Below, piece after piece: positions 1 to 64,000 of a DNA stretch of 64,000 bases; positions within the stretch are counted from its first letter, which is position 1; the number at the start of each line of letters is the position of its first letter. The position numbers and the translations under genes were made by a program. Origin of the DNA: Bacteroidota bacterium (lineage in GTDB: Bacteria; Bacteroidota; Ignavibacteria; Ignavibacteriales; Melioribacteraceae); the NCBI GenBank assembly GCA_021824635.1, contig JAKAKD010000054.1, positions 1 to 64,000 of the forward strand, read 5' to 3'. The notes beneath the pieces are model-generated. The model was given only the letters and a program-made list of their open reading frames with translations, was not told the origin of the DNA and did no database searches.

Positions 1-884
1 AATAGGTAATATCTCCGGACGAACAAATATTTTATATTATTACCGATATGTTTTATTAATGAAATTAAATATGTAGCAAAATTGATTTTTTCGTTTGGTT
101 GAGTGTAGGGGAAAAAATCATAATAGCAATAGATGTAATTCGACCTGAATATGGAGAAACGATAGTATAAATTATTCTCAGTTATTAAATAATATATCCC
201 CTCTAGAAACAAAAAAGCTGAAATGATTAAAAGCGGAATAATGGCTTGAAATCTGTTTTTCTTCCCGATGAATAAGTTATACAGAAAATATCCTGCCAGC
301 AATATGATATAATAATAAGCATACTCTTTAAATAAAATAGAAACTGATAGGCAGATCCCGGCGATCACATAATAGATATAGTTGTTTTGTCTTGCAGCTT
401 TTAAATAGAAATAAATTCCAAGATTGATAAAGAAAACACACTCAAGATCAGAAAAATTTATTGATGCGAATATGATATCAACAGGAAAGAATGCTGCCAG
501 GAATGAAGCAATAAGCGAGATTTTTTTTTGATTTATAAGCTCTTCAGAAATTTTATATACAAGAATTACGCTGAGAATAGAAAGAATGAATGGGAAAAGC
601 ACACTAACAATTTCGTTATACCCGAACAATGCAAAGAATAGCGAATTGAACAGCGTTGAGAACTTTCTAATTAAAAATATTGGATAGCCGGCAAAACCGG
701 AATTATAAGATCCGTTTAAAAGCTGGAATGAAAGCCAGTTGTAATAAGAGTCATCAGAGAATACAAGACCATTGAAAAATATTATCCTAACAATAATGGC
801 GGAGACTAAAATTAGAGGAAGGAAATATTTCTGCGGAATTAAGAAATTAAAACTGGTTTTAGTATTAGAAATTTCTGAATTCAA
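1..884 (-). CDS. GT-C membrane glycosyltransferase, C-terminus cut by window edge
   Basis: The minus-strand frame stays open for about 294 codons from a TTG at 884 to the window edge, so the C-terminus is missing. The product is strongly hydrophobic with several membrane helices. Near residue 35 an acidic pair in FSDDSYYNW sits after the first helix, as in dolichyl-phosphate-mannose or ArnT-type (GT39/PMT-2) glycosyltransferases, where an Asp in the first extracytoplasmic loop is catalytic. These enzymes move a sugar from a polyprenyl-phosphate donor. There is no ATG near the start, and an in-frame TAA lies just upstream of the TTG. The gene follows the PorV-like gene by 22 bases and is probably the last gene of that operon. 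The family call is by motif and topology only; substrate unknown. Confidence 0.7.
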   Translation of the reverse strand, partial: MNSEISNTKTSFNFLIPQKYFLPLILVSAIIVRIIFFNGLVFSDDSYYNWLSFQLLNGSYNSGFAGYPIFLIRKFSTLFNSLFFALFGYNEIVSVLFPFILSILSVILVYKISEELINQKKISLIASFLAAFFPVDIIFASINFSDLECVFFINLGIYFYLKAARQNNYIYYVIAGICLSVSILFKEYAYYYIILLAGYFLYNLFIGKKNRFQAIIPLLIISAFLFLEGIYYLITENNLYYRFSIFRSNYIYCYYDFFPYTQPNEKINFATYLISLIKHIGNNIKYLFVRRYYL

Positions 885-906
885 CTTGTTGTTTTATAGG
901 AATATT

Positions 907-1800
907 TTAAAAAGTATACAGAACCGAGATAATATGTGAATCGCCAAGTCCATATTTTATTGGAACGTACGCATAATCAAGATTGATCCCCTTCCAATTA
1001 ACTCCGAATCCGGCAGAAAGATTTTTTGTATCGTATCCGATTGCATAACCGATGCGGATTGATAACAGTTTATCATATACAGCTTCTCCGCCGAAATGAA
1101 TATGTGAATCATTTTGCAGAGTATATTTTTGAAAACCGCCAAGAGCTGTAAAATCTAATTTCGAATTTTGTAATGAAAAATTATAAGCAGCACCTAAACG
1201 AAAATCCGTTGGCAGTTTTGTCGGTTCGCTACGAAGTTGATTCATTGAACCTAAATTGCGGATAGCAGCGCCAAAAGTAAGTCCGGCTATATTACTTTGA
1301 TAAGTTGCACCGAAGTCAAAACCATATCCGGATGCATCATCAGAAAATAAATTTTCATAGATGTATTTATAAGTAACGCCAAAATAAATTTTTTCAATTA
1401 GATGAAAAGCTGTTGAGATACTGCCGTTAAAATAATGCGCGCTAAATTTTGATTGCGCATCACCCGGCATTGTACGGATTTCAATATCAGCAATATTTGT
1501 TGTGTTCACTCCAACTGCAAAGGGCAGACCAAATGCAGTAAAACTTCCGGCGAACATTTCGGAATTCAAATCTTGTAAAAGTGAGTTGTGAGTAAATGAT
1601 AACTGAGTTTTATCAGTTACAGCCAGAAGCGAAGGATTATAGTTCAAAGCTGATAAATCATTTACGCCAACTACACCAAGGTCGCTCATCGCCACATTAC
1701 GCGCACCAAATCCAAATTTTAGAAACGATAAACCTGAATTGCCTGCAGATTGCGCTGACAATGTTGCACTAATCATAAATAGAAATAAAATCTTTTTCAT
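907..1800 (-). CDS. PorV/PorQ-family outer-membrane beta-barrel protein
   Basis: The 297-residue product starts with a Sec signal peptide ending near ATLSAQS. It continues with FLKFGFGARNVAMSD and NDLSALNYNPSLLA, the N-terminal pattern of PorV/PorQ (UPF0164-like) barrels: a glycine-rich first strand followed by an NPA/NPS turn. Alternating beta strands fill the rest, and it ends in an aromatic residue (LYTF), as outer-membrane barrels do. PorV and PorQ help T9SS cargo leave the cell. It lies 11 bases downstream of a second family member and near a T9SS-tagged protein, which supports a secretion-related role. It could instead be a plain FadL-like pore. Family call solid; exact role inferred. 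Confidence 0.75.
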   Translation of the reverse strand: MKKILFLFMISATLSAQSAGNSGLSFLKFGFGARNVAMSDLGVVGVNDLSALNYNPSLLAVTDKTQLSFTHNSLLQDLNSEMFAGSFTAFGLPFAVGVNTTNIADIEIRTMPGDAQSKFSAHYFNGSISTAFHLIEKIYFGVTYKYIYENLFSDDASGYGFDFGATYQSNIAGLTFGAAIRNLGSMNQLRSEPTKLPTDFRLGAAYNFSLQNSKLDFTALGGFQKYTLQNDSHIHFGGEAVYDKLLSIRIGYAIGYDTKNLSAGFGVNWKGINLDYAYVPIKYGLGDSHIISVLYTF

Positions 1801-1811
1801 TATTCTTTCTT

Positions 1812-2810
1812 TTAGAAATTAACGTTTATACCAACAATATGCTGGCCGCCCGATGAATACGGTTCAATGACAAAAGCATAATCAATACCAATTCTTAGAG
1901 AATTTAACAGATGGAAATACGAGAACCCGAAAGTTGGTCGAGCAGGAAAATCAGAATTGCTTAGATTAAATTTATCAATACCCGCGCGTAAAAATAAATT
2001 TTCGGAAATATTATACTCGCCGCCGGCGCGTATGATATTTGTGCCGCCGTTGCTGCTTTCGAATTCAATTGCTGCAATAATTTTTGGCTCATCAAATTTA
2101 TATGAGAACCCGATTTTTTTCAGTAGCGGGAATTTGTTTTTTGTGATGCTTCCGCTTGTTCCATAAATTTTACCGGTGTCCCATTCGTACTTGCTGTTGA
2201 TATCGGAAAGCATGAAGGATACCGTCATCTTCTCACTCAAAGAATAGAGCGCACCCAAATCAAAACCTAACCCCGATGTAGTTAAATTTTCATACAATTT
2301 ATAGTAGTAGAATTTGAAAGCAATACCGATAGAAAGTTTTTCGGAAAATCTATTAGCTACTGCTACAAAGAATTGATTTTCACTAGTTGAGATATCTCCG
2401 GTTTTTCTTCCTTCGCTATCGCGTGCGTCTATGTTAGAAACTCCGGCATTTATCAGACCAATGCTTATTCCAGCTACGGATCTTGGTTTGATATTACCTT
2501 CAGCATCTTGTTTCTTGCCGAGTTCAAATCTTCGTGTAAAATTTAAGAAATTGAGAGAGCGGTCCAACGATAAAATTGAATAAGAAGTTTGAAAAGAATT
2601 TCCTTGTTGAAACGAGGCGAGCGCTGGATTGTAATAAGAGACAAGATTTCCTTCTGTCACGGCAGACATTGCGTTGCCCATTCCCATTCCGCGAGCTCCG
2701 AAGCCCATTCTGCTGAATGCGCCCGGCATACTACTGATATCGGAAACAGTTGATTGTGCCGAAACAATTGCTGAGAGAAAAATTATTTGGAAGAGTATTT
2801 TTTTCATCAT
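1812..2810 (-). CDS. PorV/PorQ-family outer-membrane beta-barrel protein (second copy)
   Basis: This 332-residue protein has a signal peptide (IIFLSAIVSAQ), then FSRMGFGARGMGMGNAMSAV and YYNPALAS, the hallmark start of PorV/PorQ-like barrels. The C-terminus (HIVGINVNF) ends in Phe, as expected for BAM-assembled barrels. There are two adjacent ATG codons at 2810 and 2807; either may start translation. The start overlaps the stop of the upstream T9SS propeller gene by one base (TAATG), implying translational coupling. With its neighbour at 907 it forms a tandem pair of distant paralogues. It may form part of an outer-membrane shuttle or anchor for the co-encoded T9SS cargo. Confidence 0.75.
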   Translation of the reverse strand: MMKKILFQIIFLSAIVSAQSTVSDISSMPGAFSRMGFGARGMGMGNAMSAVTEGNLVSYYNPALASFQQGNSFQTSYSILSLDRSLNFLNFTRRFELGKKQDAEGNIKPRSVAGISIGLINAGVSNIDARDSEGRKTGDISTSENQFFVAVANRFSEKLSIGIAFKFYYYKLYENLTTSGLGFDLGALYSLSEKMTVSFMLSDINSKYEWDTGKIYGTSGSITKNKFPLLKKIGFSYKFDEPKIIAAIEFESSNGGTNIIRAGGEYNISENLFLRAGIDKFNLSNSDFPARPTFGFSYFHLLNSLRIGIDYAFVIEPYSSGGQHIVGINVNF

Positions 2811-4369
2811 TACATGATCACCATAATTTTTCCAAACAAAGGTGTTCCGGAACCTAAATCAATGCGGTAGAAATAAACTCCATTCGGAACGATTCTGCCG
2901 CTCTCATCTCTTCCGTCCCAAATATCAAGCTGCTCACTATTCGGAATGCGTGGTGCATTTTGAATAACTGTTCTGACTAAATTCATTCCGAAGTCTAAAA
3001 TTCTTATTGTAACATTTGCCGATCCTGAAGTTGAATATTTTATCTTCACTTGTTCAGAATTTGGTGAGAACGGATTTGGGAACGCGTATGATTCCGTTGC
3101 AGAGTTCAGTTTTTGCGATGCCAGAAATACTTTCCAATTGCCTGCCCAAAATCCTGTAGTTTCATTCAATCTGGCTAACCCTTTATTCGAACCGAGCCAA
3201 ATATCAGTTGAGCTGTCAGTTCTACGGTTAACTTTAACCGAAAGGAAATATTTTGTATTTATATCTGCAGATGAGTTATCATCTTTTATTTCAGGTGCGG
3301 AAATCCAAGTTGCACCGTTATTGCTGCTTCTATAAGCTCCGTTTTCTGTCGCTGCAAAAATATCCGCGCTTGTATAATTGCCGTTCGATCCAAAATATTT
3401 AAACGCAATATCATGGACTTTTTCTCCGCTCAAAAAATTGCTCCATGATTTTCCGCCATCTTTTGAAGAACTTACGCCCCAAAATTCAGATTGAGATGCT
3501 GCTTGCCATGTAGCCGCCCAGATAGAGTTATCCGCTTCATTAAAACTCATAGACCAAATAAAATTTCCGGAGATCGGATGGGCTTGATTAGCATGATTGA
3601 ACTTTACCCAACTTACACCGCCGTCTGTGCTTTTATTAATTCCGCCTGCAGTTCCAACATAGATTGTGTCTTTAACTGTGAGGATAGCAAACACATAATA
3701 ATTATTATTTACCGAAGGACTAATAAAAAAATTGAGAGTATCAGTTGGCTTAATAGAATTTAGATTATCAGGAGGAAGGACGACTCTTTTCCATGTCTGA
3801 CCGTTATCGGTTGATTTCCTCAACCCTCCGCCCCAAGCGGCAATCCAAATTGTATTCTTTGTGAATCCTATATCGCGAACCATATTTACTTTGTTAGTGG
3901 CAATCGGATCAATTCTTAATTTGTTGTTACCGTATGTTATTACGGAATCACTTTTGAGATCAATGGGCTGATCTATTTTATTCCAAGTAACACCATTATC
4001 CGAAGAATAACTTAATCCAGTTCCCACCGGAATATCTTGACCTGATTCGGTAATCATATGCCAAGTGCTGGCCCAGACCGTGCCGTTATTACTTTTTATT
4101 GCATAAACATTCTCTTCGCCAAAGGGATCAACAGAATAATAATTTTTCCAGGAATCACCGTTATCGGTTGAACGGCTTAATCCATTTCCTGTTCCAAGCC
4201 AAATATTGTTACCGTCAATTAATATTCTTTCAATGCTGTTGCTTGCGGGAGTTTGATCTGAAGTTTTTGATAACCGCTTAGAGCTAATATTATAGTCCGA
4301 TGGGATTTGTTGAGCAATCAATCCATTGGTTACAAAGAGGATAAAATAAATGACAAATAATTTCTTCAT
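2810..4369 (-). CDS. Secreted Asp-box beta-propeller protein with T9SS type A sorting domain
   Basis: The 519-residue protein has an N-terminal signal peptide (LFVTNGLIAQQ). At least six Asp-box repeats of the SxDxGxxW type follow, including STDNGDSWKNY, SSDNGVTWNKI, STDNGQTWKRV, STDGGVSWVKF and SKDGGKSWSNF. These repeats build sialidase/BNR-like propellers. The last 90 residues are a T9SS type A sorting domain, with AFPNPFSP near its start and GVYFYRIDLG near its end. The protein is therefore probably exported to the surface through T9SS. No hydrolase active site is visible, so an adhesive or scaffold role is more likely than catalysis. It overlaps the genes on both sides by one base, indicating an operon. 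Confidence 0.8.
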   Translation of the reverse strand: MKKLFVIYFILFVTNGLIAQQIPSDYNISSKRLSKTSDQTPASNSIERILIDGNNIWLGTGNGLSRSTDNGDSWKNYYSVDPFGEENVYAIKSNNGTVWASTWHMITESGQDIPVGTGLSYSSDNGVTWNKIDQPIDLKSDSVITYGNNKLRIDPIATNKVNMVRDIGFTKNTIWIAAWGGGLRKSTDNGQTWKRVVLPPDNLNSIKPTDTLNFFISPSVNNNYYVFAILTVKDTIYVGTAGGINKSTDGGVSWVKFNHANQAHPISGNFIWSMSFNEADNSIWAATWQAASQSEFWGVSSSKDGGKSWSNFLSGEKVHDIAFKYFGSNGNYTSADIFAATENGAYRSSNNGATWISAPEIKDDNSSADINTKYFLSVKVNRRTDSSTDIWLGSNKGLARLNETTGFWAGNWKVFLASQKLNSATESYAFPNPFSPNSEQVKIKYSTSGSANVTIRILDFGMNLVRTVIQNAPRIPNSEQLDIWDGRDESGRIVPNGVYFYRIDLGSGTPLFGKIMVIM

Positions 4370-5196
4370 TAATTAACCATCATATTGGAAGAAATGATAT
4401 TACTAAGTTTTCCACTTCTGTCTTTTGCCTGAAATTCAAATTTCCACAGTCCGTTAGGAGCTGTAGAACCAAAAGAATTCTTAAACGAATAAATCCCATC
4501 TCCCGCAGTTTGGTCGCCTAAATTTGCATCACCAGTATCAACCATTAAGAAAAAATCATCGTTACCATTCAAAACTATTGTACCATTTGGACGGTACAGT
4601 TTGAAATAGACTTGAGTAATATCAAAGGATCCGTTTGCATCATCAACCTTAATACTAAAAATAAATGAATCACCGCGGTTAACAGAACTTGGAAGTAATA
4701 GATTTGAGATCACTGGCGGAAAATTATTCTGCCCATTGTTAAAAGTGAAAATATGGACACCGACTTTAACTAAATTCTCCGGCGCAGGACGGATATTATC
4801 TTCTATAAAATATTCGATCTGATAGTTACCATTTGGATTCAACTTACCCATAACAAACTTAGCCGTATATATTCCATCACCTTTTGTCTGATCTCCATTA
4901 AATGCAACGTTCCCGTTATCATACATCGGGATCTGATCCTTGATTAGAAGATTTCCGTCAACCGAGGTTACTTTGCACCACACATTTGAAACAGTTTCGT
5001 AATTCGAAATTTGAATAGAGGTTACAACGGCAGAATCATTTTGTGAATATGTAAAACCGATGGGGGCTGTTACTCCTAGAATTTTGTAATCCGCTCTACT
5101 TAAATCAACAATACCATCTGGAATTTTATCACATGATAAAAGCGGAAATACTAATAACGCAAAAAGAATAAGATTTTTATTTAAGATTTTTTTCAT
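4369..5196 (-). CDS. Lipoprotein with repeated beta-sandwich domains
   Basis: I place the start at the ATG at 5196 because it gives a clean lipoprotein signal: MKKILNK, a hydrophobic stretch and the lipobox LLSC. An open frame extends to 5304, but that extension has no signal-peptide character. The 275-residue product has two copies of a beta-sandwich motif with acidic GDGIY turns (TKGDGIYTAKF and TAGDGIYSFKNSF), probably binding Ca2+ and typical of surface lipoproteins in this phylum. It is the first gene of the operon with the T9SS propeller and PorV-like genes, and its stop overlaps the next start (TAATG). Function unknown. Confidence 0.7.
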   Translation of the reverse strand: MKKILNKNLILFALLVFPLLSCDKIPDGIVDLSRADYKILGVTAPIGFTYSQNDSAVVTSIQISNYETVSNVWCKVTSVDGNLLIKDQIPMYDNGNVAFNGDQTKGDGIYTAKFVMGKLNPNGNYQIEYFIEDNIRPAPENLVKVGVHIFTFNNGQNNFPPVISNLLLPSSVNRGDSFIFSIKVDDANGSFDITQVYFKLYRPNGTIVLNGNDDFFLMVDTGDANLGDQTAGDGIYSFKNSFGSTAPNGLWKFEFQAKDRSGKLSNIISSNMMVN

Positions 5197-5405
5197 TTCA
5201 GATGTAATGATAACGGAATGTTTACCCGGTTTATTCAAAGTAGATTTGATATGAAATGAAAAAATGGACATATAGAAAATTGCCAATCTTGTTGTAAAAA
5301 GCACTAAAAGTAAAAAGTAGCAAAATTTCCTATAATCTTTCCCATTTTCTTGCTGGTAAATTAAAAGATGTTTGCCTACATAGTCAAGTCAATTTTATAA
5401 ACACA

Positions 5406-6401
5406 TCAGAAAGAAAATATAAAAGGTGTCGGCGAAAACGATAAGATGAAGATCAAAATTGCTAAGTATCCTACAATTTTTCTCCCCGTACTTAACTCTT
5501 CAAAATGATTTACCGGCGGATGTTTTATTCTTATGAAAAAATAGAGAATAACCGCCCAGAACAACCACCCGCTCCACCCAAAATGAACTTCTAAATTTAT
5601 AAAAGACTCTATAATTCCAAGAATACCAAGTATAACTAAACCGATCATGGAAATGCTGGCAATGGCTTCATGTTTTTTGCTGTTGAACATGCTGTAAATA
5701 ATATGCCCTCCGTCTAGCTGTCCAACCGGAATCAAATTCATTGCGGTTACAAATAAACCAAACCAGCCGACACATAAATATGGATAGTGGTAGACTTCGC
5801 TCATTGGTGGAACAAACTGCGAAGGGTTTGTAAAAATATTTTTAAGTAAAACAAAAAGAAGAGAATTACCGAACTCTAAACCTATTGCGCCTTTTCCGTA
5901 TTCAGGAGAAAAATAATCCGGATGGATTTGCAGAAGGAATTCCTTGCCGGGCAAGTGTGTGAATCCATAGATTAAAACAATTACGCAAGCAATAAATCCA
6001 CTGATGGGACCTGCAGCACCAATATCAAACATTGCTTTATTGTTTGGAATTTCTGTTTTGGTTTTAATAACTGCGCCCATGGTCCCGAAGTTAAATAATC
6101 CGACAATTGGCGGCATCGGTATAAAGAAAGGAAGAGTAGCTTTTACTTTATGATAGACAGAAGCAAAGTAATGACCGAACTCATGAACACCTAAAATGAA
6201 AAGTATAGAAAGAGCGTATGGCAATCCTTGATATAAATCTTCCGTTTGATATGGACCATTTTTACCTGTTGTCCACTCAATACCGGCTATTAACGTAGTG
6301 ATGAATGTAACAATGAAGAGCGCAATGTGGAGAAGATAATTGTGCTTAAATTTTTTTTTGATTGATGACGGTGTATAAGTATCGAATTTATCTTCAGGCA
6401 T
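5406..6401 (-). CDS. Site-2-protease-family (M50) membrane zinc metallopeptidase
   Basis: The 331-residue polytopic membrane protein carries the M50 zinc motif HEFGH in a transmembrane helix (ILGVHEFGHYFAS, about residues 71-83). The second half of the active site is LIPVGQLDGGH, matching the NPxxxxDGG signature that supplies the third metal ligand. There are about seven hydrophobic segments. Proteins of this type cut substrates inside the bilayer, often anti-sigma factors or signal-peptide remnants. No PDZ domain is visible, so it resembles the small S2P-like branch rather than RseP. It starts one base after the stop of the upstream barrel gene. Confidence 0.88.
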   Translation of the reverse strand: MPEDKFDTYTPSSIKKKFKHNYLLHIALFIVTFITTLIAGIEWTTGKNGPYQTEDLYQGLPYALSILFILGVHEFGHYFASVYHKVKATLPFFIPMPPIVGLFNFGTMGAVIKTKTEIPNNKAMFDIGAAGPISGFIACVIVLIYGFTHLPGKEFLLQIHPDYFSPEYGKGAIGLEFGNSLLFVLLKNIFTNPSQFVPPMSEVYHYPYLCVGWFGLFVTAMNLIPVGQLDGGHIIYSMFNSKKHEAIASISMIGLVILGILGIIESFINLEVHFGWSGWLFWAVILYFFIRIKHPPVNHFEELSTGRKIVGYLAILIFILSFSPTPFIFSF

Positions 6402-6402
6402 T

Positions 6403-7233
6403 TTATAGATCCATGTTTATACCGAGAGACGAGTACTCCCGTTTGAGATTGTAATATTCTCCGTTAATATCATAGCCGTTGTAATATTGATAATACAACC
6501 TCAATCCCCTTCCTTCAATCTTTCCAAATTTGAGACCGATATTTAGAGAAAAGTTCCTCCTATTATCACTTGTTCTCAGTTTACCATCAGCAGCGATATA
6601 TGGAGCTAAATTAGAACTTATAAAATCTTTCATGAAATACTCTAGACCGGTTTGTAAAGTAACCCGTCCAATCCCTACTGGATCAACATGGAAAAGGTAT
6701 GTTCCGCCTGCATAAACTCTTATGTTGTAGAATTTATAAAATCCTAGCAGCTCAACAAATTCACGGCTATAAACCCGCGGCTTCATACCGTCTTTCCATT
6801 GATTTTGTGTACCATCAAAATGTCCGTCAACAAAATGAGCGCTAATATGGCTTACTCTCAATCGTCCGCCGAAAGAATAATTATGCGCACTTCTTTTATA
6901 TCCCAAGTTGATACCAAACAGGTAATCAACAGCATCAACCGGGAAATGGAAATTGTCTTCCTTTTTCAGAAAGGTCCAAGTAAAAAGATCTGCACCTAGA
7001 GAAAAAGTGTTGTAACCTTTTTTAATCTGTAAAATATCCACAGAATTACCAATATTAAGCCACAACTGGTTACTATTTAACCTGAAATCGAAACCGAGTT
7101 TTGGTTCTAAAGTATTGGCAGTAAATGGATGTATAGAAAGATCACCTGGGAAATATTCAAACTCTGTTTTAGATTGTGCGAATACTGAAAGAGGGAGAAT
7201 AAATATGAGAAGTATAAAAGAATATTTTTTCAT
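6403..7233 (-). CDS. Outer-membrane protein, DUF1207-like
   Basis: The 276-residue protein has a signal peptide (FILPLSVFAQS) followed by FEYFPGDLSIHPFTANTLEP and mostly amphipathic beta strands. The PGD and HPF motif near the mature N-terminus and the barrel-like strands resemble the DUF1207 family of exported proteins. This match is from memory of the pattern, not a search. There are no catalytic motifs. It lies between a GT2 glycosyltransferase and an M50 protease with gaps of 17 and 1 bases, so the three are probably one transcript. A structural or transport role in the outer membrane is the best guess. Confidence 0.55.
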   Translation of the reverse strand: MKKYSFILLIFILPLSVFAQSKTEFEYFPGDLSIHPFTANTLEPKLGFDFRLNSNQLWLNIGNSVDILQIKKGYNTFSLGADLFTWTFLKKEDNFHFPVDAVDYLFGINLGYKRSAHNYSFGGRLRVSHISAHFVDGHFDGTQNQWKDGMKPRVYSREFVELLGFYKFYNIRVYAGGTYLFHVDPVGIGRVTLQTGLEYFMKDFISSNLAPYIAADGKLRTSDNRRNFSLNIGLKFGKIEGRGLRLYYQYYNGYDINGEYYNLKREYSSLGINMDL

Positions 7234-7250
7234 AATAGTTTAGTCATCAT

Positions 7251-8342
7251 TTAGAAAGTTCTTCCCTTCCATTTTACTTTTCTATTAGGCAGAACTATAA
7301 ACGGAAGCACAAGAACATAAATTATAAAGTAAATTTCAAAAGCAATGAAATGTGAGAATTTCATTCTTAGACTTAATTTTTTGAAAACAGGTTTAATAAA
7401 AAAGTAGTCAATACAAATTTTGAAGACGCTTAAATATAGAGCTGAGAGTGAAAAGAAGAAAGGAAGTAACAGCATTGCCGCATGTACTATATATCCCCAA
7501 GCCATTACCGAGTAGCCGATCAAATCACTTTTCATTCCGCCAACACCCCATCGTTTCTTCTGCCAATACAATGTTTTCCAATTAGGACAAACTTTGGAAG
7601 TTACAAGCGCATTTATATCAAGCGGATAAATAATTTTGTATTTCTTCAAATTATTTATTGCCATCAAAAGATTGAAATCTTCCGTAACAGAAAAAGGCAA
7701 ACCTTCATAGCCGCCGATTTCAAGATAGACGCTTTTCCTGTAAGACATATTATTACCGATGCAGCTCAACGGCTTGCCCAGATTAATGGTTCCGGCTGCA
7801 ACAGTAAGAAGATAGACAAAATCAATTGCCTGCATACCCGCAAATGCGTTATAATCTTCTTGAGTTGTAAATCCGCCTACAAATCCAACATCATCTTTGT
7901 AATATGATGCAATTGTCTTTGCCCAATTAGGAGAGACAATACAATCAGCATCGGTAGTCAAAATTATTTCGCCCGAAGATATTTTTATTGCATTCGCAAG
8001 CGCATTTGTTTTTCCTCTTAGTGAACCAATCGAACCTTCCGGAGATATAGATTTGAATTTAGGTTTGTCTTTTATGAATGATGAAATGATCTCCCCTGTA
8101 GAATCGGTAGAGTGATCGTTTACTATGATTATTTCAAGTTTACCTTCCGGATAAACCAGATTGTTCAACGATTTCATACAATCAAGGATGTTTACTTCTT
8201 CATCCCGGGCGGCAACTACAACTGTAACGGCAGGAAGTTCTTCGTCTGAGATTTGGTTATACTTCTTCCCCGCACCGATTGTGAAAATAACCAGTTGAAT
8301 GAAGTAAAAAGAAACACCAATTAAAAAAATGATTTCGAACAT
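7251..8342 (-). CDS. Family 2 glycosyltransferase, membrane-anchored
   Basis: The 363-residue protein has an N-terminal helix and then a GT-A fold of the GT2 family. Visible motifs are VTVVVAARDEE (nucleotide-sugar binding start), IIVNDHSTDST, TTDADC (DxD-type metal site), SVTEDFNL (ED catalytic motif) and QKKRWGVGG, a Q-x-x-R-W motif of processive enzymes. Two or three C-terminal membrane helices follow. It likely adds sugars to a lipid or polysaccharide on the cytoplasmic face. It is divergent from rsmA, with about 95 bases between them for both promoters, and probably leads the transcript with the next two genes. Confidence 0.85.
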   Translation of the reverse strand: MFEIIFLIGVSFYFIQLVIFTIGAGKKYNQISDEELPAVTVVVAARDEEVNILDCMKSLNNLVYPEGKLEIIIVNDHSTDSTGEIISSFIKDKPKFKSISPEGSIGSLRGKTNALANAIKISSGEIILTTDADCIVSPNWAKTIASYYKDDVGFVGGFTTQEDYNAFAGMQAIDFVYLLTVAAGTINLGKPLSCIGNNMSYRKSVYLEIGGYEGLPFSVTEDFNLLMAINNLKKYKIIYPLDINALVTSKVCPNWKTLYWQKKRWGVGGMKSDLIGYSVMAWGYIVHAAMLLLPFFFSLSALYLSVFKICIDYFFIKPVFKKLSLRMKFSHFIAFEIYFIIYVLVLPFIVLPNRKVKWKGRTF

Positions 8343-8437
8343 TTTTCTCTATTTAAATAATAAATTAAAATTACAGCCATAAGTTAAAGCGAAAAATTTA
8401 TATTGCACAAAGAAAATTAATAATTAATGAAAAGTTG

Positions 8438-9235
8438 ATGATAAACCACCAGCCGTTAAAAAGATTTGGACAGAATTATCTAGTTGATAAAAACATCATC
8501 TTGAAAATTGTTTCTGAGTTTGCACCGGGCACAAATGATGTCGTTATAGAGATTGGACCAGGCACCGGCTCTCTTACTGCCGAGCTGAATAGCAAAGTGA
8601 AAAAACTTTACGCCGTTGAGATTGACAAGCGCGTGGTTGAAAGTCTAGCGTTAAGTTTTCCGTCTGTTCATGTTATTAATCATGATTTCATAAAGTTAGA
8701 CCTAAATAAATTTTCGGATGAAAAGCCGCTCCGTATAATTGGCAACATTCCGTATAATATCACATCGCCAATTCTTTTTAAGTTGATTGAGAACCGTCCT
8801 TTGATTAAAGACGCCATGATGATGGTTCAATTTGAAGTTGCTAAACGAATTACCGCAGAAGAAAAGAGCGATGATTACGGAATACTCGGCGTTCTACTCA
8901 ATTTTTTTGCTGATACGAAAATATGTTTTAAAATTCCGCCGACTGTTTTCTACCCGAAACCAAAAGTTGATTCGGCAATAATTCATCTCGACTTTTCAAA
9001 AGAGTTGCCGCTCGATCTTGATTTTAAATTGTTTATTCAGGTAGTAAAAGCCGCTTTTGGCAACAGACGTAAGAAATTAAAAAATTCTCTCGGCAACAGT
9101 ATCTTTGCAGATGTTAAGATTGATTCGGATGAATTTGATACATCCCGCCGTGCCGAAGAATTAACCATTATCGAGTTTGTTGAGTTGACGCGAATAATAA
9201 AGAGACTAATGACGGCTGATAAAGAAAATAATTAA
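8438..9235 (+). CDS. rsmA: 16S rRNA dimethyladenosine transferase RsmA (KsgA)
   Basis: This enzyme dimethylates two adjacent adenines near the 3' end of 16S rRNA using S-adenosylmethionine, a late ribosome-assembly checkpoint. The 265-residue product has RFGQNYLVD at its start, the SAM-binding motif EIGPGTGSLT, and the catalytic NIPYNITSP (N-I/L-P-Y/F). A basic C-terminal region includes FGNRRKKLKNSLG. I use the ATG at 8438; a TTG lies immediately before it. It is divergent from the GT2 gene and convergent with the small Cys-rich gene. Confidence 0.95.
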   Translation: MINHQPLKRFGQNYLVDKNIILKIVSEFAPGTNDVVIEIGPGTGSLTAELNSKVKKLYAVEIDKRVVESLALSFPSVHVINHDFIKLDLNKFSDEKPLRIIGNIPYNITSPILFKLIENRPLIKDAMMMVQFEVAKRITAEEKSDDYGILGVLLNFFADTKICFKIPPTVFYPKPKVDSAIIHLDFSKELPLDLDFKLFIQVVKAAFGNRRKKLKNSLGNSIFADVKIDSDEFDTSRRAEELTIIEFVELTRIIKRLMTADKENN

Positions 9236-9250
9236 TGTGCTAAATCAGTA

Positions 9251-9571
9251 TCAGGTTATTTCCTCGTCAACTCTTCTAATCGTCTCTGCTATAAGAGAAA
9301 AATACCGGTCAAGCGAGCAGTTTGCATCTTCACGGAGGTAACAATTTCCGTTTTCTTGTGCTCGGCATTGAACGCAAACAGTTTCTCTTAATTTATTGTG
9401 TAATTCTTGAATGTCATCAGAATCGTTATTCTGCACAACACTAATAATTTGCGGAAGGAACAATTCAACGGCACAAGATTCTTTTTCGTTTAATGTGCAC
9501 CCGCCTTTTTCGTTAGAATCAACACAGATTGCACATACATTTTGTTTTAATGCTTTAAGATATTTATCCAT
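9251..9571 (-). CDS. Small protein with duplicated four-cysteine motif, function unknown
   Basis: The 106-residue protein contains two copies of a Cys module. The first (residues 13-31) has spacing C-x2-C-x8-C-x7-C, and the second (residues 66-83) has C-x2-C-x7-C-x7-C. Each is followed by an acidic or aromatic helix start (CAVELF and CSLDRYF). The eight cysteines in two equal sets suggest two zinc sites or Fe-S clusters. There is no signal peptide, so it is probably cytosolic. I do not recognise a named family. It is transcribed divergently from menG with a 49-base gap, so the two may share control. The regular cysteine spacing argues strongly that it is a real gene. Confidence 0.65.
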   Translation of the reverse strand: MDKYLKALKQNVCAICVDSNEKGGCTLNEKESCAVELFLPQIISVVQNNDSDDIQELHNKLRETVCVQCRAQENGNCYLREDANCSLDRYFSLIAETIRRVDEEIT

Positions 9572-9620
9572 AAATTTGTTCCGTCAATTCGGTAGAAAAA
9601 TTAACTATAAGATACTTAAT

Positions 9621-10310
9621 ATGGAAGACACAAATAAAAAAACACAAGTAAGAAGAATTTTCGATTCGATCTCTCTCAGATACGATTTCTTGAATCATTT
9701 TCTGAGCGCAGGAGTTGATTTCTATTGGCGGAAGAAGGCAATCCAGTTTTCCGGAATGTCGCCAAAGACAAAATTATTGGATATTGCATGCGGCACCGGA
9801 GATTTTGCAATCACTGCAAAAAAATTTGGTGTCGAAAAAATCATTGGTGCGGATCTCTCATTCAATATGCTTTCATTGTTTAATAAAAAAGCTGATTGGA
9901 TAAATGGGAAAATTGTTGAGACCGTGGCAGAGCATTTACCATTTAAGGATGAATCTTTCACAAATATTACTGTGGCTTTTGGCGTACGCAATTTTTACAA
10001 TATTCCGCAAGCGTTCAGTTCGTTTCACCGGATTCTTTCATTCAAAGGAAAAGTAACAGTCCTTGAGTTCCGCCTGCCAAAGAATATTCCGGTTAGAAAT
10101 TTTTATCTCTTCTATTTCAATAAAGTCCTTCCTTTTATAGGAAGAATAGTCTCTAAAGACAATGAAGCTTATACTTATTTGCCTGAATCGGTTGGCGAGT
10201 TTGATAAGAAAGTTGATCTTATAAAAGTTTTTAGAGAGGCTGGTTTTTCTAATGTGGAAAAACACTCACTTACTTTTGGGATAGTACAAGTAGTAATTGC
10301 ACAAAAATAA
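9621..10310 (+). CDS. menG: Demethylmenaquinone methyltransferase (MenG/UbiE)
   Basis: This SAM-dependent enzyme performs the final C-methylation of menaquinone, the likely membrane electron carrier here. The 229-residue protein shows the UbiE signature: VRRIFDSISLRYDFLNHFLS at the start, WRKKAI, motif I LLDIACGTGDFAI, and the later AFGVRNF and VTVLEF blocks. The frame is open upstream to 9411, but that stretch overlaps the divergent Cys-rich gene and lacks family similarity. The ATG at 9621 gives the expected length. Its quinone product links it to the membrane cytochrome b at 34.7 kb. Confidence 0.93.
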   Translation: MEDTNKKTQVRRIFDSISLRYDFLNHFLSAGVDFYWRKKAIQFSGMSPKTKLLDIACGTGDFAITAKKFGVEKIIGADLSFNMLSLFNKKADWINGKIVETVAEHLPFKDESFTNITVAFGVRNFYNIPQAFSSFHRILSFKGKVTVLEFRLPKNIPVRNFYLFYFNKVLPFIGRIVSKDNEAYTYLPESVGEFDKKVDLIKVFREAGFSNVEKHSLTFGIVQVVIAQK

Positions 10311-10314
10311 TTTT

Positions 10315-10713
10315 TCAATTACCACGAATAGGAGCAAAAAGCAAATAAGTTCCTATGGACATACCCAAAATTGAAACTGATATAAAGATAGTACCAACTA
10401 AAGTTCTGAAAAAATTAAATCTATATTCATACCATTGGCTCACATCCTTGATATCTGTTCTGTGAATTTCACCTTTATTATCTTTATAAGTGAGTGAATC
10501 AGAATCAATTGATACTAAAACGTTTTCTTTGCTATGAAAATTTATTTCTTGTTCATTCTGGAGTTTGATTTTAGAGATTTCCCGATTTTTTGAGACTGCT
10601 TCTCCAATACTTTCCTTAATTGTAAAATGTGAATAGCAGCCGCTAAGAGAAAGTATAATTATAAAAGAACAGAACAATCCAAGATATTTTTTTAAGATAA
10701 CCGTCAGATCCAT
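10315..10713 (-). CDS. Small lipoprotein with C-terminal membrane helix
   Basis: The 132-residue protein has a hydrophobic N-terminus ending in the lipobox LSGC (Cys at residue 26). A soluble segment of about 70 residues follows with a beta-rich stretch (VLVSIDSDSLTY), then a second hydrophobic helix near the end (VGTIFISVSILGMSIGTYLL). Having both a lipid anchor and a C-terminal helix is unusual. No family is recognised. It ends four bases from the convergent menG stop and lies downstream of the DMT-like gene. Confidence 0.6.
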   Translation of the reverse strand: MDLTVILKKYLGLFCSFIIILSLSGCYSHFTIKESIGEAVSKNREISKIKLQNEQEINFHSKENVLVSIDSDSLTYKDNKGEIHRTDIKDVSQWYEYRFNFFRTLVGTIFISVSILGMSIGTYLLFAPIRGN

Positions 10714-10731
10714 TTGACGCCTCCCGCATCT

Positions 10732-11928
10732 CTATTTATATTTTTTCTCAATCTCCTCAATCTTATTGTTCTTGTAATCGGAAACGCCAACCATCAATCC
10801 GGCTGTTGTTATAACCGCCCCGGCGATTTGGTAACCCGTAACGTTCTGACCGAATAAGAACATCACGAATGGAATTATCGCCAGATAAACATTTGTGTAG
10901 GGAACCCAGAAATGAGCAGAGAAGCGCGCAAGCTTAAAAAATCCAAAACTGTAGATATAGCCTGTAAATCCCGCAAGTACTACAAATAAAATCGGCCACC
11001 AGTTTTTGGGTAATATTGTACCCTGAAATAGTGAAAAGAATCTGTGATACTCAGTAGCAGCAAATATTTTTTTAACGTTATCTTGAGTAACCTTTGCTAA
11101 GTCTTTCTTCAAAATAAATTGCCCATCTTTTTCAACATAACAGTTTAGAAGATATTCTTTCTGCTCACTATTTATTTTAGGGAAAACTCTTGTTTCCATC
11201 GTATTAGCACCTAACAGATCCGGAATGTTTACATTCATCCAATCGCCAATAAGCGGTATTATGAATAATGCGGATGTAATGAAGAGCATCTTCCAGACTT
11301 CACGCCATGCAACAAGAGCATTAGGTCCAACTCCTTTCAGCGCAGTTTGAACCGTTTTGTTATTGAGTATCTGCTGCGAGAAAAGGCATAAGTTAATTAT
11401 TACAATCCAGATAATAGCAGAGCCGTCAAGCACTGATTTAGGATCAACAACTCCTCCTAAGATGCGTGGCAGGTATGGGAATGATAAACCGGCAATAACT
11501 AATATAATTCCAATCCAGTGCGCTTTTCTTATTGGCGCATTAAATAATACTTTACCAAAAAACGGAAGCAGTGCCAGGTAAACATTAACATATGGAGCGA
11601 ATAAATGTGGTGAATAATATCTTGGCAAATAGAAGAATCCAATATTTTCAATAACTCCGGTGAAAGCGCAAATCGCAATAGTAACCATGGAAATAACACC
11701 CGGCCACAAATATTTCATTTTCTTTCCGCGAATTACTTCAATCACAACTGCAATTACTGCCCAGGCAAGTTTTGATATTTCTCTCCACCAAGTCATAACT
11801 CCCGGAGAAACACCTACCGGCTGATTGCCTACAAATCTTTCTTGATTGCCCATCCAGTTAAGTATATACTGACCGCCGAGAGCTCCGTTAATTATTGATA
11901 ACCATACAATTAGTAATAACCATTCCAT
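10732..11928 (-). CDS. DMT (EamA-like) membrane transporter with internal duplication
   Basis: The 398-residue protein has about ten membrane helices arranged as two similar halves. Each half has a VxPxxxxxWRExxK element (SPGVMTWWREISK, then GPNALVAWREVWK). Each ends with a matching helix pair: APYVNVYLALLPF...GIILVIAGL and VPYTNVYLAIIPF...GAVITTAGL. This is the inverted-repeat plan of drug/metabolite transporters. A soluble insertion of about 60 residues (around residues 235-295) interrupts the second half, which is atypical for EamA proteins of about 300 residues. Substrate unknown. It sits 18 bases upstream of the small lipoprotein gene. Confidence 0.6.
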   Translation of the reverse strand: MEWLLLIVWLSIINGALGGQYILNWMGNQERFVGNQPVGVSPGVMTWWREISKLAWAVIAVVIEVIRGKKMKYLWPGVISMVTIAICAFTGVIENIGFFYLPRYYSPHLFAPYVNVYLALLPFFGKVLFNAPIRKAHWIGIILVIAGLSFPYLPRILGGVVDPKSVLDGSAIIWIVIINLCLFSQQILNNKTVQTALKGVGPNALVAWREVWKMLFITSALFIIPLIGDWMNVNIPDLLGANTMETRVFPKINSEQKEYLLNCYVEKDGQFILKKDLAKVTQDNVKKIFAATEYHRFFSLFQGTILPKNWWPILFVVLAGFTGYIYSFGFFKLARFSAHFWVPYTNVYLAIIPFVMFLFGQNVTGYQIAGAVITTAGLMVGVSDYKNNKIEEIEKKYK

Positions 11929-12021
11929 TGAACACTTACCTCTATTTACATGATGAATTTATTTTTCAAAACTTTGATGATAATATAAACATCTATTCAT
12001 GAAAATTGAATTCTGAAAACA

Positions 12022-12597
12022 TTAAATCAATTTATTTTTTAGTTGATTAAAAGAACGCACTCTGTGACTGATTTCATTTTTCAGTTTAAAATCCAATTCC
12101 GAAATTGTTTTCTCGTAACCATCGGGTATAAAAATCGGGTCGTAACCAAATCCATTTGTACCGCGCTGCTCTTTAATGATCTTACCCGGCAATTCACCAA
12201 TGGCTTCAATTTCGTTTTTCCCGTCATAGTAAACGGCATAACTGATGAACTTCGCCGTGTGAGGTTCCGAAAATTCTTTTAACTCATCAATCACTTTAAG
12301 ATTATTATCTTCGTATGTACAGTTCTCACCGCTGTAACGAGCTGAATATACTCCGGGTCTTCCGTCTAATTGTTCAATTGATAATCCGGAGTCATCTGCC
12401 ATAACCGGTTCTCGATAAATATCATAAACAGCTTTTGCTTTAATGAATGCATTTTCGCGGAATGTTGTTCCATGTTCTTCAATATCAATGTTATTGCCGA
12501 GATCATAAAGAGAAATTATTACTATAGATGAATTTGCAAAGATTGCTTTTACCTCTGCGGCTTTGCCTTTATTTTGTGTTGCAAAAATTATTTTCAT
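12022..12597 (-). CDS. rdgB: XTP/dITP diphosphatase (RdgB/HAM1)
   Basis: This house-cleaning enzyme hydrolyses non-canonical purine nucleotides such as dITP and XTP to monophosphates. The 191-residue product has the N-terminal FATQNKGKAAEVKAIF, the MADDSGLSIEQLDGRPGVYS block, YDPIFIPDG and SHRVRSFNQL at the end, all typical of the family. Length is normal. It is bounded by 93 bases from the DMT-like gene and by a repeat-like intergenic stretch upstream. Confidence 0.95.
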   Translation of the reverse strand: MKIIFATQNKGKAAEVKAIFANSSIVIISLYDLGNNIDIEEHGTTFRENAFIKAKAVYDIYREPVMADDSGLSIEQLDGRPGVYSARYSGENCTYEDNNLKVIDELKEFSEPHTAKFISYAVYYDGKNEIEAIGELPGKIIKEQRGTNGFGYDPIFIPDGYEKTISELDFKLKNEISHRVRSFNQLKNKLI

Positions 12598-12611
12598 TAT
12601 TATTCCTAAAA

Positions 12612-12645
12612 TGGAACGCTGATTATTATGATTATGATTTCAATT
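12612..12645. repeat. Low-complexity intergenic repeat-like stretch
   Basis: The 80 bases between rdgB and the amidohydrolase gene contain AACGCTGATTATTATGATT followed by further ATGATT units. Short GATTATTATGATT-type tracts near an AACGCTGATT head resemble dispersed intergenic repeats I associate with Bacteroidota and Chlorobi genomes. No coding potential is seen. Identity as a dispersed repeat is inferred; copy number cannot be judged from one window. Confidence 0.3.
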
Positions 12646-12678
12646 ATCCATTAAGATAGATTATATAGGGAATAAAAA

Positions 12679-14019
12679 TCAGTTTGCAATTTGTTTTAGT
12701 ATCCGGTTCAATTCTTTTTTCCCGGTCTCTACAATTTCCTTTTCATCATATATCAAACTTCTTCCATCGTTCACAATAATATTTCCATCGGTCATAACAA
12801 TTTTCACATTTTCTTTTGAAGCCGAATAAACAATACTAGAATAGACATTGTCGTTATCAAGCATCAATGGCTGATCTGCTTTTTCAAGATCGAACAAGAC
12901 AAGATCTGCATTTTTACCGACTTCAATACTTCCGACTTGATTTTCAATATGAAGCGCCTTAGCACCTTCAATCGTAGCGAGGCGAAATACTGTTAGCGAA
13001 TCCATTGCTGTCGGACCGTGAATTGGTTTTTGTATCAATGCCGCATGGCGCATTTCACTAAATACACTTAGACTATTATTGCATGGCGCACCGTCAGCAC
13101 CTAAAGAGACTGAAATTTTTTCTTTGATATAACGCGGAATGTCTGCAATACCAGAACCTAGTTTGAGATTTGACGATGGGCAATGTGAAACTCTTACAGA
13201 ATTCTTTTTTAGTGTCTTCAATTCCGTTTCATTCAAGTGAATGCAGTGAGCAAGAACCGTATGCGAGTCAAGAATTCCAATCGAATCAAAATATTCTACA
13301 TTTTCTTTACCGGTCATCTTTCTAACGGTTTCTACTTCAGTTTTATTTTCTGAAGAATGTGTATGGAAGAGTGAACCCGGAAAATCTTTCATCATCTCTT
13401 TAGTTTCAATCAACAATTTTTCGGAACAGGAAAGAACAAAACGCGGGGCAAATCCGAATTTAACTTTACCATCATTAGTACCATGAAATGACTTTGCCCA
13501 ATCGTAAGTTGATTTTAAATTCCAGTCAGTAGTTTCTCGAAATGCCGGGTACAATTCATTTTGATCCATCATACAATTTCCGGCAAATGCGCGCAAACCG
13601 GATGAAATCAATTCTTCAAAAATAATTTCTTGATGACGCAGGGTACCCATATCTAAAAATGTAGTTGTACCGCCGGTTATCAAATCATTAATACCAAGAC
13701 GTGCTGAAGCGCGCAAAGAATTTTTTGTATGAGAATTTTCAAAAGGGAAAATTCTTTTTTGAAGCCAATCGAGCAGTTCCAGATCATCTGCAAATCCTCT
13801 GAACAAAGTTTGGCAGAGATGGATATGTGTCTGAATGAATCCCGGTATCAGAGTATAATTCGGGTAACGAAGAATTTCTCCATCAAATTTTTCGAATTCA
13901 TTAACCGGTGCAATTTTTTGAATTTTTCCGCATGCAATTTCGACCGCATAGTTTCTCAAAATTTTGTTGTCCGGATCAACCGTTACAATCCGGTTTGGTA
14001 TTATTAGCTTATTTCCCAT
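12679..14019 (-). CDS. Amidohydrolase of the MtaD/Atz-Trz deaminase group
   Basis: The 446-residue enzyme has the complete metal-binding set of cytosine-deaminase-like amidohydrolases: HIHLCQTLFRG (HxH), FHTHSSEN, LAHCIHLNE and SLGADGAPC (catalytic Asp). Relatives include 5-methylthioadenosine/S-adenosylhomocysteine deaminases, guanine or 8-oxoguanine deaminases and chlorohydrolases. The FRGFADDLELLDWL stretch favours the MtaD-like branch, but the substrate is not settled. I chose the ATG at 14019 (MGNKLIIPN), which overlaps the upstream stop by 11 bases. A TTG/ATG-type start at 14046 would overlap more and adds no conserved sequence. Confidence 0.8.
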   Translation of the reverse strand: MGNKLIIPNRIVTVDPDNKILRNYAVEIACGKIQKIAPVNEFEKFDGEILRYPNYTLIPGFIQTHIHLCQTLFRGFADDLELLDWLQKRIFPFENSHTKNSLRASARLGINDLITGGTTTFLDMGTLRHQEIIFEELISSGLRAFAGNCMMDQNELYPAFRETTDWNLKSTYDWAKSFHGTNDGKVKFGFAPRFVLSCSEKLLIETKEMMKDFPGSLFHTHSSENKTEVETVRKMTGKENVEYFDSIGILDSHTVLAHCIHLNETELKTLKKNSVRVSHCPSSNLKLGSGIADIPRYIKEKISVSLGADGAPCNNSLSVFSEMRHAALIQKPIHGPTAMDSLTVFRLATIEGAKALHIENQVGSIEVGKNADLVLFDLEKADQPLMLDNDNVYSSIVYSASKENVKIVMTDGNIIVNDGRSLIYDEKEIVETGKKELNRILKQIAN

Positions 14020-14371
14020 TTGTATTTCTCTCAGCAAATATTTCATCCATTTTTTCTACAGCGTATCGAAGATGAGGAATTACAATCGAACCGCCTACAA
14101 TTAACGCCACATTAAATGTTTCGTAAAGCTCTTGTTCCGTAGCTCCTTCTTGGATTGCCCGGTCAATATGATAGAGGATGCAATCATTACAGCGCAGTAC
14201 CATAGATGAAGAAAGTCCCATTAATTCTTTTGTCTTTGCATTCAGCGCTCCGTCTACATATGCTTTATTATCTAACGCGAAAAATTTATTAAAATCTCTA
14301 AAACCGGAATTGAGAATTCTTTCATTCATTTCCGATCTGTAAGCTCTGAATTCGTTCACATTGGATTTCAT
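14009..14371 (-). CDS. Carboxymuconolactone decarboxylase/AhpD-like protein
   Basis: The 120-residue all-helical protein carries a redox CxxC with the downstream His (RCNDCILYHIDRA, near residue 53). This is the AhpD-type active site found in CMD-family peroxidase or disulfide reductase proteins. The second helix pair (EQELYETFNVALIVGGS) also fits. Such proteins regenerate peroxiredoxins or act as small thiol oxidoreductases. It sits eight bases after uvrA and shares 11 bases with the amidohydrolase start. The reaction is inferred from the motif. Confidence 0.82.
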   Translation of the reverse strand: MKSNVNEFRAYRSEMNERILNSGFRDFNKFFALDNKAYVDGALNAKTKELMGLSSSMVLRCNDCILYHIDRAIQEGATEQELYETFNVALIVGGSIVIPHLRYAVEKMDEIFAERNTNGK

Positions 14372-14379
14372 AAAATCTC

Positions 14380-17211
14380 CTAATTTCTATTGAGTTCTTT
14401 TTTTAAAAATTTTCCAGTTAAACTTTTTTTATTTAGAGCAACAACTTCAGGCGTGCCTGTTGCTACTATTTCTCCGCCGTATTCGCCGCCGCCAGGACCA
14501 AGGTCTACAACATAGTCCGCAACTTTAATTACATCCAGATTATGCTCAATTACAATTACAGTATTACCTTTATCAACAAGTTTGTTCAGTACCTTAAGAA
14601 GAATATTTACGTCTTCAAAGTGAAGTCCTGTTGTCGGTTCATCTAAAATATAAATTGTTTTTCCCGTTTGCACTTTGCTCAGTTCAGTAGCAAGTTTAAC
14701 GCGTTGCGCTTCTCCGCCCGAAAGTGTTGTTGCCTGCTGCCCGAGTTTGATGTAACCAAGTCCAACATCATTCAATGCTTTTATTTTTCTGTTGAGCGCC
14801 GGCAAGTCTTCAAAAAAACCGACAGCATCTTCAACAGTCATATCTAAGACTTCGGAAATTGATTTTGTCTTGTAAAGAATTTCAAGTGTTTCCCTATTAT
14901 ATCTTTTGCCGTTACAAACTTCGCATAAGACATAAACATTCGGCAGGAAGTTCATCTCAATTTTTTTCAGTCCGTCGCCCTGGCATTCTTCACATCTTCC
15001 GCCGGATACATTAAAACTGAATCTACCCGGTGCATATCCTCTCATTTTTGATTCAGGAAGTTGTGCAAATAGATCGCGGATGTGAGTGAATAATCCGGTA
15101 TAAGTTGCGGGGTTTGAGCGCGGAGTTCTACCGATTGGTGATTGGTCAATCTCAATCACCTTATCAATCTGTTCCAAACCTTTAATTTCTTTAAATGGAA
15201 GCGGTACGACTTTAGAGTTATATATTTTCTTTGTTAAAATTTTTACAAGCGTTTCGTTTATTAAAGAAGACTTACCTGAACCGCTAACCCCGGTTATCGC
15301 AGTAAAACTTCCGAGTGGAATTTTAAGATCAACATTTTTGAGATTATTCCCGCTCGCGCCAATTAACTCGATAAATTTATGGTTCCCTTTCCTTCTCTCT
15401 TCAGGTATTTCAATTTTCTTCAAGTCTTTCAGATAATCGAGCGTTAATGATTTCTCTTCTTTTTTTGATTTTAGAACTTTATCGGTAAATCCAAAGAGAC
15501 TAACTTCTCCGCCGTGAATTCCAGCACGGGGACCCAGATCTACAATGTAATCCGAGCTTTCAATAGTTTCACGGTCATGTTCTACAACTATTACAGTGTT
15601 GCCAAGATCGCGTAAATCTTTTAATGATTTAATAAGTTTTATGTTATCCGCTTGATGCAACCCGATACTCGGTTCATCCAAGACATAAAGAACGCCGGCG
15701 AGTTGTGAGCCAATTTGTGTTGCCAATCTTATCCGTTGTGATTCACCGCCCGAAAGCGTTCGTGCCGAGCGGTTAAGAGTCAGATAATCGAGACCGACAT
15801 TCAATAAAAACTCTAAGCGGGAATTAATTTCTTTTAAAATCTGATGAGCAATTATTCCTTCACGCGATGTAAGTTTTAAAGTAGAGAAAAATTTTATTGC
15901 TTTCTCAATAGAGAGCGATGTTGATTGCGATATGTTGAGATTATTTAATGTAACCGATAAAGATTCTTTTTTGAGCCTGCCGCCATTGCAGGTTGAACAA
16001 GTGGCTGTATTCATAAAAGATTCAGCCCACTCTCTTATTTTGTTTGAAGAAGTGTTATCATAATAGTGTTTTATATAATTGATTACACCGTTAAACTTGT
16101 GGGTATAAGTTACAGTTCTTCCGCCGCCGTAAGTATAAGTGAAAGGGATCTTTTCTTTGGTACCGTTTAACAATACATCAATTTGTTCTTTGGAAAATTT
16201 TTCGAGAGGCGTGTCGTAATCAAATCCAAATTTTTGCGCAATAATTTCAAGTTGATTAAAGAACCATACAGTTCTCGGTTTTCCAAGAGCGGCAATTCCC
16301 TCTTCATTAATTGTTTTTTCCCAATTGGGAATTATGAGATTGATATCGAGTTCTTTCTTTTCTCCAAGTCCATCACAATCCGGACAAGAGCCATAAGGTG
16401 AATTGAAAGAAAAAGAATTTGGAGCAAGTTCTTGGAAACCAATTCCGCAATAAGCGCATGCAAGGTTACGGCTGTAAATATGATCTTCCGTTCCTTCGTT
16501 AATAATTACGTTTCCATTACCATAGTTCAACGCAACTTCAATTGATTCTGCTATTCTGTTGCGTGATTTTTCATTTACTTTTATCCGGTCAATAACAATT
16601 TCAATATCATGTACTTTGTAGCGGTCTGCTTTTAATGATTCGTTCAGTTCAAATGTCTCTCCGTCAACACGAACACGCACAAAACCATCTGCCAAGATCT
16701 CCGCAAACAATTCACGGTAATGCCCTTTTCTGCCTCGAATTACCGGAGCTAAAACAACAATGCGCTGATCGTTGAATTTTTCTAAAACTGTATCAATGAT
16801 TTGATCTGATGATTGTTTTTCAACTTCTCTTCCGCAATTATAGCAATGAGGTTTTCCAACGCGGGCATAAAGTAAACGGAGGTAATCGTAAATTTCTGTT
16901 ACCGTTCCCACGGTAGAACGAGGATTACCATGAGTAGATTTTTGTTCGATTGAAATTGCAGGACTTAATCCTTCGATTAAATCAACGTCGGGTTTTTCAA
17001 GCACTCCCAGAAATTGGCGCGCATAAGCCGATAATGATTCAATATATCGCCGTTGCCCTTCGGCATAAATTGTATTGAATGCAAGAGTTGACTTGCCAGA
17101 GCCGGAAAGTCCCGTAATAACTGTAAAAGCATCACGGGGAATCTCTAAATCAATGTTTTTGAGATTATGTTCGCGGGCACCTTTTATTATTATTTTATTT
17201 AGAGACTGCAA
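14380..17211 (-). CDS. uvrA: Excinuclease ABC subunit A (UvrA)
   Basis: UvrA is the damage-recognition ATPase of nucleotide excision repair. The 943-residue product has two ABC ATPase modules. The first has a Walker A GLSGSGKSTLA near residue 35 and signature LSGGESQRIRLA; the second has GVSGSGKSSL and LSGGEAQRVKLA with ILDEPTTGLH. Zinc fingers are visible as CAYCG...CPDC and CEECQGDG...CEVCNG. The start is a TTG at 17211, directly after an in-frame TAA. The family motif KIIIKGAREHNL begins five residues in, so no longer start is needed. Divergent from the YigZ gene. Confidence 0.97.
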   Translation of the reverse strand: MQSLNKIIIKGAREHNLKNIDLEIPRDAFTVITGLSGSGKSTLAFNTIYAEGQRRYIESLSAYARQFLGVLEKPDVDLIEGLSPAISIEQKSTHGNPRSTVGTVTEIYDYLRLLYARVGKPHCYNCGREVEKQSSDQIIDTVLEKFNDQRIVVLAPVIRGRKGHYRELFAEILADGFVRVRVDGETFELNESLKADRYKVHDIEIVIDRIKVNEKSRNRIAESIEVALNYGNGNVIINEGTEDHIYSRNLACAYCGIGFQELAPNSFSFNSPYGSCPDCDGLGEKKELDINLIIPNWEKTINEEGIAALGKPRTVWFFNQLEIIAQKFGFDYDTPLEKFSKEQIDVLLNGTKEKIPFTYTYGGGRTVTYTHKFNGVINYIKHYYDNTSSNKIREWAESFMNTATCSTCNGGRLKKESLSVTLNNLNISQSTSLSIEKAIKFFSTLKLTSREGIIAHQILKEINSRLEFLLNVGLDYLTLNRSARTLSGGESQRIRLATQIGSQLAGVLYVLDEPSIGLHQADNIKLIKSLKDLRDLGNTVIVVEHDRETIESSDYIVDLGPRAGIHGGEVSLFGFTDKVLKSKKEEKSLTLDYLKDLKKIEIPEERRKGNHKFIELIGASGNNLKNVDLKIPLGSFTAITGVSGSGKSSLINETLVKILTKKIYNSKVVPLPFKEIKGLEQIDKVIEIDQSPIGRTPRSNPATYTGLFTHIRDLFAQLPESKMRGYAPGRFSFNVSGGRCEECQGDGLKKIEMNFLPNVYVLCEVCNGKRYNRETLEILYKTKSISEVLDMTVEDAVGFFEDLPALNRKIKALNDVGLGYIKLGQQATTLSGGEAQRVKLATELSKVQTGKTIYILDEPTTGLHFEDVNILLKVLNKLVDKGNTVIVIEHNLDVIKVADYVVDLGPGGGEYGGEIVATGTPEVVALNKKSLTGKFLKKELNRN

Positions 17212-17291
17212 TTAGATAAATTTCCGTAGTTTAAAATGTTATTGTAAACAATGCAGATTAGAAAATCAATTTTTAATGAGATGAATCATCA

Positions 17292-17924
17292 ATGGCAAAA
17301 CTTCCGGAACAGTTAAAAACCATCTCTTCAGAGTGTGAATTCAAATTGAAGGAAAAAGGTTCATCTTTTATCTCAATTTCAAAGCCTATTGAAACAGAAG
17401 AAGAAGCGGCAATATTTTTAACATCATTAAAGAAAAAATACTATGATGCCACTCATCACTGTTATTCTTATCAGTTAGTTGACGGCTCTTTCAAATATTC
17501 AGATGACGGAGAACCGAACGGAACTGCCGGTAAAAGAATATTCAATGCTCAGACTCATTTTGGGCTGACTAATTTGATAACTGTAGTAATCCGTTATTAT
17601 GGCGGTGTAAAACTTGGTGTTGGACCGCTCGGCAAAGCATATTACGATTCTGCTTATCAAAACTTGGAATCATCAAAGACCGAAGAAAAAATTTTACACG
17701 CACAAATTGAAATTGAATACGATTTTGAATTCTCTAATCTAATTCATCATTTGATCTCAAAATACGGACTAATTATACAAAATCATCTTTATGAACCGAA
17801 ACCGGTTTTAATTTGCTTAATCCGTTATTCAATCTTAGATCAATTTTCTTCAGAATTATCGCTATCATCAAATAATAAAGTTTCAGTTCAAAGAACTGAA
17901 ACGCTTTCTTATCGTACAAAATGA
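17292..17924 (+). CDS. YigZ/IMPACT family protein
   Basis: The 210-residue protein has the UPF0029 domain signature: THHCYSYQLVDGSFKYSDDGEPNG (split here as THHCYSYQL and DDGEPNGTAG), NLITVVIRYYGGVKLG and GPLGKAY. The C-terminal 70 residues fit the DUF1949 domain, an EF-G-like alpha/beta fold. Family members include E. coli YigZ and eukaryotic IMPACT; the biochemical role in bacteria is not firmly known, with links to translation. It is divergent from uvrA with 80 bases between. Confidence 0.88.
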   Translation: MAKLPEQLKTISSECEFKLKEKGSSFISISKPIETEEEAAIFLTSLKKKYYDATHHCYSYQLVDGSFKYSDDGEPNGTAGKRIFNAQTHFGLTNLITVVIRYYGGVKLGVGPLGKAYYDSAYQNLESSKTEEKILHAQIEIEYDFEFSNLIHHLISKYGLIIQNHLYEPKPVLICLIRYSILDQFSSELSLSSNNKVSVQRTETLSYRTK

Positions 17925-17950
17925 GCATTTCTTTTCTGAATTGGTATATC

Positions 17951-17979
17951 TTGACAAAGAGCCCTTATTTACTTAATTT
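17951..17979 (+). promoter_or_regulatory. Candidate sigma-70-like promoter for the Rrf2 gene
   Basis: TTGACA at 17951-17956 is a perfect -35 hexamer. TAATTT at 17974-17979 follows after exactly 17 bases as a fair -10. The Rrf2-family start is 72 bases further on, leaving a leader where an autoregulatory operator could sit, as in IscR-type regulators. This is seen by eye; no operator palindrome was identified. Confidence 0.45.
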
Positions 17980-18050
17980 AATTTTAGGATAAGTAGCACC
18001 TTAAAGTCTCTTAAATGACAAATTAATTTTACTAAAACGCAGAGGCATAA

Positions 18051-18479
18051 ATGATTTATACCAAAACCGGAGAATACGCAATAAGAGCAATATTGTTCTT
18101 GGCTAGGCAAACCAAAGAAAGCTTAATTATGTCTTCTGAAATTGCAAAAAATGAAGACATCCCTGCTCATTATCTTGCAAAAATTTTACAAAGAATGGCT
18201 AAATACGGTTATGTTGATTCATTCAAAGGGAGAGGCGGTGGCTTTAAGATAACAGAACTCGCTAAAAAGAGTTCAATTCTTGAAATAGTGGAAAGAGTTG
18301 AAGGTCCCGTCATTAATTTAAAATGTGTTACCGGATTAAAAGAATGCTCCGATGAATATCCTTGTCCTTTACATGATGAATGGGCTGAATTAAGAAATAA
18401 AATTTATAGTCTTATCTCCAGTAAATCAGTTCAAGAAGTTGCAGAGAAATATGCAGAGACCTTAAAAAAACCTAGATAA
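18051..18479 (+). CDS. Rrf2-family transcriptional regulator with cluster-binding cysteines
   Basis: The 142-residue protein starts with MIYTKTGEYAIRAILFLA, the winged-helix start of Rrf2/IscR/NsrR regulators. It then has the recognition-helix region PAHYLAKILQRMAKYGYV and the wing GRGGGFKI. Three cysteines at KCVTGLKECSDEYPCPLHDEW (Cys at about residues 94, 100 and 106) match the ligand set used to hold a [2Fe-2S] or [4Fe-4S] cluster. It likely senses iron-sulfur status, nitric oxide or redox stress. It is monocistronic, with a candidate promoter before it and a strong terminator after it. Confidence 0.88.
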   Translation: MIYTKTGEYAIRAILFLARQTKESLIMSSEIAKNEDIPAHYLAKILQRMAKYGYVDSFKGRGGGFKITELAKKSSILEIVERVEGPVINLKCVTGLKECSDEYPCPLHDEWAELRNKIYSLISSKSVQEVAEKYAETLKKPR

Positions 18480-18499
18480 AAAAAATAATTTTGAAGAGA

Positions 18500-18540
18500 A
18501 AGGATTTAAGGCACCAAGCTTTAAATCCTTTTTTTATTTT
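18500..18540 (+). terminator. Rho-independent terminator after the Rrf2 gene
   Basis: A perfect 10-bp stem (AAGGATTTAA at 18500-18509 and its complement at 18521-18530) with an 11-base loop is followed by a run of T residues. It lies 20 bases after the Rrf2 stop. The A-rich 5' side may also let it stop the opposing transcript. Confidence 0.85.
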
Positions 18541-18549
18541 AAATGGATA

Positions 18550-18987
18550 CTAACCGTTGATGTTTCTTAAATCATTAAAAAATAGTTTAAGATAGCTCAG
18601 ATCCGAACACAAAGAATTAAGATTTGCCAAACTGACTTGAGACAGCTGAAGATATTTTTCCGTAAGAACCGAGTTGAAAAATTCAGAAGCATTAATTAAG
18701 AGTTCTTCCAAAACTGTTCTCACCTTTTCGATACTGTTTTTATATTCTTCTGTAGCTTTAAGAAAATATGCCTCATCAACAGTACTTTCTTTTTTCTGAA
18801 CTACACGAAGAAGTCCATCTGAAAATTTTGCGTGAAAAGATAATTCTTTCAGAAGAGAAATTTTATTTTGCTTAATCGCAGTGTCTATCAGCAGTTCAAG
18901 ATCTTCACGGCGCTGTAGGCGGTTTTCAGCGAGCTCACTAACTTTTGTTAAAATACTATTTGTGGTTAAAGAGAAATCGGGATTCAT
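18550..18987 (-). CDS. Hypothetical all-helical protein
   Basis: This 145-residue protein has no signal peptide or membrane helix and is predicted by composition to be entirely alpha-helical, with heptad-like leucines throughout (for example LLIDTAIKQNKISLLKEL). I recognise no family. It starts two bases after the O-methyltransferase stop and is likely cotranscribed with it. The composition and helix periodicity resemble small FliS/FlgN-type chaperones or four-helix bundle proteins, but no flagellar gene is nearby, so that is not claimed. Confidence 0.55.
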   Translation of the reverse strand: MNPDFSLTTNSILTKVSELAENRLQRREDLELLIDTAIKQNKISLLKELSFHAKFSDGLLRVVQKKESTVDEAYFLKATEEYKNSIEKVRTVLEELLINASEFFNSVLTEKYLQLSQVSLANLNSLCSDLSYLKLFFNDLRNING

Positions 18988-18989
18988 AT

Positions 18990-19631
18990 CTAAACTTTCA
19001 CTCCTAAACCGATCCCATCGCCAATAGGAAGAATTGTTGTTTTTAAGGAAGTCTGGTTTGTAAACAATTTATTAAACTCGCGAATAATTTTTGTTGATTT
19101 GCTAAAAGAAGCAGGCACGCTTCTAGCCGCCGGATAACCATGCCAAAGAAGATTATCAACAAATAAAATTCCATGTTTCTTAAGCAGCATTAATGAGTAA
19201 TAAAATAGTTTTTCATAATCTTGCTTGTCCGCATCAAGAAAGATCAGATCATATTTTTTTCCCAGCACCGGCATTATTTCCAACGCGTCACCTTCAAGAA
19301 TCTTGATGGATGGACTAAGTTTGGCGCGTTTAATGAACTCAGTTGCAAGTGTAATATTATTTTTACTTTTTTCAATTGTATCTAATACTGCTTTTTTGCG
19401 CAAGTGCCTTGCTATTCTAATTGATGAATATGCTATTGCCGTTCCGATCTCCAAAACTCTTTTAGGACGATGAATGAGAATCAGTTCTTCAAGAAACTCG
19501 GCTGAATTCCAATCAAGTATCGGAATCTTTTTCTCAAGTGCAAATTCTTCCATCTCTTTGAGAAGAGAGTCCGGCGGATTTCTTAATGATGATAAATAAA
19601 CTTGCTGTCTCTCGTATAGAATTTTGGACAT
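18990..19631 (-). CDS. SAM-dependent O-methyltransferase (YrrM/TrmR or COMT-like)
   Basis: The 213-residue enzyme has the class I methyltransferase motifs VLEIGTAIAYSSIRIA (SAM loop), ILEGDALEI and DLIFLDADKQDYEKLF. It also has GILFVDNLLWHG, where the Asp/Asn pair binds the divalent metal as in catechol O-methyltransferase-like enzymes. The family includes bacterial tRNA wobble-uridine methyltransferase TrmR and small-molecule O-methyltransferases; the two cannot be told apart here. It sits eight bases downstream of the T9SS subtilase gene. Confidence 0.82.
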   Translation of the reverse strand: MSKILYERQQVYLSSLRNPPDSLLKEMEEFALEKKIPILDWNSAEFLEELILIHRPKRVLEIGTAIAYSSIRIARHLRKKAVLDTIEKSKNNITLATEFIKRAKLSPSIKILEGDALEIMPVLGKKYDLIFLDADKQDYEKLFYYSLMLLKKHGILFVDNLLWHGYPAARSVPASFSKSTKIIREFNKLFTNQTSLKTTILPIGDGIGLGVKV

Positions 19632-19639
19632 CGTTTTCT

Positions 19640-21664
19640 CTACTTAATTAACATCATTTTTTTTGTTGCGCTAAAATTATCTGTCTGCAATCTATAAAAA
19701 TAAACGCCGGAGGATAATTGATAATTGATAATTGAGAATTGAGAATTGTATGATCCTGCAAGCTGATATTCATTAACTAGTGTTGCTACTTCTCTACCTA
19801 ATAAATCATAAACTTTCAAAGTAACTTTACTTGGAGCTGATAGCTGATAGCTGATAACCGTACTCGGATTAAATGGATTTGGATAATTTTGAGCAAGATT
19901 GAAATTTGTTGGAATCTCATCGTTTATCTTTACAGAAGTTATATTGCTGATATTCATACTGCCATATGAAAACTTGTAATTACTAATTCCAGCAGGTTCC
20001 CTTACAAATGCGCCACCAGTAGTCTGATATGTAAAATAAAATTTGACCGAATCACCATTAGTAATAGTAGTAGGCAAAGTGTAGTTGTATTTAAAAGTAT
20101 AATTGAAATTTACTGGATGCATTGAAACGGATTGGAAAGAACTTCCACCTATACTGTAATTTAATCTTACTGTTGAAGAGTCAACGCCATTAGCATCTAT
20201 AAAAATTTTGTTAATGACTTTATAAACATCATTAACTGCACTTAAATTTGGATAAGAAATTGCCTTCTTAGCTGAAATTAATCCCCACCCTCTATCATTA
20301 TTTGGATTAGCCGTGTTGTCGCCCGATTCAAGAAATATTTTTCTAATCTGAGCGTTTGTTAAATGAGGCCATGCTGATTTTAGTAATGCTGCTATTCCAG
20401 CTGCTATTGGTGTTGCAAAGGAAGTACCACTTCCAGTTCCATAACTAACCCCATTGGATAAAGGTATGGAATTACCCGAACCCATAGCTACAACTTCTGG
20501 TTTTATTCTTTTATCATAAGTTGGACCCCGACTGCTAAAATATGCAACGTCATTATTTGAAGTAACAGCTCCCACAGTAATAATATTCAAAGCATCTCCA
20601 GGAGAATCTATCCCACCATTTCCTACGCCCCAATAAGAAGCACCGTCATTACCAGCCGCAGTAAATGTAGAAACACCTCTATCATATGCAAGATTAGCTG
20701 CTTTTGCTACAATAGTAGTGATACCATTTATATCAGCGTAAGAATAAGAAAGTTCAGGGGAGATAAATTCTGTATATCCAAGTGAGCTACTTGTTATGTC
20801 CACTCCAGCGCTTTCCATATCTTCAAGAGCTGCTGCATAATTGTCTTCCTCATAATGTTTATCCTTATTTCCAGTTGAAGAGTCTTCAGTCTTTGCTAAA
20901 AAGAATTTAGCTCCATACGCTGGACCAATTGCAAAACCCGGATCATAACCTGCCATTAAACAAAACACCACTGCCCCATGCGAGATCCCATTCACAATAT
21001 AATTTTGAGCATTGTTGTCTCCTTCGACATAATCATATTCACGTAGTACATTATTTCTATCTTTCAATGCAGTATAAATTTGCCAAGAAAAACCATCGTC
21101 CAGAATTCCAACATAAACACCTTCTCCATTTATTCCCAAGTCATGTACTGCAGGAATATCTGAAAGAGCATTTTGTGTCCGAGAGTCTCCATAGTTCAAG
21201 GAAGTAGGAGAAGAAATTTTATTTAATTGCTGAACACTGTTGTTCCGGTTGATTAATTGATTTTCATCCGTTCTTGATTTGAACACCCGGACTTTTTCAA
21301 TTTTTTCTATGCACGATAAACTTTTTAATTGATTTATTTGAGCATCGGTCAAGTAACAACTGACTGCATTAAACCATTTTAATTTGTTCTCAATTTTAAT
21401 TCCGAGCTGCTCAATTTGATTAGTATAATTTTCACTGAGAGGAATGTCCTCAAACGTGATATAATTATCCTCCCCCATAACTTGTTTTCTTCTTTCAATA
21501 GCTTTAGGCGAAAGTTCTTTCTCCGCCAACTTAAAAATTGCAGAAGATTTATGAAGTGAACCCGATACAGAAACGCCTTTATCTTTGAAATAGATCAGAT
21601 ATTTTGTTTGTGCCGAAATTAATGAGGCAGATAAAAGGATAATTAAAAAAACAATTTTTCTCAT
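19640..21664 (-). CDS. Secreted subtilisin-like S8 protease with T9SS sorting domain
   Basis: The 674-residue precursor has a signal peptide (ILLSASLISAQT), an inhibitor-like propeptide (about residues 20-130) and an S8 catalytic domain. The catalytic triad is visible as Asp in GILDDGFSW, His in ISHGAVVFCLMAG and Ser in GTGSGTSFATPIAAG. The oxyanion Asn lies in STFTAAGNDG. A beta domain follows, and the last 80 residues are a T9SS type A domain (YPNPFNPSTVIS ... GVYFYRLQ). It is probably an extracellular protease processed at the surface. The sorting domain carries two 7-bp tandem repeats (see separate entries). Confidence 0.92.
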   Translation of the reverse strand: MRKIVFLIILLSASLISAQTKYLIYFKDKGVSVSGSLHKSSAIFKLAEKELSPKAIERRKQVMGEDNYITFEDIPLSENYTNQIEQLGIKIENKLKWFNAVSCYLTDAQINQLKSLSCIEKIEKVRVFKSRTDENQLINRNNSVQQLNKISSPTSLNYGDSRTQNALSDIPAVHDLGINGEGVYVGILDDGFSWQIYTALKDRNNVLREYDYVEGDNNAQNYIVNGISHGAVVFCLMAGYDPGFAIGPAYGAKFFLAKTEDSSTGNKDKHYEEDNYAAALEDMESAGVDITSSSLGYTEFISPELSYSYADINGITTIVAKAANLAYDRGVSTFTAAGNDGASYWGVGNGGIDSPGDALNIITVGAVTSNNDVAYFSSRGPTYDKRIKPEVVAMGSGNSIPLSNGVSYGTGSGTSFATPIAAGIAALLKSAWPHLTNAQIRKIFLESGDNTANPNNDRGWGLISAKKAISYPNLSAVNDVYKVINKIFIDANGVDSSTVRLNYSIGGSSFQSVSMHPVNFNYTFKYNYTLPTTITNGDSVKFYFTYQTTGGAFVREPAGISNYKFSYGSMNISNITSVKINDEIPTNFNLAQNYPNPFNPSTVISYQLSAPSKVTLKVYDLLGREVATLVNEYQLAGSYNSQFSIINYQLSSGVYFYRLQTDNFSATKKMMLIK
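19713..19748. repeat. Five tandem 7-bp units inside the T9SS domain of the subtilase
   Basis: On the plus strand the unit GATAATT occurs three times (19713-19733), followed by two units of GAGAATT (19734-19747) and a closing G. The array lies in the coding sequence for the FSIINYQLSS stretch of the sorting domain. Seven is not a multiple of three, so gain or loss of one unit would change the reading frame just before the conserved final strand. Confidence 0.85.
19836..19856. repeat. Three tandem 7-bp units inside the T9SS domain of the subtilase
   Basis: GCTGATA occurs three times without mismatch. In the coding direction it encodes the ISYQLSA strand right after the NPFNPST motif at the start of the sorting domain. 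It is a second, unrelated heptanucleotide array 90 bases from the first. Confidence 0.85.
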
Positions 21665-21716
21665 TTAATCCTCATACGAAAATGAATTTTTCTATTTAAC
21701 AATGTACCAAATAAAA

Positions 21717-21755
21717 AAGTGCGAATTGAAAAACAATTTTTTCAAATCCGCACTT
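21717..21755 (-). terminator. Terminator downstream of lepB
   Basis: A long imperfect inverted repeat (AAGTGCG at 21717 pairing with CGCACTT ending at 21755, extended inward by A/T pairs with one bulge) lies 27 bases after the lepB stop. Read on the minus strand it is followed by TTTTTTATTT. It separates lepB from the downstream subtilase gene. Confidence 0.75.
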
Positions 21756-21781
21756 CGATTTAAAGATTTATCAGCTAAAAC

Positions 21782-22708
21782 TCAATGAACTAATTTTGCA
21801 ATTCTTCCTAACCTGACTGTGCTTAATAAATTAAAGAAATCAGAGAATGGAATGCTCGGATCCCATGACCAATAGATCATAAGCGCTTCTCCTACAACTT
21901 TATCCCGGCCGACAAATCCCCAGAAGCGGCTATCCAAACTATCATCCCGGTTATCTCCCATCATAAAAAAATAATCTTGCTTTAATGTATATGAACTAAC
22001 CGGCTTTCCTTCTATCATAATTTTATTGCCTTCAACAGTAACAACACGCATACCAAATTCACGGTCAATAATTGTCCGCCATTGTTCAATGTTATCCAGT
22101 GTTAGTTTTATTACATCTCCTTTTTTAGGAATGACGAGTGGACCATAATTATCTTCGTTGAAATTACTTCCTTTAGGAAATATACTGTCATTTCCAATTC
22201 CCTTAGGAGTAACATAATTATTTAGATATTGAATTTGCGGCGCACGCGGCGCTTCCTTTCCGTTCACAAAAACAACTTTGTCAACAATTTCAATTGTATC
22301 GCCGGGAATTGCAATGCATCTTTTGACATAATTGCTTATGTCTGTTGGAACTAATTCATCCTTAGAACCGGGGAATTCAAAAACAACAATATCACCCCGT
22401 TTGGGTTCACGTATTGCCGGCATCTGAAAATACGGCAGTTTGATATTTGTGAATGGTATATTCCTTGGCGAAGAGGCGCCATAAATAAATTTATTTACAA
22501 AGAGAAAATCACCGACCCAAATTGTTTTTTCCATAGAGCCGGTCGGAACACGAGAAGTTTCTATGAAAAATGTCTTAATTAGGAATGCGGCTACTGCAGC
22601 AAACAACAGATTTTTCCAAAATTCCCAAAATTTTTGCTTCGATGTTTTCATAACCGGATTTTTCTTCTCTTTAGGTTGTTCTTTCTTTTCGTCTTTTAAC
22701 AGCGCCAT
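21782..22708 (-). CDS. lepB: Signal peptidase I (LepB)
   Basis: LepB removes signal peptides from Sec-exported proteins at the periplasmic face. The 308-residue product has a charged cytoplasmic N-terminus and a membrane helix near residues 30-50. Next come the catalytic Ser in TSRVPTGSMEKTI, the Lys general base in YVKRCIAIPGDTIEI and the family box GDNRDDSLDSRFWG. There is an insertion of about 60 residues between boxes D and E, normal for longer Gram-negative forms. It lies 102 bases downstream of lepA, the classic lepA-lepB order. Confidence 0.95.
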   Translation of the reverse strand: MALLKDEKKEQPKEKKNPVMKTSKQKFWEFWKNLLFAAVAAFLIKTFFIETSRVPTGSMEKTIWVGDFLFVNKFIYGASSPRNIPFTNIKLPYFQMPAIREPKRGDIVVFEFPGSKDELVPTDISNYVKRCIAIPGDTIEIVDKVVFVNGKEAPRAPQIQYLNNYVTPKGIGNDSIFPKGSNFNEDNYGPLVIPKKGDVIKLTLDNIEQWRTIIDREFGMRVVTVEGNKIMIEGKPVSSYTLKQDYFFMMGDNRDDSLDSRFWGFVGRDKVVGEALMIYWSWDPSIPFSDFFNLLSTVRLGRIAKLVH

Positions 22709-22763
22709 GTTTCCTTCTTCAAATTTTTATGCGGACTGGTTTATTAATTTTATTTTCATACTC

Positions 22764-22804
22764 TCAATCATGAGCAAGATTAAGATCAAGATCATGAACT
22801 TGAT
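22764..22804. repeat. AAGATC-rich low-complexity spacer between lepA and lepB
   Basis: The spacer contains AAGATTAAGATCAAGATCAT and a short inverted pair ATCAAG/CTTGAT (22785-22790 and 22799-22804). It looks like an eroded microsatellite rather than a promoter or terminator. No function can be assigned. Confidence 0.3.
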
Positions 22805-22810
22805 AAAATA

Positions 22811-24604
22811 TCAATCATCAATTTGTAATACTGCTAAAAATGCTTCTTGCGGAATTTCAACGTTACCTACCTGCTTCATCCTTTTCTTGCCTTCTTTCTG
22901 TTTCTCAAGAAGTTTTCTCTTCCGGGTAATATCTCCGCCGTAACATTTTGCCAACACATTTTTACGCAATGCTTTTACGTTTGTCCTTGATACGACTTTA
23001 GATCCAATAGCAGCTTGAATTGCAATCTCAAACATTTGCCGAGGAATTAAATCTTTCAGTTTGGTGCAAACTTTTTGTCCCCACGTAAAAGATTTTTTTT
23101 CGTGACAGATGATTGAAAGCGCATCAACTTTTTCACCATTCAAAAGAATATCAATTTTAACTAAGTCCGATTCACGGTATCCGGTAAATTCATAATCGAA
23201 TGAAGCATAACCGCGCGAGATTGATTTTAGTTTATCATAAAAATCAAAAATAATCTCAGCTAGCGGAAATTCAAATTCAATATCTGCACGAGTCGGATCA
23301 ATATACGTTGTATTCTTATATACACCCCTTTTTTCAATCGCAAGCTGCATTAAGTTCCCAACATATTCACTAGGGGTAACTATTTGCGCTTTTACATACG
23401 GTTCTTCTACGTGTTCTATGTCGCCAACAGCAGGCATATCGGAAGGATTATCAACAATTACTTTTTCTCCGTTCTTCTTGAACACCCAATATTCAACGTT
23501 AGGAAGGGTTGTAACAATCGACTGATCATATTCACGTTCAAGTCTTTCCTGAACAATTTCCATATGAAGCATTCCGAGAAATCCGCATCTGAACCCGAAA
23601 CCAAGTGCGGCAGAAGTTTCCGGGGAATAGCTTAATGCAGAATCGTTGAGCCGGAATTTTTCTAAAGCTTCGCGAAGGTTTTCGTAATCATCAGAACTTG
23701 TTGGATAAAGACCGCTGAAAACCATCGGTTTTATTTCTTTATATCCGGGTAGCGCTTTCTCTGCACCGTTGCGGATATGTGTAACTGTATCTCCAACTTT
23801 AGCATCGTGAACATCTTTGACGCCGGGGATTAAATAACCAACATTGCCAGCACGTAATTCGCCTGTGCGTATTCTTCCAAGACGTAACGTTCCAACTTCC
23901 TCGGCAAGATATTTTTTATCATTCACAAAAAATTTTATTTCATCTTTTTCTTTTATAACTCCATTGAAAAGACGAACGTAGGCAACGGCACCGCGGTAAG
24001 AATCAAAAATTGAATCGAATACAAGCGCCTGAAGCGGCGCATTTTCATCTCCAGACGGCGGAGCGATCCTTTGAACAATCGCTTCCAACATCTCTTCAAT
24101 ACCAATTCTTTCTTTGGCACTGACTAAAATTATATCTTCGCTTTTACATCCGATCAAATCAATAATTTGTTTTTGAACAACATCCACCATAGCACTTGGC
24201 AAATCAATTTTATTTATAACCGGTATAATTTCAAGTCCGGCATCAATTGCCATATAAAGATTACTGATTGTTTGTGCTTCTACACCCTGAGCGGCATCAA
24301 CTACAAGAATTGCGCCTTCACAAGCGGCAAGCGAGCGGGATACTTCATAAGAAAAATCTACATGCCCCGGAGTATCAATCAAATTCAGAGTGTACTCAAA
24401 CTCATCTTTTGCGATATATTTCATCTGAATCGCATGAGATTTAATCGTAATTCCACGTTCGCGTTCCAGATCAAGACTATCCAGCAATTGTTCTTTTGCC
24501 TCGCGTTTGGAAATAGTGTGCGTAGTTTCTAAAAGACAATCGGCGATTGTAGATTTACCGTGATCTATATGAGCAATTATACAGAAATTGCGGATGTGTA
24601 TCAT
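22811..24604 (-). CDS. lepA: Elongation factor 4 (LepA)
   Basis: LepA is a ribosome-bound translational GTPase related to EF-G. The 597-residue product has G1 [10 protein letters not shown]2 in [10 protein letters not shown]3 DTPGHVDF, and G4 NKIDLPSA. It has the unique C-terminal domain with [13 protein letters not shown] and the closing basic [17 protein letters not shown] use the ATG at 24604 ([18 protein letters not shown]); a TTG three codons upstream is possible. Divergent from the PQQ-propeller gene across about 115 bases. Confidence 0.97.
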
Positions 24605-24719
24605 GTTTCTCAATTTTTAGTGCGCAAATATATGAAAAATGATAATGGTATGACAATTCAGCAGATGCCAAAGTAAGTCATCCCTCTTTTTATTAATTTT
24701 GTGACGGAAAAAATTTGAT

Positions 24720-25838
24720 ATGAAAAAATTATTAGTCATAATATTACTTTTCGCCGGACTCACGAATTCGATTGCGCAGAATAAAGAAAAAGAAAGCGCT
24801 CCCGAAACATCAATTGACATTTACACAAAGATAGAACTGAAATCTTTTATTGGCATTAGTTCAGTTCTATGGGAAAATAAAATTTTCACTTGTGAAAAAC
24901 CCGGCGTTGTAACATGCTTTGATACAACCGGTAATATTGTCTGGCGGCATAACATGCCCTCGGAGATTGTAACCGGACCATTAGTTACAGACGGACAAAT
25001 AGCAATTGGTACAGTCAACGGAGAAATTATTTCTCTAATTGCACATACGGGGGAACAGATTCAATCGCTGGGAATAGATGATACTCTTACAACAGATTTA
25101 ACCGCAATGCAATATGAAGGTGATAAAGAATTGTTTTTGCCTAAACAATCGCCTTCCAAAACCGCGATACTATTTGGAACATCATCCGGAATCATTTACT
25201 GTCTCGATCTTGAGACTCTACAAGAATATTGGCGGAATAACGATTCACACGGAAAAATTATTTATCCTCCACTGGTCATTCAGAACAAAGTATTGTTTGC
25301 CGGCTCTGACGGATATTTATATTCTATTGATGCACGGAACGGATTATTGAACTGGCGATGGAAAGAAACAGAGACAACCGATTTCTCAGAAGCAAAAATT
25401 GTATGCGATGGGGAAAAAGTTTTTGCCGTTACAAAAGATTCTCAACTTTATTGCCTCGATCTTCTGCTGGGTAAACTGATCTGGAAAAGTGAAAAAATAA
25501 AAATTCTTCCCTCGATTGCACTATCAAATGATGGAAAAAATCTTTTTGCCAAGACTAATGATAAAAGATTTTTAGTCATCTCAGCCGAAAAAGGAATTGT
25601 TACAAGACAATTAAAACGAAGCGACCCTTTCGATTCACTGCGGACTCAGCCGATTAGTTATAAAGATAAAATTTATTATACGAATAACGGGTCCATATTT
25701 GCGCTGGACAAAAAATTTAAGGAAGAGAATATTTTCGATTTTGGCGAAACAAGTATTACTACTTTTCTACAGATAAGTAATGATAAATTTCTAGCCGCAA
25801 CTTCTTCCGGAACAATTCTAATCTTTGGGATAAGGTAA
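24720..25838 (+). CDS. Exported PQQ-like beta-propeller protein
   Basis: The 372-residue protein has a signal peptide (LLFAGLTNSIAQN) and a series of PQQ-type propeller blades with the typical D...G...W pattern, such as FDTTGNIVWRH, LDLETLQEYWR, IDARNGLLNWRW and LDLLLGKLIWKSE. The blades suggest a BamB-like scaffold or a periplasmic binding protein, not a quinoprotein dehydrogenase, as no cofactor-binding region is visible. It is followed after four bases by the HAD phosphatase gene, so the two are probably cotranscribed. Confidence 0.8.
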   Translation: MKKLLVIILLFAGLTNSIAQNKEKESAPETSIDIYTKIELKSFIGISSVLWENKIFTCEKPGVVTCFDTTGNIVWRHNMPSEIVTGPLVTDGQIAIGTVNGEIISLIAHTGEQIQSLGIDDTLTTDLTAMQYEGDKELFLPKQSPSKTAILFGTSSGIIYCLDLETLQEYWRNNDSHGKIIYPPLVIQNKVLFAGSDGYLYSIDARNGLLNWRWKETETTDFSEAKIVCDGEKVFAVTKDSQLYCLDLLLGKLIWKSEKIKILPSIALSNDGKNLFAKTNDKRFLVISAEKGIVTRQLKRSDPFDSLRTQPISYKDKIYYTNNGSIFALDKKFKEENIFDFGETSITTFLQISNDKFLAATSSGTILIFGIR

Positions 25839-25842
25839 TAAC

Positions 25843-26493
25843 TTGCGAAATTTTGAAGGAATAATTTTCGACATTGACGGCACACTCACATCAACAAATG
25901 AACTGATCTTTGCAACATTTAGACATGTAACAGAAAAATATCTTAATAAAAAAGTGACCGATGAAGAGATAATTTCACTTTTCGGTCCAACCGAAGATGT
26001 AATATTGAAAGAATTTATGAATGAAAATTATAATGAAGCGCGAAAAGATTATATGGATTTCTACGAAGCCAAGCATCACCTAATGGCAGATGTATATCCC
26101 GGTATAAAAGAAGTTCTTGAATTCATCAAGTCGAAGAATATTCCTCTATCAATTTATACAGGTAAGGGGCGAGATTCTTCAATAATTACTCTGCGGAAAA
26201 TTGGGATCATTGATTTGTTCGATATGATTGTAACCGGTGATGATGTTGTAGACCATAAACCTTCTCCGGAGGGAATTGATGTCTTTGTAAAAAAATTCAA
26301 TTTGAATCCCGAAAAAGTTTTGATGATTGGAGACGCACCGGCAGACGTTCTTGCGGCAAGAAGTGCCGGAGTCAAAATTGCATCCGTTGTATGGGATAGT
26401 TACGCAAAAGAAAAAGTATTGACAATGAATAGTGATTATGTCTTCGAGACAGTTGATGAACTGATGAAATTCCTAAAAGAAAATTTGGAATGA
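25843..26493 (+). CDS. HAD-superfamily hydrolase (phosphoglycolate phosphatase-like)
   Basis: The 216-residue enzyme carries the HAD motifs: IIFDIDGTLTS (nucleophile Asp and acid/base Asp), LSIYTGKGRD (motif II), KPSPEG (motif III Lys) and MIGDAPADVLAARSAG (motif IV). A helical cap lies between motifs I and II. It fits the PGP/Gph or pyrophosphatase PpaX branch, substrate unproven. The start is a TTG at 25843, four bases after the propeller stop; no ATG gives the complete motif I. Confidence 0.88.
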   Translation: MRNFEGIIFDIDGTLTSTNELIFATFRHVTEKYLNKKVTDEEIISLFGPTEDVILKEFMNENYNEARKDYMDFYEAKHHLMADVYPGIKEVLEFIKSKNIPLSIYTGKGRDSSIITLRKIGIIDLFDMIVTGDDVVDHKPSPEGIDVFVKKFNLNPEKVLMIGDAPADVLAARSAGVKIASVVWDSYAKEKVLTMNSDYVFETVDELMKFLKENLE

Positions 26494-26528
26494 AATTAAT
26501 CTTACAACATTTAAAAGGTGGAATTTCT

Positions 26529-26873
26529 TTATTGATTTTCTGATAGATGTTTGGTTAGTGCTTCTTTCAGCGGAGTGAGTTCGTTTTGTATAATGAACCA
26601 GATGATTGTAATATCTATCTTAAAGTACTCGTGAACGATCCGATTTCTAATTCCTCTTAACTTTTGCCATGGGATATCTGTAAACTTTTTCTGTATTTCT
26701 AATGGGATATTTTTTGAAGCTTCACCAATAATTTCAATGTTTCTTACAATACCATCTATCACTAGGGAATTAATTGAAAAATCTTCAAATGATAGATTCT
26801 TTGTATAGCTCTGAATCTTTTCTATACTTTCCAGAATATCTTCGAATAGCAATTTCCAATCTCTGTTAGACAT
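26529..26873 (-). CDS. hepT: HepT-like HEPN ribonuclease toxin (DUF86)
   Basis: The 114-residue helical protein contains the HEPN active-site motif R-x4-H-x-Y (RNRIVHEY, near residue 79), the catalytic signature of HepT RNase toxins. In known HepT/MntA modules the toxin cuts RNA, and its Tyr in this motif is AMPylated by MntA to inactivate it. Both the Arg/His and the Tyr are present here, so the protein appears intact. It overlaps mntA by eight bases, downstream of it, in the usual order. No biochemical evidence for this copy. Confidence 0.85.
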   Translation of the reverse strand: MSNRDWKLLFEDILESIEKIQSYTKNLSFEDFSINSLVIDGIVRNIEIIGEASKNIPLEIQKKFTDIPWQKLRGIRNRIVHEYFKIDITIIWFIIQNELTPLKEALTKHLSENQ

Positions 26874-27156
26874 AGATCAAATCTTGTTTAATGTAATCCA
26901 ACATTTTGGGTTTGAGTGCATTTGGAGTAACAATATCAACCTTAATGCCAAGTATATCTTCTAGCTCATCACCGAGAAGTACGAAGTCTAGCCCTATCGG
27001 TTTTTCCAGTTCAACAAGAATATCAACATCGCTAAACTCTGTAGCTTCACCTCTTGCTACCGAACCAAAGATTCCTAATTGCCTAACATTATATTTTTCT
27101 TTGATACTTTGCTGGTGTAATTCGAGCAATGATTTTATTTCCGATAACTTTTTCAT
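26866..27156 (-). CDS. mntA: MntA-like minimal nucleotidyltransferase antitoxin
   Basis: The 96-residue protein has the nucleotidyltransferase motif GS-x10-D-x-D (from GSVARG to SDVDILVE, residues 31-46), exact for MNT-domain proteins. A later acidic region can provide the third carboxylate. It would AMPylate and so neutralise the HepT toxin encoded immediately after it. The pair sits between the HAD gene and a degraded intergenic patch, consistent with a mobile accessory module. Confidence 0.85.
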   Translation of the reverse strand: MKKLSEIKSLLELHQQSIKEKYNVRQLGIFGSVARGEATEFSDVDILVELEKPIGLDFVLLGDELEDILGIKVDIVTPNALKPKMLDYIKQDLIYV

Positions 27157-27646
27157 ATTACTTTCTACGGCTGTTAATTCAAAAATAAGAAATATTTGGG
27201 TGGTTTGATGACAAAATTTTATTCCAGCCTCAGCGTCCGTGTAGTTATCAATGCTTATACTTTGAGGAGATTTCCATTTTATGTATCACGGAATGGTCCG
27301 TGACAACGGAGTAATCCATCCTTATAAATATCCTCATCAATCATTGGCAAATGAATTCCATAACCGGAAGATGATATTTTAAAATTATTTTTTTGATGTT
27401 CATCAACAAAAGCAAGTTTTGTGAAAAATTATATAAGCACAAATTCGTATTCGCTATCATAATACATAACTTCAGTTTATCGTTTGTCACAGAATTAAGA
27501 TTGCTGTATTTCTTTATAAAAGAATTAAGGGTAGTTCTAAAAACTTCTCACGAAGTGATGGATACCCAAAAATTCTTCGCGTACTTTGCGAAATCTTTGC
27601 GCTCTTTGTGTTTAGGTTTTCAATAAGATGGTTTTTAGAACCACCC
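27157..27646. other. Gene-poor accessory patch of 490 bases
   Basis: No intact gene is supported here. The stretch holds the upstream region of mntA, a small hairpin (TCACGG at 27286 with CCGTGA at 27298, 6-base loop), a decayed DUF2442-like reading frame and most of a MITE-like element, the last two listed separately. Short open frames on both strands have no family features. Confidence 0.6.
27279..27428 (-). pseudogene. Remnant of a DUF2442-like protein gene (C-terminal part)
   Basis: A minus-strand frame without a start codon encodes about 49 residues ending at a TAA at 27279. Its core GYGIHLPMIDEDIYKDGLL matches the G-x-GIHW-x-x-[LI]DEDI-x-x-x-GLL end of DUF2442 proteins, which often sit beside DUF4160 or toxin-antitoxin genes. 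An in-frame stop at 27429-27431 and lack of the N-terminal half indicate a broken gene. The family match is by memory of the pattern. Confidence 0.5.
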
Positions 27647-27650
27647 TTAA
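27525..27650. mobile_element. MITE-like element, 126 bp with 20-bp terminal inverted repeats
   Basis: TTAAGGGTAGTTCTAAAAAC at 27525-27544 is inverted at 27631-27650 with a single mismatch. The 86-base interior has no gene but contains a cluster of CTTTGCG/GCAAAG-type motifs (CTTCGCGTACTTTGCG, then CTTTGCGCTCTTTGTG). TTAA at both tips is either the outer four bases of the repeat or a TTAA target duplication. The right end overlaps the stop codon of the outer-membrane barrel gene by four bases. No transposase is present, so it would depend on a transposase elsewhere. Confidence 0.7.
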
Positions 27651-29254
27651 AATCGTTTTGAAAGTGTAAAATATAATCTGCTAAAAGTGGTTTGGTCTTG
27701 AAACGTACTTTCATAGCTCGCTGAAATGAATACCGTATTAAATATTCTCCAGGATAAATCAATATTACCAATTTGCTGAAAAAAATTAAACTGGTCGGAT
27801 GGGAATTTATAATCAATTCGTTTATAGCCGACACCAAGATTAATAACACCATTAAATAAATCCTTTGCAAGACTTGCGCCATAGTAATTCCCATTAACAT
27901 AACCGGATTCAATTTTATTATAGTTTATGTTAAGAGATAAATAAATTAATGGTATTTGTAGATAGCTCAGATTGACTCCATAATTTTTCGATGGTCGTGG
28001 ATCGTCTTTACTGAAACGATATCCATAATTAACGCCTACCCAGATATAATTAAGCGGACGTAGATTGACTCTAACAGAAAATCCTTGCCGTGTAGCAGAC
28101 TCAAGAACACTATCTGCAAATGTCTTGAACGTTTCATAATAAATCACATTTTTACGCGCATCATAAGAAGCGCTTAGTCCAACCCAACTGCTTGGATTGT
28201 AAGAACACATTGCAAACAGACTTGTCATGTCAAAGGTGTTTTGGTTAATTCCCATCTTTCTCTTGAATAGATCGAACTCAGAGGAAACAAAAAAACCTAA
28301 GCTTTGAGATAAATTATTCGAATGCTGGAAGTAAAGAAATCTTCTATCTGTCTTGAAATTGTTAGTCTGTTCAAAAACTCCAACAGTATTTTGCATTGTA
28401 ACACTACCCAGACTATCGCTTCTGAAAAGATAACCGCCGTACTCAAACATTTTCAGATCATAACCATAATCAGAAAAACTTGGATGCGAGCCGGCTATCA
28501 CTCCAAATACAAACTTCTTTGCTGTCGTCTCAAATTGAAGTCCATCAATCGCTCCAAGACTCGAGGTTTTGAAATTGATCTTTCTTCCTAACGTAATTTT
28601 TGTTGTTGGAGTGAAATCATACCTAAGAGCTAAGTCATAAATTTTCAGCACATCCCCAAGATTGCTTTTAACCTCGTTCCATTGGTCAGCTCGATAAGAA
28701 AAGTTAACGTAAGAGGAAAAAAATATTGGAGACTCAGCAATCGTATCGGCATTAAATGAAAGATTCATCCGCCAATATTGAAAATCCGGCGAACTTGGTC
28801 CGTTAGATTTATTTGTAAAAGATGATACTGAAATATTTCCGTCAGTACGTTTGAAGAATTTGGGAGTGCTTTTAATCTGTCCCATAATAGGAGTTACTGA
28901 AACTGCTTCTGTTTGACTCTTTACTATTTCTCTATTCTTTTCGTTGTTTAATAACGGGCTCTTTTTAATAACTGCTTTTACTTCTTCATTAACTTTGAAT
29001 TGGTAGCTGGATAGAGCAACACCGGAACAAGAGTTTGAGGAGATAAACTGAACAACGATTGCCGGTTTTAATGCACCGCTAACGGAGAGAAATAAAGTAT
29101 CGTTCTTGCTGATTCCATTAGTGTTTTCAAACCGGACATAAATATTCTGCGAAGTCACGAATGAAATCCGACCGACCTTTTCATTTTCAGTAATGTTCTG
29201 AGCATAAATATGAAATGCACTAATCAGGATAAGAATGAGAAAACTTTTATTCAT
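27647..29254 (-). CDS. Outer-membrane beta-barrel porin of the multiheme cytochrome operon
   Basis: The 535-residue protein has a signal peptide (SAFHIYAQN), a small N-terminal beta domain (about residues 25-95, SH3-like in pattern), a linker, and then about 370 residues of alternating amphipathic strands. It ends LYFTLSKRF, with the terminal Phe used by the BAM machinery. Length and strand number suggest a barrel of more than 16 strands. It follows the 34-heme cytochrome gene by three bases. In porin-cytochrome conduits such a barrel encloses a multiheme cytochrome that carries electrons across the outer membrane; I infer this role from context. Its stop codon lies at the edge of a MITE-like element. 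Confidence 0.78.
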   Translation of the reverse strand: MNKSFLILILISAFHIYAQNITENEKVGRISFVTSQNIYVRFENTNGISKNDTLFLSVSGALKPAIVVQFISSNSCSGVALSSYQFKVNEEVKAVIKKSPLLNNEKNREIVKSQTEAVSVTPIMGQIKSTPKFFKRTDGNISVSSFTNKSNGPSSPDFQYWRMNLSFNADTIAESPIFFSSYVNFSYRADQWNEVKSNLGDVLKIYDLALRYDFTPTTKITLGRKINFKTSSLGAIDGLQFETTAKKFVFGVIAGSHPSFSDYGYDLKMFEYGGYLFRSDSLGSVTMQNTVGVFEQTNNFKTDRRFLYFQHSNNLSQSLGFFVSSEFDLFKRKMGINQNTFDMTSLFAMCSYNPSSWVGLSASYDARKNVIYYETFKTFADSVLESATRQGFSVRVNLRPLNYIWVGVNYGYRFSKDDPRPSKNYGVNLSYLQIPLIYLSLNINYNKIESGYVNGNYYGASLAKDLFNGVINLGVGYKRIDYKFPSDQFNFFQQIGNIDLSWRIFNTVFISASYESTFQDQTTFSRLYFTLSKRF

Positions 29255-29257
29255 TTG

Positions 29258-31813
29258 TTAATTCTTTCCAGTTGGATGACATGTGTAACAAGCTGTTGAT
29301 AGATAAACATAATTGTTCACTCCGCTATGCTTCGAGTTCATAGATGCTTGATCATGCTCATGGCAATTGATACACTCAAACACTTTATAGTTTGTTTGAT
29401 CCGTATGGCAATCTGTGCAAAGAGTCCACTGACCACTATGCGAACCAGAATAAATTGGGAAATATTGTCCGTCATGATTAAAAGTTGAGGGCTTCCAAAC
29501 GTTTTGTGTATGGCACTGCTCGCAAGTAAGCGGAAATTTAGCCGTAGCATGATTAGGATTGGTTACGCTATTGTAATCTGTCAAATGGCAGCTAACACAT
29601 TGCGGGTGTTTCGTATTGTAATTACCTGCATGGCAGCTTGAACATTGGTTTGCAATTTGTAAATGCGCACCAAGAATTAGATAGTAATTATTATGAATTG
29701 AAATTGGAAATGCAGCCGGTTTCCATCCCGGGTCGGTTGTATGGCATTGTTCACATGAAGTAGGAATATTAATCGCACCATGATTTGGATTAGTAGTATT
29801 CTGGAAATTTGATAAATGGCAACTCGAACAAACAGTTGGTGTTCCTTTCAATGTAGTGGTATGACAATTATTACAGTTAACCGAAATGTGCGCACCTGTT
29901 AATTGAAAAGCTGTAGTCGCATGATTAAATGTTACACTCGTCCAATCAGTTGTGTTGTGGCATTGCTCGCAAGTTTGAGGATATCCTTGCGATACATGAT
30001 TTGGCGCCGATGTATATTTTGATTGATGGCATGAATAACAGAGTGTCGGTGTTCCTGCAAAGACCGATGTATGACATGAATTACATTGAACAGTTGTATG
30101 ACTTCCTACTAATGGGAATTTAGTCAATGCGTGATTAAACGTTACGCTCTTCCAATCTGTTGTGTTGTGGCATTGTTCGCAAGTTTGAGGGTATCCTTGC
30201 GAAACATGATTCGGTGCTGTTGTATATTTTGATTGATGACATGCATAACACAAATTAGATGTTCCTGCTAACTTAGTAGTATGACATGAACTACAATTAA
30301 CTGTAGCGTGAGCGCCTAAAAGCGGAAAGTTAGTTGACGTATGATTAAAACTAATTTGTTTCCAGTCCACCGGAGAATGGCACTGTTTACAATCTTGCGA
30401 ATAATTTTGCGCACTATGATTTGGTGCAGATACATATTTAGATTGATGACATGAAACGCATTGAGTAGGAGTTCCAGCATAACCTGTTTGATGACACTGT
30501 GAACATGCAGCAGTTGTATGCGCGCCAAGCAACGGAAAATTTGTAAGTGAATGATTTATTCCACCTTCTTTGGTTCCTCTTGGATGACATGTATAACAAA
30601 CATTGCTTTGATAAGCATATCCATTAATACCGCTGTGCTTAGAATCCATATCTGTTTTTGCATGCTCATGGCAATTAATACATTCAAACACTTTGAAATT
30701 AGATTGGTTCGTATGACATTCCGAACAAGTGTTCCATTTGCCGCCGTGATTTCCGGAATAAATCGGGAAATATTTATTGTCATGATCAAAAGTTGATGGC
30801 TTCCATACAGTTTGTGAATGACAAGTTACGCAGTCAGTTGAGAATTGCGCTGCTTTATGATTTGGATTTACTGAAGCATCATAATTCTGCTGGTGACAGC
30901 TTACACATTGTCTCGCGGTTTGATTGTAACCGGTAGAATGACACTTACTGCAATCGTTTCTAATTAAGTTATGAGCACCTAACAGAGGATAAACAAGATC
31001 ATGATTAGTAAAAGAAGCCGGTTTCCATGCACCCGCGCTTATTGTGTGGCATTGCTTGCAATCTTTTGAGAAATTTAATTTAACATGATTTGGCGAAGTA
31101 ACGGATTCATAGTTTTTCTGATGACAAGTGTAACAATCTTGCGATAAACCCTTATAGCTGCCTTGAGAATGACAAGTAAAACAATTTGCTATGTTATGAG
31201 CGCCGGTAAGCGGAAAGAAATCATGCGTAACTGAAGTTGCAGACCAACTGAATGAAGTAAAATCATGACACTGCTGACAGTCAGTAGAATAATTTGCTTT
31301 TATATGATTCGGATCGTTTGTCGAAGCATAAGTTGAAGCGTGGCAATCGTAACATCTAACACCGATCGGTTCAAACTTCAAACTGGAAGAAAATTTATGG
31401 CACTGCTGACAATCGGCTTTAGCATGATTACCAAGCAATGGAAATTTTCCCATCCGGTGAAGATCAATTATGTTTTCAATAATCCAAGTTCTTGAATCAT
31501 GACAACGAACGCAATTCTTACCAACAGTATTTTCATGAATATCCGTATGGCAATCCGAACAATTATCTTTCCCTTTTTTATCGCTGAAGACAAGGCTTTC
31601 ATGGCAGGCTGTACACTTAACGGTTTGATGCTGACCTTTTAATTCAAATCCGGTTTCACTGTGATGGAAAAGAATTTTGGCGGGATTCACAGTCCATCCG
31701 TCAACTGTATGACAGTCTTGGCAATCACGTTTAAAATTTTTCCCGTGCGGAGATTGCCCGTTGCAAATAGAAAGTGATAATAAAATTAGAAATACTAATG
31801 ACAGAGAGCGCAT
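29258..31813 (-). CDS. 34-heme c-type cytochrome
   Basis: The 851-residue exported protein has a signal peptide (SLVFLILLSLSICNGQ) and I count 34 CxxCH heme-attachment motifs, one per 25 residues. The chain is built from repeating units of about 70 residues with three hemes each: CxQCH-x-W-x-FNH-x-FPLxGAH, then CxxCH-x-GT, then CxxCHxxxY-x-PNH. Conserved GAH, FNH and PNH histidines are likely distal heme ligands. A block beginning FPIYSGNH and ending CYTCHP occurs twice (near residues 360 and 800). The ATG overlaps the end of the 20-heme gene by 19 bases behind GGTGAGG. Probably a long molecular wire linked to the co-encoded barrel. Confidence 0.92.
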   Translation of the reverse strand: MRSLSLVFLILLSLSICNGQSPHGKNFKRDCQDCHTVDGWTVNPAKILFHHSETGFELKGQHQTVKCTACHESLVFSDKKGKDNCSDCHTDIHENTVGKNCVRCHDSRTWIIENIIDLHRMGKFPLLGNHAKADCQQCHKFSSSLKFEPIGVRCYDCHASTYASTNDPNHIKANYSTDCQQCHDFTSFSWSATSVTHDFFPLTGAHNIANCFTCHSQGSYKGLSQDCYTCHQKNYESVTSPNHVKLNFSKDCKQCHTISAGAWKPASFTNHDLVYPLLGAHNLIRNDCSKCHSTGYNQTARQCVSCHQQNYDASVNPNHKAAQFSTDCVTCHSQTVWKPSTFDHDNKYFPIYSGNHGGKWNTCSECHTNQSNFKVFECINCHEHAKTDMDSKHSGINGYAYQSNVCYTCHPRGTKEGGINHSLTNFPLLGAHTTAACSQCHQTGYAGTPTQCVSCHQSKYVSAPNHSAQNYSQDCKQCHSPVDWKQISFNHTSTNFPLLGAHATVNCSSCHTTKLAGTSNLCYACHQSKYTTAPNHVSQGYPQTCEQCHNTTDWKSVTFNHALTKFPLVGSHTTVQCNSCHTSVFAGTPTLCYSCHQSKYTSAPNHVSQGYPQTCEQCHNTTDWTSVTFNHATTAFQLTGAHISVNCNNCHTTTLKGTPTVCSSCHLSNFQNTTNPNHGAINIPTSCEQCHTTDPGWKPAAFPISIHNNYYLILGAHLQIANQCSSCHAGNYNTKHPQCVSCHLTDYNSVTNPNHATAKFPLTCEQCHTQNVWKPSTFNHDGQYFPIYSGSHSGQWTLCTDCHTDQTNYKVFECINCHEHDQASMNSKHSGVNNYVYLSTACYTCHPTGKN
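29941..30240. repeat. 210-bp tandem coding repeat inside the 34-heme cytochrome gene
   Basis: Bases 29941-30030 and 30151-30240 match at 81 of 90 positions by my alignment, with an offset of exactly 210 bases (70 codons). They encode successive three-heme units containing NHVSQGYPQTCEQCHNTTDW. The similarity at DNA level points to recent unit duplication within the gene. Confidence 0.75.
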
Positions 31814-33381
31814 TTTACCTCACCAAATTTATACTTGATGTATTTTCCTTTCTCATCAACTACTTGTTTATGGCATTTGTAACAATCTACTTTAGAATGC
31901 GCTCCATTTAATGGAAACGATGTATTGTTATGATCAAAGAGTTCCGGCTTCCAGTTATTATATTGATGACAACTCTGACATAATACAATACCGTTTTTTG
32001 CGAACTGTCCGGCATGTACATCTTTATGACATCCAACGCATTCTGATTTTTTTGTAAAATAAATATTAACGCTATTAATACCTTTGTTACTCGTGTGACA
32101 TTTAGTACAACTTCGTTTTTGGTGAACACCCAATAAAACAAAATTTGTTTTACTGTGGTCAAAATTTACTTCATTCCATCTTTCTGTTGTGTGACATGCC
32201 GTACAACTTTTTTCTCCTGTATATTTAACCGGAACAGAACCACCATGAACATCTTTGTGGCAATCAACGCAATCCCTTCTCTCAATTTTGAAATTCCATT
32301 TTTCGTTTTTCTTGTGGCAGCTTTGACAAGGGATAGCTAAATGAGCACCATTCAAAATAAAATTACTCTTTAAGTGACGATCAATGGTATAAGATGTAAA
32401 ATTAAATCCATCAAGCGAATGACATGAATTGCAGTCAGTCTGTGATCCATTTTTAGTGAACTCTCCTTTGTGATAATCTAAATGACAACTAATACATTTG
32501 TCAAATTTTGGTCTGGTGTTTAAACCGTTTTTATGACATGCCTTACAATCAACTGAAGTGTGCTTCCCCACCAAAGGATAATTTGTTTTTCCATGATCGA
32601 AGCTTCCCAAATTCTTAATAACATGGAATGATTCTGTAACGTGACAGGTTGCGCACTTATCTCCAAACTTTCCTTTATGAAAATCCTTGTGGCAAGAAGC
32701 GCATGATGTGAATTCAATTCCTTTGAACCTTTGGAATTTTTTCCCATTCTTTGTTTCGATTGAATGGCACTTGATACACTCAACTTTTTGATGCGCGCCT
32801 GTTAAATCATACTTTGTAGAACTATGATTAAATTTTGGAGCCGGACGGAAAGCATCTGTTCCATGACAATCTTGACAGCTATTTCCCAAACTTCCTTGAT
32901 GATAATCTTGGTGGCAAGAGTTACATGAAGTCTTTAACCCTAAAAATGTTCCTTTGTGTTTCTTGTATTTCGCGTCCGTCATAAAATCCGGCTTATGGCA
33001 ATCGAAACAATCTATTTTACCATGCTTGCCTGTTAGTTGAAACGATGTTTTGGAATGATCAAATGTCTTGGGATTGATATTAACAATTCTAAAGTTTCTT
33101 CCGTGATGTTCACTATGGCATTGAACGCAATTTTTATTTCTTACGTCAGAACTTGAATGGAATCCCTTATTCTCTTTTTGAAGTTGTGATATTTCTGAGT
33201 GGCAAGCTAAACATTCATTATTACGAACTTGACTGCCAATGTGATGGCATTTTGTGCAATTGCTCATCCCCTCTAAATGAGAATGCAACGAAGATAGATC
33301 TCCGGGAGAAATTTGTCCCAATAACTTTGAACTCAGAGTTACCAAGAATAATATTGCAAATGTTAGTCTTGATGTTTTAAT
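31795..33381 (-). CDS. 20-heme c-type cytochrome, probable ATT start
   Basis: I count 20 CxxCH motifs in about 528 residues. The units alternate CxxCH-x-FDHxxTxFxLxGxH and CxxCHxDxHxG, with the last heme motif (CALCH) directly at the C-terminus. Conventional starts give only a TTG at 33345, which cuts the signal peptide in half. The frame continues upstream as KTSRLTFAILFLVTLSSKLLGQ (shown here from its Lys; residues 2-23), a full Sec signal, preceded by ATT at 33381. GGAGAGG lies four bases before this ATT. I therefore annotate ATT as the start. It is probably a periplasmic electron carrier between the inner-membrane cytochrome b and the 34-heme protein. Confidence 0.88.
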   Translation of the reverse strand: MKTSRLTFAILFLVTLSSKLLGQISPGDLSSLHSHLEGMSNCTKCHHIGSQVRNNECLACHSEISQLQKENKGFHSSSDVRNKNCVQCHSEHHGRNFRIVNINPKTFDHSKTSFQLTGKHGKIDCFDCHKPDFMTDAKYKKHKGTFLGLKTSCNSCHQDYHQGSLGNSCQDCHGTDAFRPAPKFNHSSTKYDLTGAHQKVECIKCHSIETKNGKKFQRFKGIEFTSCASCHKDFHKGKFGDKCATCHVTESFHVIKNLGSFDHGKTNYPLVGKHTSVDCKACHKNGLNTRPKFDKCISCHLDYHKGEFTKNGSQTDCNSCHSLDGFNFTSYTIDRHLKSNFILNGAHLAIPCQSCHKKNEKWNFKIERRDCVDCHKDVHGGSVPVKYTGEKSCTACHTTERWNEVNFDHSKTNFVLLGVHQKRSCTKCHTSNKGINSVNIYFTKKSECVGCHKDVHAGQFAKNGIVLCQSCHQYNNWKPELFDHNNTSFPLNGAHSKVDCYKCHKQVVDEKGKYIKYKFGEVKCALCH

Positions 33382-34709
33382 ACCGCCTCTCCGTATTTTT
33401 TAGTAATTCTAATTCCGGCATTAGTTAGAAAATCATTAGGAAGTTCGCCGCCGGCCAGAATGAATACTAAATCATTTTTAATTTCCTTTTCCAAAGTAAT
33501 ACCATCTTTTTCAAACATTATTTTAACAGCTTTCTCGGATATAGCCGTTACATTGGATTTAAATATGATATCAATTTTTCTTTCATCTGTAGCGTTTTTA
33601 ATATTCTCAAAATTCTTCGGTTTAAGTCTAGAAAATGAATCACCTCTATACGAAATTGTAATATTATTGTTTCCTTCTAATAATGCCAGCGCAGCTTCTA
33701 TTGCCGAATCTCCGCCGCCAACTACCAGAACATTTTGATTGCTTATCAATTCCGGCTCAATAAGTCTGTAAGATACTTTTTCCAATCCTTCCCCTTCAAC
33801 ACCCAATTTTCTTGGAGTGCCGCGCCGGCCAATTGCCAAAAGAACCGCGTTTGTTGTAATTGTCTTTTTATTTGTTTTAACTACAAAATAGTATTCATGT
33901 TTTTCGATAGAAAGGACTCTTTCATTCTCTTGAATTGAAATTTTATTCTTCATTAACACTTCATTCCAGAGAGTTAACAATTCTATCTTAGTCATCTCGG
34001 TGTATTTCACTTTGCCGTGCAAAGGAAGATGCATCGGTGCGGTCATAATTATTTTCTTTCTCGGAAATGAATAGACTGTTCCACCCAGACTGTCTTGTTC
34101 AAGTGTAATGGTTCTTAGTTCTTTTTCCTTAGCCGCCAAAGATGCCGAAATCCCAGCCGGACCAGCGCCAATGATCACAATATCATATTCAGATTTCGGG
34201 GCGCGCGATAAATTTTTAGCAATATTATCAACAGCCTGCCTGCCTTGTGTTACGGCATTTTTTATTAGGCCCATTCCGCCAAGTTCTCCAGCGATAAAAA
34301 TTCCCTTTACATTCGTTTCGAATTCATGGCTGACATGGGGAAGATCAACACCTCTTTTTTCAGTTCCTATAACAAGTGAAATAGCACCAAGCGGACATGA
34401 ATGAAAACATGCGCCGTGTCCTACACAACGTGATGCATTGATAGTCGCGGCTTTTCCATCAATCAATCCGAGAATATCTTTTTCCGGACAAGCTGCAACA
34501 CACGCAGCACTGCCAATACAGACATCCAGATTGACAACAGGATGAAGAGATACCGGTTCATGAAATCCAAGTTGTTTGGCTCTCTCAATTTTTTCTTTAA
34601 CTGTCTTAGATTGCTTTTTCCCTTTTCTCAACTGAAAGTAGATCAGAAGAACAATCAATAAAACAACAACAGAGTAAGTAATAATATTTTCTATCAATAC
34701 TTCCATCAA
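33363..34709 (-). CDS. Membrane-anchored Fe-S/FAD pyridine-nucleotide oxidoreductase
   Basis: The 448-residue protein has one N-terminal helix (residues 11-27), a ferredoxin-like domain (about 60-110) and a thioredoxin-reductase-like FAD/NAD(P) domain. FAD binds at YDIVIIGAGPAGISAS and the nucleotide at VLVVGGGDSAIEAAL. Both ferredoxin motifs are short of one cysteine: C64-x5-C70-x3-C74-P has Ser67, and C95-x5-C101-x3-C105-P has His98 where the second Cys is normal. The clusters may be [3Fe-4S] or may use Ser/His ligands. No CxxC redox disulfide is visible in the flavin domain, so it is not a true thioredoxin reductase. It probably passes NAD(P)H electrons to the adjacent cytochrome b. Confidence 0.82.
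   Translation of the reverse strand: MMEVLIENIITYSVVVLLIVLLIYFQLRKGKKQSKTVKEKIERAKQLGFHEPVSLHPVVNLDVCIGSAACVAACPEKDILGLIDGKAATINASRCVGHGACFHSCPLGAISLVIGTEKRGVDLPHVSHEFETNVKGIFIAGELGGMGLIKNAVTQGRQAVDNIAKNLSRAPKSEYDIVIIGAGPAGISASLAAKEKELRTITLEQDSLGGTVYSFPRKKIIMTAPMHLPLHGKVKYTEMTKIELLTLWNEVLMKNKISIQENERVLSIEKHEYYFVVKTNKKTITTNAVLLAIGRRGTPRKLGVEGEGLEKVSYRLIEPELISNQNVLVVGGGDSAIEAALALLEGNNNITISYRGDSFSRLKPKNFENIKNATDERKIDIIFKSNVTAISEKAVKIMFEKDGITLEKEIKNDLVFILAGGELPNDFLTNAGIRITKKYGEAVLKHQD
33382..33392 (-). promoter_or_regulatory. Shine-Dalgarno deciding the ATT start of the 20-heme cytochrome
   Basis: GGAGAGG (33392 to 33386 on the minus strand) plus a four-base spacer precedes the ATT at 33381. The next gene in the operon has the same layout: GGTGAGG, four bases, then ATG at 31813. 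In both cases the start overlaps the upstream gene by 19 bases. Confidence 0.65.
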
Positions 34710-34719
34710 CAGACACCTT

Positions 34720-35583
34720 TTAAAATATCCAGCGGTAACCGAACGCTACTGTAATTACCACATGAAGAATCATAATCAGAAGCATTACAATTGCAAACGG
34801 AAGATGAATTATGTGCCAATACCGGAACATCTCTTGAACTGAATTTAACAAACTAATTTTACGCGAAAGAATCAATTTTGATTTACTGATTTCAACTATT
34901 TGATTAATAGATTTTTCTGATATCTTCTCGCTTCTCAAATGAGTCTTCAATTCATTTAGGATTTTCTTATTTGCCATGTGATCTTTGACGGTGAGAGGAA
35001 TGATTGAAAACAAATTCGGGGATTTATAAACTTTTAACGATGCAAAGTGTTCCAACTTTGTCAGCAAAGAATTATCCATGTTGAATTCGTTTTTCAATTT
35101 TTCGCCAAAAGATTGGTTCAACATTTTAAGTTCTTCCATAGAATATTCATTTCCTCTTATTGAACGGGGAATCTGAACATATATAAATCTTCCTATAACA
35201 CCGCTAATAACAACCGCAACCATACTCCAGAAACTTATTGCTACAATTCCGCCAAACTTAAATGCTGTATGAAACAAGACTAGAACCGGACCCAAACTAC
35301 ATAAAAATATATGTAACTCAAGCCAATTTTTTATCGCTCCTACTCTTGCAAATGATTTCAGTCTCTTTCTAAGCATGTATAAAACTACGCCCACTAACAT
35401 CATGAACGAACCAATAATTCCCAAACCATGCCCTATAATTCCGCTTGGTTTCAAGATAGAATGAGACGGATGGAAAAATCTTTCCTCGTAGGGTGTGAGG
35501 TAATAACTATATCCTGCATATCCAAGATATACAAATGCCGTTATTCCAATTAGCAAGTAAAGCCAATGTTGTAGTTTAGTCAT
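34720..35583 (-). CDS. Five-helix diheme b-type cytochrome, ferric-reductase-like heme pattern
   Basis: The 287-residue membrane protein has helices near residues 7-27, 46-70, 86-107, 113-135 and 260-282, with a soluble loop of about 120 residues before the last. Helix 3 holds His91 and His105, and helix 5 holds His260 and His274. Both pairs are separated by exactly 13 residues. HX13H pairs in two helices are how ferric reductases, NADPH oxidases and relatives hold two stacked b hemes. His52 and His257 are also conserved-looking. It heads the five-gene operon and would move electrons across the inner membrane from the flavoprotein or quinol to the periplasmic cytochromes. No sequence family was recognised directly. 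Confidence 0.72.
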   Translation of the reverse strand: MTKLQHWLYLLIGITAFVYLGYAGYSYYLTPYEERFFHPSHSILKPSGIIGHGLGIIGSFMMLVGVVLYMLRKRLKSFARVGAIKNWLELHIFLCSLGPVLVLFHTAFKFGGIVAISFWSMVAVVISGVIGRFIYVQIPRSIRGNEYSMEELKMLNQSFGEKLKNEFNMDNSLLTKLEHFASLKVYKSPNLFSIIPLTVKDHMANKKILNELKTHLRSEKISEKSINQIVEISKSKLILSRKISLLNSVQEMFRYWHIIHLPFAIVMLLIMILHVVITVAFGYRWIF

Positions 35584-35724
35584 TATAGCCGTAGAGAATA
35601 TTTCTTGAAAAGAATTTACAAAAAAAAATTTTATAATTGTTTGATATGAATCTCTTGATAAACATAATTGTGAATATTAGCGGTTCTGGGTGGGTTAATT
35701 TGCCGATAAGTAATTAAAATTAAA

Positions 35725-35751
35725 GAGCCGGACTAATTGATAATCCGGCTC
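35725..35751 (-). terminator. Terminator downstream of the metalloprotease gene
   Basis: GAGCCGGA at 35725-35732 pairs perfectly with TCCGGCTC at 35744-35751 around an 11-base loop. Read on the minus strand it is followed by TTTAATTTTAATT. It isolates the cytochrome operon from the metalloprotease gene upstream. Confidence 0.75.
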
Positions 35752-35760
35752 AATAATTCT

Positions 35761-38217
35761 TTAGTCTTTATGAGATAAAACATTATCAATCACTGCGACC
35801 AAATCCTCAAGATGATATTTTGTAGTCTGGTCTTTAGTCCTCGCTGCAGAATTTGAGATCTTCTTTTTTAATTGTACCAACTTACCGCGCGCAATTGGAG
35901 CCAGATCTGTAAACTCCGGCTTTGGCGCAACATTAGACCGTGGTGCCCGTGCCGGAATATTTGCAGGTGCAGTTTCCGGTTTTTCGGGATTTATTTTCTT
36001 ACCGAGTTCATCAATAAATATTCTCTGGAACTTCCTTCTATAAGGATCAACAATAATATTTTTCTGATCCAGTTCACTGAATAATCCGTCTGTTAGATCG
36101 GTCATCATTTCATTAACCGTATAAGTTTTTTCACCAGCATTAAGTTTGGATTCGGTATCAACCATTCTCTGAATCTTGGTGTTATCTAACAAACCTTTGA
36201 TCAAAGCAGTGTTGGTATTAATTATCTGGTCAATATTTCCCGATGGTTCGATGAGATCAAGAACTTCTCTTTTCAAAATTTTCTGTGGAGTTGCAAATCC
36301 TTCTTCCTGAAGAAGTTTCATTGCTTCTTTTTGTCTATCGTAAGATACCGGCGTAAAAACAACTCCGGCCGAACCAATATGTTTATCTTTTTTTACAACG
36401 CCGCCAATTATCATTGCAACATGCCCCAATTCTCTTGCGCGTTGTTCAAGCACTCTATCGTAAGTAAGATTCAATAAGCTGTAATCATCACCAACTTTTG
36501 CAGTTGCAGCGGGAATTATAAAATCCATTATTCTATAAATGTTTTTGAGACCAAGTTTGGTTGCCGCAATACCATCGCTTCCCATATCTTCCGTTTGAGA
36601 TGACGGATCGTAATTCGAGAACTGACTGAATTCTAAATATGGGTTTGTATCCTGCCTTTTTGCGATCGCATCAAGAAATGGTTTTTCTTCATCAGAAGTT
36701 TTAGCTTGAGGGAAAGATTTGTATCCCCATTCCACGGCAAATTTATCGTACACGCTTATTTTTGGAATCAAACTTACGTTATCACCCGGCTGAGCTACAT
36801 AATTGAATCTTCCGTAATCCATAATGGAAGCTTCGTTGCCGTATTTATCAGTAAATGATTTACTTCTTAAACTATCAACCGGAAATACTGAACTTGCTCT
36901 ACCGTTGTGTTGGAATCCTAGAGAGTGTCCAACTTCATGCGCAACAACATAACGAAGAATTTCTCCCATCAAATCATCTGGTAAAGGAAGTTTCTGAGCG
37001 CGAACATCTAAAGGAGAAACTTGAGAAAAATACCATGTGGTAATAAGATTCATCACGTTATGGTAAATTTTAATATCGGCATCTAAAATTTCACCTGTTC
37101 TCGGATCGTGAACATGCGGACCGAAAGCATTTTCTATAGTGCTGGGCAGCCAACTAACAGATGAAACTGTGGCGTCTTCTGTGTTCCAATTAGGATCTTC
37201 TTCAACAGTCGGAGGAAATTTTCCAACAATAGCGTTTTTATATCCGGCAAGTTCAAAAGCTTCTCTCCAGTCTTCAATACCCTGCTTAACATACGATTTC
37301 CATTTTTCGGGAACGCTTCTATCAACATAAAACGTAATTGGTTTTACCACTTCGGAAACTTCTGCGTTTGGATCCTTCTTCTCGAGTCTCCATTTTGTTA
37401 TATACGTTCTAATTTCAGCACGATGTGAATCATATCCATAATCTTCTTGGCTAATTGAAAAGTAACCGACACGAGAATCTGCAAGTCTCGGTAACATCGG
37501 ATTAGCCGGAAGATGAACCATACTGTAGTGCATCATTACAGAAACTGTTCCAAGTTCAGCGTCGTCAGGCACTTCATCAACATCGAACGTTAATACAACA
37601 TCTGCTTCTACGTTTTCGGGGTAAGGTGTAATTTTTTCAATAAAGGTGCGTTTGGGATCTAATCTTTTCGCTTTGAAATTTTTCTTTGGTACAAATTCAA
37701 TTTTTTCTGCAGTTAAGAATTCGGTTACATCTATCACAGCCGCACTATCTTTGCCGAAAGCTGCAATATCAAAAGCCATTAGTATCGGCGGGAATGTGGA
37801 TGAATTAACGGCATTGTACACCGCTTTCTGTTCATCTGCAACTATAGCATATTGTATTTGCCGTAAAAGAATTTGATCATTTCTTTTTTCCCATTTAACA
37901 ACCTGATTATTATAAGATATACCGCCATACCCAAGTTTGGATTGAGTTTTCTTTATTTGCGAAACCCATAAAAACAATCTGCCCAGTTCTTTTTGAGGAA
38001 TTTCATAATACCACTTATTATCTACATGATGAATTGTGAAAACGCCAACGTTTGATTTAGCTTCTTTAGTAATTACTTCTTGATAAGATTTGATTTTTGG
38101 TTTTTTAACTTCAGGTTTTTCTTTCTGCTCTTGACCAAAAATATTCAAGCTTAGAAAAGAGATGACTATAAAAACCGTTATGGATAACCGGAGAACGCTT
38201 TGGCGGGCTCGTTTCAT
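35761..38217 (-). CDS. Secreted zinc-dependent metalloprotease (DUF5117/DUF4953-like)
   Basis: The 818-residue protein has a signal peptide (VFIVISFLSLNIFGQ) and the metzincin-type zinc motif HEVGHSLGFQH (from residue 427), with both catalytic Glu and three His in place. The layout is an N-terminal beta region, the zinc domain, then a helical C-terminus. This matches the large Bacteroidota family annotated as DUF5118-DUF5117-DUF4953 zinc metalloproteases. GGAGG lies six bases before its ATG. It is probably periplasmic or surface-exposed and degrades peptides; substrate unknown. Monocistronic, ending at a good terminator. Confidence 0.88.
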   Translation of the reverse strand: MKRARQSVLRLSITVFIVISFLSLNIFGQEQKEKPEVKKPKIKSYQEVITKEAKSNVGVFTIHHVDNKWYYEIPQKELGRLFLWVSQIKKTQSKLGYGGISYNNQVVKWEKRNDQILLRQIQYAIVADEQKAVYNAVNSSTFPPILMAFDIAAFGKDSAAVIDVTEFLTAEKIEFVPKKNFKAKRLDPKRTFIEKITPYPENVEADVVLTFDVDEVPDDAELGTVSVMMHYSMVHLPANPMLPRLADSRVGYFSISQEDYGYDSHRAEIRTYITKWRLEKKDPNAEVSEVVKPITFYVDRSVPEKWKSYVKQGIEDWREAFELAGYKNAIVGKFPPTVEEDPNWNTEDATVSSVSWLPSTIENAFGPHVHDPRTGEILDADIKIYHNVMNLITTWYFSQVSPLDVRAQKLPLPDDLMGEILRYVVAHEVGHSLGFQHNGRASSVFPVDSLRSKSFTDKYGNEASIMDYGRFNYVAQPGDNVSLIPKISVYDKFAVEWGYKSFPQAKTSDEEKPFLDAIAKRQDTNPYLEFSQFSNYDPSSQTEDMGSDGIAATKLGLKNIYRIMDFIIPAATAKVGDDYSLLNLTYDRVLEQRARELGHVAMIIGGVVKKDKHIGSAGVVFTPVSYDRQKEAMKLLQEEGFATPQKILKREVLDLIEPSGNIDQIINTNTALIKGLLDNTKIQRMVDTESKLNAGEKTYTVNEMMTDLTDGLFSELDQKNIIVDPYRRKFQRIFIDELGKKINPEKPETAPANIPARAPRSNVAPKPEFTDLAPIARGKLVQLKKKISNSAARTKDQTTKYHLEDLVAVIDNVLSHKD

Positions 38218-38287
38218 TGACTACCTCCATTATTAATGAAGTAATTATTTATTTAGATAAGAGTGAAATTTATTTTCTAAAATCTCT

Positions 38288-38313
38288 CGGCTTTCAGTTT
38301 ATAGCTGAAACCG
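38288..38313 (-). terminator. Possible terminator after the EnvC-like gene
   Basis: TTTCAG (38292-38297) pairs with CTGAAA (38305-38310), extended by CGG/CCG across a one-base bulge. It lies ten bases after the stop codon of the EnvC-like gene. The minus-strand tail (GAGAGATTTT) is only moderately T-rich. Confidence 0.45.
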
Positions 38314-38322
38314 GTAGCCATT

Positions 38323-39555
38323 TCATTTTCTTGCCAGCCAGACTTCCGGATTTTGGTAGTTGCGCTCATTCCAGATTTCAAAATGCAGAATATTTCCTTC
38401 GAGGCTTTCATTAACCTTTCCGATAGTCGTTCCGCTTTTTACTTTGTCCCCTTCTTTAACAGAAATGTCGGATATATGACCGTACACAGTTCTAAAATCA
38501 TCGCGGTGAGTAATAATTAAGATGCTGCCATAGCCGGGCAACCAGTCAATTGCAGAGACAATTCCTTCGGCAACTGAAAGCACTTTTTCGTCGCCTTTAA
38601 CGGCAATGTCAATTCCATAATTTAATGTAACCGTTTTAAGACGTTCATTTTTATTTTCTCCAAACGTACGGACTATCTTTCCTTCACGAATAGGCCATCC
38701 AAGTTTACCGCGCAATTCAGCAAAATTTTCGAATCCGCTGTAATCAAACATCTGAATATTTTTTTTATACGCTAGACTTTTTTTATCAGTAGCTTTTTGC
38801 TCGTGCATCTTTGCTCTTCGTTCGCGGTCAACTTCAATCAGTTTAGCTATTAAATTTTTGATAGTAATTTCCGCCATTCTTTTAGATGCGATCTCTTGAG
38901 TAATAATTTTTTGGTCTTTTTTCAAAACAGTAAGTAATTCTTTTTTCTCGGATTCTTTTTGACGAAGATTTTCTTGCTCATTCATTTTTTGTTTAGCCAA
39001 ACTTTCCTTTTCTCTCCTTTCGCCTTCCAAATCATTTTTAAGCCCGCTTAGTTCAATTTTGCTTGAATCGAACTGGTCTAAAATTGTTTTGTTCTGGTTG
39101 GAAATATATCTCAAATACCTATAGCGGTTAATTGCTTGGTTAAAAGAATCGGAATCAAAAATAAAACGCCATATTGAAAGTCCGCGGTTTTTATATAGCC
39201 AGACTATATACCGAGCATATTTTTCTTTCAGTTCATCGGTATGGCTTTCTACTTTAGTGATCTCATTTTCAATCTGCTGAATTGCTTCCTCTTTTTGTTT
39301 TTCTTCTGTAAGCAAATTATTCACTAACTTATTGAGCAAAAGATTCTGCTGATTAATATTCTCAAGGGCTTTTAGAGATTCTCTTTCTTTCTTGCTTTTA
39401 GATTGAAGTTCTTTTTCGAGAGCGGATATTTCTTTCTTAACTTTATCAAGTTCTTGATTTTTCAACCGGATTGTATCTTTTGTCTGCCCTTGAAGGATAG
39501 AAGCAGCAACAATTAAACAGATAAAAATATATTTACCACTCAATGATTTTAGCAT
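38323..39555 (-). CDS. EnvC-like coiled-coil protein with degenerate LytM (M23) domain
   Basis: The 410-residue protein has a signal peptide (IVAASILQGQT), a long coiled coil (about 25-260, rich in KELQSKSKKE-type heptads) and a C-terminal M23/LytM fold. The active-site residues are eroded. The first zinc His is Asn in LNYGIDIAVKG, and the HxH motif is reduced to one His in NILHFEIW; the middle His in VYGHIS remains. E. coli EnvC shows similar loss and acts by activating cell-wall amidases during division. A regulator of peptidoglycan cleavage is therefore more likely than an active enzyme. It overlaps the DUF4292 gene by 23 bases. Confidence 0.85.
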   Translation of the reverse strand: MLKSLSGKYIFICLIVAASILQGQTKDTIRLKNQELDKVKKEISALEKELQSKSKKERESLKALENINQQNLLLNKLVNNLLTEEKQKEEAIQQIENEITKVESHTDELKEKYARYIVWLYKNRGLSIWRFIFDSDSFNQAINRYRYLRYISNQNKTILDQFDSSKIELSGLKNDLEGERREKESLAKQKMNEQENLRQKESEKKELLTVLKKDQKIITQEIASKRMAEITIKNLIAKLIEVDRERRAKMHEQKATDKKSLAYKKNIQMFDYSGFENFAELRGKLGWPIREGKIVRTFGENKNERLKTVTLNYGIDIAVKGDEKVLSVAEGIVSAIDWLPGYGSILIITHRDDFRTVYGHISDISVKEGDKVKSGTTIGKVNESLEGNILHFEIWNERNYQNPEVWLARK

Positions 39556-40321
39556 CGCTTGGCAGTTCTATTTTTAGATTCCCGATTTCACTATTGATCT
39601 CAATATTGCGGTATTCAATTTTGATTTTCTGATTGTTGGCAATATCGTTAAAATTAATTTCTCCGGGAATTGGGATTTCGTCATATTTTTTGAAATCGGA
39701 AAATTTTGTATCGAGTAAATTTTTACCTTTCAAATTATTTTGGAAAAACTGTCTGATCTCAAGTTCATCGTTCTGAATTAGGTATGAGTTCGTCTTATCG
39801 TTCAATGAATCCGCATAAGTGAGTTTCAATAAATTATCTTGGGATTCGGATGAATTTGGTTCACGCTGCAGCTTATCGGTTAGATTTATGGAACCGGTTG
39901 CCAGATCAATTAAATCGTCGAACAAAATATTTACTTTAAGAATTTCTTTCATCACACCGGGTCTTTGTTTTCCTCTATAAACAGTGTTGTTGATTGCATC
40001 ATAGAACAAAAAATCTTTTTGAGTTAAAAGAGCGGAAGCAAGATCAATTCCAAAGGGACCAAAGAAAGAGACTTTGATAGAGTCCGGTTTTTTAATCTCA
40101 ACTTGAAAATTGCTTTTTGTATTAAGCTCATTGGTTTTTATGCTAATAGTTCCGGTTCCGGAAAAGTTTTTTATTTTTCTTCTGTTGGCTTCAAGACGTT
40201 TTATTAATCTGTCCGGTGAAATGGTTCTTTCCTGCATAACTGGTTTTGAAGGCGCACATCCTTCAACATACAAAAGTGAACAAACGCTCAAAACAAAAAG
40301 AGCAATACTTTTATTTCTCAC
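39533..40321 (-). CDS. DUF4292-family lipoprotein
   Basis: The 262-residue protein has a lipoprotein signal (SVCSLLYVEGC, Cys at about residue 22) and a LolA/LolB-like beta half-barrel pattern. The motif NFSGTGTISIKTNE, then KKPDSIKVSFFGPFGIDLAS, is typical of Bacteroidota DUF4292 proteins. These are found between a TPR lipoprotein and an EnvC-like gene, exactly as here. A role in lipid or lipoprotein handling is suggested only by fold. It overlaps its neighbours by 4 and 23 bases, so the three genes are coupled. Confidence 0.8.
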   Translation of the reverse strand: MRNKSIALFVLSVCSLLYVEGCAPSKPVMQERTISPDRLIKRLEANRRKIKNFSGTGTISIKTNELNTKSNFQVEIKKPDSIKVSFFGPFGIDLASALLTQKDFLFYDAINNTVYRGKQRPGVMKEILKVNILFDDLIDLATGSINLTDKLQREPNSSESQDNLLKLTYADSLNDKTNSYLIQNDELEIRQFFQNNLKGKNLLDTKFSDFKKYDEIPIPGEINFNDIANNQKIKIEYRNIEINSEIGNLKIELPSDAKIIEW

Positions 40322-42111
40322 AATTCTCCCTTTTCAATTTTTTTCTTTATTTCGCTTTTAGTTGAATCAATCTCAAAAGCTTTTTCCCATAATTCTAATG
40401 CTTTCACTTTGCTTCCGAGTTTAAAATAAACATCTCCCAGATGATCAATCAATGTTGCATTCTTCTCTTCGATCTTTGTTGCTTCCTCAATTTTGGTTTT
40501 CGCCTTTTTATATTCTCCAAGCCGGAAATAGATCCAGCCGATTGTATCAAGATATGATGAGTTCTTTGGTTCTTTCTCGATTGCCTTTTTTGCCATGGAC
40601 AATGCTTGCTTAAGATTAATGCCCCTATCCGCAAGTGAGTATGCATAATTATTAAGTATAAGAACATTGGAAGAATCTATCTTAATCGCTCTTGCATAAA
40701 GCGAATCTGAAACTGAATAATCTTTTCTTGATTCATGGATCATTGCTATAACGCTTATGACTTGTAAATTTTCCGGTTCAATTGACAAAGCTTTGTTAAG
40801 ACGTACTAATGCTTCATCATCTTCTTTGAGCTGATTCAGTGTATAACCTAGAGCAGAAAGAGCCGTAACATCATCCGGATTAATATTAAGTGCTTTTTGC
40901 AAAGCTTCTTTTGCTTTTTGGTGATCGTTATCGGCAGAAAGTGAAAGACCATAAATTAAATTGATTGGAAAATCGTTCGGAAATTTTTCCGAAGCTTTAC
41001 TCATATACTCTATAGCTTCTTTATATTTTTTTGTATCGAATAAAAGTCCCCCGAGGCGTACCCATACTTGCGCATTCCATTCGGCAAGATTAACAGCCTT
41101 TTTAAGATACTCAACTGCAGAAGAATCATTTCCTTTCCTAATTTCGATTTCACCGAGATATGCATTCACCTGCCAATCTGATGTGTCCCGGTTAATTGTT
41201 TGAAAAATTTCTTTCGCATAATCATAGTTAACTGAGTCTTTCTCTGCCTGAAGATAAAATGACGTACCAATTTTAAGTTTAGCATCAAAATTTACTTCTG
41301 GACTCGTTACCAATTTCATAAATTCAGCGGCAGCATTTTTCCAAAGACCTTTTTGAATAAATATATTTCCCTTCATCTCAATCAAATTAAGATCATCCGG
41401 AAAACTGATCTGTGCTTCTTCAATAAGAGCTTCTGCTTTTCCATAATTTTTTATTTTGATATAAGACTCAATCAAGAGTTTTTTCAAATGAAGCTCTGAT
41501 GGATTCATTTTAATCAGTTCTTCAACCGTTTTAATTGTTTCGTCAATATTGCCCATCCTTTCATTTATGTCGGCAATTCTAATCAGAGCATTCCAGTCAG
41601 GGCCAATTAAATCAATTATCTTTTTGTAATAAGAAAGCGCAACACTCGGCTGTCTTGGTTCGCTTATCTGTGCAAGATTATAATAAGCTGTAACATTTGC
41701 CGTATCGAGTCTAATTATTTTTTGATAAACAGCCGCTGCGGAGTCCTCAAGATGAGAAGCAGAATAAATCGAAGCGTGAAGCGTCAAATATTCTACGTTG
41801 CTGGAATCTTTTTTTACAGCATTTCTTGAATATTGAAGAGCCGAAGACAATTTGTTCAATCGGAAATAATTTTTTGCAATAGCGTAATAGATTCCCGGTT
41901 GAGGATCATATTTTAATGCTTCGAGATATTGTGTAACGGCTTCGTTAAACTGTCCTTTCATTTCGGAAATTGAACCGTCAATAAAGATAGACTGAGCTTC
42001 TTTCTTATTGACTTGAGGCGCCGATTCTTTAGAAGAAATTTCTTTTATCACTTCAGAAGAACATGAAGAGAGCAAAAGCGCAACCGCTATTATTACAAAA
42101 TTTTTATTCAT
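40318..42111 (-). CDS. Tetratricopeptide-repeat lipoprotein
   Basis: The ATG at 42111 gives a lipoprotein signal, NKNFVIIAVALLLSSCS, with the lipobox Cys at residue 16; the frame's extension to 42189 lacks signal character. About 597 residues hold some 14 TPR units, for example VEYLKKAVNLAEWNAQVWVR, and ALVRLNKALSIEPENLQ. TPR lipoproteins act as docking scaffolds at the membrane. The stop overlaps the DUF4292 start by four bases (ATGA). The TPR-DUF4292-EnvC order recurs in Bacteroidota and suggests a cell-envelope role. Confidence 0.88.
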   Translation of the reverse strand: MNKNFVIIAVALLLSSCSSEVIKEISSKESAPQVNKKEAQSIFIDGSISEMKGQFNEAVTQYLEALKYDPQPGIYYAIAKNYFRLNKLSSALQYSRNAVKKDSSNVEYLTLHASIYSASHLEDSAAAVYQKIIRLDTANVTAYYNLAQISEPRQPSVALSYYKKIIDLIGPDWNALIRIADINERMGNIDETIKTVEELIKMNPSELHLKKLLIESYIKIKNYGKAEALIEEAQISFPDDLNLIEMKGNIFIQKGLWKNAAAEFMKLVTSPEVNFDAKLKIGTSFYLQAEKDSVNYDYAKEIFQTINRDTSDWQVNAYLGEIEIRKGNDSSAVEYLKKAVNLAEWNAQVWVRLGGLLFDTKKYKEAIEYMSKASEKFPNDFPINLIYGLSLSADNDHQKAKEALQKALNINPDDVTALSALGYTLNQLKEDDEALVRLNKALSIEPENLQVISVIAMIHESRKDYSVSDSLYARAIKIDSSNVLILNNYAYSLADRGINLKQALSMAKKAIEKEPKNSSYLDTIGWIYFRLGEYKKAKTKIEEATKIEEKNATLIDHLGDVYFKLGSKVKALELWEKAFEIDSTKSEIKKKIEKGEL

Positions 42112-42223
42112 AACATCCGTTAATTTGACACAAAAAATAGTTTTTAGTGCTTTGATTAACAAGGGCAAAGATTGATGTCTCTTTATCATTTAATTATCTT
42201 TGTAAAAAATATCAGCGGCGGTG

Positions 42224-43123
42224 ATGCAGATTTTCGATCTGGCAATAGCATACAAATGGAAGTACGACAAAGAATTTGTTGATTTGATCGAACAGAATTT
42301 TCAGAAAGCGGGATTTCGCACATTTGTTATAACTAAATTCAACGTTAATGAAGTGATTAATTCCATTAAAGGGAGAAGAATTAATTTTAGATTATACCTT
42401 GACCGGGCTTCGGACGAAGATCCGGCATTTTTGCCGGTTGCAAAACTTCTAACCCGTAAAAAGTGCTATATTATAAATCCTCACAACAAAACGGAAAAAT
42501 CTGTTGACAAAGTTTTAATGCACAAGAAACTTGTGAAAAAAAATTTCCGTCTTCCAAAAACTTTTCTTCTTCCCTCTTTCGAACTTCGTAAAAATATTCT
42601 TCTTGATGATAAACATTTAACTGAGCTTGGAATTCCTTTTATTATAAAACCTTCGCTAATGTCAGGAGGCGGCGAAGGCGTAATTAAAAACGCGGTGTCT
42701 CTTAATCAGATAATAGAAGAAAGAAGAAAGAATCATCTTGAAAAATATTTAATTCAAGAAAAAATTTATCCGGGAAAAATTCAAGGACGGCGCGCTTGGT
42801 TTAGAGTGATTTGGGCTTTCGATCAAGTTATTCCAACTTGGTGGGATGACCATACGCATATTTATCACCGTGTCTCAAAAAACGAAGTTGTAAAATATAA
42901 TTTATTGCCACTTTACAGAATTACAAAACGCTTAGCAAGAATAACACAGCTCGATTATTTTTCCACAGAAATTGCTCTTACAAAAGATCACAATTTTGTT
43001 CTGATTGATTACGTTAATGATCAATGCGACATGCGGCTGAAATCGAATCATTCGGATGGTGTTCCCGATGAAGTTGTAAATGAATTTATTGAAAGAATGA
43101 AACAGAAAATTTTATCTCTCTAA
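42224..43123 (+). CDS. ATP-grasp domain protein
   Basis: The 299-residue protein shows an ATP-grasp layout: GIPFIIKPSLMSGGGEGV (phosphate-binding Lys and Gly-rich loop), LIQEKIYPG and FVLIDYVNDQCDM (metal-binding Asp and Asn). It resembles RimK or D-Ala-D-Ala ligase relatives, which couple ATP hydrolysis to amide bond formation. The N-terminal 90 residues form an alpha/beta pre-ATP domain. The substrate is unknown. I use the ATG at 42224; a GTG precedes it. It is divergent from the TPR gene and its stop codon overlaps the convergent rsgA stop. Confidence 0.75.
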   Translation: MQIFDLAIAYKWKYDKEFVDLIEQNFQKAGFRTFVITKFNVNEVINSIKGRRINFRLYLDRASDEDPAFLPVAKLLTRKKCYIINPHNKTEKSVDKVLMHKKLVKKNFRLPKTFLLPSFELRKNILLDDKHLTELGIPFIIKPSLMSGGGEGVIKNAVSLNQIIEERRKNHLEKYLIQEKIYPGKIQGRRAWFRVIWAFDQVIPTWWDDHTHIYHRVSKNEVVKYNLLPLYRITKRLARITQLDYFSTEIALTKDHNFVLIDYVNDQCDMRLKSNHSDGVPDEVVNEFIERMKQKILSL

Positions 43124-44073
43124 AAATTCATATCGTCTTCAATGGTAACTAAAATATTCAAATAACTCTGATACCTGTCACCATTTATGAAATCATTTTC
43201 TACAGCCGATACAACAGCACAGTCCGGTTCGTGATAATGAGTGCATGTGTTGAATCTGCATTTGTCTGAATACAAAGAAAATTCCTTAAAGTAATGACCG
43301 AGATCTTCTTTTCTGATTCCGTAAGGATCAATTTCGCGCATGCCCGGTGTATCAACCACAAAAGTTTTTTCATCTACTTTTTTTAATACACTTGTTACAG
43401 TAGTGTGTTTACCTTTAGATGTTGACTCGCTAACATTACCCGTTTTCAATTTTAATGAAGGATACATTGCATTCAACAAAGACGATTTGCCGACTCCGGA
43501 TTGTCCCCAAATCAAATTTACTTTCCCGTTCATCGAATTTTTGAGAGCATCAATTCCTTTTTGCTCAACAATACTCGTTTCAAAAACTTGATAACCGATT
43601 TTTGAGTAAAGCTTATTCCACTCTTCCGAAGTGTGCGATAAATCTAAATCAATCTTATTAATTACTATAATAATATTCAGGTGCGAACTTTCTCCGGCAA
43701 CAATTAGGCGGTCAATTAAACGATTATTAAAATTTGGAGATTTGTAACTGCTGACAATAATTAAATTGTCAATGTTAGCGCCGACTATCTGTTCCAGCCG
43801 TTCTCCCCTATTACCTGCACCTTTAATACGCGGTGCTTTGCGTGAGATATAATTTTTCCGCGGAAGAATTTTATTGATCACACCAGTGCCGTCTTGATTC
43901 ATCTCATATTCGACCAAATCGCCAACGGTAGCAATATCCATCGCAAAAAGTTTGTCTTTTTTTAGTTCATACTCTTTTTGAAATTTACCTCGCAACGAAC
44001 AACGGATTTCTTTTCCCTCATTATCGTATAAATAGTAATCTTTACTTTCGATTTTGTAAATCGTTCCTAGAAT
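43120..44073 (-). CDS. rsgA: Ribosome small-subunit-dependent GTPase A (RsgA), probable ATT start
   Basis: RsgA is a circularly permuted GTPase that checks 30S subunit maturation. The order here is an OB fold, G4 INKID, G1 GQSGVGKSS, G3 DTPGM, then the zinc site CRFNTCTHYHEPDC. The first conventional start (TTG at 43995) removes about 26 residues of the OB fold. The frame runs upstream through GTIYKIESKDYYLYD and CSLRGKF, which match the family N-terminus. The only sensible start is ATT at 44073, five bases after a perfect AAGGAGG. The full product would be 317 residues, the normal length. Confidence 0.93.
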   Translation of the reverse strand: MLGTIYKIESKDYYLYDNEGKEIRCSLRGKFQKEYELKKDKLFAMDIATVGDLVEYEMNQDGTGVINKILPRKNYISRKAPRIKGAGNRGERLEQIVGANIDNLIIVSSYKSPNFNNRLIDRLIVAGESSHLNIIIVINKIDLDLSHTSEEWNKLYSKIGYQVFETSIVEQKGIDALKNSMNGKVNLIWGQSGVGKSSLLNAMYPSLKLKTGNVSESTSKGKHTTVTSVLKKVDEKTFVVDTPGMREIDPYGIRKEDLGHYFKEFSLYSDKCRFNTCTHYHEPDCAVVSAVENDFINGDRYQSYLNILVTIEDDMNF

Positions 44074-44078
44074 TGGGT

Positions 44079-44085
44079 CCTCCTT
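44079..44085 (-). promoter_or_regulatory. Perfect Shine-Dalgarno deciding the ATT start of rsgA
   Basis: AAGGAGG on the minus strand is followed by ACCCA and then ATT at 44073. There is no ATG, GTG or TTG between this site and the conserved OB-fold coding sequence. It is among the best Shine-Dalgarno matches seen in this window. Confidence 0.75.
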
Positions 44086-44090
44086 GTTAA

Positions 44091-44124
44091 ATTAAGAGCA
44101 CCTTAAAAATAAGGTGCTCTTAAT
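44091..44124 (-). terminator. Perfect 15-bp hairpin between the FadL-like gene and rsgA
   Basis: ATTAAGAGCACCTTA at 44091-44105 pairs without mismatch with 44110-44124 around an AAAA loop. It starts 32 bases after the FadL-like stop and ends five bases before the rsgA Shine-Dalgarno. The downstream tract on the minus strand is only TTT, so it may be a weak terminator, a processing site or a stabilising stem rather than a full stop. Confidence 0.65.
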
Positions 44125-44155
44125 GGGATGTCAATCAATGTTAGATAAGAAAGGT

Positions 44156-45610
44156 TTATAGATAGAATTTTAAAGAAGTAACAATATTGGTAAACTTTAT
44201 GTTTTGATATGTTCGCGAGATGTTCGATCCGTAATTATCGCCAATATCGTTCCACCATCCATAAACGTATGCAATATTAATTGAGGATTTATTGGAAAAA
44301 TTATAACCAATTCCGCCAGTTATATATTTTTTGTCGAAATCACTTGAATCATCTTTGAACGGAGAAGGCATCAACATGACCCCGCCTCTCAAAGCAATCC
44401 CTGAGTTCGGAATAAGATACTCAATGCCGCCATTAAGATTAAATACTGTTCTCATAAGATTTGTAATATCCGCGTTCTTATTGATAGTAGAGCTATAGTC
44501 GAACCCACTTCCAAATTTCATCTGTGTATAATCCATCAAGGTAACATTACCACTTAAAGTAATATTACTTTGATTATACGATGCACCAACTGAGTACTCC
44601 GCGGGTGAAGAAATTTCATATTCTAATTTTTCCTCTGTCGGGGCGTAAGTGAATTTATTATTGGCACCAAAAGTACTTTCACTGTAGAGAGAATAAGTTT
44701 CCTTCACCGTATATTTTGTAGCAAATTTAATAGTTGCAGCGACGTTGAAATCTTCATTCATCTTAATCAACGCGCCAAGCTTTAATCCTACACCTGAAAT
44801 ATCCCAATCAATTATATCACGCAAATAGAAAGATTGAAAGTCGGCTGTGCGCGCATCTGTAGGATCGAGCCATAGAGAGGATGGATAATTATTATTTAGG
44901 TCTTCCTCCGAATATTCATGTGTCTTTTTGAAGGTACCGCTATATAGATTCACGGTTGCGCCGACAAAAAAATCTTTTTGAACTTCTATTGCACCGGCAA
45001 ACGACCAACTGTTTAGAGCTCCTTCTTGAATATAATTACCTCTCTGGTTTAATCTGCCGTTTATTCGAGTTGTATCTTTTATAAAATTGCCCGATGCATC
45101 ATTTAAAGGATTGCTCAAAAAAAGATTATAAGCAATATCGTCGTTATAAGAAGTTAAATCTTGTATGTAGGAATTATTTCCGCTGTTATAACCGTTAAAA
45201 CTAAGAGCCTTGTTGAAATCTTTTTCTCTGTTAAAACCAAAAGCTAAAACAAAACTACCCTGACTGGTTGGAAACGGCATTGTAATTCCGATCTGGCTTA
45301 AATTTGTAGCATCGTTTGAAATTGTGGTATTCTGATTGAAGAAGCTTGCATTATTGTTAAACGAATTATAATTCAACCCACCCGATAGCTCCATTTTTTT
45401 TATTAATCCAAATCCGGCGGGATTAAATAATGAAGCAGAGAAATCATCACTTAATGCAATATAAGCGTTACCCATTCCCAAAGAACGGGCACCGGTGATA
45501 ATTCCAGGTTCACTTAAACGCAAAGCATCATTGTAATTCTGCGCCTGTGCATTTGCACAGAAAGCTAAACTCATCATAAATATTAAAATTACTTTATGAA
45601 TCTTTTTCAT
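44156..45610 (-). CDS. FadL/OmpP1-like outer-membrane beta-barrel protein
   Basis: The start is set at the ATG at 45610, giving a signal peptide ending near LAFCANAQAQ; the longer frame to 45655 adds a poor N-terminus. The 484-residue mature protein begins with GARSLGMGNAYIALSDDFSA and LFNPAGFG, the FadL/OmpP1/TodX pattern, and has alternating strands to the end (IVTSLKFYL). Such pores take up hydrophobic compounds; PorV belongs to the same superfamily, so a T9SS role is possible. It lies 50 bases downstream of the Tyr/Ser-rich lipoprotein gene. Confidence 0.78.
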   Translation of the reverse strand: MKKIHKVILIFMMSLAFCANAQAQNYNDALRLSEPGIITGARSLGMGNAYIALSDDFSASLFNPAGFGLIKKMELSGGLNYNSFNNNASFFNQNTTISNDATNLSQIGITMPFPTSQGSFVLAFGFNREKDFNKALSFNGYNSGNNSYIQDLTSYNDDIAYNLFLSNPLNDASGNFIKDTTRINGRLNQRGNYIQEGALNSWSFAGAIEVQKDFFVGATVNLYSGTFKKTHEYSEEDLNNNYPSSLWLDPTDARTADFQSFYLRDIIDWDISGVGLKLGALIKMNEDFNVAATIKFATKYTVKETYSLYSESTFGANNKFTYAPTEEKLEYEISSPAEYSVGASYNQSNITLSGNVTLMDYTQMKFGSGFDYSSTINKNADITNLMRTVFNLNGGIEYLIPNSGIALRGGVMLMPSPFKDDSSDFDKKYITGGIGYNFSNKSSINIAYVYGWWNDIGDNYGSNISRTYQNIKFTNIVTSLKFYL

Positions 45611-45660
45611 GGCTGCCCCATTAATTATTAATTGAGATTGATTTAAGTGTTGCATATGAG

Positions 45661-46644
45661 TTATCTCTTCCTTTCTGAACTGCCGGAACCGCTTGAACCT
45701 CTTTCTGAACCGCTAGAGCTTCTTCCACTACTCGAACCAGATGAGGATGAAGGAGAACTGTATGAAGGTGTTCTGCTTGTTTCACCTCTCGGGGAATAAG
45801 ACGGCGCCCGACTTGATCTAGTAGAATTACCGCTCGAACCTCTATCACTGCTTGTTCTTTCTCTTACACGGTTTGATGAATTATCAGTTGCACGCGAACC
45901 ATTTCTGTCTCTTGTCCTTGGACTGCTGGCACGTTCTCGTGAAGTGTTGTTTGAACTGTTTGGAGCTTTATAAACACGTGTACCATCACTCTTGGAATCG
46001 GTACCTCGTGATACACGGGATCTTCCAAGGTCAACTTCTTGCGCTCTGTCATTATTAGTACCCGGTCTCACATATCCACTTGATGATCTCGATCGGTCAC
46101 CTCCGCTCAAATTTCTATACCCACCTGCTGTTCCTCTTTCACCGTCATTATTGCGGGTTCTTAAAGCTGAGTAAGTTCTGTATTTATAAATTCCTTGTGA
46201 ATTATTATCATACCAATAAGGATAGTAATGATTGTAGTATGGATAGTTATAGCCGTAATTACCGTAATACCATGGCCAATAATAACCGGGGTATCCACCA
46301 TAATAACCTTGACCGTATAATCCGTAGAAGAAATGATCTCTATTTAAAAGATCAAATCCATAACCCCAGCCCATTGAAAAAGCCAACGAGGGATAATAAT
46401 CATAAAGATATCGCCTATAACCATAGTTGTAGGAGTAATAATCATCATCATAAGGGTAGTTTTGGTCATCAACATAATTATCGGTCGAATCAGCTTGCTG
46501 GTCCTGATCTTCATAAGCATATTGATCAACGTTTTGATCATCTTGCTGGTTGCCACGATCGTAATCTCGAAGAGCAAACTGTGTATAACATCCGCCAAGA
46601 CTTAATAACGGAAGTATTACTAATAAACGAATTATTGTTTTCAT
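45661..46644 (-). CDS. Low-complexity Tyr-rich then Ser/Arg-rich lipoprotein
   Basis: The 327-residue protein has a clear lipoprotein signal (VILPLLSLGGC). Residues 30-75 are rich in Asp, Gln and Tyr. Residues 100-155 are extremely Tyr/Trp/Gly/Asn-rich (YYGGYPGYYWPWYYGNYGYN). Residues 165-327 are Ser/Arg/Gly-rich and strongly basic, ending SGSSERKR. It probably lacks a stable fold in its C-terminal half. The charge split (acidic near the membrane, basic tail) could favour binding to polysaccharide, DNA or mineral surfaces. Opposite-strand frames across this region are composition artefacts. Confidence 0.72.
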   Translation of the reverse strand: MKTIIRLLVILPLLSLGGCYTQFALRDYDRGNQQDDQNVDQYAYEDQDQQADSTDNYVDDQNYPYDDDYYSYNYGYRRYLYDYYPSLAFSMGWGYGFDLLNRDHFFYGLYGQGYYGGYPGYYWPWYYGNYGYNYPYYNHYYPYWYDNNSQGIYKYRTYSALRTRNNDGERGTAGGYRNLSGGDRSRSSSGYVRPGTNNDRAQEVDLGRSRVSRGTDSKSDGTRVYKAPNSSNNTSRERASSPRTRDRNGSRATDNSSNRVRERTSSDRGSSGNSTRSSRAPSYSPRGETSRTPSYSSPSSSSGSSSGRSSSGSERGSSGSGSSERKR

Positions 46645-46786
46645 GATATCACCTCAATCGTTTTAGTATCTTATGCAAAAACTATACCTAATTATTGCTG
46701 AAAGGAATGCAAAAATAAATAGAAGAATTTATGGAATGTATATTACTGTGAACTAATATGTATCCGAATCAATACAATAAGTATTC

Positions 46787-47554
46787 TTAAAATAGGGCTT
46801 TGACATATTCCACAAAAATACCACGGTCTGCACTACTGCCCATTAAGCGCTTATTTTCAAGAATATCGCGCAAATCTATTCCTAATGTAAGCCCTTCGCC
46901 TACCGACCATCTAAGCCCCATATTCAAATAACCATTACCCTTTCCTAAAGAAGTACCGGTGTTATCATTTGCGGCAAAATCATATTCTGTAACGAAAGAG
47001 ACTTTATCACCAATAGTTTTTTCGAAACCAATTCCCAAATTCAAATCCTTATCGCCGTCCTGTCTTTCCAATGAATAATTAACAACTCCATGAAGACTAA
47101 GGTAGCCAAAGAAAACAAAATTCTTAGAAGCGGCGGCAAAAAATCCGGGTGACTTAATTTGGTATCGTTCCAGATTTCTATTGTACACTCCTTTCCCTTG
47201 CGAATCAAAACCAAATGTTAATGCAGGAAGAGTTTCGCTTTCATCTATTATTCTAGCTCTGATATTGATAGCAGGTAATTTATACCAATCTACAGCTCCA
47301 GTTCCTATAATGTTGCTTCCGCCGTAGGAGATACCAAAACTAAAACCGTCAAAAACACCAACTTCAATTTTTGTAATCAAAACACCAAACGGTAAAACGT
47401 CTAACGAAACACCGGCAAAACCTTTAGATAATACTCCAGCGGTTGGCAGATCAATTAAACTGCGGTATTCAAATTTAGCATTGGTACCTCCTGTACCCTG
47501 TGCACTCAATATACTTGTAAACAGTACCAACAATAGAAGTATAATTTTTTTCAT
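46787..47554 (-). CDS. Outer-membrane beta-barrel protein, YjbH-like pattern
   Basis: The 255-residue protein has a signal peptide (LVLFTSILSAQG) and then LIDLPTAGVLSKGFAGVSLD, a strand-turn pattern I associate with YjbH-like exopolysaccharide-linked barrels. The DVLPFGVLITKIEVGVFDGFS segment and amphipathic strands support a small barrel of about 12 strands, ending ALF. No enzyme motif is present. It stands alone between cysS and the low-complexity lipoprotein gene. Confidence 0.55.
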   Translation of the reverse strand: MKKIILLLLVLFTSILSAQGTGGTNAKFEYRSLIDLPTAGVLSKGFAGVSLDVLPFGVLITKIEVGVFDGFSFGISYGGSNIIGTGAVDWYKLPAINIRARIIDESETLPALTFGFDSQGKGVYNRNLERYQIKSPGFFAAASKNFVFFGYLSLHGVVNYSLERQDGDKDLNLGIGFEKTIGDKVSFVTEYDFAANDNTGTSLGKGNGYLNMGLRWSVGEGLTLGIDLRDILENKRLMGSSADRGIFVEYVKALF

Positions 47555-47647
47555 TTTTATTCCCGCTGTTATTCCTAATTGAAAGGTAAAAATATATTTC
47601 CATATCTGCAGATTAATTCTAACTCATTATTACTTAATTTGATTTTC

Positions 47648-49057
47648 TTAGTCCCTCTTGAAAGTAACACCGCTTTTTGTGTCTTTAATAGTTATTCCAA
47701 TTTTAGCAAGCCCATCTCTAACTTGATCGGCTAAAGAGAATTGTTTTTCTTTCTTCAACTCGTCTCTCACTTTAATTAGTAATTCTATAAGCTCGTTTTC
47801 GATAGATAGATTAGAATCCGTATGTTTTTCATCCATGTCAACTATTCCTAGTACATCGTAAGCAGTTTCTTTCAGCATTAATTTTACTTGATGAAAGAAC
47901 CGGACATTTATTTTTTCATTTTCAGCAATAATTTTATTAATCGCGCGAATGAAGTCGAAAATTACCGCAACAGCCTGAGGTGTGTTAAAATCATCATCCA
48001 TTACACTCATAAAATCGTTGCGATATTTTTGGAAATCAAATTCAGGATCTACACCTTCTTGGGAATTATTCCGGATCTGATTCTCAGCCACTTCGATCAA
48101 ATTCGAAATTTTCTCACATCCTTTTTTTGCAGAGTTCAGCAATTCATCGCTGAAATTTAGAGGACCGCCGTAATGAGTTTGAGCAAAAAACAAACGTATT
48201 GTTTCAGCAGAATATTTTGCAAGGACATCCCTCGCAGTAAAAAAATTACCTAACGATTTAGACATTTTTTCATTTTGAATATTCAAAAATCCAAAATGCA
48301 TCCAATACTTTACAAATTTCTGTTCAAAGCATGCTTCACTTTGGGCAATTTCATTTTCATGATGAGGGAAAATTAAATCGTTGCCGCCGGCGTGAATGTC
48401 TATTGACTTGCCTAAATGTTTGGTACTCATCGCCGTACATTCGATGTGCCAGCCGGGTCTTCCTTTTCCCCAAGGACTATCCCATGATGGCTCGCCATCT
48501 TTTGCTTTTTTCCATAATGCAAAATCGAGAGGATTTCTTTTTGCTTCATTAATTTCGACTCTGGAACCGGATTCCAACTCATCTGTTTTTTTGCCGCTAA
48601 GTTTTCCATAACTGGGAAATTTCGAAATATCATAAAAAACATTTCCATCAACATTATATGCAATACCTTTTTTTTCTAATTCATTAATTACATTAATCAT
48701 CTCTTGAACATGCATTGTAGCTTTTGGGTATGTTGTTGCCGGTTTAATTTTCAATTTATTTATGTCTTCAAAAAAAGCATTGGAATAAAATTGTGCAACT
48801 TCATCAGCCGGTCGTTTTTCCTCCAACGCTTTTTTAATTATGTTATCGTCTACATCTGTCAAATTCATTATAAACTTAACATCAAATCCACAGAACTGGA
48901 GATATCTTCTAACAATGTCCGCCATAATAAACGACCGCGCATTACCGATATGGAAATAATTATAAACTGTCGGCCCGCACATATACATGGTTACCAAAGG
49001 CGGGTTTAAAGGGGTGAATTCTTCTTTTTTTCTGGAGAATGTGTTATAAATCTGCAT
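47648..49057 (-). CDS. cysS: Cysteinyl-tRNA synthetase (CysS)
   Basis: The class I synthetase charges tRNA-Cys. The 469-residue product has the zinc Cys and HIGH-type motif in MCGPTVYNYFHIGNAR, the second zinc ligands in GWHIECTAMS and HAGGNDLIFPHHENE, and EKMSKSLGN as the KMSKS loop. Length is normal. It is well separated from the cytochrome gene on the other strand by 230 bases that hold both promoters. Confidence 0.96.
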   Translation of the reverse strand: MQIYNTFSRKKEEFTPLNPPLVTMYMCGPTVYNYFHIGNARSFIMADIVRRYLQFCGFDVKFIMNLTDVDDNIIKKALEEKRPADEVAQFYSNAFFEDINKLKIKPATTYPKATMHVQEMINVINELEKKGIAYNVDGNVFYDISKFPSYGKLSGKKTDELESGSRVEINEAKRNPLDFALWKKAKDGEPSWDSPWGKGRPGWHIECTAMSTKHLGKSIDIHAGGNDLIFPHHENEIAQSEACFEQKFVKYWMHFGFLNIQNEKMSKSLGNFFTARDVLAKYSAETIRLFFAQTHYGGPLNFSDELLNSAKKGCEKISNLIEVAENQIRNNSQEGVDPEFDFQKYRNDFMSVMDDDFNTPQAVAVIFDFIRAINKIIAENEKINVRFFHQVKLMLKETAYDVLGIVDMDEKHTDSNLSIENELIELLIKVRDELKKEKQFSLADQVRDGLAKIGITIKDTKSGVTFKRD

Positions 49058-49169
49058 ATTGTTTTCTTATAATTTGAGCGAAAATATACGAATCGGGCAC
49101 TGGTTATTCAACTTTTATTATAATGGCTCGAACATCTAATTAGTTTCTAAAAAAAAATCATTAAAGACT

Positions 49170-49197
49170 TTGACATCTTTATTATTCTTTTTATATT
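49170..49197 (+). promoter_or_regulatory. Candidate promoter of the T9SS nine-heme cytochrome gene
   Basis: TTGACA at 49170-49175 and TATATT at 49192-49197 are 16 bases apart. The leader that follows is about 90 bases, contains a short AGATAAAA/TTTTATCT hairpin and ends with GGAGG eight bases or so before the ATG. The strong promoter and ribosome site fit a highly expressed protein. Confidence 0.4.
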
Positions 49198-49287
49198 AAT
49201 TGTGTAAAAAGAATAAAAAAGATAAAACTCTTTTTATCTATGAAGGAAGAAATCAACTCAAAAAAATCTAATTAATGGAGGAATTAT

Positions 49288-51405
49288 ATGTTCCGAAGAT
49301 TTACAACTTTAGTATTTGCTTTAGCATTAGTGAGTACTACGCTATTTGCGCAAACACTCTCTGTTACTCCCTACGGTGTTACGCCACGTGGTGTAGCCGT
49401 TTCAGCAACTGACATTTATACTTATCCTTACAACGGTTTAACAAATGTCGGCGTTGGAACACTATGCTATTTTCAAGCTTATTTTACAGGTGCAAAATTT
49501 ACAGCACCAACTTGGACATTAACGCGTAAAGCACCAGGTTCAGCCAACACAATTGGTACTGTAAAAGATCTTAAAAATGATTCAACACAAGTAGTTACTT
49601 TTACACCGGACAAACCTGGAACTTATGAAATTACTTTTACTGACGGAGCTTTCACAGGATCTGTTGTAATAAATGCTGCTAAATATGTTGGCGTTTATAA
49701 TACAGTAATTGATGGTACTGACACAGGACGTCAATGTAAAACTTGTCACTCTGATAAAGTAGCTGAGTGGGAAAAAACAGGTCACTCGACAATGTTTACA
49801 AGAGCAATGAACGGAACTCCAGGCCTTAGCGGTCCGGCAGATCATTACTCAGTAAATTGTATTGGTTGCCATACAACAGGTTTCGATAAAAATCCAACAG
49901 CAGTTAATAATGGTTTCGATGATATGACTTTTACCTATCCTACAGTTCTTGGAGCTGGAGTTTTTGATCAACTTAAAGTTCAATTCCCAGATGCAATACA
50001 GAGAGCAAATATTCAGTGTGAAAGCTGTCACGGTCCAGCAAGTGGACACCTTGGCAACACTTCAGATTCAAGAATGGTTGCAACTTTCGATGCAGCAGTT
50101 TGCGCTTACTGCCATGATTCTGGCACACACCACATTTTCCCGGAACAATTTAATGCTTCTTTACATGCTGTTGCAACTTCATACCCATCTGGCCCAGGGC
50201 ATGAATCTTGCGTACAATGCCACACCGGAAAAGGATTTGCTCAATTTGCGGGCGGCGTTCCAACAACCGATCCATATTTTGATGCTTCATATGCACCCAT
50301 TACTTGCTCTGCATGCCACGATCCACATGATGCAACAAATACTTTCCAATTAAGAAAAGTTGATTCGTTTATATATACATATAATTCTGCTGCACCAACC
50401 AGCCCTATCAAAACAAATGTTACAAATGCTGGAATGGGCACAATGTGTCTTAACTGCCATCATTCAAGAACAGAAGCTAACCAGGCATTGGCATCACCAA
50501 TCAATCTCCGTTTTGGTCCACACCATGGTCCACAGGGAGATATTTTATTAGCAAACAATATGTTAGAATTGGGTGGAGTTTCATTAAAAAAATCTAATCA
50601 TTATAGTTTTACACCAGATCTTTGTGTAACATGTCATATGTATAGCGGAAATGCTGTTGTTGGTACAACCGTAATGCAATGGGGCGGACACTCATTCAGT
50701 ATGAGTACATTTAAGAAAAGCCCAGATGGACTTTTCTTGATAGATAAGACAACAGGAAGAAGAATTACTGATCAAGATAATATGCAAGCTTGCGCTCAAT
50801 GCCATGGCACTACTTTTGGTACAAGCTTTAGCGATGTAAAATTCTTCTACAACGGTGTTGGCGATCTTGATAATAATGGTACAATACAAGGATTGCAGGA
50901 TGAAGTAGCTGGTATGATTGCTAAGATTTTTGCACAAATGCCAAAGACTTCAACAGGTGCAATGGCTACTCCAAGTTCAACATGGACAACCACACAATTG
51001 AAAGCTTATTGGAATGCAATTACTGCTCAAGAAGATAAGAGCGGTGGTATTCACAATCCTAAATATGTTGTAACAGCGTTACTGGGAGCGATGAAATCTT
51101 TAGGAATTGCAACTGGTGTTGAGAAAGAAGAAACTGTTCCAACACAGTATGTTGTTTATCAGAACTATCCAAATCCATTCAACCCAACAACAAACATTAA
51201 GTTTGCTTTACCGAATAGCGGTCATGTTAAGTTAACAATTTATGATGCTCTTGGTAGAGAAGTTGAAACTCTTGTTAACAGCGAATTAGTAGCTGGTACT
51301 CATAATGTAGAATGGACAGCTAAGAATATGGCTTCCGGTATTTATCTCTATAGAATTGAAGCTGGCAATTTTGTAAAAGTTAACAAAATGCTTCTTGTAA
51401 AATAG
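49288..51405 (+). CDS. Nine-heme c-type cytochrome exported by T9SS
   Basis: The 705-residue protein has a signal peptide (FALALVSTTLFAQT), an Ig-like beta domain (about 25-130) and a heme region (140-520) with nine CxxCH motifs, such as CKTCH, CIGCH, CESCHGPASGH, CAYCH and CAQCH. The ESCHGPASGH element recalls cytochrome c554/OTR-type proteins. The last 85 residues are a T9SS type A domain (YPNPFNPTTNIKFALP ... GIYLYRIEAG). Heme attachment must occur in the periplasm before T9SS carries the folded protein to the surface. Strong Shine-Dalgarno and a perfect terminator frame a single-gene unit. Likely a surface electron-transfer protein. Confidence 0.92.
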   Translation: MFRRFTTLVFALALVSTTLFAQTLSVTPYGVTPRGVAVSATDIYTYPYNGLTNVGVGTLCYFQAYFTGAKFTAPTWTLTRKAPGSANTIGTVKDLKNDSTQVVTFTPDKPGTYEITFTDGAFTGSVVINAAKYVGVYNTVIDGTDTGRQCKTCHSDKVAEWEKTGHSTMFTRAMNGTPGLSGPADHYSVNCIGCHTTGFDKNPTAVNNGFDDMTFTYPTVLGAGVFDQLKVQFPDAIQRANIQCESCHGPASGHLGNTSDSRMVATFDAAVCAYCHDSGTHHIFPEQFNASLHAVATSYPSGPGHESCVQCHTGKGFAQFAGGVPTTDPYFDASYAPITCSACHDPHDATNTFQLRKVDSFIYTYNSAAPTSPIKTNVTNAGMGTMCLNCHHSRTEANQALASPINLRFGPHHGPQGDILLANNMLELGGVSLKKSNHYSFTPDLCVTCHMYSGNAVVGTTVMQWGGHSFSMSTFKKSPDGLFLIDKTTGRRITDQDNMQACAQCHGTTFGTSFSDVKFFYNGVGDLDNNGTIQGLQDEVAGMIAKIFAQMPKTSTGAMATPSSTWTTTQLKAYWNAITAQEDKSGGIHNPKYVVTALLGAMKSLGIATGVEKEETVPTQYVVYQNYPNPFNPTTNIKFALPNSGHVKLTIYDALGREVETLVNSELVAGTHNVEWTAKNMASGIYLYRIEAGNFVKVNKMLLVK

Positions 51406-51428
51406 TTCTAAGTAAATTTGTATTTCCC

Positions 51429-51460
51429 AAAAGACCCCGCATTTGCGGGGTCTTTTATTT
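51429..51460 (+). terminator. Strong terminator after the T9SS cytochrome gene
   Basis: AAAAGACCCCGC at 51429-51440 pairs perfectly with 51445-51456 around an ATTT loop, and the 3' arm runs into TTTTATTTT. It lies 23 bases after the stop codon. Confidence 0.93.
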
Positions 51461-51527
51461 TAAATGGACTAAACCAAAATCCATTTTTTGATATATTTGT
51501 TTGGTAAAAATTATTACTGAGGGAAAT

Positions 51528-52937
51528 GTGAGAATTGAAAAAGATTCATTAGGCGAGTTAGAAATAGCGGATGAAGCTCTTTATGGTATTCATTCGTTAA
51601 GAAGCGTAAATAATTTTCCTAAATCCGGCGAACGAATTAATCCCTATATGATAAAAGCATTTTTCCAGGTTAAATTTGCTGCTGCAGAAACAAATTATAA
51701 ATGCGGTTTATTATTTAAAGAAAAATATGATGCAATCCAAGAAGCCATTCATGAATTAATAATTGAGACAGATGAATGCATCAAGGGAAATTTCGACTCG
51801 ATCTATGAGAAAATAATTGTTGACCCTTATCAAGGCGGTGCCGGTACTTCGTTAAACATGAATATAAATGAGGTTATTGCCAATACTGCTTTGAAAATTA
51901 TGGGGAAAGAATATGGTGATTATTCCTCTATTGATCCGTTAGATGACGTGAATTTAAGCCAATCAACCAATGATACATTTCCAACTGCCCTACGCGTAGC
52001 ATCAATAATTTTATTAAGAGAACTTGCGGATTCATTCGCACGTTTGCAGAATTCATTTCAGAAGAAAGAGGAAGAATTTAAAAGTGTACTGAAGTTGGGA
52101 AGGACACAATTTCAAGATGCAGTACCAATCACATTAGGGCAGGAGTTCGGCGCTTATGCACAAGCTGTAGCGCGGGATAGATGGCGGCTCTACAACGCAG
52201 AGGAACGATTGAGATCAGTAAATCTTGGCGGTACTGCAGTAGGTAATTCTGTTTCAGCAACAAACGAATATGTTCTTAATGTTAACAGCATTCTAAAAAA
52301 AATTACTAAACTACCTATTGCGAAAGGAGAAGATTTAATTGATTCAACACAAAACTTAGATGTTTTTGTTGAAGTACACGGACTTGTAAAAGCCGGTGCT
52401 ACATCAATTATAAAAATATGTAATGATTTACGTTTCTTATCAAGCGGTCCTAACGGCGGAATAAATGAAATTAATCTTCCTCCAAAACAATCCGGTTCCA
52501 GTATTATGCCGGGCAAAGTTAATCCGGTAATTTTAGAAAACGCAATTCAAATTGCGGAGCTTGTTAAAGGAAACGACGTAATAATTTCTAATTTGGTTTC
52601 TTCGGGCAATCTTGAATTAAATGCCTTTGCGCCACTGATAGCGCATACTTTTCTAAAATCATTAACGATGCTTAGAGATTCTAATATAAATATGGCGGAG
52701 AAATGTATAGAAGATATTACGGCAAATGTCGAGCGATGCAAAATGAATCTAATTAATTCATCAGCTATAGCCGCATCACTCATCTCCACTTTTGGTTACG
52801 AAACAATTCAAGAATTGGTTAAATACGCTTATGAAAATAAAATCCCTTTTGTCAAAGCTCTTATGAAAAGCAAATTGCTCGATGAAGGTGAATTGTTCAA
52901 CATCATTTCAAAAGAATTAGGAATAAACATTGAGTAA
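51528..52937 (+). CDS. aspA: Aspartate ammonia-lyase-like enzyme of the hydF operon
   Basis: The 469-residue protein of the fumarase/aspartase superfamily has SQSTNDTFPTA, GRTQFQDAVP and the signature GSSIMPGKVNPV, all expected for aspartase. I start at GTG 51528 because GAGGG lies four bases before it and the resulting RIEKDSLGELEI matches family N-termini; a TTG at 51501 is upstream. It overlaps hydF by eight bases. An aspartase gene is repeatedly found in [FeFe]-hydrogenase maturation operons (hydE, hydG, aspA, hydF), so it may serve cofactor assembly, perhaps in ammonia supply or disposal, rather than general metabolism. Confidence 0.85.
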   Translation: MRIEKDSLGELEIADEALYGIHSLRSVNNFPKSGERINPYMIKAFFQVKFAAAETNYKCGLLFKEKYDAIQEAIHELIIETDECIKGNFDSIYEKIIVDPYQGGAGTSLNMNINEVIANTALKIMGKEYGDYSSIDPLDDVNLSQSTNDTFPTALRVASIILLRELADSFARLQNSFQKKEEEFKSVLKLGRTQFQDAVPITLGQEFGAYAQAVARDRWRLYNAEERLRSVNLGGTAVGNSVSATNEYVLNVNSILKKITKLPIAKGEDLIDSTQNLDVFVEVHGLVKAGATSIIKICNDLRFLSSGPNGGINEINLPPKQSGSSIMPGKVNPVILENAIQIAELVKGNDVIISNLVSSGNLELNAFAPLIAHTFLKSLTMLRDSNINMAEKCIEDITANVERCKMNLINSSAIAASLISTFGYETIQELVKYAYENKIPFVKALMKSKLLDEGELFNIISKELGINIE

Positions 52938-54150
52938 AGTAGCGCAATCGGAAAGAACGCACATTGCTTTTATAGGTAAACGCAATGTTGGAAAATCATC
53001 CTTAGTAAATAAATTTATCGGACAAGATTTAGTAATAGTCAGCGAGACACCCGGCACAACAACTGATCCCGTAAAGAAAGCGATGGAACTGCTGCCCTTT
53101 GGTCCCGTAGTTTTAATTGATACGGCAGGAATTGACGACGTTGGAGAACTCGGCGAAAAAAGAATAAGTAAAACCGTAAAAATTATTTCAGAAGCTGATT
53201 TTGCTCTGCTGGTGTTGGACTCGCAAGAAAAACTCTCTGCTCAAGAAAAAAGTCTTATTGAACAGATACAAAAGTTAGAACTTCCTTTTCTTGCGGTTAT
53301 TAATAAATCTGAATTAGGAATCAATTTCGATTTAATTGAAGAATTGAACTCACATGGTATACAGCATCATTCTATATCTTGTTCAACCGGCGACGGGATA
53401 TTCGAATTAAAGGAAAAAGTTTCTAAACTGCTCCCCTCTGACGAAGAGAATACACTAGTCGGTGATTTGATAAAACAGCACGACGTAATTGTTCTTGTTG
53501 TACCAATTGATCTCGGCGCTCCAAAAGGGCGGCTCATTCTGCCGCAGGTTCAAACGATACGTGAATCACTTGACGAAGATGCGATTGTAGTTGTAACAAA
53601 AGATAAAGAACTGCGTGCGGCATTGAATTCATTATCTCATCCTCCCAAATTGGTAGTAACAGACAGCCAGGCAATTATGCGTGTTAACGCAGACGTACCG
53701 GATGAAATTCCTCTTACAACTTTTTCTATTTTGATGGCGCGTTACAAAGGCGATTTACCTGAGTATGTCCGCGGATTAAAACGTATAGAAGAATTACAAA
53801 ACGGCGATAAAATTTTAATTGCAGAAGCATGTTCACATCATGCGCAAGAAGACGATATAGGGAAAATTAAAATTCCGCGCTGGTTAAGACTTCATACAAA
53901 AAAAGATTTAATTATTAACGTTGTGAATGGACACGATTACCCGGACAATCTTTCGGAATATAAATTAATAATCCACTGCGGCGGTTGTATGCTAACCCGC
54001 AAAGCAATGCAGGTTAGAATCAAGCACGCAAAACTTGTTGATGTACCGATTGTTAATTACGGAGTAGCCATATCTTATATGCACGGCGCAGTGCCGCGTG
54101 CGCTGCTTCCGTTTGGTGAAGCAATAACAGCCTGGCAGAATTTGGAATGA
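52930..54150 (+). CDS. hydF: [FeFe]-hydrogenase H-cluster maturation GTPase HydF
   Basis: HydF is the scaffold on which the 2Fe subcluster is built and from which it is delivered to [FeFe]-hydrogenase. The 406-residue product has the N-terminal GTPase (AFIGKRNVGKSSLVN, ETPGTTTDPV, DTAGIDDVG, NKSE). It also has the C-terminal Fe-S site with the Cys in EACSHHAQED and HCGGCMLTRKAM. All ligand motifs are intact. The start is TTG at 52930, inside the aspA end. HydE, HydG and the hydrogenase are not in this window. Confidence 0.93.
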   Translation: MSKVAQSERTHIAFIGKRNVGKSSLVNKFIGQDLVIVSETPGTTTDPVKKAMELLPFGPVVLIDTAGIDDVGELGEKRISKTVKIISEADFALLVLDSQEKLSAQEKSLIEQIQKLELPFLAVINKSELGINFDLIEELNSHGIQHHSISCSTGDGIFELKEKVSKLLPSDEENTLVGDLIKQHDVIVLVVPIDLGAPKGRLILPQVQTIRESLDEDAIVVVTKDKELRAALNSLSHPPKLVVTDSQAIMRVNADVPDEIPLTTFSILMARYKGDLPEYVRGLKRIEELQNGDKILIAEACSHHAQEDDIGKIKIPRWLRLHTKKDLIINVVNGHDYPDNLSEYKLIIHCGGCMLTRKAMQVRIKHAKLVDVPIVNYGVAISYMHGAVPRALLPFGEAITAWQNLE

Positions 54151-54199
54151 TCTTCTTCGTAAAATGATTAAGCAATACAGTATGAATTCTTGTGGGCAG

Positions 54200-55189
54200 T
54201 TATTGGTTGGCTCTCAACTTCTTTAGAAGCAATTCAAAATCTTCCGGTAGATCTGAATCTAAAAATATTTTTTCTTTTGTATGAGGATGAATGAATCCGA
54301 GCGTCTTTGCATGAAGCGCCTGCCTCGGCATGATCTTCAATAAATTATCAATCCGTGATTTCATTTTTGGCAAAGCAGAACCATAAACAATTACTCTGCC
54401 GCCGTAAGTCGGATCTCCAAAGATTGGATGTTTTATATGAGACATATGAACACGAATTTGATGTGTGCGCCCGGTCTTCAATTTCAATTTCAGCAGAGAA
54501 GCAAATTCAAATTCTTCTATAACTTCGTAGAATGTGTGTGCATGCCTTCCTTCCGTTTCGCTTACCGAAAATATTTTTCTGTCTTTAACCGAACGCGCAA
54601 TATTTCCAATCACTTCACCTTTACTCTGTTTGAATATGCCCCAGCAAACCGCCCAATATTCACGGTCAATTGTATGGTCAAAAAATTGCTTGGCAAGTTT
54701 TGCGTGTGTCCATTCATCTTTTGCAACTATTAACAATCCGCTCGTTTCTTTATCAATCCGGTGAACAATTCCAGGCCGTCCCGGTACATCTGAATCACTT
54801 AATTTATTTGTATGATGGAGGAGCGCATTAACTAGAGTGCCGGTATAATTTCCAAACGATGGATGTGCAACCATTCCTGCAGCTTTATTAACAACCAAAA
54901 GATATTCATCTTCATAAACGATATTGAGAGGAATATCTTCCGCCTCAGTTTCTTCGGGACGTGGCGAAGTGGGAATTACTAATTCAATTATGTCATTCGG
55001 GCAGATGATATAATTTGGTTTGACCAAATGACCATTAGCGGTAACACAATTTGCTTTGATAAGTTTTTGGATTCGGGATCGGGTAGCATTTTCAACCGAG
55101 TTAGCAAGAAAAACATCTATACGTTCTTTCTTCTTTCCCTCCGAAACTTCAACTCTTATTCTCTTCTCTGTTACTATCTTTGCCATCAT
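54200..55189 (-). CDS. rluD: RluA-family 23S rRNA pseudouridine synthase (RluD-like)
   Basis: The 329-residue enzyme has an N-terminal S4 RNA-binding domain (RIDVFLANSVENATRSRIQKL). The catalytic block is PGIVHRIDKETSGLLIVAKD with the essential Asp, followed by GRTHQIRVHM. It isomerises uridines in helix 69 of 23S rRNA in the RluD branch; closely related family members have other targets. GTG, ATG and ATG follow one another at 55192, 55189 and 55186; I use the first ATG. It overlaps lspA by about 40 bases, an unusually long overlap. Confidence 0.88.
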   Translation of the reverse strand: MMAKIVTEKRIRVEVSEGKKKERIDVFLANSVENATRSRIQKLIKANCVTANGHLVKPNYIICPNDIIELVIPTSPRPEETEAEDIPLNIVYEDEYLLVVNKAAGMVAHPSFGNYTGTLVNALLHHTNKLSDSDVPGRPGIVHRIDKETSGLLIVAKDEWTHAKLAKQFFDHTIDREYWAVCWGIFKQSKGEVIGNIARSVKDRKIFSVSETEGRHAHTFYEVIEEFEFASLLKLKLKTGRTHQIRVHMSHIKHPIFGDPTYGGRVIVYGSALPKMKSRIDNLLKIMPRQALHAKTLGFIHPHTKEKIFLDSDLPEDFELLLKKLRANQ

Positions 55190-55841
55190 CACTCAAAGAA
55201 GAATTTAAAATTTCCGTTTCTGTAACTTCGGTTTGATTTACTGATTTATCTTCTGCCGATTCTTCTGATGACTTTACAGTTTCAAGGTCTTCACTGTTTT
55301 TTTCAACCGGTGCTTTATGAAAGAGAAGAAGAAGCACAACGCCAACAGACACAGAGGCATCTGCTATATTAAAGATCGGCCACCGTTCATATGTTCTGCC
55401 GAATATTGTGAAGTCGAAAAAATCCATATTAAAGAAATCAACAACATGACCGTAGAACAATCTTTCGTAACCATAAAATACACCGTAGAAAGTTCTGTCA
55501 ATCAGATTGCCGATAGCGCCGCCTAGTATTAACGCTAATGCCAATCTAACAATAAATTTCTGTTTACGCGATTTCCATAAATAATAGAAAATTCCTATGC
55601 TGGCAATAAGTGTAAAGATTGATAAGAATAATTTTGAAGTCTCATTCACATCAATTCCAAAAGCAATTCCGGGATTCTCCACAAAAGTCAGCTTAAAAAA
55701 ATCTCCGAAGACTTTTATGCTTTGTCCGTAATGCATTCCTTCTGCTTTAATATTCAGTATAGGAATTATTCCGCCCTTCACCAAAAATTTTGTTACTTGA
55801 TCAGTAATGACAACTAATAATGTTGCGAATAATACTCTCAA
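55149..55841 (-). CDS. lspA: Lipoprotein signal peptidase (LspA) with acidic C-terminal tail
   Basis: LspA cuts prolipoproteins before the lipid-modified Cys. The 230-residue protein has four helices with the conserved DQVTKFLV, ENPGIAFGI, GGAIGNLIDR (first catalytic Asp) and FNIADASVSVG (second Asp). The core ends near residue 170. An extra tail of about 60 residues, rich in Glu, Ser, Asp and Thr, follows and overlaps the rluD start in another frame. The start is TTG at 55841 behind GAGAGAAAATT. The several lipoproteins in this window would be its substrates. Confidence 0.93.
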   Translation of the reverse strand: MRVLFATLLVVITDQVTKFLVKGGIIPILNIKAEGMHYGQSIKVFGDFFKLTFVENPGIAFGIDVNETSKLFLSIFTLIASIGIFYYLWKSRKQKFIVRLALALILGGAIGNLIDRTFYGVFYGYERLFYGHVVDFFNMDFFDFTIFGRTYERWPIFNIADASVSVGVVLLLLFHKAPVEKNSEDLETVKSSEESAEDKSVNQTEVTETEILNSSLSDDGKDSNREENKS

Positions 55842-55871
55842 AATTTTCTCTCAAATCTGAATAAGGATTAA

Positions 55872-56489
55872 TTATTTCATATTTTGTTTTACTTGCAAAC
55901 AATGCTGAGTATGAGGAACTGCCGCAAGCCTGTCTTTAGGGACTAATGGACACGTGGGGCAAAGATGCTGCGGTTCATCAATACATTCTATACAAATGCC
56001 GTATGTTCCATTATCAATTCTCTGAAGAGCGTCATCGAGGTAACCAAGAAATTTATTTTCGCGTTGAGCCCATAAATAAAGTTTTTCGCGTTCCATTGCA
56101 TCTGTACCCTGCTCTGCCATATGCAATGAATAAGGAGAATTTTCATTCACGTACTGACCTGTTGTAGTATCCATCATCTGATCTTTTAATGCCTGGAGTT
56201 GTTCAATAATTTCATTTCTCTTATCGAGTATAATTTTCTTGAATTCATCTAGCTCTTTCTTAGAATATCCTTGAATTTTTTTTACTTTCTTAGTTGGAGA
56301 GATAACTTCAACATGCCTACGCGATTTAGAAATCTTAACAACCTTAACATTTTTTTTAGCCGCTACTTTCGGTTTTGGTTTTATACTTTTTGGCTTAGTA
56401 ACTTTTTTTGGTTTACTTACCACTTTTTTAGTTGCCTTGCTTTTAGCAGCAGTTTTTTTAATTACTTTTTTTACAGGTTTCTTTGCCAT
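55872..56489 (-). CDS. DksA/TraR-type zinc-finger protein with histone-like Lys-rich N-terminus
   Basis: The 205-residue protein begins with about 65 residues of Lys/Pro/Ala/Val repeats resembling histone H1 tails (KKVVSKPKKVTKPKSIKPKP). A helical hairpin (70-150) follows and then a zinc-finger region with GICIEC and RLAAVPHTQHC of the TraR/DksA family. The finger is altered. An extra CPTC lies between the two halves (CIEC-x7-CPTC), and the last pair is a single Cys. DksA-like proteins act in the RNA polymerase secondary channel; the basic tail suggests DNA or RNA binding. GGAGG precedes the ATG. It sits 12 bases after ileS and before lspA. Confidence 0.82.
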   Translation of the reverse strand: MAKKPVKKVIKKTAAKSKATKKVVSKPKKVTKPKSIKPKPKVAAKKNVKVVKISKSRRHVEVISPTKKVKKIQGYSKKELDEFKKIILDKRNEIIEQLQALKDQMMDTTTGQYVNENSPYSLHMAEQGTDAMEREKLYLWAQRENKFLGYLDDALQRIDNGTYGICIECIDEPQHLCPTCPLVPKDRLAAVPHTQHCLQVKQNMK

Positions 56490-56501
56490 AGGTACCTCCG
56501 T

Positions 56502-59500
56502 TTACAATATTGTTACTTTAGCAACTGCAATCGTACAATCGTAATCGCCAATTTTAAACTCTTGCTTTAGTCCATCAATAAGACTTTCATGTTTAAGAGA
56601 ATCCGCAAGGACTTCTCTGGAAATATACTCATAAAACTTAGAAACGTAATCAATCATTTTTTGTTCGCCGGTGAATGAAACAACTATGCGATCTACTACA
56701 TCAAAGCCGGCATCTTTTCTCAAATTTTGAACGCGGTTAACAAATTCACGTGCATAACCTTCGGCAATTAAATCTTCGTTCAGTTCGGTATCAATTGCTA
56801 CCGTTACTCCTTCTTCACTTTCAACAATCCAGCCTTCAATTTCGTGACTAACAATTTCAACATCTTCACGAGAAATTTTTACGCTTTGACCGTCTATTGA
56901 AAGTTCATATTCGCCGGTTTTTTCAAGTGTAAGGACAGCATTTTTATCTAATTCTTTAATAGCATTTGTAAGCTGCTTAACCAGTTTACCGTATTTAGGT
57001 CCAACAACCTTAAAATTCGGCTTTGCAGATTTATTCACAATTGCCGAGTCATCTTCGAGAACAATCAATTCTTTGATATTGACTTCTTCCAAAATAACTT
57101 CACTCATTTTTTGAAGCGATTCTCTTTTAGATTTATCAACCGCAATCATCATTTTCAAAAGCGGCTGCCTGACCTTCAAATTATTTTTTGCACGGATTGA
57201 ACGAGTTAAGAATACAACGCGCTGGGCAACATCCATTTTTTCTTCCAGCTCCGGTTCAAAATATGTTGTTGCCGGATAATCAGAAAGATGAACAGATTCA
57301 TACTTCTCTTTTTTCGTTGCAAGATTTAAATTCTGATATAACTCCTCTGATATAAACGGCGCAAACGGAGAAGTTAATTTCGCAATAGTAACCAAACATT
57401 CATACAAAGTTTGATAAGCAGAAAGTTTGCTGTCATTCATTTCAGATTTCCAGAAACGTCTTCTGCTTCTGCGTACATACCAGTTTGACAGCTGATCAAT
57501 TGTGAAATTAGAAACAAGGCGGGCGGCTTTGGTAACATCATAGTTCGCCATCAGTTCATCGTATTCTTTAACCAATGAATTTAATTTGGAAATGATCCAA
57601 CGATCAATTTCCTGCCGGTCTTTGTATTCAATAATTTTTTCAGAAAAATCAAATTTGTCTATGTTGGCGTAAAGAACAAAAAAGTTATATGTGTTTACCA
57701 AAGTGCCAAAAAATTTTCTTTGTACCTCAACAATTCCCTCTTCATCAAAAAGTGTCGGCTTCCATGGAGGGCTTGTAGTTACAAGATACCACCGGGTTGC
57801 ATCAACGCCGTATTTGTCAAAAAGAATAAACGGATCAACAGTATTACTGCGGCTCTTTGACATCTTGAGTCCTTGTTTGTCAAGAATCAATTCATTGACA
57901 ATTAGATTCTTAAAAGCCACCTGGTCGAACAGCATTGTGCCTATTGCGTGAAGTGTATAAAACCATCCGCGTGTTTGATCAATCCCTTCGCAGATAAAAT
58001 CTGCCGGATAATTTTCCTTAAAGTATTCCTGGTTTTCGAACGGATAATGATATTGAGCAAAAGGCATTGCACCGCTGTCGAACCAAACATCAATTAATTC
58101 CGGTGTTCGTTTGAAAATTTTTCCATCACGCTCGAATTTAACATCATCAACAAAAGGTTTGTGAAGATCAATTTCTTCGGCAGGCAAATCTTTTACTGAA
58201 ATTCTTTTCCCGTCACGTTCAACAAATCCTTCTTTCAATTCCGCAATAGAACCAATAACAAACATACCGCCATCTTCATTCAACCAAATCGGAAGCGGTG
58301 TTCCCCAATATCGGTCTCTGGATAATGACCAATCTTTATTTTCTTCGAGCCAATTTCCAAAACGCCCGGAACCAACTTCGGGAGGGCACCAATTGATTGT
58401 ACCGTTGAGTTCAATCATCCGTTTGGCAACATCTGTTGTACGGATATACCAGCTGTCGCGAGCATAATAAATTAACGGATTGTCACATCGCCAGCAGTGA
58501 GGATACGAGTGGAGATAATCATTACCGGCTTTGTAAATAAGATTACGTTCTTTCAGATTACGTATTATATCGGGATCTACGCCTTTTTCTTCGCGGTCTT
58601 CAAATTTTATAGTTTTAACAAGACGTCCGGCAAAATCTTTTACTTCGTCTGTAAATCTTCCGCTCTTAGTAACTGGCTGAACAAACGGTAAATTATATTT
58701 TTTAGAGACTTCATAGTCATCGGCGCCAAAAGCCGGGGCAATATGGACAACACCGGAACCATCTTCTGTGCTTACAAATTCTCCCGCAATGATATACCAA
58801 GCGCGTTTATCAACAGGAACAAATGAATAGAGCGGTTCGTAATCTTTGCCGAGAAGTTCTTCCCCTTTCAGTTTAGCAAGGAGTTCATATTCTTCTTTAA
58901 TCACCGAAAGCCGTGCTTCAGCAAGATACATAATGCCATGCTTTTCAGTTTTAATTTTTACGTAATCAATTTTGGGACCAACAGCTAATGCAACATTAGA
59001 AATTAATGTCCATGGCGTAGTTGTCCATACAAGAATTGACGCGTCTTCATTTTTCAATTTGAATTTTACATAAACGCTTGGATCTTGTACATCGGCATAA
59101 CCAAGTGCAAGCTCATGAGAAGAAAGAGGAGTTTCGCAATGAGGGCATTGCGGAACAATTTTGAATCCTTTATAGATCAAACCTTTTTTGAAATATTCGG
59201 AAAGAGCCCACCAGACAGATTCAATGTAATCGTTTGTGCAAGTGATGTAAGGATCATCTAGATTAATCCAGTAGCCCATTCTTTCGGTAAGAGTGCGCCA
59301 CCCTTCTTTCATTTCTATATGATGATAAACAAGGTCTTTAGCTTTTTTATTGAATGCACCGACACCATATTTTTCAATATCGGATTTTTGTGCAAAGCCA
59401 AGTTCTTTTTCGAGCGCGATTTCAACAGGAAGTCCGTGAGTATCCCAGCCGGCTTTTCTGTGAACTTGAAATCCCTTCAACGTTTTATACCGGCAGACTA

Positions 59501-59699
59501 AATCTTTAAGAGTTCTTGCCATAACGTGGTGAATTCCGGGGCGTCCGTTTACTGTTGGCGGTCCTTCATAAAATGTAAATGATTTTGATTTTGGACGTGA
59601 GCTAATACTTTTTTCAAAAATCTGATTCTTTTCCCAAAATTTGAGAACTTCTTCTTCGATCTTTGGATAATTTATTTTTTCATCAAACTGCTTAAACAT
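56502..59699 (-). CDS. ileS: Isoleucyl-tRNA synthetase (IleS)
   Basis: The 1065-residue class I synthetase has the HIGH-type motif in GPPTVNGRPGIHHVMART, the editing domain (WTTTPWTLISN), GWDTHGLPVE and the KMSKS loop LKMSKSRSN. Length fits the longer, eukaryotic-like IleS type 2 seen in many Bacteroidota, which tends to be mupirocin-tolerant in known members; that trait is not shown here. I use the ATG at 59699 (MFKQFDEKINYP); a TTG lies five codons upstream. It belongs to the yggS-divIVA-ileS-lspA-rluD gene order common near division genes. Confidence 0.96.
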   Translation of the reverse strand: MFKQFDEKINYPKIEEEVLKFWEKNQIFEKSISSRPKSKSFTFYEGPPTVNGRPGIHHVMARTLKDLVCRYKTLKGFQVHRKAGWDTHGLPVEIALEKELGFAQKSDIEKYGVGAFNKKAKDLVYHHIEMKEGWRTLTERMGYWINLDDPYITCTNDYIESVWWALSEYFKKGLIYKGFKIVPQCPHCETPLSSHELALGYADVQDPSVYVKFKLKNEDASILVWTTTPWTLISNVALAVGPKIDYVKIKTEKHGIMYLAEARLSVIKEEYELLAKLKGEELLGKDYEPLYSFVPVDKRAWYIIAGEFVSTEDGSGVVHIAPAFGADDYEVSKKYNLPFVQPVTKSGRFTDEVKDFAGRLVKTIKFEDREEKGVDPDIIRNLKERNLIYKAGNDYLHSYPHCWRCDNPLIYYARDSWYIRTTDVAKRMIELNGTINWCPPEVGSGRFGNWLEENKDWSLSRDRYWGTPLPIWLNEDGGMFVIGSIAELKEGFVERDGKRISVKDLPAEEIDLHKPFVDDVKFERDGKIFKRTPELIDVWFDSGAMPFAQYHYPFENQEYFKENYPADFICEGIDQTRGWFYTLHAIGTMLFDQVAFKNLIVNELILDKQGLKMSKSRSNTVDPFILFDKYGVDATRWYLVTTSPPWKPTLFDEEGIVEVQRKFFGTLVNTYNFFVLYANIDKFDFSEKIIEYKDRQEIDRWIISKLNSLVKEYDELMANYDVTKAARLVSNFTIDQLSNWYVRRSRRRFWKSEMNDSKLSAYQTLYECLVTIAKLTSPFAPFISEELYQNLNLATKKEKYESVHLSDYPATTYFEPELEEKMDVAQRVVFLTRSIRAKNNLKVRQPLLKMMIAVDKSKRESLQKMSEVILEEVNIKELIVLEDDSAIVNKSAKPNFKVVGPKYGKLVKQLTNAIKELDKNAVLTLEKTGEYELSIDGQSVKISREDVEIVSHEIEGWIVESEEGVTVAIDTELNEDLIAEGYAREFVNRVQNLRKDAGFDVVDRIVVSFTGEQKMIDYVSKFYEYISREVLADSLKHESLIDGLKQEFKIGDYDCTIAVAKVTIL

Positions 59700-59735
59700 T
59701 ATTTTACTCTGCAAATTGAATTATTGAAATAGTAT

Positions 59736-60350
59736 TTATTCTTCTTCTGATTCATACTTCTTGATTAGTTCTCTTTCTGCTGCAATGAATTCTTTCAGTC
59801 TTCTTTCGATTTGATTTTTCCGATCAACCATATCGTTTACGCCTTGCTGCACTTGGTAAATCATTTTATCGGCTTTCAATTTTGCATCCTCAACTAAAAG
59901 TTGAGCTTCTTTTTGAGCATTGGTCAATACTCTTTTTGAATCTTCTTCTTTTGATCTTGAAGGAGCGCTTTGTTTCTGCAGAATAATTACTTCAGAAAGC
60001 GCCATACCGCAAAACGCCATAGCACCAAGCATAATGTTTCGCAAGATGTAGAGAATCATATTCTCAACCAGCAAATCGCTCAATCCAAAATACCCGCTGA
60101 AGAATGAAATTAGCAGAACACTGATAAATGTAGAGGCAACAATTACGGCAAAAACTACTTTGCCGCCGTGATTATACCCGAGTGTTTTGTTTATCAGCCA
60201 GCCGCATGCAAAAGAGAAAAGTGAAAGAAGAAACCAAACGGAAAAATTTTGGAAACCCGCTTTGAACAGATCGGTGCTCAAAAAATTGGATGCGAAAATT
60301 ATTACAGCAAGCAGAGCCGGTGTTGAGTAATATATTTTTTTCTTTTCCAT
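59736..60350 (-). CDS. Membrane protein with four helices and C-terminal coiled coil
   Basis: The 204-residue protein has four membrane helices in its first 125 residues. A cytoplasmic coiled coil follows (about 135-204), with a TNAQKEAQLLVEDAKLKADK segment like those of DivIVA or ATP-synthase b subunits. I recognise no named family. Its start overlaps the PNP stop by one base (TAATG), and divIVA lies two genes upstream. A membrane adaptor that pairs with DivIVA through coiled coils is a reasonable guess, not more. Confidence 0.65.
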   Translation of the reverse strand: MEKKKIYYSTPALLAVIIFASNFLSTDLFKAGFQNFSVWFLLSLFSFACGWLINKTLGYNHGGKVVFAVIVASTFISVLLISFFSGYFGLSDLLVENMILYILRNIMLGAMAFCGMALSEVIILQKQSAPSRSKEEDSKRVLTNAQKEAQLLVEDAKLKADKMIYQVQQGVNDMVDRKNQIERRLKEFIAAERELIKKYESEEE

Positions 60351-61171
60351 TATAATTTTTTAATTACTTCTTTCATGATTAAAGTCATCTTCGGTTCTGC
60401 CTGCATTGCCGTTGCAATTATCTCTTCGACCTTTGCAGGTTTCAATGAATCGGGAAAACATTCGTCGGTAATAATACTCACGCCAAGAACTTTCATACCC
60501 ATCTGGTTTGCAACAATATTTTCCGGGATTGTTGACATGCCTACTACATCTGCTCCAATAGCGCGTAAAAATCTATACTCAGCTTTTGTTTCAAGATTTG
60601 GACCGGGCACTGCAACATAAACTCCTTTCTGAACTTTAACCTTATTCTCAAGTGCAACATCTTCCGCAATTTTGATAAGTTCTAAACTATATGGTTCGCT
60701 CATATCAGGAAAGCGCGGACCTAAATGATCTTCGTTTTTTCCGATGAGAGGATTATCTCCGAGCAAATTAATATGATCAACCATCAGCATAATATCTCCG
60801 CGCCGGTAAATCGGGTTCATACCTCCGCACGCATTAGATACAATTAATATCTTAACGCCAAGATATTTCATTAAACGAACAGGATAAGTGATTTGCTTCA
60901 TCGTATATCCTTCGTAATAATGAAACCGTCCCTGCATTGCAACTACATCTTTACCGCCGATCTTTCCGAAAATTAATTTACCGTGATGAGACTCAACAGT
61001 AGAAAGCGGAAAGTGAGGAAGTTCCGCATAATCAATTTCATGTTCTACAGAAATTTCATTTACCAATCCGCCAAGTCCGGTGCCTAGTATAATTCCCACT
61101 TCATAATTTTTGTTTGTCTTCTTACGAATAACAGCAAGAGTTTCATTAATCATTTCAACAAGATTGCTCAT
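60350..61171 (-). CDS. punA: Purine nucleoside phosphorylase (trimeric PNP-I type)
   Basis: This enzyme splits inosine and guanosine with phosphate into base and ribose 1-phosphate. The 273-residue product shows GIILGTGLGGLV (phosphate loop), HFPLSTVESHHGKL, the NACGGMNP segment, VAVPGPNLETKAEYR and GMSTIPENIVA, all standard for the family. Length is typical. It overlaps divIVA by four bases (ATGA) upstream and the coiled-coil membrane protein by one base downstream, so it is embedded in the division-type operon. Confidence 0.93.
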   Translation of the reverse strand: MSNLVEMINETLAVIRKKTNKNYEVGIILGTGLGGLVNEISVEHEIDYAELPHFPLSTVESHHGKLIFGKIGGKDVVAMQGRFHYYEGYTMKQITYPVRLMKYLGVKILIVSNACGGMNPIYRRGDIMLMVDHINLLGDNPLIGKNEDHLGPRFPDMSEPYSLELIKIAEDVALENKVKVQKGVYVAVPGPNLETKAEYRFLRAIGADVVGMSTIPENIVANQMGMKVLGVSIITDECFPDSLKPAKVEEIIATAMQAEPKMTLIMKEVIKKL

Positions 61172-61716
61172 AAAAGTTTCTCCAATATATCATCAACGTT
61201 AATTTCAGTTTGATCGTCTTGATCAGTACGTTCTTTTACAACTTCTTTTTTCTTAGGACGAGTTTCGATATTCTGCATATTCATTTCGAGGAAACTCGAT
61301 TGAGTATCGAGCATTGCTTTCAGCCGGGCAATCAATAATTTTTTTTCTTCCCGCAATCTCAAAACAGAATCACGAATTGAGTTTGCAGTCTCTTTTGCTT
61401 TTTCAATTATCTGAAGAGATTTAAGTTCCGCCTCTTTTATCATTAGTGCAGTCTGCTTCTTTGCAGATTCCACCGTCTTACTTGTAGATTCAGTCTGATT
61501 CAACATTGCCTGCTGCAAACTTTTTTCGATACGCTTAAATTCTTTTAACTGATCTTCCTGGCGTTCAAGTTCGGCTTTCAATTTTTCGTTTTCGTTTTGA
61601 AGAATTTCAAATTCGTCGGATAGTTTTTCGAGAAATGCTTTTACTTCATCACGATCGAAACCGCGGACGGTCCGGTTGAATTCTTGATTCTTAATGCCAA
61701 ACGGTGTGAACTTCAT
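61168..61716 (-). CDS. DivIVA-domain coiled-coil protein
   Basis: The 182-residue protein starts with TPFGIKNQEFNRTVRGFDRD and EVKAFLEKLSDEFE, the DivIVA lipid-binding N-terminal motif (F-x-x-x-x-x-G-[YF]-x-x-x-E-V). A long coiled coil follows with heptads to about residue 145, then a charged tail. DivIVA proteins mark curved membrane and recruit division or cell-wall factors. The neighbours yggS and ileS/lspA match the DivIVA neighbourhood of Gram-positive bacteria, making the role in cell envelope organisation plausible. Confidence 0.85.
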   Translation of the reverse strand: MKFTPFGIKNQEFNRTVRGFDRDEVKAFLEKLSDEFEILQNENEKLKAELERQEDQLKEFKRIEKSLQQAMLNQTESTSKTVESAKKQTALMIKEAELKSLQIIEKAKETANSIRDSVLRLREEKKLLIARLKAMLDTQSSFLEMNMQNIETRPKKKEVVKERTDQDDQTEINVDDILEKLL

Positions 61717-61749
61717 TTCTTCACTAATTTATTAATAATTTCTAATTGT

Positions 61750-62424
61750 CTATCTGCTGCCAAAAATTGCTGTCCCTATTCTAATCATAGTCGCGCCTTC
61801 TTCAATTGCAATCTGGTAATCGTTAGTCATCCCCATAGATAGTTCCGTTAACATGTAGCCATTATTAGTTAACTTTTCTTTTATTTCTCTTAGTTTGATG
61901 AAACAATTCCGAACAACATTTACATCGTCTGTGTACGGCGCCATCGTCATCAATCCGGTCAGATTCAAATTAGAACTTCCCTTACAAAACTCAGCGACTT
62001 CAAAAATTTCTTTTTCGTTATCAAGACCGAGTTTAGCAGTCTCGCCGGAAGTCTTTATTTCAAGAAGAATTTTTTGTTTTTTATTAATCTGTTCCGCTTT
62101 ACGGTTAATTTCGTCGGCTAATTTAATTGAATCTACTGCGTGAATATAATCAGCCGAATTTATTACATATTTTACTTTATTCGTTTGAAGATGACCGATA
62201 AAGTGCCATCGGAAATCTTCTTTTATCAACTCAGATTTGTCCCGAAGTTCTTGAGCTTTATTCTCTCCGAGTTCTTTGAGACCGTAGTTAAGAACTTCTT
62301 GAATAACTTCAACAGGCTGAGTTTTACTAACCGCAATCAGCTTAATTTCAGAACGATTCCTTCCGCTTTTAAGGCAGATTTCCCCAATCCTATCTTCAAG
62401 TTTTTTAAGATTTTCTGAAATCAT
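61750..62424 (-). CDS. yggS: PLP homeostasis protein (YggS/PROSC family)
   Basis: The 224-residue single-domain TIM-barrel protein binds pyridoxal phosphate and buffers its cellular level without known catalysis. Motifs are KLIAVSKTQP (PLP Lys), LGENKAQEL, WHFIGHLQTNKVKYV and the final ELSMGMTNDYQIAIEEGATMIRIG. Length is normal. It appears to lead the transcript with divIVA 33 bases downstream. Confidence 0.94.
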   Translation of the reverse strand: MISENLKKLEDRIGEICLKSGRNRSEIKLIAVSKTQPVEVIQEVLNYGLKELGENKAQELRDKSELIKEDFRWHFIGHLQTNKVKYVINSADYIHAVDSIKLADEINRKAEQINKKQKILLEIKTSGETAKLGLDNEKEIFEVAEFCKGSSNLNLTGLMTMAPYTDDVNVVRNCFIKLREIKEKLTNNGYMLTELSMGMTNDYQIAIEEGATMIRIGTAIFGSR

Positions 62425-62493
62425 CGCTAAAAATTAGGGTGAAAATGTATCTTATTGAGTTATAAAAGTCAACGTATTCACATCTCAAATATA

Positions 62494-62525
62494 ACGAAAA
62501 AGGGACTAAGCTTTAGTCCCTTTCT
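62494..62525 (-). terminator. Terminator after the ribonucleotide reductase gene
   Basis: AAAGGGACTAA at 62499-62509 pairs perfectly with 62513-62523 around a GCT loop, and the minus-strand side continues with TTTTTC. It lies 37 bases after the stop and separates the reductase from yggS. Confidence 0.88.
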
Positions 62526-62559
62526 CGTAGTTTGCAATATTAGTTTTCAGTTGTAAAGA

Positions 62560-64000
62560 TCAACTGCATCCTGTAGTTGCGCCGCATGTAGTACATTTGA
62601 GGCAAGTGCCGTTGCGAACCATTGTCATGCTCTGACATTCAGGGCAGATATCTCCTGTATAACCTCTTTCGCGAGCTTTCATAACACTTTGATGAAGCGT
62701 AATGGCTTTGGCTATTTGATCTTTCGAAGTATCAACAAAAGATTTTTCAACTAGATCTTTATGGTTGTCTAATTCAATCATTCTTTCACTAATAACCTCT
62801 TCACTTTCAAAATCCGGTTCTACAACGGAGCGGTGATCAATCTTTTTTACTATCTCTGCTTCTTCAACATGAGACAAATCATTTCTTCCAAGATAAGTAA
62901 CAGCAAGTTCTCTAAAGATGTAGTCAATTACAGAGGTTGCCATTTTAATTCTGCTGTGACCTGAAACTACGCCGCTCGGTTCAAAACGAGTGAAGACAAA
63001 TGCATCAACAAATTCTTCTAGAGGAACGCCGTGCTGTAAACCTAATGAGATAGAAATTGCAAAACAGTTCAGCAAACTTCTAAAAGCCGCACCTTCTTTG
63101 TGCATGTCTATAAATACTTCACCTATTTGACCATTTTCATATTCACCGGTTCTAACGTAAACTGTTTGACCGTTGATTTTAACTTTTTGTGTATAGCCGG
63201 TTCTGCGGTCCGGCAATCTTCTTCTCTTAGCGATGTATCTGTGAATAATTCTCTCTGCAATTTTCACAATATCATTTTCTTCTTTCTTCTCCATCAAGTC
63301 TTCAACTTCTTCATCCGTCATTGTATTGAGAGGTTGAGAAAGTTTAGAACCGTCACGGTAAAGAGCATTTGCTTTTGTTCCGAGTTTCCATGATTGCAAG
63401 TATGCATATTTAATATCTTCAATCGTAGCGTTGTTAGGCAAATTGATTGTTTTAGAGATAGCGCCCGAGATGAATGGTTGCGCGGCAGCCATCATATAAA
63501 TATGTGCATCTGCTTTGATAAAGCGAGAACCTTTCTTACCGCATTTGTTGGCGCAATCAAAAACAGGATAATGTTCATGTTTTAGGAATGGTGCACCTTC
63601 AATTGTCATTGTTCCGCATACATAATCGTTTGCAGAAGCAATTTCTTCTTTTGAAAATCCGAGTTCCGAAAGAACATCAAAATTGAAATCGTTAATTTGT
63701 TCATCGGTGAAACCGAGATTACTTTTCAAAAAGCGGTCACCGAGAGTAAATTTATTAAATGCAAAACTCAATTCGAAAACAGCAGGCAGAATTGCTTCAA
63801 GCTTGTTGAGTACTTCTTCGTTAAAACCTTTTACCTTCAGCGATTCATGGTTAATGTGCGGGCAACCGATTAATGTTCCTGCGCCTTTTGCGTACTTAAT
63901 TATTTCCCTGCTTTGATCTTCGTTGTAACCTAATCTCTTAAGCGCGGGTGGAATTGACTGATTAATAATTTTGAAGTAACCGCCGCCGGCAAGTTTTTTA
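62560..64000 (-). CDS. nrdJ: Class II (B12-dependent) ribonucleotide reductase, C-terminal part
   Basis: The frame is open from 62560 to the window edge, giving the last 479 residues or so; the start lies outside. It contains [20 protein letters not shown], then [31 protein letters not shown] and [13 protein letters not shown]. It ends with a zinc-ribbon tail, [18 protein letters not shown] and CGATTGCS, characteristic of long NrdJ enzymes. The enzyme reduces ribonucleotides with adenosylcobalamin and needs no oxygen, fitting an anaerobe or facultative anaerobe. A conventional TTG inside the window (63771) is not the true start. Confidence 0.92.

What the first reader, a model, noticed from the sequence alone, without database searches (positions are those of the whole stretch)
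27647..35583. Five-gene operon that looks like a complete cytosol-to-exterior electron conduit with 54 c-type hemes
In transcription order the operon encodes a diheme cytochrome b, a membrane-anchored Fe-S/FAD oxidoreductase, a 20-heme cytochrome, a 34-heme cytochrome and an outer-membrane barrel. Gaps are 3 to 10 bases or 19-base overlaps. Known porin-cytochrome conduits pair a barrel with a multiheme cytochrome. Having the inner-membrane cytochrome b and a nucleotide-oxidising flavoprotein in the same transcript would give an entire path in one unit. Motif counts are seen directly; extracellular electron transfer is inferred.
Basis: partly seen in the sequence, partly recalled or inferred. 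Interest (0 to 1): 0.85.

Follow-up and report, generated by a model that had tools for sequence, protein, structure and literature searches.

The report
Extendable cytochrome wire operon with flavoprotein
A five-gene set in an Ignavibacteria-like bacterium appears to encode a complete electrical line from inside the cell to outside it, and across many related bacteria the outermost 'wire' protein grows and shrinks in exact steps of three hemes while the inner parts stay fixed.

Summary
On the minus strand, 27647-35583 encodes a diheme-type cytochrome b, a membrane-anchored Fe-S/FAD protein, 20-heme and 34-heme cytochromes and an outer-membrane barrel: one tight unit, 54 CXXCH. Homologues confirm the unit: the order is kept in the taxonomic order, and more distant Bacteroidota keep the same genes with FAD last. 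Cytb and barrel share 46 of 96 relatives; each occurs alone in only three. A full copy lies on plasmid pEMTOL02 of the cultured Emticicia oligotrophica.

The core is not a new kind: anatomy, gene order and paired WX3HX13H motifs (46/46) match the 'PCC3' clusters of He et al. 2017. New, as far as I could find: (i) an NAD(P)H-type Fe-S/FAD subunit as a constant part; (ii) an outer cytochrome that changes length in three-heme steps (60 of 63 counts are 1 mod 3, 10 to 70 hemes) by duplicating a middle ~70-residue unit between fixed ends, while the inner one stays at 20; (iii) a conserved AUU start for the inner cytochrome.

Best explanation: a PCC3-like extracellular electron conduit fed from cytosolic NAD(P)H through a NOX-like cytochrome b. 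Direction and donor are inferred, not shown.

The parts
34720..35583 (-). Inner-membrane diheme-type cytochrome b (287 aa). W87-x3-H91-x13-H105 and W256-x3-H260-x13-H274, SG127xxG; by the positive-inside rule H91/H260 lie on the cytosolic and H105/H274 on the periplasmic side, with a ~110-residue cytosolic loop about 140-250 (topology inferred).
   Evidence: (motif twice in 46 of 46 homologues); weak DUF4405 in Pfam
33363..34709 (-). Membrane-anchored Fe-S/FAD oxidoreductase: one N-terminal TM helix, ferredoxin-like domain with two three-Cys motifs (C64,C70,C74; C95,C101,C105) plus invariant H98, then a YpdA/thioredoxin-reductase-like FAD/NAD(P)H domain (GGGDSA, YR-x5-R). ATG start at 34706 is likely.
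   Evidence: Fer4_10; Pyr_redox_3 5e-45; YpdA 172 bits, below cut-off; residues in 68 homologues; closest solved: YpdA/Bdr 7a7b
31795..33381 (-). Inner (probably periplasmic) 20-heme cytochrome, with Sec-type signal peptide (M)KTSRLTFAILFLVTLSSKLLGQ before ISPGDL if started at AUU
   Evidence: 20 hemes in 59 of 64 intact homologues, 23 in three, and two 19-counts that come from too-late ORF starts
33379..33381 (-). Proposed AUU start codon of the 20-heme cytochrome
   Evidence: ATT-AAA-(A/G)CA in about 19 homologues; in L018, L021, L025 and L033 no ATG/GTG/TTG exists between the in-frame stop and the signal cleavage site
33386..33392 (-). Shine-Dalgarno-like GGAGAGG before the AUU
   Evidence: read from sequence; the bases also code for the end of the FAD protein, so their conservation is not independent
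29258..31813 (-). Outer 34-heme cytochrome with Sec-type signal peptide: fixed N-terminal part, middle repeats, fixed C-terminal part; 1 + 11x3 hemes
29876..30505 (-). Variable middle block: three 70-residue, three-heme units here (units 6-8); five in the close relative G001, eleven in G045
   Evidence: unit-by-unit identities; tandem repeat of 210 bp at 29918-30349
27647..29254 (-). Outer-membrane beta-barrel: signal peptide, small N-terminal beta domain (24-96), low-confidence linker (100-135), predicted 22-stranded barrel (137-534)
   Evidence: (AF2 pLDDT 83.7, pTM 0.62); no Pfam/NCBIfam family
35725..35751 (-). Terminator-like stem (11 pairs) of the upstream gene, separating it from the operon
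27575..27593 (-). Weak terminator-like stem behind the barrel gene
   Evidence: 8 sites found in the region against 5.4 expected, so weak

Best explanation
The operon encodes a porin-cytochrome conduit of the PCC3 plan with its own cytosolic input. Electrons from NAD(P)H enter the FAD and Fe-S domains of the anchored oxidoreductase, cross the inner membrane through two b hemes of a NOX/ferric-reductase-like cytochrome b, run along a 20-heme cytochrome of fixed length across the periplasm, and leave through a long cytochrome held by the 22-stranded barrel. The outer cytochrome has fixed ends and a middle of repeated three-heme units, whose number evolves quickly by in-frame duplication, so its reach outside the cell is adjustable. 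Shown: gene set, order, motifs, heme-site counts, repeat pattern, predicted barrel. Inferred: heme loading, NAD(P)H as donor, outward direction, surface location of the long cytochrome, and the final acceptor.
For: Gene set conserved as a unit: order cytb-FAD-MHC20-MHC-barrel in 35 loci, and FAD last in 15 more distant Bacteroidota loci. Cytb and barrel share 46 of 96 relatives and each is alone in only three. The cytb carries the two WX3HX13H motifs and SGxxG that He et al. 2017 (PMC5566968) give for the PCC3/PCC4 inner-membrane protein and link to ferric reductase/NOX. Flavin input recurs with this cytb family: plasmid cassettes pair a homologous cytb and a 7-heme cytochrome with a non-homologous FNR-type NAD/FAD/2Fe-2S protein. 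The inner cytochrome is almost always 20 hemes while the outer one spans 10-70, as expected for a bridge of set length and a free outer end. Outer heme counts are 1 mod 3 in 60 of 63, and only middle units are duplicated, some pairs 97-99% identical. The barrel is wide, without a plug domain of its own; MtrB is among the Foldseek matches (6r2q_B, rank 50).
Against: No expression, redox-potential or activity data. Quinol as the donor to cytb, as proposed for PCC3, is not excluded. The 20-heme model was poor (pLDDT 70, pTM 0.35, no PDB match), so wire length is not modelled. No PCC3 protein could be fetched for a direct homology test. No lipobox or secretion signal explains how the outer cytochrome reaches the surface. 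PCC3 in Sideroxydans ES-1 was down on Fe(II) (PMC8788666), so the natural partner of such conduits is unknown.
Confidence: 0.58

Rival explanations
1. Same conduit, but electrons enter from the menaquinol pool at the cytochrome b, and the Fe-S/FAD protein has a side role (redox sensing, repair or branching).
For: He et al. 2017 model the PCC3 inner-membrane protein as quinone-linked, and PCC3 is reported there without a flavoprotein.
Against: FAD gene present in every operon copy whose contig reaches far enough, in two different positions; cofactor residues kept in 68 of 68; an unrelated flavoprotein is paired with homologous cytb elsewhere.
Confidence: 0.2
2. Inward conduit: electrons from an extracellular donor (Fe(II), a partner cell, a cathode) run in and reduce NAD(P)+ or quinone.
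For: PCC3 was proposed for Fe(II) oxidation; multiheme wires are generally reversible (established knowledge); the flavoprotein could run in reverse.
Against: Uphill to NAD(P)H for most donors unless driven; nothing in the operon shows direction.
Confidence: 0.14
3. Not primarily respiration: the outer wire stores charge or reduces a specific toxic or nutrient compound at the surface.
For: Up to 70 hemes in one protein; a capacitor role was suggested for such proteins in PMC7399161; a copy sits in Emticicia, an aerobe by my own knowledge; related porin-less cassettes sit in copper-resistance regions.
Against: A cytosol-linked input and an outer-membrane barrel point to net transfer across the envelope, not storage alone.
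Confidence: 0.08

Closest known systems
PCC3 porin-cytochrome gene cluster (He et al. 2017, PMC5566968; Gallionellaceae, PMC10734462)
   Same: Porin, large outer cytochrome (median 34 hemes, repeats, variable), inner cytochrome of about 21 hemes, ~300 aa inner-membrane protein with two WX3HX13H and SGxxG; described there as a path spanning the whole envelope.
   Different: PCC3 is reported as four genes in Proteobacteria, without an Fe-S/FAD or TPR gene; porins mostly larger (up to 42 strands predicted; 22 here); inner cytochrome 21/24/27 hemes in Gallionellaceae, 20 or 23 here.
OmbB-OmaB-OmcB type Pcc (Geobacter; IALB_1837-1840 of Ignavibacterium album, PMC4245776)
   Same: Barrel of 18-22 strands with multiheme cytochromes, also in Ignavibacteria.
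   Different: 5-14 and 1-15 heme cytochromes, no cytochrome b plus flavoprotein unit reported; porin homology not tested directly here.
MtrCAB / MtoAB
   Same: Cytochrome held in a wide barrel; weak DmsE/MtrA-family similarity of both cytochromes (TIGR03508, 41-43 bits, cut-off 192); MtrB among Foldseek matches.
   Different: 10-heme cytochromes, larger barrel (28 predicted strands, PMC4245776), input from CymA-type cytochromes.
Plasmid cassettes: FNR-type flavoprotein + cytb + 7-heme cytochrome (+DUF1622) in metal-resistance regions
   Same: Cytb and cytochrome similar by tblastn (about E 1e-7 and 1e-12); NAD(P)H-flavin input.
   Different: No porin, no long cytochrome, unrelated flavoprotein (NAD_binding_1/FAD_binding_6/Fer2).
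NOX / ferric reductase (FRD) and YpdA
   Same: HX13H diheme spacing on two helices (per He et al. 2017); YpdA-like flavin domain.
   Different: Here the membrane heme part and the flavin part are separate subunits; no Pfam FRD match; YpdA score below cut-off.

Membership tests
PCC3 | Inner-membrane protein ~300 aa with two WX3HX13H motifs and SGxxG | tested here: met
   287 aa; both motifs in 46 of 46 homologues, SGxxG present, against the text
PCC3 | Inner cytochrome of about 21 hemes and larger, variable outer cytochrome with repeats, few residues per heme | tested here: met
   20 and 34 hemes; 25.7 residues per heme over outer homologues; repeats
PCC3 | Outer-membrane barrel in the same cluster | tested here: met
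   22-strand barrel, pLDDT 83.7
PCC3 | Sequence homology to the proteobacterial PCC3 proteins | not testable with these tools
   No PCC3 record reachable: genome scan used, search cannot be centred on Proteobacteria; plasmid hits were porin-less cassettes and Emticicia only
PCC3 | Four-gene content without flavoprotein | tested here: not met
   Fe-S/FAD gene constant here; hence 'variant of', not 'is a' PCC3
OmbB-type Pcc | Small cytochrome pair (5-14 and up to 15 hemes) with porin | tested here: not met
   20 and 34 hemes, with cytb and FAD in the unit
MtrA/DmsE | Decaheme DmsE family member over the curated cut-off | tested here: not met
   41-43 bits against 192
YpdA bacillithiol disulfide reductase | NCBIfam TIGR04018 over cut-off | tested here: not met
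   172.5 bits against 339.9: relative, not member
Extracellular electron conduit (function) | Electron exchange with an extracellular substrate | not testable with these tools
   needs physiology or electrochemistry

The most novel reading that the evidence does not exclude
A quinone-independent, NADPH-driven electron export line, in effect a bacterial NADPH oxidase whose acceptor is a wire, in which a fixed 20-heme bridge spans the periplasm and the extracellular wire length (10+3n hemes) is a trait tuned by recombination of three-heme modules and partly spread by plasmid.
Probability: 0.35. Interest if true: 0.82.

Novelty: new variant of a known kind. Interest (0 to 1): 0.62.

Why it matters
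It links scattered PCC3-type clusters to a concrete candidate for the cytosolic donor and shows them to be common in Bacteroidota, including a cultured isolate where they sit on a plasmid and can be tested. The three-heme quantum with fixed ends gives a natural length series (10 to 70 hemes in one protein family), which makes the open question of how far and how fast single-protein heme wires conduct directly testable. The contrast between a fixed inner and a variable outer wire is itself a prediction about where each sits in the envelope.

Tried and rejected
PDB sequence searches with both cytochromes found nothing. The AF2 model of the 20-heme protein was too weak to measure length and matched nothing. 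Chance heme counts as the explanation of the mod-3 pattern rejected: 54/63 by CXXCH alone, 60/63 with CX3-4CH counted; the exceptions are two proteins of one genome (L049) and a partial ORF (L120). The binomial p (1e-17) ignores kinship and is not used as a probability. TTG start of the 20-heme gene rejected because it removes the start of the signal peptide and four homologues have no ATG/GTG/TTG there at all. Paper searches for a flavoprotein-bearing cluster of this kind found none, but the library lacks subscription papers and preprints.

Full report
Observation. The five minus-strand genes at 27647-35583 are present exactly as described. CXXCH counts are 20 and 34, none in the other three. 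Pfam and NCBIfam give Fer4 plus Pyr_redox_3 for the second gene, c3/c7-type cytochrome matches for the two cytochromes, only a weak DUF4405 match for cytb, and no family for the barrel. Operon limits are supported by a strong terminator-like stem upstream and a weak one downstream.

Conservation. The cytb was found in 49 of 96 relatives. In the regions fetched around these hits the order cytb, FAD, 20-heme, large cytochrome, barrel is kept almost wherever the contig reaches far enough; about half also have a membrane-anchored TPR protein (~200 aa) behind cytb, or in a few cases behind the barrel. A barrel profile hits 49 of the same 96 genomes, 46 of them shared with cytb. The three cytb-only genomes are fragmentary or end at a contig edge (G011, G055, G085); of the barrel-only ones, G009 and G029 are incomplete and G081 is a remnant with stops. 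G059 keeps only decayed ends of the operon and in G070 it is split. In 395 Bacteroidota genomes the cytb profile hits 40. Outside the order most loci have the FAD gene last (cytb-(TPR)-20-heme-large-barrel-FAD), a different arrangement of the same parts. In a FAD tree those form their own groups, while Emticicia, G216 and several Bacteroidetes MAGs nest inside the Ignavibacteria type (support 0.91 for their subclade), which suggests transfer; the Emticicia copy is on plasmid pEMTOL02 behind a ccsA/ResB-type cytochrome maturation gene.

Components. Cytb has W-x3-H-x13-H twice in 46 of 46 homologues, with SGxxG. This is the signature that He et al. 2017 report for PCC3/PCC4 inner-membrane proteins and compare to ferric reductase and NOX (PMC5566968). 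By the positive-inside rule (inference) one histidine pair lies on the cytosolic and one on the periplasmic side. In the Fe-S/FAD protein six cysteines, H98 and the Y-R-x5-R pattern are kept in all 68 homologues and GGGD-S/A-A in all; position 67, where a further cluster cysteine is expected, is Ser 45, Cys 15, Thr 7, Val 1, so the clusters may be unusual. Its flavin domain is closest to YpdA among solved structures; NADPH rather than NADH is a guess from that. The barrel is predicted with 22 strands, a small N-terminal beta domain and a low-confidence linker; best structural matches are 22-strand TonB-dependent receptors and ushers (Z 18-20 over about 340-360 residues), so it is wide and has no plug of its own.

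Wire lengths. The inner cytochrome has 20 hemes in 59 of 64 intact copies and 23 in Emticicia, G216 and G405. The outer one ranges from 10 to 70. Counting CX2-4CH, 60 of 63 counts are 1 mod 3; the apparent 24, 38 and 39 of the order contain CX3CH or CX4CH sites. Motif spacings show a fixed start (36,16-18,16,34,19,25,32,16,25) in most, n units of about (32-35,15,23-25), and a fixed end (35-37,15,28). Comparing the window with G001 and G045 unit by unit, units 1-5 and the last three match one to one, and only the 70-residue units between expand, from 3 to 5 to 11, with pairs up to 99% identical in G045. This is recent in-frame duplication of a three-heme module. Reports on Gallionellaceae give 21, 24 and 27 for the inner PCC3 cytochrome, again steps of three, and note that it could span the periplasm (PMC10734462). 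Variable heme numbers in homologous large cytochromes, with gain or loss in pairs or multiples, were noted before (PMC7399161), including Ignavibacteria genomes whose largest cytochromes have 40 and 33 motifs, but not the three-heme rule.

AUU start. In about 19 homologues the start that gives a full signal peptide for the inner cytochrome is ATT in ATT-AAA-(A/G)CA, in the window behind a GGAGAGG site, inside the end of the FAD gene; in four no ATG, GTG or TTG exists at all before the mature protein. The overlap with FAD coding also constrains these bases, so conservation alone does not prove it, but the missing alternatives argue for it.

Mechanism. The anatomy reads as cytosolic flavin and Fe-S input, transmembrane b hemes, periplasmic bridge, barrel and outer wire. 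Independent support for flavin input is that a related cytb with a 7-heme cytochrome is paired, in plasmid-borne metal-resistance regions of Proteobacteria and Spirosoma, with an unrelated FNR-type NAD/FAD/2Fe-2S protein. Quinol input, inward flow and charge storage stay open.

Verdict. A real, conserved operon; anatomically a PCC3-like conduit, filed as a new variant because the flavoprotein is a constant extra part and direct homology to PCC3 could not be tested.

Noticed in passing
window 49288-51405 (+): 705 aa protein with nine CXXCH motifs, the only other multiheme ORF in the window.
   Followed up: no
L040 and L126 (G070): The operon is split: cytb and TPR lie about 15 kb from FAD, cytochromes and barrel, with other ORFs between; the 20-heme gene there reads as a 16-heme ORF.
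   Followed up: partly
L127 (G059) and G081:C41:10028-10348: Decayed remnants of the operon (cytb with stops next to a barrel fragment), showing loss as a unit.
   Followed up: partly
L128 (G000:C31): Another cluster in the same genome: 4-heme, 16-heme, a cytochrome b-like 284 aa membrane protein, and a 14-heme protein at the contig edge; a 14-heme Pcc cytochrome is reported for Ignavibacterium album.
   Followed up: no
L044, L058-L061: Small paralogue pair: ~190 aa cytb plus 10-heme cytochrome, no porin seen beside it.
   Followed up: no
L072-L079 (plasmids): Three-gene cassettes of FNR-type flavoprotein, cytb and 7-heme cytochrome, often with DUF1622, in copper-resistance regions of Sphingobium, Legionella, Acetobacter, Methylophaga, Bradyrhizobium, Spirosoma; function unknown to me.
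   Followed up: partly
window 26529-27156 (-): HEPN (DUF86-like) and MNT nucleotidyltransferase-like gene pair, a common toxin-antitoxin type, judged by eye from the translations.
   Followed up: no
L049 (G094): Two outer cytochromes of 33 and 21 hemes (CX2-4CH), the only clear breach of the 1 mod 3 rule; both end differently from all others (CX4CH and a longer tail).
   Followed up: partly
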